Positions 1 to 33,508 of a stretch of DNA of 33,508 nucleotides are shown here, in pieces. This DNA comes from an uncultured Alphaproteobacteria bacterium (GTDB taxonomy: Bacteria; Pseudomonadota; Alphaproteobacteria; Sphingomonadales; SMXR01). Made by a program: the position numbers and the translations under genes. The notes under the pieces were generated by a model. That model saw nothing but the letters and a program-made list of their open reading frames with translations, had not been told where the DNA came from and did not search any database. The stretch is taken from contig CAKZLM010000040.1 of assembly GCA_937126915.1 (NCBI GenBank), positions 1-33,508 of the forward strand, read 5' to 3'. The number at the start of each line of letters is the position of its first letter. Position 1 is the stretch's first letter.

Positions 1-810
1 TGGATCGTGGCAGAGGTGATGCAAACCGTTGAGCGCGAAACAAAAGCCTTGGATGCCTTTAAGTTTAATGAAAGTGCTGACGCCATTTATCACTTTGCAT
101 GGGGTACGTATTGCGATTGGTATCTTGAGCTTATCAAGCCCATCATGCACGGCGATGATGAGGCTGCGAAGGCTGAAACCCGTAAAACGGCCGCTTGGGT
201 GTTGGATCAAATTTTGATCCTGCTTCACCCGTTCATGCCTTTCATTACCGAAGAAATTTGGCACGCCTTTGTTAAACGCGATTGTGATCTTATTCATGCC
301 TCGTGGCCAGAGTTTGACCAGGGCTTGGTTGATCAATCTGCCGCTGATGAAATGGCATGGGTAATTAAGTTTGTGACCGAGGTACGCTCAGCAAGGGCTG
401 AAGTGAACATTCCAGCGGGTGCCAAAATCCCCACCATCATTCGTGATGCCAATGAGGAAACACTGCGCCGTTTAAGCGTTCATAATGACCTATTATGTCG
501 TTTGGCGCGTATTGAGGCCATTGATACCAACGCTGAGGCCCCTTCAAAAGGCGCTGTTCAAGTTGTGGTGGATGAGGCAACCGTGGTCATCCCATTAGCA
601 GGCGTTATTGACATTGACGCTGAAAAAGCGCGCCTATCGAAGGCCATTGAAAAAGCCAGCAAAGAAAGAAAATCCATCGCTGGTCGCCTAAACAATGAAG
701 GCTTTGTTGCTAAGGCCCCAGCCGAAGTTATCGAGAAAAACCGAGCCGACCTAGCTGACCTAGAAAGCACCCTAGAAAAGCTTCAAACAGCCCTTTCTAG
801 ACTAGGGTAA
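1..810 (+). CDS. valS: Valine--tRNA ligase, C-terminal part (5' end outside window)
   Basis: This is the 3' end of a class Ia aminoacyl-tRNA synthetase that charges tRNA-Val. The reading frame is open from base 1 (W-I-V-A-E-V...), so the start lies upstream of the window and the first GTG in frame is not a start. Visible are the helical anticodon-binding domain (FNESADAIYHFAWG, HPFMPFITEEIWH, which are conserved in ValRS) and the C-terminal coiled-coil tRNA-binding arm (from about residue 200 of the visible part: DIDAEKARLSKAIEKASKE, then FVAKAPAEVIEKNR). That arm is typical of ValRS and separates it from IleRS and LeuRS. The catalytic HIGH and KMSKS motifs are not in the window. The gene ends just before a strong hairpin terminator. 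Confidence 0.95.
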   Translation, partial: WIVAEVMQTVERETKALDAFKFNESADAIYHFAWGTYCDWYLELIKPIMHGDDEAAKAETRKTAAWVLDQILILLHPFMPFITEEIWHAFVKRDCDLIHASWPEFDQGLVDQSAADEMAWVIKFVTEVRSARAEVNIPAGAKIPTIIRDANEETLRRLSVHNDLLCRLARIEAIDTNAEAPSKGAVQVVVDEATVVIPLAGVIDIDAEKARLSKAIEKASKERKSIAGRLNNEGFVAKAPAEVIEKNRADLADLESTLEKLQTALSRLG

Positions 811-837
811 TCCAGCCAAGAATAATGCAAAAACACC

Positions 838-868
838 AAAAGGGGAGGCCAACGCTTCCCCTTTTTTT
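838..868 (+). terminator. Rho-independent terminator of valS, probably bidirectional
   Basis: A 12-bp stem (arms 838-849 and 854-865, one G-T wobble, loop CAAC) has a GGGGA/TCCCC core and runs into a stretch of T residues ending at 868. A-rich sequence on the left side gives T residues in the other direction as well. It sits between the valS stop (810) and the stop of the converging gene (873), so it probably serves both. Confidence 0.85.
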
Positions 869-872
869 ATGA

Positions 873-1622
873 TCAGAGGATTTTCCATAAAATTGAACCG
901 AGTGCAAATATTGATATTAGAGCTGGGAGGGTAATATCTATGTGATCAACTTTTTGCAAGCGATCTAAATAAAGCTCTGTTTCTTTTTCAATATTTGCGA
1001 GTGATTTAATTAGTGATTGATGAGATTGTAATAAATATTTTGTGTTTTTAAAGGAACCGTTGTTAAGAAAGCTCTCATTACCAATAGCTATATTATTAGC
1101 TATTTCTTCGATAAGTTTAAGTGTGGTTTCATCTCTTGCTTCATTTGCGATTGAGTGTAAAAAAACACTCCATTTTCTTTTTTTTGTTTCCTGTGAAGAG
1201 TTTTCATTAATATCCGTTATAATGAAGTCTATATATGTCATATATGTTTCAACATCCGTTTTAAGGTTTAGAAGGTAAGGTGCGGTATGTTGATCTGTGT
1301 AATTTCTTTCCATTGAGAATTGAAGTGAGTCTATAAAAGATAGAATAATGTTTCTTTTTTTAGTATCTGGAATGTTGAACTTATCTTCCAGACCATTTTT
1401 ACTAAAGAGAACGTTTTTTCGTAATATAAAATTTGTGAATAAGTAGAATGTCATCAAAAATAGTCCCCATTCAAAATATTGAGGTTTGTCAATGATGTCT
1501 CTCAATACTGGGGCGGCTGGAATGTAGATGATCCCAAAACTATGAGATATTGCCAAGGTTGAGACAAACAGCAGGTTTCGTTTGGTGTTGACGTAGGTTT
1601 GGTCGAATATTTCTGGTGTCAT
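873..1622 (-). CDS. Unknown membrane protein, AT-rich, 249 aa
   Basis: I do not recognise a family. The protein has two hydrophobic segments near the N-terminus (about residues 15-36 and 50-69), a long charged cytoplasm-like middle rich in K, E, N and I with predicted helices (about 75-225), and one hydrophobic segment at the very C-terminus (about 229-248). It is therefore probably an inner-membrane protein with a large helical soluble domain. The coding sequence is visibly more AT-rich than the housekeeping genes around it, with many AAA, ATT and TTA codons, which suggests recent acquisition. The ATG at 1622 has only a weak G-rich sequence upstream. A promoter-like pair lies at 1669-1697. 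No catalytic motif is visible. It shares its strand with the MBL gene behind it but has its own likely promoter. Confidence 0.65.
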   Translation of the reverse strand: MTPEIFDQTYVNTKRNLLFVSTLAISHSFGIIYIPAAPVLRDIIDKPQYFEWGLFLMTFYLFTNFILRKNVLFSKNGLEDKFNIPDTKKRNIILSFIDSLQFSMERNYTDQHTAPYLLNLKTDVETYMTYIDFIITDINENSSQETKKRKWSVFLHSIANEARDETTLKLIEEIANNIAIGNESFLNNGSFKNTKYLLQSHQSLIKSLANIEKETELYLDRLQKVDHIDITLPALISIFALGSILWKIL

Positions 1623-1668
1623 GATGGTGCCCCCAAGTTAATAATTACCCCAATTAGCAACTATAGAG

Positions 1669-1697
1669 AGTATAATTTATCTCATTGCACACCACAA
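1669..1697 (-). promoter_or_regulatory. Candidate sigma-70 promoter for the unknown membrane protein
   Basis: Read on the minus strand, TTGTGG (plus 1692-1697) is followed after 17 bp by TATACT (plus 1669-1674). The -10 matches consensus at five of six positions and the -35 at three. The expected transcript start is about 40 nt upstream of the ATG at 1622. This is sequence inspection only. Confidence 0.4.
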
Positions 1698-1747
1698 GAT
1701 TAAGTTTTTGGTCAGAAGGCACGATCAAAGTGTGTTTGGGTTGGTTG

Positions 1748-2584
1748 TTAGTAAGCTATGCAGTCCATTTGGCCTGTTAGTCGATGAAGTGGGGCGGCGA
1801 ACTTATCTTGAAAGACAATATCAATCATCGCCTCTAAGCCACCCATTTGCGCCATCCAAGGTTTGTCTTCGGTGGGAAGGTGCATGGGGATGATGTTTTT
1901 ATAATCAAAGCTTTCCGTGATTAAGGGCATCCCAGTTGGGTCTAGCATATGCCAGAAAGGCAATAATAAATAATCGACAGGTAATTTGTTAAGGCCAGCT
2001 TCGGTTAATTGTTCGCGGGTTGTGCTCATGTCGCCGGGGTGGAAAAAGGTTTTGCCGCCAATAGTGATGTGATAGCCAACATTTTCAATAGGATAGCTGG
2101 CACCGTGATCAATGCCATAGGCATCAACCGTGATGCCACCAACGGTGAAGCTGTGCTTTGATGATTGGGTAATCTCCTCATTCAAAATACGGCTTTTATC
2201 AGCGCCATCAGATAGTTCTTCCTGCGCCTGAACGGGGATAAGATATTTGGTTTCAGGGTTATGCGCCATGTGGTTTGAGACTGCATTGCCCATATAATGA
2301 TCATCATGAAAATGGGTTGCCAGAACCAAATCAACACTTTCAAACCTGTCGGTGCCTTCTTCAATTTGTAAATTGGTTTCGGCTGTTGGAGCTTCATAGC
2401 CCTTTAGCCCCGTTCCCATAACCGCATCAAGCAATAGGCTATTGCCTTTGCCATCAGTAATGAAAAACCCAGCGTTAGCCACATGGCAAATCTCAGCCTG
2501 TTGGGCGATGGTGGGCTTGGGGGTAACCAGAAAAGATGTTGATGCTAAGGCGATTAAAGTGGCTGTCGTAATGCTTTTTTTCAT
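1748..2584 (-). CDS. Exported metallo-beta-lactamase-fold hydrolase
   Basis: This 278-aa protein has a Sec signal peptide (MKKSITTATLIALASTSFLV..., likely cleaved near residues 22-27 before QQAE), so it probably acts in the periplasm. The mature part has the MBL metal motif HFHDDH (H91, H93, D95, H96), then a DHG, an HPGD (third ligand region) and a late PMHLP histidine. The layout resembles UlaG-like or Lactamase_B_2 proteins rather than true beta-lactamases; the substrate cannot be read from sequence. I chose the ATG at 2584 over an in-frame start 24 nt upstream because AAGGAG lies about 8 nt before it and the signal peptide begins there. The gene has its own likely promoter with a perfect TTGACA, directly beside a 21-bp repeat array. 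Confidence 0.85.
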   Translation of the reverse strand: MKKSITTATLIALASTSFLVTPKPTIAQQAEICHVANAGFFITDGKGNSLLLDAVMGTGLKGYEAPTAETNLQIEEGTDRFESVDLVLATHFHDDHYMGNAVSNHMAHNPETKYLIPVQAQEELSDGADKSRILNEEITQSSKHSFTVGGITVDAYGIDHGASYPIENVGYHITIGGKTFFHPGDMSTTREQLTEAGLNKLPVDYLLLPFWHMLDPTGMPLITESFDYKNIIPMHLPTEDKPWMAQMGGLEAMIDIVFQDKFAAPLHRLTGQMDCIAY

Positions 2585-2610
2585 GAAGTTTTCTCCTTCT
2601 TTATCCAACT

Positions 2611-2639
2611 ATTGTTATTGAAAAACGCACATTTGTCAA
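2611..2639 (-). promoter_or_regulatory. Likely sigma-70 promoter of the MBL-fold gene
   Basis: On the minus strand a perfect TTGACA (plus 2634-2639) is followed after 17 bp by AACAAT (plus 2611-2616, four of six matches). It lies 27-55 nt upstream of the ATG at 2584. The nearest unit of the 21-bp repeat array starts about 15 bp upstream of the -35, where an activator or repressor could reach it. Confidence 0.5.
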
Positions 2640-2653
2640 AATCACCCAAAACC

Positions 2654-2839
2654 GGCACCATCGGCACCCAATAAGGCGCGATTAATCAGAAACTAGGCAC
2701 CATCAATCTGTCAGCAGGCGCGATAGGATGGATTGGGTCAGTGTATATGCCTGAAAACTGCTATATGTTTCCTGTCGGTGCCTCTAATAAGACAAATAGG
2801 CGCGATCAAACTTAGATAGGCACCATCAGACTTATCAAA
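2654..2839. repeat. Degenerate 21-bp-period repeat array (GGCRCSATC units)
   Basis: Within the gene-free stretch 2585-2930, a 9-bp core recurs at 2654 (GGCACCATC), 2675 (GGCGCGATT), 2696 (GGCACCATC), 2717 (GGCGCGATA), 2799 (GGCGCGATC) and 2819 (GGCACCATC). The first four are exactly 21 bp apart and alternate strictly between the CACC and CGCG types. A weaker unit (GGTGCCTCT) lies at 2777, so the gap between 2717 and 2799 (82 bp) is close to four periods. The tails are looser, with recurring C-T-(T/G)-A-T-C-A-like sequence. The boundaries are approximate. The rest of the gap (2840-2930) holds nothing I recognise. Confidence 0.7.
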
Positions 2840-2930
2840 GTCATAAGGATCCGCATGAGTTGTTGCTATATGATGTGGGGGGAGATTGCTGGTATTAAGA
2901 AATGTCCGTGGTTGTTGCCTCATTGTGGGA

Positions 2931-3566
2931 TTAAAGGCTTTCGTGGACTGATATGCAGTCTTTTTGTAGTTCAAACACATAGGACCCGTCGTCTGAGATG
3001 AGGTAAATGCGCTCGAAAAAAGTAAGGGCTTCGTCTAGGTTTGGGTAATGCTGCATTTCGTGAAGGTAATCGGCAATGTCGTCATCGTCGTCAATATCGC
3101 TGATGGTGAAGCTGATCATGAGCCAGCAGGGTTTGTTGCTTAGTTTGTCTTTGGCAGACTTAAAGCGGTTTATTTTGCGATTTAGGGCGCGGATGAGATT
3201 GGCGTGTACCTGTTCAAAGCTGAACTCAATGGCGGGTTGGCTACTGTGGCGATCATATTTCAGCGTGTCTTTAACGGTTGTGCGGTCAACATTGGCACCG
3301 GTTATTTGAAAATTAGCAACAAAATGATTTTCAGCTAATATAACACCATCATAATAGGGGCGGTTTTCTTCAAATAATTTAAATTGGTAACGCTGTTTGT
3401 GGCTATAAAGCTGGCGGCAAAAACGGGCGAGGGGATAATATTCTTCACAGAGCGATTTTTTGAGGCGTTTTTTGAGGCGCCTAACCTCATCTTTAGTGGT
3501 TAGGCAAAAATGGTGCATTTGGCGTGCGGTGCGGGGCCGCATTAAATCATCGTATGAAAGCCGCAT
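2931..3566 (-). CDS. Unknown soluble protein, 211 aa
   Basis: I do not recognise a family. The protein has a basic N-terminal part (VRRLKKRLKKS near residues 35-50), an alternating hydrophobic middle that looks like beta strands (residues about 75-115), a second basic helix (LIRALNRKINRFKSAKDK), then WLMISFTISDI followed by a run of five aspartates, and a last YVFELQKD strand. It has no signal peptide and no membrane segment. I prefer the ATG at 3566 (MRLSYDDL) because GGGGA lies about 6 nt upstream; an ATG 24 nt further upstream has no ribosome binding site. Base composition is like the housekeeping genes, so it is probably resident rather than newly acquired. The aspartate run could bind cation, but that is a guess. 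Confidence 0.65.
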   Translation of the reverse strand: MRLSYDDLMRPRTARQMHHFCLTTKDEVRRLKKRLKKSLCEEYYPLARFCRQLYSHKQRYQFKLFEENRPYYDGVILAENHFVANFQITGANVDRTTVKDTLKYDRHSSQPAIEFSFEQVHANLIRALNRKINRFKSAKDKLSNKPCWLMISFTISDIDDDDDIADYLHEMQHYPNLDEALTFFERIYLISDDGSYVFELQKDCISVHESL

Positions 3567-3755
3567 GATATTCCCCAATACATGGTTCAACGATTGGCTT
3601 TAACATAGCATAAATCTTGGTTTTCATCAATTGACGGTTTGATGACGATTTAGAAACGGGATAACATTTTTGTTAAAATGAAAAACAATCACGACAAGGT
3701 CGCCATAATCGGCTAAAAAGGGCATGAGGAAAGATCATAAAAGGGAACATCTACC

Positions 3756-4487
3756 ATGACGCGGTCAAAGACAGAAATGTCGACAGAAAACATGACCTTC
3801 AAATATTTTGACTTTTTCATTGTTGCTTTCGTGGCAATTTTAATTTTGTCAAATCTGATGGCATCAAAAGCGGCGGCATTGCAGCTTAATTTTTGGCCCT
3901 TTGATGGTTATGTGTTTGAATATGGCGCGGCGGTGATCTTTTTCCCCGTTTCTTATATTATTGGTGACATTTTGACTGAGGTTTATGGCTATGCCCGTGC
4001 GCGCCGTGTTGTTTGGATGGGCTTTGGGGCGATGATCTTTATGGCGGTATCGACCCAAATTGTGTTGGCAATGCCGCCCGCTGATCGTTGGGATGGTCAA
4101 GCGCAATATGACTATGTCTTTGGGGCCACGCCGCGCATTGTTTTTGCCTCAATCACCGCCTTTTGGTTAGGGGAAATTGCCAATGCCTATGTGATGGCAA
4201 AAATGAAAGTGTGGAGCAAGGGTAAACATCTGTGGCAGCGCACCATTGGCAGCACTATTGTGGGCCAAGGCATTGATAGTGCTATCTTTTATCCAATTGC
4301 CTTTTACGGCATGTGGGAAACTGAAATGTTGATCAATATTGCCATATTCGCATGGGTGACAAAGGTGTTGTGGGAAGCCTTTCTAACGCCTGTGACCTAT
4401 TTAGTGATTAACCGCCTGAAAAAAGCTGAAGGCGTGGATATTTATGATACAAAAACAGACTTTACGCCCTTTAGTGTTAAGCGTTAA
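3756..4487 (+). CDS. yhhQ: Queuosine precursor transporter, YhhQ/DUF165 family
   Basis: This 243-aa integral membrane protein belongs to the Vut_1/YhhQ family, which takes up 7-deazaguanine precursors (preQ0/preQ1) for the Q modification of tRNA. Family marks are the early ILSNLMASKA segment, SYIIGDILTEVYGYARAR with its conserved acidic-Y-G pattern, a later FWLGEIANAYVMAKMK, and GSTIVGQGIDSAIFYPIAF. About six hydrophobic segments are visible. The ATG at 3756 is preceded by AAGGGAA about 9 nt upstream. The upstream region (3591-3755) has only a short TAACA/TGTTA hairpin at 3662-3675, and I see no preQ1 riboswitch there. No queuosine biosynthesis gene is near. Confidence 0.9.
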   Translation: MTRSKTEMSTENMTFKYFDFFIVAFVAILILSNLMASKAAALQLNFWPFDGYVFEYGAAVIFFPVSYIIGDILTEVYGYARARRVVWMGFGAMIFMAVSTQIVLAMPPADRWDGQAQYDYVFGATPRIVFASITAFWLGEIANAYVMAKMKVWSKGKHLWQRTIGSTIVGQGIDSAIFYPIAFYGMWETEMLINIAIFAWVTKVLWEAFLTPVTYLVINRLKKAEGVDIYDTKTDFTPFSVKR

Positions 4488-4522
4488 GATAGGTGTCTTG
4501 TTTTTCTGGGGAGTAAAATAAA

Positions 4523-4900
4523 ATGAGCGAAGCCTTATCGTTAAATCATATTGTTATCTATGGTGAGTTTTTAGAGCGCAGCATGGCCTTTTACAGCGTT
4601 GTGTTGGGTGAATTTGGCTTTGTTAAAAAGAATGCTAATAGCTTTGCTGGTCAGCATTTAACAATAGAAATTCGCCAAGCCAGTGATATGGAAGAAATTC
4701 GCTCTGCCCATGGGCCAGGCTGTGATCACATCGGCTTTCGTGCCCCTGATCGTGATTTTGTCCAGCAGGTTATGATGACTGTTGAAATGGCAGGCTATAA
4801 AGGGGGGCGCATTATTCAGTTTGATGATGGCCGTTATTCAGGTTTTATCCCTGACCCCGATGGTTTCCGCATTGAAATTAGCCACAAACCGAAAGATTAA
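4523..4900 (+). CDS. VOC-family (glyoxalase/dioxygenase fold) protein
   Basis: This 125-aa single-domain protein has the vicinal-oxygen-chelate fold. The beta-alpha-beta-beta-beta halves start at LNHIVIYG and CDHIGFRAPD, and the ending PDPDGFRIEI is typical of glyoxalase/bleomycin-resistance proteins. The putative metal ligands are the histidines in NHIVI and DHIGF and the glutamates in TIEI and FRIEI. The substrate cannot be predicted. GGGGAG precedes the ATG by about 9 nt. The gene is 35 nt behind yhhQ and may be read with it. Its stop overlaps the stop of xthA on the other strand within a TTAA. Confidence 0.85.
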   Translation: MSEALSLNHIVIYGEFLERSMAFYSVVLGEFGFVKKNANSFAGQHLTIEIRQASDMEEIRSAHGPGCDHIGFRAPDRDFVQQVMMTVEMAGYKGGRIIQFDDGRYSGFIPDPDGFRIEISHKPKD

Positions 4901-5691
4901 TCAGCTTTATGATCCAGCTTAATCCAAACAGGGGTGTGGTCAGAGGCTTTTTCTTTGGCCCGTTGGGCACGATCAACCTGACAATCAACTAAGATATCTG
5001 CAGCTTCTGGTGATAGTAGGAAGTGATCAATGCGCAGGCCATTATCTTTTTGCCATGCGCCGCGCTGATAATCCCAAAAAGTGTATTGCGGCCCTGCTGG
5101 GTGAATTTGTCTAAGGGCATCGGTAAAGCCTAAATTCATCATTTCCCGAAAACGACGACGGCTATCAATATAAACCGCCGCATCATCCGCCCATCCTACG
5201 GGGTCGTAGACATCAATATCTTCAGGGATGATATTATAATCTCCCGCCATCACCAGCTTTTCTTCCCATTTAATAAGCTCTGCCGCGCGGGCTGTTAAGC
5301 GGTCCATCCAGCGCAATTTATAATCATATTTTGGACCGGGGCGGGGGTTGCCATTAGGTAAATATATGCTGGCAACACGTAAACCTGCGGTAAAACACTC
5401 AATATAGCGCGCTTGATTTGGCAGGTCTTCATCGGCGAAATCTTCACCATCCAAGCCCTTAACAACATCTTCAATAGGGTGTTTAGATAAGATCGCCACG
5501 CCATTATAGGTTTTTTGACCATGGACAGCGCAATTATATCCTAGCTCCTCAATTTCAATTGTCGGGAAAGATTCATCAACGCACTTTAATTCTTGTAAGC
5601 AAGCAATGTCAGGTTGTTCTTCTTTTAACCATTCCAACACACGGGGCAAGCGCGCCTTCATTGAGTTAACGTTAAAGGTCGCTATTTTCAT
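4897..5691 (-). CDS. xthA: Exodeoxyribonuclease III (AP endonuclease)
   Basis: This 264-aa protein is an ExoIII-type member of the endonuclease/exonuclease/phosphatase family, which cuts DNA at abasic sites and degrades 3' ends in base excision repair. Motifs in order are TFNVNSMKAR at the N-terminus, ACLQELKC with the metal-binding Glu, YLPNGNP, MAGDYNI with the catalytic Asp-Asn pair, DHFLLS, and KASDHTPVW with the final Asp-His. Length is usual for the family. It starts 36 nt behind erpA on the same strand, so the two are probably one operon, and erpA, xthA and dgt cluster like this in many alphaproteobacteria. Confidence 0.95.
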   Translation of the reverse strand: MKIATFNVNSMKARLPRVLEWLKEEQPDIACLQELKCVDESFPTIEIEELGYNCAVHGQKTYNGVAILSKHPIEDVVKGLDGEDFADEDLPNQARYIECFTAGLRVASIYLPNGNPRPGPKYDYKLRWMDRLTARAAELIKWEEKLVMAGDYNIIPEDIDVYDPVGWADDAAVYIDSRRRFREMMNLGFTDALRQIHPAGPQYTFWDYQRGAWQKDNGLRIDHFLLSPEAADILVDCQVDRAQRAKEKASDHTPVWIKLDHKAD

Positions 5692-5727
5692 AAATCCGGT
5701 ATCCTTTGGAAGTGGCTGGCAAGAAGG

Positions 5728-6069
5728 TTAAATGGCGAATGACGATCCGCACCCACAAGAGCTTTGGGCGTTAGGGTTGCTAATTTTAAAGGCAGAGCCA
5801 ACCATTTCTTCAACAAAGTCAAGCTCAGCCCCCAAAACATAAAGCAAAGACATGTTGTCCAAAAGCACGGTTACTCCGTCTTTTTCCACGACCACATCAT
5901 CAGCTTCTTGGTTTTCATCAAACTCAAAGTTATACTGAAAGCCACTGCAACCTCCACCTGACACTGAAATACGCAGTTTTAGATTTGGGTTACCTTCCAT
6001 CTCAATAAGCTTGGCAATGCGCTTGGCGGCATTGTCCGTTACATTCATTGCTATTGGTTGGCTGCTCAT
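5728..6069 (-). CDS. erpA: Iron-sulfur cluster insertion protein, A-type (ErpA/IscA family)
   Basis: This 113-aa A-type carrier binds and passes Fe-S clusters to apo-enzymes. The three cluster cysteines are in place: C41 in GGGCSGF and C105/C107 in the C-terminal SSCGCG. The strand LKLRISVSG and the FDENQEADDVVVEKDGV segment are typical. I chose the ATG at 6069 (MSSQPIAMNVTD), which gives the usual length; the longer frame begins with a GTG 57 nt upstream and adds an unusual N-terminus. A-type proteins are hard to tell apart by sequence, and erpA is used because of its position next to xthA and dgt. It is transcribed divergently from dgt. Confidence 0.88.
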   Translation of the reverse strand: MSSQPIAMNVTDNAAKRIAKLIEMEGNPNLKLRISVSGGGCSGFQYNFEFDENQEADDVVVEKDGVTVLLDNMSLLYVLGAELDFVEEMVGSAFKISNPNAQSSCGCGSSFAI

Positions 6070-6242
6070 AAAAGTCTCGCTTGAAAAGGTGATGTTTCTA
6101 ATGCTTTCTATATGGGAGTTTAGCACATTCTGTCAACCGCATCATAAAAAGATCGCTGTCTTGATAGCTTTTCTTGAAATAGATATTGGCTTATCAAGAA
6201 AGGCGCGATAATCTATTGGAAATTAAGCGGGAAATCACCTTG

Positions 6243-7436
6243 ATGTATGATTATTTAGCCAAATATGCTTCCATTCCGGGGCAAGAGCGCGGACGCCAAC
6301 ATAAAGAGGCAAGCCCTGTAACACGCAGTTGTTATCAGCGAGATCGTGACCGTATTATCCATTGCAGCAGTTTTCGTCGCCTCAAACATAAAACCCAAGT
6401 GTTTGTGTATCATGAGGGCGATTATTACCGAACACGCTTAACTCATTCCATTGAGGTGGCGCAAATTGCCCGCAGTATTGCCCGCGCCATGCAGTTAAAT
6501 GAAGAACTAGCAGAAGCACTGGCTTTGTCGCATGATTTTGGTCATACGGCCTTTGGTCACTCAGGCGAAGATGCTTTGGATGAGGTGATGCAACCCTTCG
6601 GCGGCTTTGATCATAACGCGCAAAGCCTACGTTTGGTAACGAAGTTAGAGCGCCGTTATGCTGACTTTGATGGCTTAAACCTAACATGGGATACGTTGGA
6701 GGGTATTGCTAAACATAATGGCCCGTTGGTTGATGGTGCTATTGATCCTAAAAATGCCCCCAAACACTTGCCTTGGGCCTTAAGAGAGTTTTTGGCAGAG
6801 TATGATCTTGAAATTCATACCTTTGCCAGTGCAGAGGCACAAGTTGCAGCGGTGTCTGATGATATTGCTTATAACAATCACGATGTGGAAGATGGCTTAA
6901 GAGCAGGGCTGTTTACCCTAGAAGAATTAAGCAGCCATTGTCCTTTAGTTACTAGTGTGTTGGATGAAATTAATCAAAAGCATCGAAACCTTGATCAACA
7001 GGTCTTGATTCATGAAATGGTGCGTCGTCTTATTAATCGTATGGTGAATGATATTTTGATCTCAACATCGCTTAAAATACAAAGACTTAAGCCGCAATCT
7101 GTTAATGATGTGCGCTTAGCGGGTGAGGCCTTGGTCACCTTTAGCGATGATATGATGGTGGATGTGAAAAAGATGAAAGACTTTTTGATGTCTCGCATGT
7201 ATAAACATCACCGCATTATTCGTATGATGAACAAAGGAAAAAGGGTAGTCAAAGAGCTTTTCAATCTGTATATCGAAGAGCCGCGATGCCTGCCAAAGGA
7301 TTGGTATGAGAGCACCGACGGGGCACATACGAAGAAAACAGCGCGAACGGTCGCCGATTTTATCGCCGGAATGACTGATCGCTATGCACTGAGACAATAT
7401 AAAAAACAATTTGATGTAACGGCCATAGACATATGA
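6243..7436 (+). CDS. dgt: dGTP triphosphohydrolase-like HD protein
   Basis: This 397-aa HD-domain dNTPase hydrolyses dNTPs to nucleoside plus triphosphate, controlling dNTP pools. Motifs are [40 protein letters not shown] (first HD histidine), [18 protein letters not shown] (HD pair), and [14 protein letters not shown] (last metal aspartate). The start is the ATG at 6243 ([10 protein letters not shown]); an in-frame TTG at 6186 lacks a ribosome binding site and its extra residues do not fit the family. Its stop overlaps the argS start by 4 nt (ATGA), so the two are translationally coupled. Confidence 0.92.
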
Positions 7437-9187
7437 ATATCTTTAACTATTTCAGCGACATTATCGAAAATGTCGTTAGCACATTAAGCCAATCAGGCGA
7501 TTTGCCTGAGGGTATGGACCTTAGTAAAATGTCGGTTGAAGCGCCGCGTGATAAATCACATGGCGATATCGCTGCTAATACGGCGATGGTGTTAACCAAG
7601 CAAGCGCGCCGTAACCCGCGCGAAATTGCCCAGTTGATCACTGATATGCTGTCCGAACATGAAGATGTTGAAAGCGTTGAAATTGCGGGACCTGGCTTCA
7701 TTAACATGCGCCTAAGCGATGGTTTTTGGCAGCGTCGTGTGCTTGAGATTTTAGCTGCAGGCACCGACTATGGTTCATCTACTATGGGTGATAATCAAAA
7801 GGTTAATGTTGAATATGTCTCTGCCAACCCAACGGGGCCTTTACATGTTGGTCACGTTCGTGGCGCGGTTTTTGGTGATGCCTTGGCAAATTTGCTTGCA
7901 AAAGCAGGTTATGATGTAACCAAAGAATATTATATCAATGATGCAGGATCGCAAATTGATACCTTGGCGCGTTCTGCCCACCTTCGTTATCAAGAAGCGC
8001 ACGGCCGCGACATTGGTGAAATTCCTGAAGGTCTTTATCCAGGTGATTATTTGATCAGCGTGGGGCAATATTTAAAAGAAACCTATGGCGATCAATATCT
8101 TGATAAAGATGAGGCTGAATGGTTGGCCTTGTTTAAGGATGAAGCCAGCAGCAAAATGATGGATTTGGTGCGTGAGGATCTTGCAGCGCTTGGCATTAAG
8201 CAAGATGTTTATTTCTCAGAAAAGTCGCTTCATGACACTGGTCGTATCAATGAGTGTATTGAAGAATTAACCGAAGCAGGTTTGATATATCAAGGTGTTT
8301 TAGAGCCGCCTAAAGGTAAAACCCCCGAAGACTGGGAACCGCGCCCTCAAACCCTTTTTAAAGCCACTGATTTTGGTGATGATATTGACCGAGCCTTGGT
8401 TAAAAGTGATGGGTCATACACCTATTTCGCAGCTGATATTGCTTATCACTTTGATAAGGTAAAGCGCGGCTTTATGCAGCAAATTGATGTGTTGGGTGCT
8501 GATCATGGTGGTTATGTAAAACGCTTGCAGGCGGCGGTTAAGGCCACATCCAACAATCAAGCATCGTTAGATGTGCGTTTGTGTCAAATGGTACGCTTGT
8601 TCCGTAATGGTGAACCTTTGAAAATGTCAAAACGTGCTGGTAACTTTGTCACCTTACGTGATTTGATCACAGAAGTTGGCCGTGATGTAACGCGCTTCAT
8701 TATGTTAACGCGTAAAAATGATGCCTCTTTGGATTTTGACTTTACCAAGGTGCAAGAACAATCAAAAGATAACCCAGTGTTTTATGTGCAATATGCCCAC
8801 GCTCGCGTTCATTCTGTTATGAAAAAGGCTGTGGTGGCATTTCCATCGCTTGATACCAGCGATGCGGCCTTGCAATCAGCGGATATTTCCTTGTTAACTG
8901 ACCCGTCTGAGTTGGACATGATCAAAAACATGGCCTCATGGCCACGTCTATTAGAGGCTGCTGCTGAGGCCCATGAGCCACATCGCATTGCCTTCTATCT
9001 TTATGATTTAGCGTCAGAATTGCACAGTCTTTGGAATAAGGGCAATGATCAGGTTGATTTACGCTTCATTATTGAAGATAATGAAGACATCACTAAAGCG
9101 CGTATGGCTTTGATTCGCTCGGTTGCTTTAGTGATTGCGTCTGGTTTATCAATTCTGGGCGTTGAACCCGTTGAGGAGATGCATTAA
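7433..9187 (+). CDS. argS: Arginine--tRNA ligase
   Basis: This 584-aa class Ia synthetase charges tRNA-Arg. The HIGH motif is H138-V-G-H141 in [15 protein letters not shown], and the second signature is K397-M-S-K-R. The N-terminal Arg-tRNA-synt additional domain (residues 1 to about 100, ending in [10 protein letters not shown]) and the C-terminal DALR anticodon domain ([12 protein letters not shown] onward) are complete, and length is usual. It overlaps dgt upstream by 4 nt and the SPOR gene downstream by 1 nt (TAATG), so the group is one operon. Confidence 0.97.
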
Positions 9188-10116
9188 TGGTTGGCCAAGA
9201 TCGCCAAGATAATAGCACTGCAGACGAGGGAAATGCCCCTTGGTTGCAAGAGGTTCCTGAGGAAACCGATGTGTTGCTACAATCGGGCGGTCGTCCTATT
9301 GGAACCATTTTTATCAGCTTGATATTTTTGGGGGTTTTTACAGGGCTAATCTACTGGCTGTACAATAAAGCCAATGATGGCGCCCTTAGCGATGATGCCA
9401 TTCAGGTGGCCATTGTCAGCCCGCCAGATACACCGATAAAGGTAGAGCCTGAAGATCGTGGCGGCTTGCGAGTGCCAGACCGTGATAAGCTAATTTTTGA
9501 CGGCATTAGCGGCAAAAACGACAACCAAGTTGAAAATATTCAGCCAGTACCTGAACAACCCGTTGCGCGTCCTGTAGCGCAGGGTGAGCAAATCACCACC
9601 AATGCTGATGAAGGGACAAAAGAGGCGGAAAGCCAACCAGCGCCTAATACTCCAACCGTTGAAGATATGGTTGCTGAAATTAATGAGGGGTCAAGGGCGG
9701 AAAGTCCTGCATCGACAGCGACAAATCAAGCCCCTGCGGCAGATAATAACACCCAGCCTGTAGCAACATCGCCAACATCTAGCCCGCCTGTTGCGGCAAA
9801 GGTTGTTGAAGAAGAAGTGCTGCCGGCAACTGAGCCAACGGTAGCGTTACCTGCCATTCCTGAAGGTAGCTTCCTTATTCAACTTGGAGCATTTGGGAAA
9901 AAAGAAAGTGCTGAAGCAGCATGGATGAATTTTCAAGAGCGTTTCCCTGTGGCGTTACGTAATTTAAGCACCAATATCAGTGGGGTAAATATTGGCCGTA
10001 GCAATCAGTTGTATCGCCTACAGGCGGGGCCATTTGCCACTCGTTCATCGGCTGATCGAACATGTCGTACCATTAAAGACCAAAAGCAAGCGTGTATTGT
10101 CATCGCGCCAAAATAA
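9187..10116 (+). CDS. SPOR-domain inner-membrane protein
   Basis: This 309-aa bitopic protein has a short cytoplasmic N-terminus, one membrane helix (about residues 37-60, TIFISLIFLGVFTGLIYWLY), a long P/A/T/E-rich periplasmic linker (about 75-220) and a C-terminal SPOR domain (about 227-309, beginning SFLIQLGAFGKKESAEAAW and ending CRTIKDQKQACIVIAPK). SPOR domains bind denuded glycan strands at the division site, so this is probably a septal peptidoglycan-binding factor. Such a gene between argS and nagZ is standard in alphaproteobacteria. It overlaps the argS stop by 1 nt. Confidence 0.88.
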   Translation: MVGQDRQDNSTADEGNAPWLQEVPEETDVLLQSGGRPIGTIFISLIFLGVFTGLIYWLYNKANDGALSDDAIQVAIVSPPDTPIKVEPEDRGGLRVPDRDKLIFDGISGKNDNQVENIQPVPEQPVARPVAQGEQITTNADEGTKEAESQPAPNTPTVEDMVAEINEGSRAESPASTATNQAPAADNNTQPVATSPTSSPPVAAKVVEEEVLPATEPTVALPAIPEGSFLIQLGAFGKKESAEAAWMNFQERFPVALRNLSTNISGVNIGRSNQLYRLQAGPFATRSSADRTCRTIKDQKQACIVIAPK

Positions 10117-10146
10117 TAATCAAACACTAATCAGGGGCGGGGAAAC

Positions 10147-11178
10147 GTGACATCAATTCAATCTGCGATTTATGGCTGTGCCTCAACAAGCTTAAGCGAT
10201 GCTGAAAAATCATTCTTCAAAGAGAGCAACCCTGTTGGTCTAATACTGTTTGCGCGAAACATTGATAATCCCAATCAATTGAAGATGTTAGTTGATGAAT
10301 TTAAAGTAACTATTAGCCATGATCACCCCTTAATTTTGGTTGACCAAGAAGGCGGTCGTGTTCAACGTATGACCAGCCCTCATTGGCGTAAAGCTCCTGC
10401 TTTGGGGTTGTTTTCTGATCAAGATGCTGATTATGAAGCCATGGCGAAAAAGGCGCTTGATCACAATATTCGTTTATTAGCCCGTGATTTGGTTGAGGTG
10501 GGCATCAATGTAGATTGCTTGCCTTTGCTTGATGTTATTATGGATGGTGCTGATAATATTATTGGTGACCGCGCCTTTGGCTCAAATCCTGACATTGTTA
10601 GCAAATATGGCAAAGTGGTGATTGATGCTTTGTTGGATGAGGGGGTTTTGCCGATCATAAAACACATTCCAGGGCACGGCCGTGCTATGGTTGATAGTCA
10701 CCTTGATTTGCCGGTTGTGGCAGCCACTTTGGAAGACCTTGTGGAAACTGATTTTAAGCCTTTTAAAGCACTATCAGATGCCCCTTTAGCAATGACCGCG
10801 CATATTATTTATCAGGCCATTGATCCCGATAACTGCGCTACTCAGTCCTCTGCGGTTATTCAAGAGATTATCCGTGATCATATAGGCTTTTCGGGGCTTT
10901 TAATGTCAGATGATTTGAGCATGAAAGCTTTAAAAGGGTCCATGGCTGAGCGATCATTGCGTTCTTTAGAGGCGGGTATTGATCTATTGCTTCATTGTAA
11001 TGGTGATATGGCTGAAATGCAGGATATCGCTAGTGTTGCAAGGCCGCTTAGTATTGAGCAAGTTGAAAAGCTTATTGCCATGCATAACCAAACCAATTCA
11101 GGCAGTGATCAATCCACGGACATTTTGTTGAATGATTATCATTCATTGGCAGAAACCCTTGGTATCGAGCCGCAATAG
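10147..11178 (+). CDS. nagZ: Beta-N-acetylhexosaminidase (NagZ, glycoside hydrolase family 3)
   Basis: This 343-aa cytoplasmic enzyme removes GlcNAc from anhydro-muropeptides in peptidoglycan recycling. Motifs are LVDQEGGRVQRM, the GH3 NagZ signature KHIPGHGRAMVDSH (K172-H173, with the flexible-loop Asp-Ser-His), and SDDLSMKAL with the nucleophile in the D255-D256 pair. The start is a GTG at 10147 with GGGGCGGGG just upstream, a strong purine-rich ribosome site; no suitable ATG lies nearby. It follows the SPOR gene by 30 nt and precedes the S2P-like gene by 21 nt. Confidence 0.95.
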   Translation: MTSIQSAIYGCASTSLSDAEKSFFKESNPVGLILFARNIDNPNQLKMLVDEFKVTISHDHPLILVDQEGGRVQRMTSPHWRKAPALGLFSDQDADYEAMAKKALDHNIRLLARDLVEVGINVDCLPLLDVIMDGADNIIGDRAFGSNPDIVSKYGKVVIDALLDEGVLPIIKHIPGHGRAMVDSHLDLPVVAATLEDLVETDFKPFKALSDAPLAMTAHIIYQAIDPDNCATQSSAVIQEIIRDHIGFSGLLMSDDLSMKALKGSMAERSLRSLEAGIDLLLHCNGDMAEMQDIASVARPLSIEQVEKLIAMHNQTNSGSDQSTDILLNDYHSLAETLGIEPQ

Positions 11179-11199
11179 CGCTTAAAAGTTAGGTTAACC

Positions 11200-11880
11200 A
11201 TGTTAGAGCAAATGATACAATCATTATTGGTTTGGGTGTTACCAGCCTTTTTAGTGGCAACGTCGCGCGAAGCTTTTCGCAATCAAGTGATATATTGGAT
11301 GGGGGATAATACCCCAAAAGCAGAAGATCGCCTTGGTTTTGCCCTCACCAAACAAATTGATCCAATGGGCACCATCGCGGCCCCCGTAATTATGTCTTTG
11401 TCAAGTGGGCCACCGCTTGCGTGGGGACTAAAAACACCTATTAAACCTAGCAATTATAAAGGTAATAAAAAATTAGCGGCTATATTAGTAGCTCTTTCTG
11501 GATCAGCTTTTTGTTTGGTGGTGGCTTTTTTGACTATGCTCATTTTACCGCTGTTTGCTGATCTTATTCCTAACTTTATGGCTGACTGGTTGCTGAACAA
11601 CATCAGTAATTTTATTTTTCTTAATTGTGTGTTGGCGATCTTCCATTTGTGGCCGATTTTACCGCTTGATGGCGGTTGGATTGTGTCTGCGCTTCTGCCG
11701 CATAATATGGCGGCTAAATATCAGCAAATTGAAGAGTATGGCATTTTAATTTTGGTGGTCATCATTATGATTTTGCCAGTTATGCGCCAATATATAGGTG
11801 TAAATATTCCACTAGATCAATGGCTTTTATGGCAACCCGCTTATGATTTATTTAATCTATTGCGTTCTGTGGCGCTATAA
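11200..11880 (+). CDS. Site-2-protease (M50) homologue lacking zinc-binding histidines
   Basis: This 226-aa membrane protein follows the bacterial M50B/S2P plan closely: a first helix, then SREAFRNQVIYWMGDNTPK, then IDPMGTIAAPVIM, PLAWGLKTPIKPSNYKGNKK, LAAILVALSGS, FHLWPILPLDGGW and YGILILVVIIMI. In active members the first block is HExxH followed by a xGD turn; here it reads R23-E24-A-F-R27, so both zinc histidines are arginines while E24 and the later D157 of LDGG are kept. The substitutions are seen directly; loss of protease activity is inferred. The reading frame is intact and base use matches the neighbours, so it is a maintained gene. It lies between nagZ and scpA (gaps of 21 and 15 nt) in the same operon. 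Confidence 0.85.
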   Translation: MLEQMIQSLLVWVLPAFLVATSREAFRNQVIYWMGDNTPKAEDRLGFALTKQIDPMGTIAAPVIMSLSSGPPLAWGLKTPIKPSNYKGNKKLAAILVALSGSAFCLVVAFLTMLILPLFADLIPNFMADWLLNNISNFIFLNCVLAIFHLWPILPLDGGWIVSALLPHNMAAKYQQIEEYGILILVVIIMILPVMRQYIGVNIPLDQWLLWQPAYDLFNLLRSVAL

Positions 11881-11895
11881 GGGAAACTAGCCATT

Positions 11896-12708
11896 ATGAC
11901 GCAATCCAATGAAACATTAAATTTTGAAGATCCGGTTCGCACCGCGCCTGAACTTGATGATCCTCATAAATTGGTCTTGAACCTTGAAGGTTTTGAAGGT
12001 CCGTTGGATGTGTTATTAACCCTAGCTCGTGCGCAAAAGGTTGATTTGTCACAAATCTCGATGGTGGAACTGGTTGAGCAATATTTGGTGTTTGTGGCTG
12101 AGGCTAAAAGATTACGCCTAGAATTAGCGGCTGATTATTTGGTGATGGCTGCATGGCTTGCTTATCTTAAATCACGACTATTAATTCCGCGCGATGAAGA
12201 GGAAGAAGGCCCAAGTGCTGAAGAATTGGCCCTTAGACTACAGCTTCGTCTTCAACGCCTTGAAGCCATGCGTGAGGCGGGGGCGCGCCTGATGTCACGC
12301 AATGTACTAGGGCGTGATGTGTTTAAGCGTGGGGACCCACAAAATGTGGTTGTTTTAAAAACCGCCGCTTATGACGTGACCCTATATGAACTGTTAAAAG
12401 CCTATGCAGAACAACGGGTTAAAACCAGTGTTAGCAGCTTAAAAATTGCCATCCGCCCTGTGATGCCACTGGAAGATGCCCTAAATCGTTTATCCCACTT
12501 ATTGGGAACAAAGGTTGATTGGTGCAGCTTGGAAGATTTTTTACCAAAAGATAAGACAGACAATCAATATCGCAAATCAGCACTTGCCAGTATGTTTGCT
12601 GCTAGTTTAGAACTAGCACGGCAGGGAAAAGCTGATATCAGTCAAAACAAAACCTATGGCCCCTTGTTTTTAAAACCAAAAGCAGGCCGCGATGATGACA
12701 TTGACTAA
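11896..12708 (+). CDS. scpA: Segregation and condensation protein A (kleisin)
   Basis: This 270-aa protein is the kleisin subunit of the bacterial Smc-ScpAB condensin. The conserved N-terminal block LEGFEGPLDVLLTLARAQKV is followed by DLSQISMVELVEQYL, LELAADYLVMAAWLAYLKSR (the Smc neck-binding helix) and a C-terminal winged-helix part (ASMFAASLELARQGKADISQ). Its stop is inside the first copy of a 23-bp tandem duplication that also carries the scpB start. The smc gene is not in the window. Confidence 0.95.
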   Translation: MTQSNETLNFEDPVRTAPELDDPHKLVLNLEGFEGPLDVLLTLARAQKVDLSQISMVELVEQYLVFVAEAKRLRLELAADYLVMAAWLAYLKSRLLIPRDEEEEGPSAEELALRLQLRLQRLEAMREAGARLMSRNVLGRDVFKRGDPQNVVVLKTAAYDVTLYELLKAYAEQRVKTSVSSLKIAIRPVMPLEDALNRLSHLLGTKVDWCSLEDFLPKDKTDNQYRKSALASMFAASLELARQGKADISQNKTYGPLFLKPKAGRDDDID

Positions 12709-12749
12709 TCTGTGGTAAATATGGGGACTAATCTGAGGAAAATATGGGT
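12704..12749 (+). repeat. 23-bp tandem duplication across the scpA/scpB junction
   Basis: Two adjacent copies, 12704-12726 and 12727-12749, match at 20 of 23 positions. Each has ACTAATCTG, a GG-containing purine run and AATATGGG. The first copy contains the scpA stop (12706-12708); the second supplies the AGGAAA ribosome site and the ATG of scpB at 12744. The ATG of the first copy (12721) opens a 10-codon frame whose TGA (12751-12753) overlaps a second in-frame scpB ATG at 12750. Confidence 0.85.
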
Positions 12750-13520
12750 ATGAGTGATCAACAAACAGAAGAAGAGGGTATTGTAAATGCCCCTGAATCA
12801 GAAAGGCCTTATGACGAAAGTGCGATTGAGCATCGTCGTATGATAGAGGCTTTGTTGTTTGCCTCATCCGAACCCTTATCCGTTGGTCAAATTGCCTCGC
12901 GTTTACCTGAGGATGCTGATATTGAGGCGCATATAACAGACTTGGTTGAGGATTTTGCCAATCGTGGAGTACAATTGGTGGAAGTTGGGGGGAAATGGCA
13001 ATTTAGAACCGCCCCGGATTTGTCCTTTCTTTTGCGTCGTGAAATGGAGGAACAACGTAAATTATCCCGTGCGGGCGTTGAGACACTGGCCATTATTGCG
13101 TATCATCAGCCGGTAACTCGTGCGGAAATTGAAGAAATACGTGGTGTTAGCATATCCAAGGGCACTATGGATGTTTTAATTGAGGCTGGCTGGATGCGCC
13201 CCATGGGCCGCCGACGCACTCCCGGGCGCCCAATGACTTATGGCACCACCGAAGAATTTTTGGTGCATTTTGGCCTAAGTGATATCAAGGACTTACCTGG
13301 TATTGAAGAGCTGAAAGCCGCTGGATTATTAGACAGTGTTGATATTGCGCTTGATAAAATGGGCGATGATATTCTTGATGTCGCCCGTGATGATAGCCAA
13401 ATGGATTTAGAAGAGGCCATCGCGGCAAAATTAAAAGAGAAAACTGAGGAATTGGTGGGGGGTGATATTTTTGACCCCGCAACCGATCAAGAAGTGGGGG
13501 ATGATGATCCACTTTATTAA
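12744..13520 (+). CDS. scpB: Segregation and condensation protein B
   Basis: This 258-aa partner of ScpA forms a dimer of winged-helix proteins that binds the ScpA kleisin in the Smc complex. Family marks are HRRMIEALLFASSEPLSVGQ near residue 30, RREMEEQRKLSRAGVETLAI, AYHQPVTRAEIEEIRGV and GRRRTPGRPMTYGTTEEFLVHFGL. The acidic C-terminus (from about residue 205) is variable in the family. Either ATG 12744 or ATG 12750 may be used. AGGAAA is very close to the first (about 4 nt) and better spaced for the second (about 10 nt), so 12750 is a real alternative. Confidence 0.95.
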   Translation: MGMSDQQTEEEGIVNAPESERPYDESAIEHRRMIEALLFASSEPLSVGQIASRLPEDADIEAHITDLVEDFANRGVQLVEVGGKWQFRTAPDLSFLLRREMEEQRKLSRAGVETLAIIAYHQPVTRAEIEEIRGVSISKGTMDVLIEAGWMRPMGRRRTPGRPMTYGTTEEFLVHFGLSDIKDLPGIEELKAAGLLDSVDIALDKMGDDILDVARDDSQMDLEEAIAAKLKEKTEELVGGDIFDPATDQEVGDDDPLY

Positions 13521-13550
13521 ATAAAGCTGGATTATGATAGAATTAGCGCT

Positions 13551-13591
13551 TGGTGTTTTGGGAAATATTAGATAATCTCGCCCAAACACCA
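13551..13591 (+). other. Inverted repeat between scpB and tatA
   Basis: The arms TGGTGTTTTGGG (13551-13562) and CCCAAACACCA (13581-13591) pair over 11 bp with one bulged T and an 18-nt loop. Directly after it is a small ATCAA/TTGAT hairpin (13591-13604) followed by AATTTT. There is no clear T run behind the large hairpin. It may be a weak terminator or an mRNA processing or stability element that separates tatABC expression from scpAB. Confidence 0.5.
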
Positions 13592-13622
13592 TCAAGCATT
13601 TGATAATTTTGGGAGAAACATA

Positions 13623-13859
13623 ATGGGTTTAAGCTTACCACAAATTTTAATCGTTGTGGCTTTATTGATCTTGCTTTTTGGTCGTGGCAAAATTTCCGCT
13701 CTGATGGGTGATGTTGCTAAGGGTATAAACGCCTTTAAATCTGGCCTTAAAGATGGTGGTGATGAAAAAGCTGATGATGACAAGGAAGAACCTAAGGTTA
13801 TTTCTGCCCAAAAGTCAGAAACAGTTTCTTCTGAAAAAGAAAAATCAAAAGCCGACTAA
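13623..13859 (+). CDS. tatA: Sec-independent protein translocase TatA
   Basis: This 78-aa protein forms the pore-like oligomer of the twin-arginine translocase. It has one short membrane helix (about residues 7-22, [14 protein letters not shown]), the F-G hinge in [18 protein letters not shown], an amphipathic helix to about residue 42, and a charged, disordered C-terminus. GGGAGA is about 7 nt upstream of the ATG. It is followed by tatB and tatC in the standard order. Confidence 0.93.
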
Positions 13860-13890
13860 GTTTCTCACCCTTTAAAACGGAATCTTTTTC

Positions 13891-14508
13891 ATGTTTGATA
13901 TTGGTTGGTCAGAAATGTTGGTGCTGGCTGCCCTGACAATCATTGTTGTGGGGCCAAAAGACCTGCCAAAAGTGATGCGCACTGTTGCAGGTTTTATTCG
14001 TAAAATTAGGAGTTTTTCCAACAGCTTTATGGGCAGCATTGACCAAATGGCCCGTGACGCTGAATTGGAAGAGTTGCGCAAGAACGCCACCATTAACGCT
14101 AAAACCCCTGAACAAATTATGAAAGAAGCTGTTGACCCTGACGAGGAAATGGCTGATGCCTTCAGTGATTACAAGAATAATACCAAGGCTGACAATTTGA
14201 TGCAGCAAATGGTTGATGATGACTTGAAGCCGTTGGAAAGTAAAGAAGCAGGCACCGACAAGGGGGAAGGTAGCACTAAGAAGGCAACCTCGAATGCTGG
14301 TTCAAATAAAAAAACGTCAACACCTAAAAAGACGGCAGCAAAGAATACGACAAAGGTGACGTCAACAAAGAAGAGTGCTGCTAAAGCCAAAACGAAGGCG
14401 CCATCAAATTCAGGTAAAAGTGCTGTGACTAAGTCTAGATCAAAAAAAACACCTGCGACTAGGGCATCAACGAAGTCATCTAAAGGTACAAAAGGGGATA
14501 AAGCATGA
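13891..14508 (+). CDS. tatB: Sec-independent protein translocase TatB with lysine-rich tail
   Basis: This 205-aa protein is the TatB subunit that, with TatC, receives twin-arginine precursors. The N-terminal part is standard: MFDIGWSEMLVLAALTIIVV with one membrane helix, the VGPKDLPKVMRTV hinge and amphipathic helix, and a charged helix to about residue 75. From about residue 127 to the end the protein is a K/T/S/A-rich low-complexity tail with many KK and KS pairs, reminiscent of histone H1 tails. TatB C-termini vary in length and are often dispensable. The last 4 nt overlap the tatC start (ATGA). Confidence 0.9.
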   Translation: MFDIGWSEMLVLAALTIIVVGPKDLPKVMRTVAGFIRKIRSFSNSFMGSIDQMARDAELEELRKNATINAKTPEQIMKEAVDPDEEMADAFSDYKNNTKADNLMQQMVDDDLKPLESKEAGTDKGEGSTKKATSNAGSNKKTSTPKKTAAKNTTKVTSTKKSAAKAKTKAPSNSGKSAVTKSRSKKTPATRASTKSSKGTKGDKA

Positions 14509-15281
14509 GCCTTACCCCAGAAGATGATAAAGCGCCCTTGATTGAGCATTTAATTGAATTGCGTGGTCGTTTGTTAAAAGCTGCGTTGGCTATCATCATT
14601 GCTTTTGCTGGTTGTTTATATGTGGCCGATAATATTTATGCCTTTTTGGTTAAGCCCTATGCCAATGCGGTTGCAGGGCAGGCTGATAAACGCATGATAT
14701 ACACCGCCATGCATGAGGCCTTTGTGGTTGAATTAAAAGTGGCTTTTTTTGCAGCTATGATGTTGACCTTTCCTGTTATAGCCGTACAAATTTATAAATT
14801 TGTGGCACCAGGCCTTTATAAAAATGAACGCCGCGCCTTTTTACCGTTTTTGGTTGCCACGCCTGTGTTGTTCGCAACCGGCGCCGCGTTGGTCTATTAT
14901 ATGGTTATTCCAATGGCGTGGCAGTTTTTCTTGGGTTTTGAAACCACAGGCGGGGACAGCGCCTTACCCATTGTCCTAGAAGCAAAAGTAGGGGAATATC
15001 TTTCACTGGTAATGACCTTGATTTTTGCCTTCGGTTTAAGTTTCCAGTTGCCCGTTATTTTGGTTCTTTTGGCCCGCGTTGGCTTTGTCACATCACAAGG
15101 CCTTAAAGAAAAACGCAAGTATGCCATCGTCTTAACCTTTGCTGCTGCGGCCTTTTTAACCCCGCCTGACGTTATTAGCCAAGTGGCCTTGGGTATTCCT
15201 ATTTTAATCTTGTATGAATTATCAATCCTCGCTATTCGTATGGTCGAGAATAAACGTAAGGCGGAAGAAGAAGCCGTCTAG
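14505..15281 (+). CDS. tatC: Sec-independent protein translocase TatC
   Basis: This 258-aa membrane protein is the receptor core of the Tat translocase and reads the twin-arginine signal. Marks are the N-terminal LIEHLIELRGRLLKA, the periplasmic loop with FVVELKVAFFAAMMLTFPV, FVAPGLYKNERRAFLPF, and the late FLTPPDVISQVALGIPILIL. Six hydrophobic segments are visible, as expected. It is translationally coupled to tatB by a 4-nt overlap and followed 33 nt later by serS. Confidence 0.96.
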   Translation: MSLTPEDDKAPLIEHLIELRGRLLKAALAIIIAFAGCLYVADNIYAFLVKPYANAVAGQADKRMIYTAMHEAFVVELKVAFFAAMMLTFPVIAVQIYKFVAPGLYKNERRAFLPFLVATPVLFATGAALVYYMVIPMAWQFFLGFETTGGDSALPIVLEAKVGEYLSLVMTLIFAFGLSFQLPVILVLLARVGFVTSQGLKEKRKYAIVLTFAAAAFLTPPDVISQVALGIPILILYELSILAIRMVENKRKAEEEAV

Positions 15282-15314
15282 CCTGAAAAATAAAGAAAAG
15301 AATGGTTCAGTATC

Positions 15315-16586
15315 ATGTTTGATTTAAAAGCAATTCGTGAAAATCCAGCCGCCTTTGATGCTGGTTTGGCTCGTCGAGGTCTTGAGGGGCAGTCGTCTGA
15401 AATTCTAGCCTTAGACGAAAAACGTCGTGAATTGATGACGGTAGCTCAAGAAAAACAAGCGCGCCGCAATGAGGCCTCGCGCGAAATTGGCAAGATTAAA
15501 TCGCAAGGCGGTGATGCTGATGCTATAATGAAAGAAGTTGCTGGCCTAAAGAACGAATTAGCTGACCTTGAGGTGGAAGAAAAACGCCTTGGGGAAGAGA
15601 TAAATGATATTCTTTGCCGCATACCAAATATTCCACATTCAGAAGTGCCAGAGGGTAAAGATGAAAGTGATAATGTGGAAGTTCGCACCCATGGTGACAT
15701 TCCATCATTTGATTTTGAGCCAAAACGCCATTTTGACATTGGTGAAGGTTTAGGTTTGATGGATTTCGAAACGGCCGCTGAAATATCTGGCTCTCGTTTC
15801 GTTATATTGAAAGATAAATTGGCAAGGCTCTCACGTGCTTTGGGTCAGTTTATGCTTGATTTACATACTGACACTCATGGCTACCGTGAAATGCAAACAC
15901 CATGCTTGGTGAAGTCAGACGCCCTTTTCGGTACAGGTCAATTACCTAAGTTTGAAGATGATTTGTTTAAAACGACAGCTGATCATTGGTTGATCCCAAC
16001 TGCCGAGGTTACCTTAACCAATCTTGGACGTGGTCAAATTATACCAACTGAAGATTTACCCCTGCGTTATACCGCTTTGACTCAATGTTTTCGTGCTGAA
16101 GCAGGGGCAGCAGGTCGTGATACCCGTGGTATGATCCGTCAGCATCAGTTTGATAAGGTTGAATTGGTAACGGTTACAACAGAAGACAAGGCCTTAGCAG
16201 AACTTGATTATATGACTAATGCGGCAGAGGAAGTGCTTAAACGCCTTGGCTTATCATATCGCGTGGTAATGCTTTGCACAGGTGACATGGGCTTTTCAGC
16301 ACAAAAAACCTTTGATATTGAAGTTTGGTTACCAGGTGAAAACCAATATCGCGAAATATCATCTTGTTCGGTTTGTGGCGATTTCCAAGCGCGCCGCATG
16401 AACATGCGTCACCGCCCTAAGGGTGAGAAGAAAACAGAATTTGCCACCACTCTTAATGGCTCTGGCGTTGCTGTGGGCCGGGCTTTGGTGGCTGTCTTAG
16501 AAAACTATCAACAAGCGGATGGCTCTGTCATTATTCCAGAAGCACTACGTCCTTATATGAATGGATTAGAGGTTTTAACGAAATAA
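15315..16586 (+). CDS. serS: Serine--tRNA ligase
   Basis: This 423-aa class II synthetase charges tRNA-Ser and tRNA-Sec. The N-terminal long coiled-coil arm that grips the tRNA variable loop spans about residues 25-105. Motif 2 is [20 protein letters not shown] and motif 3 is [20 protein letters not shown], and [13 protein letters not shown] is the family's conserved loop. Length is usual. The [11 protein letters not shown] start is the family standard, although no clear ribosome site precedes it. surE follows 1 nt after the stop. Confidence 0.97.
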
Positions 16587-16587
16587 C

Positions 16588-17385
16588 ATGACCGATTGGC
16601 ACAAACCCACCTTTGAGCGCATTTTAGTGACCAACGATGATGGCATTAGTGCGGACGGCATCCAACATTTGGTGAAAATAGCCAAAGAATTATCAGATGA
16701 TGTCTGGGTTGTGGCACCTTTGTCTGAGCAAAGCGGGTCATCACATTCGCTGACTCTAACCAAACCGATGCGTATTTTGGAACGTGGTGAGCAAATCTTT
16801 GCGGTTAAAGGGACACCTACTGATTGTGTTATGTTGGGCGTGAATTACCTGCTGAAAGATAAAAAGCCTACGTTGGTTTTGTCAGGGGTAAATCGTGGCG
16901 CTAATTTGGGTGAAGACGTCACCTATTCAGGCACTGTCGCGGGGGCCATCGAGGGGGTGCTGGCGGGCATTCCAGCCATTGCCATTAGTCAATGTTTAGT
17001 GCCCGGTGATCGTAAAGGCAATTGGGACTTGGTTCACGAATATTTACCAAGCTTGATTAAACGTGTGGTCGAAAAAGGCTGGCCAAAAGATGTGTTTCTT
17101 AACATTAATATTCCCGCTGTTGAGGTGGGACAGGTAAAAGGCGTTCGCGTTACCCATCAAGGACAGCGTGATTTTGGTGGCTTGAAGATAGAAAAACGCG
17201 AAGACATGCGAGGGTTTCCTTATTATTGGTTTGGGTTGAAACGTAAGCAACAAGACTATGATAAAGGCACTGACCTGCATACTGTGTCGCATGATTATAT
17301 TAGTATCACGCCGATGCATGTGGACCTCACGCACTTTGAAACCCATGCGCGCTTAAAGGATGATCTTGATTGCGCTTTTGAATAA
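16588..17385 (+). CDS. surE: 5'-nucleotidase SurE
   Basis: This 265-aa metal-dependent phosphatase hydrolyses nucleoside 5'- and 3'-monophosphates and is linked to stationary-phase survival. The signature ILVTNDDGI (D17-D18) and PLSEQSGSSHSLTL supply the metal and phosphate site, with GVNRGANLGEDVTYSGTVAGA carrying the conserved Asn. The start follows the serS stop directly. In many proteobacteria a pcm gene (protein L-isoaspartyl methyltransferase) follows; here the next gene is the LysM/M23 lipoprotein after a 70-nt gap with no gene. Confidence 0.96.
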   Translation: MTDWHKPTFERILVTNDDGISADGIQHLVKIAKELSDDVWVVAPLSEQSGSSHSLTLTKPMRILERGEQIFAVKGTPTDCVMLGVNYLLKDKKPTLVLSGVNRGANLGEDVTYSGTVAGAIEGVLAGIPAIAISQCLVPGDRKGNWDLVHEYLPSLIKRVVEKGWPKDVFLNINIPAVEVGQVKGVRVTHQGQRDFGGLKIEKREDMRGFPYYWFGLKRKQQDYDKGTDLHTVSHDYISITPMHVDLTHFETHARLKDDLDCAFE

Positions 17386-17455
17386 TCCTTAAAACAACCG
17401 TTGTAGAGGCCATTTTTACTTTGATTATGCCACTAAGAACCATATAGTTTCTGCA

Positions 17456-18481
17456 ATGCTTATGTTTGATCGCCTTAAACAATCTAAATTGCTACTAGCT
17501 ACCTTGATGTTTGTCTTATTATCAGGGTGCTCAAACAGTTTTGTTCAACCTAACGGCTTTGTGTTTAAAGGCATTTTTCAAACTCCAAGCAAATCTGCGG
17601 GGAATGGAGGGCTGCAAGCCTCTATGCGTCCACAGATAAAGCCCACGAGAACCAGCCCAGAGCGTGGCTTTGCCGCGCATGTTACTGTTAGGCGAGGGGA
17701 TACCCTGTATTCCTTATCAAAATTGGCCAATGTCCCCATTAACGAGTTAATCTCAGCTAATGGTCTGCGCGCCCCCTATCAATTGAAAGCGGGGCAAACC
17801 ATCAACGTGCCTTTTGCTAGAACTCATAAGGTGAAACGCGGTGATACGCTTTCATCTTTAGCTACCCAATATGGGGTTAGTTTAAATACACTGGCTAAGG
17901 TTAATAATATTGCCCAACCTTATCGCATATCTGTCAATGATGAGTTGCTTATTCCGGGCCGTTATTTGGCAAACAAACAGGGTTCAACAAAGCCTACCAC
18001 AGGCAACAGGCAGCGCTCGGTTGTCCGTTCTACTCCTGCACAACAAAGACAAACCCAGCAATTAAGACGTAATTCATCCTCAAGGGTGGCGATACCAGCT
18101 CGCCAATCGGGCAAGTTCTTATGGCCTGTAAAGGGGCGTGTTATATCCAATTTTGGTGTTAAAGGCGGCGGCATTCAAAATGATGGCATTGATATTGCGG
18201 CGAGCGAAGGTGATGATGTTCGTGCCGCTGAGGCAGGTGTGGTAGCTTATGTAGATAATAATTTTGGTCTGTGGGGCCAATTAATTCTTATTAAGCATGC
18301 CGATAATTGGGTAAGCACCTATGCCCATTCATCGCGCATTTTGGTCAATATTGGCGACAGGGTAAAACGCGGACAGGTCATTGCGAAGGCTGGCAGTACG
18401 GGTGTTGCCAATCAGACAAAAGTTCATTTTGAACTGCGCCGAAATAAAAGAATCGTTAATCCAACGCGCTATCTTGAATAG
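17456..18481 (+). CDS. LysM/M23-domain lipoprotein, NlpD-like with degenerate active site
   Basis: This 341-aa protein has a lipoprotein signal (hydrophobic stretch then LLSGC), two LysM domains (about 75-119 and 124-168, both with VKRGDTL-type starts) for peptidoglycan binding, a Q/R/S-rich linker, and a C-terminal M23/LytM domain (about 220-341). The LytM site is incomplete: the first zinc histidine is N242 in NDGID, and the usual HxH is K-V-H324, whereas D246, the histidine of TYAHS and H324 are kept. This matches the NlpD/EnvC type, which activates amidases instead of cutting. The position after surE also fits NlpD. It probably helps cell separation at the outer membrane. No strong ribosome site is visible; the ATG at 17462 is an alternative start. 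Confidence 0.88.
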   Translation: MLMFDRLKQSKLLLATLMFVLLSGCSNSFVQPNGFVFKGIFQTPSKSAGNGGLQASMRPQIKPTRTSPERGFAAHVTVRRGDTLYSLSKLANVPINELISANGLRAPYQLKAGQTINVPFARTHKVKRGDTLSSLATQYGVSLNTLAKVNNIAQPYRISVNDELLIPGRYLANKQGSTKPTTGNRQRSVVRSTPAQQRQTQQLRRNSSSRVAIPARQSGKFLWPVKGRVISNFGVKGGGIQNDGIDIAASEGDDVRAAEAGVVAYVDNNFGLWGQLILIKHADNWVSTYAHSSRILVNIGDRVKRGQVIAKAGSTGVANQTKVHFELRRNKRIVNPTRYLE

Positions 18482-18649
18482 GTTGATTTGCGGCTTTGAA
18501 ACAATAAATTATCGAAAGCCCTTTTAACTTTACAAAGATTGCTTATATTGACCAAAGAGGCGGATTTCTGCGGGATTAATTGCATTTTTCCCATGAGGGG
18601 TTATAGTCCGAGCCAATTGACCTAAATGATTTACAAGAAGGAACAGGGT

Positions 18650-18997
18650 ATGTTTATTTCTGAAGCAATGGCACAGGCCGCTGGGGGTGCAGCAGGTGCT
18701 GGAGGCGGAAGCCTCATTGGTGGTTTAATGCCATTGATCATTATTTTCATTATCTTCTATTTTTTATTGATTCGGCCACAAAACAAACGCATGAAGCAAC
18801 ACCGTGAAATGATCGCGGCCGTTAAACGTGGTGACACCATTGTCACTTCTGGTGGTATTGTTGGTAAAGTTGTTCGTGTTCATGATGAAGAAAATGAAGT
18901 TAGCGCTGAAATTGCTGAAGGTGTAAAAGTTCGCATTGTGCGTAACACCATTGCTGACGTTCGTGTTAAAGGCGAACCACAAAAAGAAAACGACTAA
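18650..18997 (+). CDS. yajC: Preprotein translocase accessory subunit YajC
   Basis: This 115-aa small membrane protein accompanies SecDF. An alanine/glycine-rich N-terminus (FISEAMAQAAGG) is followed by one membrane helix (MPLIIIFIIFYFLLIRPQNK) with the hallmark RPQNKR, then a small basic beta domain (KRGDTIVTSGGIVGKV). The start is the ATG at 18650, about 8 nt behind AAGGAA; an in-frame ATG 24 nt upstream has no such site. A hairpin terminator follows before secD, so part of the transcripts may end here. Confidence 0.95.
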   Translation: MFISEAMAQAAGGAAGAGGGSLIGGLMPLIIIFIIFYFLLIRPQNKRMKQHREMIAAVKRGDTIVTSGGIVGKVVRVHDEENEVSAEIAEGVKVRIVRNTIADVRVKGEPQKEND

Positions 18998-19013
18998 ATA
19001 TCAAGAGAGACAA

Positions 19014-19044
19014 CAGCACCCAATTGCGGTGCTGATGTTTTTTT
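19014..19044 (+). terminator. Terminator or attenuator between yajC and secD
   Basis: A perfect 7-bp stem, CAGCACC (19014-19020) and GGTGCTG (19028-19034), with a 7-nt loop is followed at 3 nt by seven T residues (19038-19044). It lies between yajC and secD, genes that are usually co-transcribed, so it may only partly stop transcription and set the yajC:secDF ratio. Confidence 0.7.
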
Positions 19045-19109
19045 AAGTTATAAGTTTCGTGGGCAATTTAATTGTTTTTTGATTGTCCCACCCGTCTGGG
19101 GAAAGACGC

Positions 19110-20723
19110 ATGTTAAAATTTTCTAAATGGAAAACGACGCTAACCTTATTATTTTGCCTGTTTGGCATTTTAGGCTCGTTTCCAAACTTTTTGACTGAAG
19201 GGGAACGCGAAGACCTGCCTTCATGGATGCCTAACAGTGCTGTAACACTGGGTCTTGATCTTCAAGGTGGTGCACATCTATTGCTAGAAGTTGATGCTGA
19301 AAGCGTGGTGGCAGAGCGCGTTGAGAACCTGCTAGATGATGTTCGCAGAACCCTTCGTCAAGCCAGCCCAACGATTATGTATAGCAATTTAGAAGCTGAA
19401 GGTATGGCGGTTAAATTTAAACTGCGTGACCCCAATGATGAAGATCGCGCCATTGTTTTGCTGCGTCAACTGGCACAGCCATTGGCGTCTAACAATATTA
19501 TGGCTGTCGGGCGTTTGGATTTGGATGTTGATACAGGCGATGAAGACGGTGAAATCGTTGTTGCCCTCACTGAAGATGGCATTGAAGAGCGTCGTGTCAG
19601 TGCGGTTAGCCAAACGCTGGAGGTTATTCGTAACCGTATTGACCAGATGGGCACCAAAGAGCCAAGCATTCAACGCCAAGGCGATAGCCGCATTGTTGTG
19701 CAAGTGCCTGGTGTTCAAGACACAGCTCAAATTAAAAACATTCTACAAACCACTGCAAAAATGAGTTTTCATTTGGTTGATATGACCGCAACACCTGAGG
19801 ATATTAACTCTGGCCGCGTTGCCCCAGGCTCAATTGTGCGGGAAATGGCTGATGGTACAGGTAAAATTGCCATTCGTCGCCGCGCTGAATTAACCGGAGA
19901 AAACTTGGTTGATGCCCAAGGTACCTTTGATCAGCAAAATGGACGCCCCGTTGTGTCATTCCGTTTTGACAGCCGTGGTGCCCGCATCTTTGGTAAAATT
20001 ACGACCGAAAATGTCAACAGACGTTTTGCCATTGTATTGGACGATAAAGTTATCAGCGCGCCAAATATAAACAGTCCGATCTTAGGTGGTTCTGGCATTA
20101 TTTATGGCGGTTTTACCATTGAAACTGCTAATGACTTAGCGGTTCTGTTGCGTGCTGGTGCGTTACCCGCTGAAATTACCATTGAAGAAGAACGAAGTGT
20201 TGGTCCTGACCTTGGGGCCGATTCAATCGCGGCCGGTGAGCTTGCCGCCATTGTTGGTATGTTGGGAGTTCTGGTTTATATGGTTCTTTCTTACGGTGTT
20301 GTTGGGTTGCTGGCTGATGTAGCGTTGATATTCAATATTGCGCTTATTTTGGCGCTCTTATCCACCCTTGGCGCCACCCTAACATTGCCGGGTATCGCGG
20401 GTATTGTGCTAACCATTGGTATGGCGGTGGATGCCAACGTGCTGGTGTTTGAGCGGGTCAGGGAAGAGCTTGGCAATGGCATGAAAGCCTATAAAGCCAT
20501 TGAAACTGGATACCAGCAAGCATTAAGCACAATTTTGGATGCCAACATCACCACGCTTATTGCGGCGATCATTCTGTTCCAGTTTGGTTCTGGTCCGATT
20601 AAGGGTTTCGCTGTGACACTGGCCATCGGTATTTTCACATCTGTCTTTACGGCTGTTGTGCTTACCCGACTGTTTATCAGTTGGTGGATCACAAAGCGTA
20701 AATCAGACACAATCACATTATAA
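19110..20723 (+). CDS. secD: Protein translocase subunit SecD
   Basis: This 537-aa RND-family membrane protein, with SecF, uses the proton gradient to pull secreted proteins out of the SecYEG channel. Marks are LGLDLQGGAHLLLEVD after the first membrane helix, the large periplasmic domain (about residues 60-360), ISAPNINSPILGGSGII, and the C-terminal five-helix bundle with GMAVDANVLVFERVREEL. The ATG at 19110 (MLKFSKWKTTL) has GGGGAAAG just upstream and gives the usual length; a TTG 27 nt earlier is unlikely. secF follows after 14 nt. Confidence 0.95.
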   Translation: MLKFSKWKTTLTLLFCLFGILGSFPNFLTEGEREDLPSWMPNSAVTLGLDLQGGAHLLLEVDAESVVAERVENLLDDVRRTLRQASPTIMYSNLEAEGMAVKFKLRDPNDEDRAIVLLRQLAQPLASNNIMAVGRLDLDVDTGDEDGEIVVALTEDGIEERRVSAVSQTLEVIRNRIDQMGTKEPSIQRQGDSRIVVQVPGVQDTAQIKNILQTTAKMSFHLVDMTATPEDINSGRVAPGSIVREMADGTGKIAIRRRAELTGENLVDAQGTFDQQNGRPVVSFRFDSRGARIFGKITTENVNRRFAIVLDDKVISAPNINSPILGGSGIIYGGFTIETANDLAVLLRAGALPAEITIEEERSVGPDLGADSIAAGELAAIVGMLGVLVYMVLSYGVVGLLADVALIFNIALILALLSTLGATLTLPGIAGIVLTIGMAVDANVLVFERVREELGNGMKAYKAIETGYQQALSTILDANITTLIAAIILFQFGSGPIKGFAVTLAIGIFTSVFTAVVLTRLFISWWITKRKSDTITL

Positions 20724-20737
20724 AGGGGAGAAGGATT

Positions 20738-21691
20738 ATGTTGTTAAAACTGGTTCCTGATAATACCACCATTCCTTTTCTCAACGGAAAGAAAATTGCC
20801 GCAATCTTTTCAACTTTGATGATTATTGCGTCATTGGGAATATTTTTTAGTAAGGGCCTTAATTTAGGGATTGATTTTAAAGGCGGTATTACCCTTGAAA
20901 TTGGCACCCAAACTGAGGCTGATGTGGCTTTATTCCGCTCAACCATTGAGCCTTTGGGGCTTGGTGAGGTTGCCATACAAGAGTTTGGTGATAGCGGTCG
21001 TGAGGTTTTGATTAAAATCGAGTCTCAACCAGCTGATGAAGAAGCGGGTATTAACGCTGCCCAAGCGCAACAAATTGCTATTGAAAAAGTGCAAGGCGCT
21101 TTGGCAGAGGTTATGGATGGCCTAAGCTATCGCCGTGTTAACTTTGTTGGACCGAAAGTGAGTGGGGAACTAATCGTTGATGGCTTAAATTCCGTTCTAT
21201 TCGCTATTGGCGCGGTCCTTTTGTATATTTGGGTACGGTTTGAGTGGCAATTTGGCTTGGGCGCTGTGATTGCCTTGGTTCACGATGTTATTTTAACAGT
21301 GGGATTTTTCTCAATCACCCAGCTTGAATTTAACCTTTCCATTATCGCGGCAATCCTAACCATTGTGGGTTATTCCTTGAACGATACCGTGGTTGTTTAT
21401 GACCGTGTACGCGAAAACTTGCGCAAATTTACTCAAATGGAGTTGGGTGATCTATTAAACATGTCCTTAAACAGCACCTTAAACCGGACTGTCATGACAT
21501 CTTTAACCACTCTTTTGGCACTAATAGCGCTTTATTTCCTTGGAGGCCCTGTTATCCAAGGCTTTACAGCGGCCATGATCTGGGGCGTTTTTGTGGGTAC
21601 TTATTCATCTGTTTTCATCGCGGTTCCAGCGCTTGAGTTTATGAATTTAGAGCGCACCGTCTTTGAAGAGGTTGAAGATGAAATGCCATAA
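20738..21691 (+). CDS. secF: Protein translocase subunit SecF
   Basis: This 317-aa partner of SecD has six hydrophobic segments. The family motifs are LGIDFKGGITLEI after the first helix, RRVNFVGPKVSGEL, and YSLNDTVVVYDRVRENL in the central helices, followed by the conserved LNRTVMTSLTTLLALIAL. GGGGAGAAGGA lies directly upstream of the ATG. It is probably translated together with secD. Confidence 0.96.
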   Translation: MLLKLVPDNTTIPFLNGKKIAAIFSTLMIIASLGIFFSKGLNLGIDFKGGITLEIGTQTEADVALFRSTIEPLGLGEVAIQEFGDSGREVLIKIESQPADEEAGINAAQAQQIAIEKVQGALAEVMDGLSYRRVNFVGPKVSGELIVDGLNSVLFAIGAVLLYIWVRFEWQFGLGAVIALVHDVILTVGFFSITQLEFNLSIIAAILTIVGYSLNDTVVVYDRVRENLRKFTQMELGDLLNMSLNSTLNRTVMTSLTTLLALIALYFLGGPVIQGFTAAMIWGVFVGTYSSVFIAVPALEFMNLERTVFEEVEDEMP

Positions 21692-21712
21692 TCTGGTTGA
21701 AAGGCATATTTT

Positions 21713-22096
21713 ATGCAATTTCGCGAAGAATTAACCGATAAAACGAAATACACCATAACAGCATACGGTGATGGGGGATTTCGTATTCAAGATCGTCGTG
21801 TTGAGGGGGCTATTGCGCTTTCAGCTCATGAGCTTATTCAGGTTGATGGAGATAGTCTGGAAAGCCTTGATCAAAAGGCTTTATCGGAATTTTTAGCAAA
21901 AATTGCTGACAACATTGATGTCTTTCTCATTGGCTGTGGCGCGCAAATAACGGTTGTTCCTGTTGTTCTGCAAAACCTACTGATGAAATATAAGCTTAGC
22001 TTTGATCAAATGGATAGCGGTGCGGCGTGTAGAACCTATAATGTTTTACAGCAAGAAGAGCGCCGCGTGGCTGCCATTATCTTGCCTGTGAATTAA
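21713..22096 (+). CDS. Mth938-like (DUF498) protein
   Basis: This 127-aa protein belongs to the Mth938/DUF498 family (related to human NDUFAF3 and the E6 protein). Visible are the central FLIGCGAQITVVPVVLQNLL, where the family has a LILGTG-like turn, and the later MDSGAACRTYNVLQQEERRVAAIILP. In alphaproteobacteria it very often follows secF, as here (21 nt gap). The mitochondrial relative helps assemble respiratory complex I; a similar role here is an inference. A terminator follows the gene. Confidence 0.88.
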   Translation: MQFREELTDKTKYTITAYGDGGFRIQDRRVEGAIALSAHELIQVDGDSLESLDQKALSEFLAKIADNIDVFLIGCGAQITVVPVVLQNLLMKYKLSFDQMDSGAACRTYNVLQQEERRVAAIILPVN

Positions 22097-22108
22097 ACAA
22101 TTAAATGA

Positions 22109-22134
22109 CAAGCATGGATAATGCTTGAATTTTT
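22109..22134 (+). terminator. Terminator of the secDF-DUF498 operon
   Basis: A perfect 7-bp stem, CAAGCAT (22109-22115) and ATGCTTG (22121-22127), with loop GGATA is followed by AATTTTT. It is 12 nt behind the DUF498 stop and before glpX, so glpX is read from its own promoter in 22135-22204. Confidence 0.75.
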
Positions 22135-22204
22135 AGTGAAAATGCTTAAAAGCAGAACCTAAATTTAATACAGTTTTTTACCTATTACCATATGAGGAAA
22201 CCTA

Positions 22205-23167
22205 ATGACTGATAATACCCCTATGGAACGTGTCCTTACTCTTGAAATCGTTCGTGCTTGTGAGCAAGCTGCTATTGCCGCAGCTGATTGGATTGGTCGT
22301 GGCGACAACAAAGCGGCTGATGCTGCGGCTGTTGAAGCCATGCGTAACGCTTTCAATAAAATTGACATGGATGGTACAGTTGTTATCGGTGAGGGCGAAC
22401 GCGATGAAGCGCCAATGCTTTACATCGGTGAAAAAGTTGGAACCGGCAAAGGCGAGGCGATTGATATTGCCCTTGACCCGCTTGAAGGTACAACAATCAC
22501 CGCTAAGGGTTCTACCGATGCCCTTGCCGTTGTAGCGTTTGCCCGTAAAGGCAACTTATTAAACGCGCCTGATACGTACATGGAAAAAATTGCTGTTGGC
22601 CCTGGTTTGCCAGAAGGTATTATTGATCTTGATAAAACATCTGCTGAAAATGCGCAGGCTATTGCTGATGCAAAAGGTGTTGATATTAAAGATATCACTT
22701 GTTGTGTTCTTGATCGCCCACGTCACAGCCAAATCATTGATGATCTACGTGCGGCTGGTTGTCGTGTGAAATTGATCCCTGATGGTGATGTTGCAGGCGC
22801 AATGCAGTCTGCCATGCCGGGTACTGGTGTTGATTTCTACATGGGTACTGGTGGTGCGCCTGAGGGCGTTTTGGCGGCTGCTGGTCTGCGTTGTTTGGGA
22901 GGTCAATTCCAAGGTCGTTTGGTTTTCCGTAATGATGACGAACGCGCCCGCGCGGCTAAATGGGGCATCACTGACCTTAATCGCAAATATAACCGTGATG
23001 ATCTTGCCAGTGGTGATGTTATTTTCGCCGCAACTGGTGTTACCAACGGTGTTTGGGTTCGTGGCGTAGAGAAAAGCGAGTTTGGGGGGCTACGCACAGA
23101 AACCTTGGTAATGCGTTCTCACACCAAAACAATTCGTCGTATTGCCACTGATCATTCAGCGGAATAG
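22205..23167 (+). CDS. glpX: Class II fructose-1,6-bisphosphatase
   Basis: This 320-aa GlpX-type enzyme hydrolyses fructose 1,6-bisphosphate in gluconeogenesis. The metal and phosphate motifs are VIGEGERDEAPMLYIGE and ALDPLEGTTITAKG. The later GTGGAPEGVLAAAGLRCLGG and FAATGVTNGVWVRGV are also family standard. GAGGAAA lies about 5 nt before the ATG. recJ begins 3 nt after the stop. In many alphaproteobacteria homoserine dehydrogenase (hom) precedes glpX-recJ; it is not present here. Confidence 0.96.
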   Translation: MTDNTPMERVLTLEIVRACEQAAIAAADWIGRGDNKAADAAAVEAMRNAFNKIDMDGTVVIGEGERDEAPMLYIGEKVGTGKGEAIDIALDPLEGTTITAKGSTDALAVVAFARKGNLLNAPDTYMEKIAVGPGLPEGIIDLDKTSAENAQAIADAKGVDIKDITCCVLDRPRHSQIIDDLRAAGCRVKLIPDGDVAGAMQSAMPGTGVDFYMGTGGAPEGVLAAAGLRCLGGQFQGRLVFRNDDERARAAKWGITDLNRKYNRDDLASGDVIFAATGVTNGVWVRGVEKSEFGGLRTETLVMRSHTKTIRRIATDHSAE

Positions 23168-23170
23168 TCT

Positions 23171-24973
23171 ATGACAGGAAACACCGATCAAGCTGACTTT
23201 TTGTTTGGTGTTGAAAACTCATTAATGGGGCGTGCCTGGATGGTGCGCCCTTTTGATATGCGCGAGGCATTGGCTATTAGTCAGCGCTTTGACCTACCTG
23301 AAATTGTTGGGCGATTATTAGCTGCCCGCGGTCAAACGATTGATACCACAGAAACTTTTCTTAACCCAAGTATAAAAGAATGCATGCCTGACCCTTCTGT
23401 TATGCGGGATATGGATAAGGCTGCAGATATATTATCTGATGCCGTTCTTAATGATCAAACAATCGCGATTTTTGGCGATTATGACGTTGACGGGGCAACA
23501 TCAACTAGCCTTTTGATAACTTATTTAGGGCATCTTGGCGTTAAAACGCTGTATTATATCCCTGATCGGCAAAAAGAAGGCTATGGCCCAAATAGTGCGG
23601 CCTTTCAGTCATTAAAACAACAAGGGGCTGATGTCATTATTACGGTTGATTGTGGGATCATGTCTTTCGAGCCCGTTCAAACCGCTAAAGATTTGGGCTT
23701 AAAGGTTATCATTGTTGATCACCATAAAGCTGAAACAGATTTGCCTGTGGCTGATGCCATCGTAAACCCCAATCGATTGGATGATAACAGTGGTCTTGGT
23801 ATGTTGGCGGCGGTTGGTGTTACCTTTATGTTAATCGTGGCACTAAACCGTAGTTTGCGGCAAAAAGATCGCTTTAATAAAAATACGCAAGCTCCTAATA
23901 TTCTTAGGTTATTAGATGTTGTGGCATTAGGAACCGTTTGTGATATTGTGCCATTAATGGGTTTAAACAGGGTTTTTGTTAAACAGGGATTGAAGCAATT
24001 GGCCCTTCGACAAAATATTGGTTTAACGGCGCTTTCGGATCAAGCTGGGTTAGATCAAAAGCCAACGCCCTATCATTTAGGGTTTGTTTTGGGGCCAAGA
24101 ATAAACGCTGGTGGGCGTGTTGGGAAAGCCAGCATGGGGACGGATTTATTGGTTAATAATCAGCCTGAAACGGCCATGCAACTGGCTGTTCAGTTAGCAA
24201 ACTTCAATGATGAGCGAAAAGAAATTGAAGCAGGAGTCGAAAATGATGCTTTATCATCTATTTTTGATGAGGTTGGTATGGGCAATGCACCATGGCCAGC
24301 GGTGATGATCTTAGGTGAGGGGTGGCACAGTGGGGTAATAGGCATTGTTGCCAGCCGTTTAAAAGACCGCTTTAACCGCCCAACGCTGGTATGCAGCGAA
24401 GACCAAGAAGGGGTGATTAAAGGGTCTGCTAGATCAATAACAGGGGTTGATATTGGTGCCATCATCTTAGAAGCACGTCACAAAGGCTTAATCGAGGCTG
24501 GTGGCGGACATGCCATGGCAGCAGGTGTTACCTTAAACAGGCAGCAATATGAGGGCTTTAAAGCCTTTTTTATGACAAAGATTGAAGATGCTGTTGCTTT
24601 GGCATTGAAAGAGCAAGTAACCCATGTTGATGGTTTGTTGACTATATCAGGTATTACGGGTGAGTTAATCGACCAAATTGATGAATTAGAACCTTTTGGG
24701 GTCGGTAATCCGGGGCCTAAATTTGCGATTGCCAATTGCAAGGTGTCAAAGGCGGATATTATTGGTGGTAATCATGTTAGGGTTTTCCTAGAGGGGCCGG
24801 AGGGTGGTCGCATAAAAGCAATGGCGTTTCGTTCGGCTGATTCTGATCTTGGCTCTACACTTTTGGCAAATCAGGGTAAAAAGTTTCATGTCATTGGCAA
24901 AATAAAACGCGATACTTGGATGGGCCGCGATGGCGTTGAAATGACCATTGATGACGCCGTTTTACTAAGCTAA
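23171..24973 (+). CDS. recJ: Single-stranded-DNA-specific exonuclease RecJ
   Basis: This 600-aa DHH-family 5'-3' exonuclease acts in recombination and mismatch repair. The catalytic motifs are IAIFGDYDVDGATSTSLL, VIITVDCGIMS, and VIIVDHHKAE (the DHH). The DHHA1 domain follows with EAGGGHAMAAGVTL, and an OB-fold domain ends the protein (from about residue 490). An N-terminal FLNPSIKECMPDPSVMRDM is typical. It is 3 nt behind glpX and probably co-transcribed with it. Confidence 0.96.
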   Translation: MTGNTDQADFLFGVENSLMGRAWMVRPFDMREALAISQRFDLPEIVGRLLAARGQTIDTTETFLNPSIKECMPDPSVMRDMDKAADILSDAVLNDQTIAIFGDYDVDGATSTSLLITYLGHLGVKTLYYIPDRQKEGYGPNSAAFQSLKQQGADVIITVDCGIMSFEPVQTAKDLGLKVIIVDHHKAETDLPVADAIVNPNRLDDNSGLGMLAAVGVTFMLIVALNRSLRQKDRFNKNTQAPNILRLLDVVALGTVCDIVPLMGLNRVFVKQGLKQLALRQNIGLTALSDQAGLDQKPTPYHLGFVLGPRINAGGRVGKASMGTDLLVNNQPETAMQLAVQLANFNDERKEIEAGVENDALSSIFDEVGMGNAPWPAVMILGEGWHSGVIGIVASRLKDRFNRPTLVCSEDQEGVIKGSARSITGVDIGAIILEARHKGLIEAGGGHAMAAGVTLNRQQYEGFKAFFMTKIEDAVALALKEQVTHVDGLLTISGITGELIDQIDELEPFGVGNPGPKFAIANCKVSKADIIGGNHVRVFLEGPEGGRIKAMAFRSADSDLGSTLLANQGKKFHVIGKIKRDTWMGRDGVEMTIDDAVLLS

Positions 24974-25072
24974 TCCAAGGTGGTGGCGGCTTATGGCAAG
25001 GGTATGATGCCCTTAATTGTTACAAAAAAAACCCCGAAATAAAATTAATTGCTAAAAATATGAAAAAAGTCA

Positions 25073-25101
25073 TTGACGCTATCACATTCTGCCGCTAAAA
25101 C
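25073..25101 (+). promoter_or_regulatory. Candidate promoter of the tRNA-Glu gene
   Basis: TTGACG (25073-25078, five of six matches) is followed after 17 bp by TAAAAC (25096-25101). The sequence after the -10 (GCCCCTCGC) is GC-rich, as in the discriminators of stringently controlled stable RNA promoters. The tRNA begins about 43 nt downstream, leaving a 5' leader for RNase P. Confidence 0.5.
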
Positions 25102-25143
25102 GCCCCTCGCAAACGGTGCTCAACGCCGCTTGCAACTGGTGAT

Positions 25144-25219
25144 GGCCCCTTCGTCTAGTGGCCTAGGACGCGGCCCTTTCACGGCTGAAACACGGGTTCG
25201 AGTCCCGTAGGGGTCACCA
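25144..25219 (+). tRNA. tRNA-Glu (anticodon UUC)
   Basis: This is a complete 76-nt cloverleaf. The acceptor stem is GGCCCCT (25144-25150) with AGGGGTC (25209-25215), one G-U pair. The D arm has TCTAGTGGCCTAGGA. The anticodon stem is CGGCC/GGCTG with loop CTTTCAC, placing TTC at 25178-25180. The T arm is CGGGTTCGAGTCCCG. The 3' CCA is encoded. It stands alone with its own promoter and terminator. Confidence 0.97.
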
Positions 25220-25233
25220 AACCATCTTTCAAG

Positions 25234-25263
25234 AAACCCAGCTTTTTATAGCTGGGTTTTTTT
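25234..25263 (+). terminator. Rho-independent terminator of tRNA-Glu
   Basis: A 10-bp stem (AAACCCAGCT 25234-25243, AGCTGGGTTT 25250-25259) with loop TTTTAT is followed by T residues through 25263. It lies 15 nt behind the tRNA 3' end. Confidence 0.85.
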
Positions 25264-25324
25264 GTGTCTAATTTTCTTACTCTCAAATAGACTTAAACAC
25301 TTGTAAATCAGTGATAAAACGAGT

Positions 25325-25347
25325 TTACTATTGTTAATTAATAGTAA
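25325..25347 (+). promoter_or_regulatory. Candidate operator upstream of the dehydratase gene
   Basis: A perfect inverted repeat has 8-bp arms TTACTATT (25325-25332) and AATAGTAA (25340-25347) around GTTAATT. It ends 29 nt before the ATG at 25377. A poor -35/-10 pair (TTGTAA, 17 bp, TTTACT) would place the repeat over the -10. The spacing fits a dimeric regulator site. There is no T run, so a terminator is unlikely. Confidence 0.4.
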
Positions 25348-25376
25348 GGTTATGTTGATTAAGTGAGGGTAAGGGT

Positions 25377-26369
25377 ATGGAAAATAACTTTCCAGTATCA
25401 TTTCAAGACGTGAAAGAGGCCAGCGAGCGCAATTTTGGACAGGTAACGAGAACACCTTTGTTGCGATCTGTTGAACTAGACAGGGAAACTGGCGGTCAAA
25501 TTTATGTTAAGGCAGAGTGTACGCAACTTTCAGGTTCCTTTAAATTCCGCGGTGCCTATAATCGCATTAGCCAATTAAGCGATGACGAAAAACAGGCAGG
25601 CGTGGTTGCTTGGTCATCGGGTAACCATGGACAAGGTGTGGCTCTAGCGGCCCATTTTGCTGGCGTTAAAGCCACCATTGTTATGCCCAAGGATGCCCCG
25701 CAAATTAAAATTGATAAAACCAAGTCCCATGGCGCTGATATTATTTTCTTTGATAGACGCGCAGAGTCACGCGAAGACATAGCCAAAGCATTTGCCGCCG
25801 AAACAGGGGCGGTGATCGTACCATCTTATGATGACCCTTATATCATTGCTGGGCAAGGAACATCTGGCTATGAAGCCTGTCTTCAAATGAAAGAGTTAGG
25901 CGTTAAGCCTGATGCTTATATTATTTGTTGTGGGGGTGGTGGCTTAACCGCTGGGTCAGCCTTAGCGGTGAATCATTTCTTTCCTGATGCAAAAATCTAT
26001 ACCGCTGAACCTGAATTTTATGATGATCACGCTAAATCTTTCGAAACGGGTACTATTGAAAGGGTCCTATCTGACGCCCCTGATAGCCTGTGTGATGCGC
26101 TGTTATCGCCAGCGCCAGGGGATATGACCTTTGCCATTAATCAAAAGCTGGTGTCGGGTGGCTTAGTTGTCAGTGATGCAGAAGCCCTTAGAGCCATGCG
26201 ATTTGCGTTTGAGAATCTTAAAATTGTGGCAGAGCCGGGGGGTGCCGTTGCTCTTGCATCGATTCTATCAAAACGGTTAGACTGCAAAGATAAAACAGTA
26301 TGTGTTGTTGTATCCGGTGGTAATGTTGATCCGCAGTTGTTTATGGACTGTCTTGCTGTAACAAAATAA
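25377..26369 (+). CDS. PLP-dependent threonine/serine dehydratase
   Basis: This 330-aa fold-type II PLP enzyme probably deaminates threonine or serine to a 2-oxo acid. The PLP lysine is K56 in [23 protein letters not shown] is the substrate loop, [14 protein letters not shown] binds the PLP phosphate, and [10 protein letters not shown] is the C-terminal signature. No ACT regulatory domain is present, so it is of the catabolic or serine-racemase/hydroxyaspartate ammonia-lyase kind rather than the biosynthetic IlvA. The ATG at 25377 has GAGGGTAAGGG just upstream. The histidine kinase gene begins 20 nt after the stop. Confidence 0.88.
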
Positions 26370-26389
26370 AAAAATGGCCAGATGAACAC

Positions 26390-29300
26390 ATGTTAAAAGC
26401 CAAAAGCGCAGAACACCTAATAAAGGCGATAGAAAATCATGAGATCATCTATCCTGCGCCTTTATGTCTGATTGAGGGGGATCGTCTTTATCCGACGGAT
26501 GTCTATGTTGAGTATTTTCTTGCTGCAGGTAAGGCTGATGATGGTCTTGCTATAAATGACCTTGTCGCCGCTGAAAACGCTGCCTTTTTGGCACCGCTTT
26601 ATGAGCCGTCAGACCGCAGTCTTGAGCTTGAAATGAGCTATTTAGAAAACACCCCAAATGCGGTGTTATCGTACGAGCTTATTTTTATTCCTTTAGAGGG
26701 GCGCTCACAAATTATGGTGCTGTTAAATGGTATCCATTTGATGAGCAATTATCAAACAACCATAAAAAACTTCAATCGCGCAGAATATTTTGAAGATGAT
26801 ATTTGGGTATTAACAGCTGCAGATGAAATGGTTTTAAACTATAGCATAAACTTTAAAACCAGCTTTGCTGACGTTAAGCAGCAGGGCCAAATCATCGCGG
26901 GTAATATGGATATTACCCAAATTGAAGAAACCGATGACCCAAGGGTGCATTTTTGGCATCACAAAGTTCATGATAAGTTGCTCGTCCAAAGGGCAAATTT
27001 GCTTAATCACCCAGAAGTGACCAAATTGTTTTTTTTGCGTGAAGCTATAAACAACTTATCTACCATCAATGTTATACGGTCTCTTGCCAAAACAGTGATG
27101 TCACATCACGACCCCATTTTATTTACAGATGAAAATGGTTTTGTACATGAATGCAATAACAATGCCGCCAATCTTTTAAATTCTGCGAAACATACTTTAT
27201 TAGGTCAAAATATTTTTGACATCTTTTCATTCATATCATCGGGTAACGAGACTCTGATGAATAAGGATATTGTTTCTGAGGGGCTAAAGGGTAACCACTT
27301 TTTTCAAACCCAACTAAGTGTTAATCGCGAATTTGATAGTCGCCTTTATGAAATTACGGTCATTGCAGATCAGGGGTCTTACTTTATCAACAACGCTTGT
27401 TATTCTTGGCATTTAAGGGACATCACTACCAAGCAAAGAGATCTGGAAACTATTCGTAAAAACAGCTTTATCCTAAATCAAATTAAAGAAGCTGTTTTTG
27501 TGATAAATTTTGATGATAAAATTACTGAATGTAATGAAGCTGCTTTAATGCTTTGTCAAAAGCAAAGAGGCCAAATCATTAATAAACCTATCTCAGAGGC
27601 CTTAAGCATTGTTGATGAAAGCTTTATTGCTGGTAAGTCCATCAAAGAAACTGTGAAGAAAAATGATCACTGGCAAGGCAGGCTGATCAGTATGGTAGAA
27701 GAGGGGCGTGATCGATATATTGATTTAACGTTGCAGCGCTATATCAACCCCTTAGGCGAGGCAGAGGGCTATATTTGCATTGCCCGTGATATCACCTCGA
27801 AAGAGCTTAAAGCGCAGACTTATCGCCGCCACGCCCAAATTATCGACGAAATTTCCGATGCGGTTATCATGACCAACAATGACAATATCATCATTGATTG
27901 TAATCCTTCTGCTATTAAGATGTTTGATGGTCTGAAATCCCTAAACTTGCATAAAGACGTAGCAGCGCCTCACATTTCTGAGTTGTTCGAGGATCTAGGG
28001 CACAACATTCTGCAAAAACTAGAAGAATTATGGCAAACCAAGTCATCTTGGAGTACGGAATTTCTATATCGTGGCCACTGGATTGAGTTATCTGCACAAT
28101 TTATCAATCATGAAGAAGCTGAATATCAAGGAGCGATTTATTTTCTACGTGATATTCAAGAGCGCATTGAACAACAAGATGAGCTAAACCAACGTGAAGA
28201 AATGCTCAATATGCGTATTCTTGAGTTGGAAGATGTTCAAAAGCGCCTTGAAACCCAATCTGAAGAATTGGTGGTTTTAGCTGATGAATTGGCCATTGCT
28301 AGAGATGATGCCCAACAGGCAGATAGGGCCAAATCAGACTTTATGGCCATTATGAGCCATGAAATTCGAACCCCAGTTAATGGCGTGGTTGGTATGGCTG
28401 ATTTATTGTTAGACAGCCCTCTTGATAATGAACAGCGTCATTATTGTGAATCGCTTAAGGAATCAGCAGTTTCATTGGTAAGCTTGATCAATGATATTCT
28501 TGACTTTTCTAAAATGGAAGCGGGTAGGTTAGAGCTTGAAGCCATTCCCTTTAATATTTCTAAACTAGTTGAAAATGTGGTCGATTTATTTGCCCCAACC
28601 GCCCATGCCAAAGGCATTAATATTGTAACTTGTATTAATCCAGAGACCCCAGAAACTTTAATAGGTGATCCATCTCGTATCAGACAGGTTCTGCAAAATC
28701 TTGTCAGTAATGCGGTTAAATTTACCAACAAAGGTGGGGTGGCTATTCATTTGGATTATGAAAGTTTAAATAATGAGACCGCTTCTATAGCAGTTCAGGT
28801 TCATGATACTGGAATAGGCATTAAAAGCGATGTTGTGCCAAAATTATTCCAGAAGTTCTCGCAAGCTGATTCTTCGATGAATAGAAAATATGGTGGCACC
28901 GGGCTTGGACTATCTATTTGTAAACAGCTTGTTCAATTAATGGGTGGCGACATAGGTGTTGAAAGCGTAGAGCAAAAAGGCAGTAATTTTTATTTCTCTT
29001 TTGCCCTTGATATGAAAGATATCAAACCTGCCGAACAATATTTTGATTTGAAAAAGCAATTGCAGCAAACAGAAATCGCACTCATTAATCAAGAGAAAAT
29101 TGTCAGCAATGCCATTGCAAAGCAAATCATGCTATGGGGTGGCGATTGCATGATTTTTGATGATTTTGATATTTTGATGAACTGGGCTGAAGAAGCAAGT
29201 TTAAACACCAAAATCATTCTCATTGATGATCATTTAATTGGCTTTGGTGCCAATCAATTTGTCCAACAATTGAAAACCAATGCTAAAACACAAACACATA

Positions 29301-30022
29301 AAGTCGTGTTCTTAAAAGATCTTAGAAATAATATCCTTATATCTGAACAATATTATGATCTGATGATTAGAAAACCGCTAACCAGCAGCCATTTAGCGCG
29401 TCGTCTGTTAGATGCCTTATATTCTGAAATTGTTGATAATAAAGTCGATGAAGAAGTTGACCATACAGCGGTATTAAAACCAGATCGTGAGATAAATATA
29501 CTTGTTGTCGATGATAACCCTGTTAACCAGTTGCTGGCCGTTAAAACGTTAGAGCGTGTAGGTTATCATGTTGATCTTGCTTATAATGGCTTAGAAGCCA
29601 TTGAAGCTGCAGAGAGTGGTCTATACGACATCATTTTAATGGATGTTCAAATGCCGATTATGGACGGCATGGAGGCCACTAAAAAGATTCGCCAAAGCAG
29701 TTCACCAAAAGTGCGCTCTGTGCCTATCATCGCGCTCACTGCCAATGCGATGACGGGCGACCGTGAAAAATATCTCAATTGTGGCATGAATGATTATGTT
29801 AGCAAGCCCATTGAACGGGATGACCTTTATCAAAAGATTAAGTCTAACCTAAGCCTAACCAATGAGGATGCGTTCATCACTAAAAATGAGTCTGATCAAG
29901 GGGCAGTCGATCATCAAGATGAGGCAGATAACGATATAACTATTTCAGAACAGCCTATCATGTCGGACAAGGATATGGTATTGGCAAACCTAATTAGCGA
30001 TCTAAATCGTTATATACATTAG
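26390..30022 (+). CDS. Large soluble hybrid histidine kinase, multi-PAS
   Basis: This 1210-aa sensor kinase has no signal peptide or membrane helix. In order: an N-terminal region of about 230 residues with two to three PAS-like stretches I cannot assign; PAS domains near 236-352, 356-475 and 478-600; a coiled coil (about 600-650); HisKA with the phosphorylated H657 in [11 protein letters not shown]; HATPase (about 755-875) with [23 protein letters not shown] and GGTGLGLSI; a degenerate receiver (about 895-1015, with IILIDDH near 941 and RKPL near 992); and a full receiver (about 1034-1150) with the phospho-acceptor D1085 in LMDVQMP and KP near the end. There is no HPt domain, so an external phosphotransferase is implied. 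No ribosome site is clear. It is probably co-transcribed with the dehydratase. Confidence 0.9.
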
Positions 30023-30046
30023 TTTTTAAGCCAGCGAGACCGAGTT

Positions 30047-30739
30047 TTGTTTCCCATTAAAGATGAAAACCCAACCAAGAACCCGCCCATAATGACTATC
30101 ATTTTAATGATTGTTATGGTTCTTTGTTTCTTGGGCTTTGAAGGCACTGAGGCCTTATTTCGTGGCTATGGTGTTATCCCAAGTGAGATAAAAATGCCAG
30201 AGCAGGGCCTAATTTCTCTTTTATTTTCTGAACGGTTTCATACGATTTTTACATCTATGTTTTTGCATGCAGGGTATCAGCATCTAGTGATGAATATTCT
30301 GTTTCTATGGATTTTTGGAAATAATATCGAAGATGAGCTTGGGCCCGTATTGTTTTTGGTCTTTTTTATTGTCTCTGGTTTTCTTGCTGCCATTTTACAA
30401 ATATTTACAAACCCCATAAGTACCATACCCATGGTTGGCAGCAGCGGTGCAATTTCAGGCATAATGGGGGCCTATATCCTTCTTTTTCCAAGGGCAAAGG
30501 TTATCACCTTTTTTATCCTTACCATCGTTCGCTGGCCTGCTATGGTCTATATTGGCCTATGGTTTGGCTACCAAGCCTTGCAAGTGGTTTATTTTGTGCC
30601 AGAAGACACCACAGTGGCGTGGTGGGCGCACATTGGGGGATTTATCACTGGCATGGTTCTGATTAATTTTATGAATAAAAAGAAACGCTATGGATTTAGA
30701 CCTGGTGGTAGAAAACGTGGTAAACTTCCCAATAAATAG
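30047..30739 (+). CDS. Rhomboid-family intramembrane serine protease
   Basis: This 230-aa rhomboid cleaves within or near membrane segments. The catalytic dyad is S133 in GSSGAISG and H195 in AHIGGF, both present. LHAGYQHLVMNILFLWIFGNNIED is the conserved loop and helix before it. Six hydrophobic segments are visible. The start is a TTG at 30047: it gives FPIKDENPTKNPP, the N-terminus shared by alphaproteobacterial rhomboids (usually M-[IF]-P-L-R-D-[DE]-N-P), whereas the first in-frame ATG lies 45 nt later and would delete it. The frame begins 24 nt after the kinase stop. Confidence 0.9.
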   Translation: MFPIKDENPTKNPPIMTIILMIVMVLCFLGFEGTEALFRGYGVIPSEIKMPEQGLISLLFSERFHTIFTSMFLHAGYQHLVMNILFLWIFGNNIEDELGPVLFLVFFIVSGFLAAILQIFTNPISTIPMVGSSGAISGIMGAYILLFPRAKVITFFILTIVRWPAMVYIGLWFGYQALQVVYFVPEDTTVAWWAHIGGFITGMVLINFMNKKKRYGFRPGGRKRGKLPNK

Positions 30740-30745
30740 TTTTCA

Positions 30746-30782
30746 TAAAAAATGCCCCACCTAATGCAATAGGTGAGGCATT
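30746..30782 (-). terminator. Terminator for the DUF4170 gene, possibly bidirectional
   Basis: The arms AATGCCCCACCT (30751-30762) and AGGTGAGGCATT (30771-30782) pair with one C-A mismatch and an 8-nt loop. On the minus strand the hairpin is followed by a T run (plus A residues 30747-30752), a good terminator for the minus-strand gene. On the plus strand the downstream sequence is AAAATTTT, a weaker stop for the rhomboid. Confidence 0.7.
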
Positions 30783-30807
30783 AAAATTTTAATCATCAAA
30801 TAAAATT

Positions 30808-31032
30808 TTATTGATCATCTGGTTCCATTAGGCGGTGTAGATGAACAACGGCATATTTACGCATGGCGTCATCAACATGGGCTTGGCTTGTGGCGCGCCA
30901 TGCTGCTTCTGCTTTTGCATAGTTTGGATAGACACCGACGATCTCAATTTCATCAAGATTTTCAAATTCTAAACCTTGAGGGTCCTTAACGCGACCACCC
31001 AAAACAAGATGCAAAAGCTGTTTATCTGCCAT
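30808..31032 (-). CDS. DUF4170 protein
   Basis: This 74-aa protein matches the DUF4170 family, found in alphaproteobacteria and of unknown function. Typical are LLHLVLGGRVKD, a middle VGVYPNYAKAEAAWRA, and the ending YAVVHLHRLMEPD. It has no signal or membrane segment and looks like a small alpha/beta domain. GGAAG precedes the ATG by about 7 nt. It is separated from the MlaC-like gene upstream by 89 nt with nothing recognisable. Confidence 0.85.
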   Translation of the reverse strand: MADKQLLHLVLGGRVKDPQGLEFENLDEIEIVGVYPNYAKAEAAWRATSQAHVDDAMRKYAVVHLHRLMEPDDQ

Positions 31033-31121
31033 GAGATTACTTCCAATTTTTGTGTTAATTCAAAACTGCTAAAAATTACTTAGCACGCAAATACTTATAA
31101 ATTTGTTAAATTTCAACCATT

Positions 31122-31739
31122 TTATTCAATTGGCGTCGCTGACCTAAGTTTTTCTAGCAAGCCTTCAAACCCTTCACGCGGGATAATGGATGAGAATTGT
31201 TTCTTTTGGTTAATCACTTGCGACATGCCAGCGACCACAATATCAACGATTTTCATTTCCCCGTTCACATTACGAACACGCCAGCTTGCACCAATGGGTG
31301 CCCCTTGAGGGCGGGTAATGTTGCTGTTAACTATGACATCACGCTTGCCAGATGGCAGGGCGTCAGTAACCGTAAATTTTTCATCCCCAAACTCAGTCAA
31401 TCGTTGGGCATAAAGGCGGATGATATATTCAGGGAAAATGCGATTATATTCTTCACGCTGTTCTTCAGTGGCGCGTTGATAATGATGACCTAAAACCAAA
31501 CGGCGAATATAGGTGATATAAAAACCTTCCTCTAATAAACGGCGAAACTCCACTTCACGGTCATCTTGTGAAAGGCTGGTGTCATTTAAAACATCCATGG
31601 CTTTGCCAGCCAAATCCTCAATGAATAAGCGGGCCTGCTCAGGGTCAGTTCCTTCTTGCGCATTGGCGGGAGAGGTGATGCTGGCAGTCAGTGAAATAAA
31701 TCCTGTAACAAATAGGGCTACAAACAGTTTTTTAAACAT
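31122..31739 (-). CDS. MlaC/Ttg2D-like periplasmic phospholipid-binding protein
   Basis: This 205-aa protein has a Sec signal peptide (about residues 1-27, ending ANA before QEGTD) and the MlaC fold: FRRLLEEGFYITYIRRLVLG, then YQRATEEQREEYNRIFPEY, a strand VTDALPSGKRDVIVNSNI, and the ending WRVRNVNGEMKIVDIVVAGMS. MlaC proteins shuttle phospholipids between the outer-membrane MlaA complex and the inner-membrane MlaFEDB transporter, keeping the outer membrane asymmetric. No other mla gene is in the window, so it stands alone or the rest lies elsewhere. GGAGA is about 9 nt before the ATG. It is 20 nt behind the cytochrome gene, and the two may be co-transcribed. Confidence 0.9.
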   Translation of the reverse strand: MFKKLFVALFVTGFISLTASITSPANAQEGTDPEQARLFIEDLAGKAMDVLNDTSLSQDDREVEFRRLLEEGFYITYIRRLVLGHHYQRATEEQREEYNRIFPEYIIRLYAQRLTEFGDEKFTVTDALPSGKRDVIVNSNITRPQGAPIGASWRVRNVNGEMKIVDIVVAGMSQVINQKKQFSSIIPREGFEGLLEKLRSATPIE

Positions 31740-31759
31740 GGTTATTCTCCAACATGCTT

Positions 31760-32194
31760 TTAATTTGTCTGATCTTGTACTTGACGCAAATAAGCAATGA
31801 GATTTTGTCTGTCTTCTTCACTGCGGATACCTGCAAAAGCCATTTTATTGCCGGGCATAAAGCTGCGCGGTTTGGTTAAATATTCAGCCACAGATTTTTC
31901 TGTCCAAATAATAGCAGCATCTTTCATTGCTTTTGAATAAAGCTGATAGCTATCAGAGGTGCCAGAAACACGACCAAACAACTGATAAAGATTTGGTCCA
32001 GCCTTTGGCCTGCGGTCATCGGTTAGTTGATGACATGCACGGCAGCGAATAAACACTTTACGTCCTTCTGACGCATCGCCCTTCGATGAAATTGATCGAT
32101 CTTCAGGGTCTTGATCATTAGCAAAGCCATTAACTGAAACCGCTAGAGAAGATATGGAAAAGGCAACAAACAGCGCGCCCATATGAAATTTCAT
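31760..32194 (-). CDS. Periplasmic c-type cytochrome, c2-like
   Basis: This 144-aa class I cytochrome has a signal peptide (about residues 1-25, ending GFA). It has one heme motif, C51-R-A-C54-H55, and the axial methionine M118 in MPGNKMAF, as in soluble cytochrome c2 or c-550. GPNLYQLFGR and the final IAYLRQ helix are typical. It probably carries electrons to an oxidase. I chose the ATG at 32194, about 8 nt behind GAGGAA; the ATG 15 nt upstream itself forms part of that ribosome site. Confidence 0.92.
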   Translation of the reverse strand: MKFHMGALFVAFSISSLAVSVNGFANDQDPEDRSISSKGDASEGRKVFIRCRACHQLTDDRRPKAGPNLYQLFGRVSGTSDSYQLYSKAMKDAAIIWTEKSVAEYLTKPRSFMPGNKMAFAGIRSEEDRQNLIAYLRQVQDQTN

Positions 32195-32289
32195 CTTATC
32201 GTTCCTCATTAAAAGGCATCTTAAACAGCCATCTACTTAACCAATAACTTATCAGCTAAAAGATGACTGTAAGATGAACAGTTCCCCAA

Positions 32290-33508
32290 TTATTTACCCT
32301 GATATGGTTTAATTTCACCTGACTTCAAGCGATCAAAATAAGAATCGAGCATGGCTTTTACTTTTGGTGCCATAATGTATAGGCCAACCAAGTTTGGAAT
32401 AGCCATAGCCAAAAGCATCGCATCGGCAAAATCAATAACTGGACCTAAAGACATGCTAGCGCCAACAATAATGCTGAACATATAAATAATTTTATACATC
32501 ATATCAATTGATGGCTTTTCCCCCAGTAAATAGAAGAAGCTTCTTTGGCCATAATAGAACCATGTAATTGAGGTTGAAAAGGCAAACAGCACGATTGCAA
32601 AGGACAAGAGGTATGGGAACCAACTCACAACAGATGCAAAAGCATTTGATGTAAGGGTCACACCATTGGCATTGCCAGGATTGATGTGTGAATCTGTTAC
32701 CAAAATAACCAGGGCCGTAATGGTACAAACAACCACAGTATCAACAAATGGCTCCATCAAGGCAACCAAACCTTCTGCCACTGGTTCTTTGGTTTTAGCT
32801 GATGCGTGCGCAATGGCGGCTGAACCAAGTCCTGCTTCGTTAGAGAAGGTGCCCCGGCGCATGCCTTGGATCAAAACCCCAATAAAGCCACCTGCAACAC
32901 CCTCAGGCGAGAAAGCACCTGCAAAAATCGCGGCAAAAGCTGAAGGAATTTGATCAATATTGATAAAAATAACAACCAGCGCACAAGCCACATATAAAAT
33001 AGCCATGAAAGGCACCAGTTTTTCGGTCACATGGGTAATTTTTTTAATACCCCCAACAATAACCATGGCAACAAGAGAGGCTAAAACAACGCCTACAAGC
33101 CAACCATAGCCAGCAAGACTGCCTTGGTTCATGCCCACAAAGCGTTCAGATATGTCGGTGATCGTTTGTGACGCTTGGTTCATCTGAAACAAGGCACCTG
33201 AACCAATGGCGCCACCAATGCATAAAATAGCAGATGCTGCGGCCATATATTTACCCAAACGCGCCCAGCCCATTTCAGCCAAACCAGCGGATAAATAATA
33301 CATCGGGCCGCCAGAAACTTCGCCTTTTTCGTTAAACTGGCGATATTTCACACCAAGGGTACATTCAACAAATTTCGAGGTCATCCCCATGAAACCAATG
33401 ATGATCATCCAAAAAGTGGCGCCAGGGCCGCCTAGGGTAATGGCAATGGCAACACCAGCAATGTTACCTAAACCAACGGTGCCTGATAAGGCCGCTGTTA
33501 AGGCCTGA
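32290..33508 (-). CDS. Sodium:alanine/glycine symporter, AGCS family (5' end outside window)
   Basis: This is the 3' part of a sodium-coupled alanine/glycine transporter. The frame remains open to the right edge: the last visible codons read ALTAALSGTVGLGNIAGVAI and then a GGPGATFW block, the signature near the second membrane helix, so the ATG at 33408 is internal. Further family marks are MTSKFVECTLGVKYR, GEVSGGPMYYLSAGL, and RRGTFSNEAGLGSAAIAHA with its conserved Asn-Glu-Ala-Gly. At least eight hydrophobic segments follow, and the C-terminus is short and cytoplasmic. The minus-strand cytochrome gene begins 95 nt downstream. Confidence 0.93.
   Translation of the reverse strand, partial: QALTAALSGTVGLGNIAGVAIAITLGGPGATFWMIIIGFMGMTSKFVECTLGVKYRQFNEKGEVSGGPMYYLSAGLAEMGWARLGKYMAAASAILCIGGAIGSGALFQMNQASQTITDISERFVGMNQGSLAGYGWLVGVVLASLVAMVIVGGIKKITHVTEKLVPFMAILYVACALVVIFINIDQIPSAFAAIFAGAFSPEGVAGGFIGVLIQGMRRGTFSNEAGLGSAAIAHASAKTKEPVAEGLVALMEPFVDTVVVCTITALVILVTDSHINPGNANGVTLTSNAFASVVSWFPYLLSFAIVLFAFSTSITWFYYGQRSFFYLLGEKPSIDMMYKIIYMFSIIVGASMSLGPVIDFADAMLLAMAIPNLVGLYIMAPKVKAMLDSYFDRLKSGEIKPYQGK

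Follow-up and report, generated by a model that had tools for sequence, protein, structure and literature searches.

A site-2 protease homologue without HExxH between nagZ and scpA

The DNA analysed here, which we call the window, is a stretch of 33,508 nucleotides from an uncultured alphaproteobacterium whose genus is represented by one genome. On its forward strand, between nagZ and scpA, lies a gene for a 226-residue homologue of the site-2 proteases (S2Ps). The features on which the analysis rests are the following:

9187-10116, forward strand: gene for a SPOR-domain protein (Pfam SPOR; synteny)
10147-11178, forward strand: nagZ, glycoside hydrolase family 3, the upstream neighbour (Pfam GH3; synteny in 20 regions)
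11200-11880, forward strand: putative pseudo site-2 protease, an M50B homologue without HExxH, 226 aa (intact open reading frame; Pfam M50, E 1.2e-7; S2P fold)
11266-11280, forward strand: REAFR (residues 23-27) replacing HExxH (direct reading; aligns with HEA[AG]H of orthologues)
11500-11514, forward strand: GSAFC (residues 101-105) replacing the conserved GPxxN (orthologue comparison)
11665-11676, forward strand: LDGG (residues 156-159), kept, with D157 at the position of the third zinc ligand (direct reading)
11896-12708, forward strand: scpA, the downstream neighbour (Pfam SMC_ScpA; synteny)
12744-13520, forward strand: scpB (Pfam SMC_ScpB; synteny)

The S2P frame is open from ATG to TAA, with nagZ ending 21 bases upstream and scpA beginning 15 bases downstream, which bears out the original prediction of an intact frame packed tightly between these two genes. 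Further downstream, between scpB and tatA (13521-13890), some 370 bases carry no listed frame. The window's genome has a single copy of this S2P subfamily, and an RseP-like protein is its only other M50 member above the cut-off; this rules out the idea of a dead copy regulating an active paralogue from its own subfamily.

Assignment of the window protein to peptidase family M50 came from profile and structure comparisons. Pfam Peptidase_M50 (PF02163) matches it at 31.7 bits (cut-off 27.2; E 1.2e-7); a TatC profile match (20.8 bits vs a cut-off of 132.7) was rejected as a membrane-helix match. A phmmer search of the PDB with the single window sequence gave no match, and a profile of the active orthologues retrieved Methanocaldococcus jannaschii S2P (mjS2P; MJ0392, PDB 3b4r), RseP and SpoIVFB (8vjl, 8vjm). 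The structure predicted for the window protein from a shallow alignment (four viral-contig S2Ps) has a mean pLDDT of 78, and VIA-align matched this model to RseP (Z 11.6), mjS2P (11.0) and SpoIVFB (9.2); the top six structural matches are all S2P chains (Z 11.6 to 8.3), and the first unrelated fold follows at 5.7. Foldseek alone gave a weak signal, its best match being mjS2P at E 0.04. By descent and fold, the window protein belongs to peptidase family M50, the site-2 proteases. It has the S2P membrane core in common with mjS2P and SpoIVFB, but these are zinc proteases, whereas the window protein lacks the zinc-ligand histidines and a CBS domain.

Zinc in SpoIVFB is held by H43, H47 and D137 (PMC9042235). 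The corresponding positions in the window protein are residues 23 and 27, ancestrally histidine, and Asp157. As had been predicted, both zinc histidines of HExxH are arginines, R23 and R27 (CGC at 11266-11268 and at 11278-11280), and both E24 (codon GAA) and the D157 of LDGG are retained. The further claim that the whole M50B layout is kept holds for the S2P fold and LDGG, but not for several other motifs: GPxxN has been replaced, GYAKPV is gone, the NPxxH part of NPxxHIDPxGT is lost (ALTKQIDPMGT), and the Asn preceding PxxPLDGG has become His (FHLWPILPLDG vs the FNxxPxPPLDG context). Altogether, 18 of 43 near-invariant columns are altered. Measured against an active M50 zinc protease, the window protein lacks HExxH, GPxxN and the FNxxPxPPLDG context and keeps the Asp of LDG.

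Because E24 and D157 are retained, one might suppose that the protein still cuts, through other chemistry or other metal ligands. We regard this as very improbable, since arginine is not known to act as a zinc ligand in metalloproteases, and two elements of the active-site surroundings, GPxxN and the Asn preceding LDGG, have been lost as well. It is hardly credible that the motif arose through an error of sequencing or assembly. The assembly is of metagenome type, in 176 contigs, and offers no second copy for comparison, but two separate His-to-Arg changes and several motif losses inside one intact frame do not amount to one sequencing error, and RExxR also occurs in single-contig assemblies, G010 and G075 among them. 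Read in this way, the sequence supports an intact pseudo-S2P.

Orthologues at the same locus carry HExxH

The gene order erpA-dgt-argS-SPOR-nagZ-S2P-scpA-scpB-tatA-tatC-serS-surE is the same in 20 regions, as far as each contig or stretch reaches. All six orthologues found within the window's own family carry HEA[AG]H (one further genome of this family, 71% complete, gave no match), and HExxH is present in 117 of 118 complete orthologues from other orders of the class; the orthologue at L167 is cut off by a contig end. The lone exception, L172 (genome G468), reads SEIIR for HExxH and ISGG for LDGG, so that the Asp ligand is lost too; the stretch examined around it showed no nagZ and no scpA. 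Since syntenic orthologues carry HExxH, RExxR is, among the sequences compared, no general trait of the nagZ-scpA locus, and the idea of a pseudoenzyme conserved across it is not supported.

These direct orthologues, minimal M50B S2Ps of the same class that have no extra domain, share with the window protein the locus, the fold, LDGG, a GD loop and the IDPxGT core. They differ from it in having HExxH, GPxxN and FNxxPxPPLDGG; of these, LDGG at the end of the last motif is all that remains in the window protein. Close relatives of the window protein were found neither in the GTDB genome collection, queried with the S2P protein and ScpB, nor among viral contigs.

Other arrangements were observed along the way. 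In family f5 (L075-L078, L080-L082; L054-L056, L062-L064), the short interval from nagZ to scpA contains no S2P match, and an active S2P (HEVAHG, PPFDG) is located elsewhere in several genomes. The S2P matches of L168 (G537) and L169 (G403) contain an in-frame TAA and keep HExxH, which may be true decay; the ScpA match of L081 (G011), a single-contig genome, contains an internal TGA. Active S2P genes are also present on four IMG/VR contigs filed as viral (L233-L236); the S2P of L235 is directly followed by a ScpA-like sequence, so that at least this contig looks like bacterial chromosome.

Basic residues recur at both histidine positions in a related family

In f4, a family of the same order as the window, HExxH has been lost at the same locus in 14 of 29 genomes. 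The replacement motifs are REALR (8), REAGR (2), REAAR (1), REAAK (2) and PVIVQ (1), with basic residues at both His positions in 13 of the 14 dead forms; replacement of a single His was not seen among the sequences compared. All 15 pseudo forms of the order (f4 and the window) retain D157, and all but PVIVQ retain E24.

Codons at the f4 arginine positions (CGT, CGC, CGG, AGG, AGA) vary synonymously, so that arginine itself is held while the codon drifts. For the one pair of f4 dead forms close enough to measure, dN is 0.008 and dS 0.417, giving a dN/dS of about 0.02, a ratio as low as that in pairs of active forms. Judged by this retention of arginine despite codon drift and by the low dN/dS, the f4 dead forms are maintained proteins. 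We place the window protein and the f4 forms among the pseudo-intramembrane proteases; what is unusual is that RExxR recurs at a single locus.

Origin of the replacement

An S2P protein tree built without the motif columns places the window protein outside a clade that joins the active and dead forms of f4, L071 excepted (support 100/100). The marks HADPIWTG and GQAKP of f4 are likewise absent from the window protein. As the gene trees set it apart from the f4 group, the RExxR swap probably arose at least twice. Both observations speak against a single ancestral pseudo-S2P that gave rise to the f4 pseudo forms as well as the window gene, by retention or transfer and without separate losses. 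We consider such an origin distinctly unlikely, even though forcing all dead forms into one clade is disfavoured rather than firmly rejected (p-AU 0.073) and transfer or differential retention does occur: the REALR forms of f4, one lineage in the S2P tree, are scattered in a tree of NagZ and ScpA (one-clade test p 0.0002).

Conversely, the pairings given by the flanking genes are rejected by the S2P tree (p 0.001, 0.0005 and 1e-6). Within f4, it seems that species have exchanged the dead form at this position, or that ancient variation was sorted among them; the long branches make caution advisable here.

Erosion of the window protein is concentrated in its catalytic half

Relative to its own family, identity in the catalytic half of the window protein (residues 19-122) has fallen to 45% of what is expected, and that in residues 123-226 stands at 81%. 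The contrast between halves has a permutation p of 5e-5; all six same-family controls were non-significant at 0.05. The neighbouring proteins have changed at a near-normal pace (NagZ 47% against 50%, ScpA 57% against 59%). The core and C-terminal half of the f4 forms are eroded about equally, so the pattern of the window is not general. Uniform or neutral decay would lower both halves alike; the uneven erosion favours, without proving, the view that the window protein has lost catalysis but retains some other function.

Lineage-specific decay would instead mean that the protease was no longer needed, that its zinc site disappeared and that the gene has been drifting, its frame still unbroken. 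Such a history would suit the HExxH kept by six of six same-family orthologues and the change in 18 of 43 near-invariant columns, and the very long S2P branch of the window (about 3.1 changes per site) is expected under strongly relaxed constraint. It sits less well with a frame that is intact despite the divergence (in simulated neutral drift to about 56% identity, a stop-free frame was left in about 1% of runs, frameshifts not counted), with erosion concentrated in the catalytic half, and with the same double swap to basic residues being present and maintained in f4. We therefore think decay rather unlikely. The fallback offered with the original prediction, local decay or a sequencing error, is a poor fit to the recurrence of RExxR/RExxK in f4 and to erosion mainly in the catalytic half of the window protein.

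Discussion

We consider it likely that the window gene encodes a non-proteolytic S2P homologue, derived in its lineage from the active S2P of the nagZ-scpA locus, in which the charge of arginine would stand in for zinc and membrane clients would be bound uncut. Purifying selection, evident in f4, would hold arginine at both positions in the window protein as well. R23 and R27, one turn apart on the first helix, would face E24 and D157, and could supply positive charge in place of Zn2+ and so keep the core folded. Arginine cannot bind zinc, but it offers E24 and D157 a positive charge that would be missing without it, so salt bridges from the arginines to these residues probably close the former zinc site. 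The old substrate cleft might then bind membrane clients without cutting them, by analogy with EGY3 and the iRhoms. The window S2P is joined to NagZ, ScpA and the SPOR protein by gene order, and operon position by itself does not establish a functional link.

EGY3, a pseudo-S2P of plant chloroplasts, is credited with stabilising other membrane proteins (PMC10978774). Like the window protein, it is an S2P homologue without the zinc-binding motif, and it is maintained, as the window protein probably is; unlike the window protein, it belongs to the chloroplast of plants. The iRhoms, catalytically dead intramembrane proteases that bind membrane clients (PMC3149277), are comparable only in how they work: they have a rhomboid fold and serine protease ancestry and are unrelated to the window S2P. 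The open literature searched yielded no bacterial counterpart of the plant pseudo-S2Ps and no work joining nagZ, scpA and M50. According to a review, S2P subgroups without extra domains have not been extensively characterised (PMC10202637).

A broader picture can be put forward tentatively, as possible rather than probable: that at one operon position an intramembrane protease has become an RExxR pseudoenzyme more than once, with two arginines replacing zinc, that active and dead forms replace each other between related species, and that the main job of the protein is non-proteolytic. Within one genus, active and RExxR forms make up a natural series at the same operon position, which allows a non-cutting role of this S2P to be asked about directly, and with it whether two arginines can substitute for a structural metal ion.
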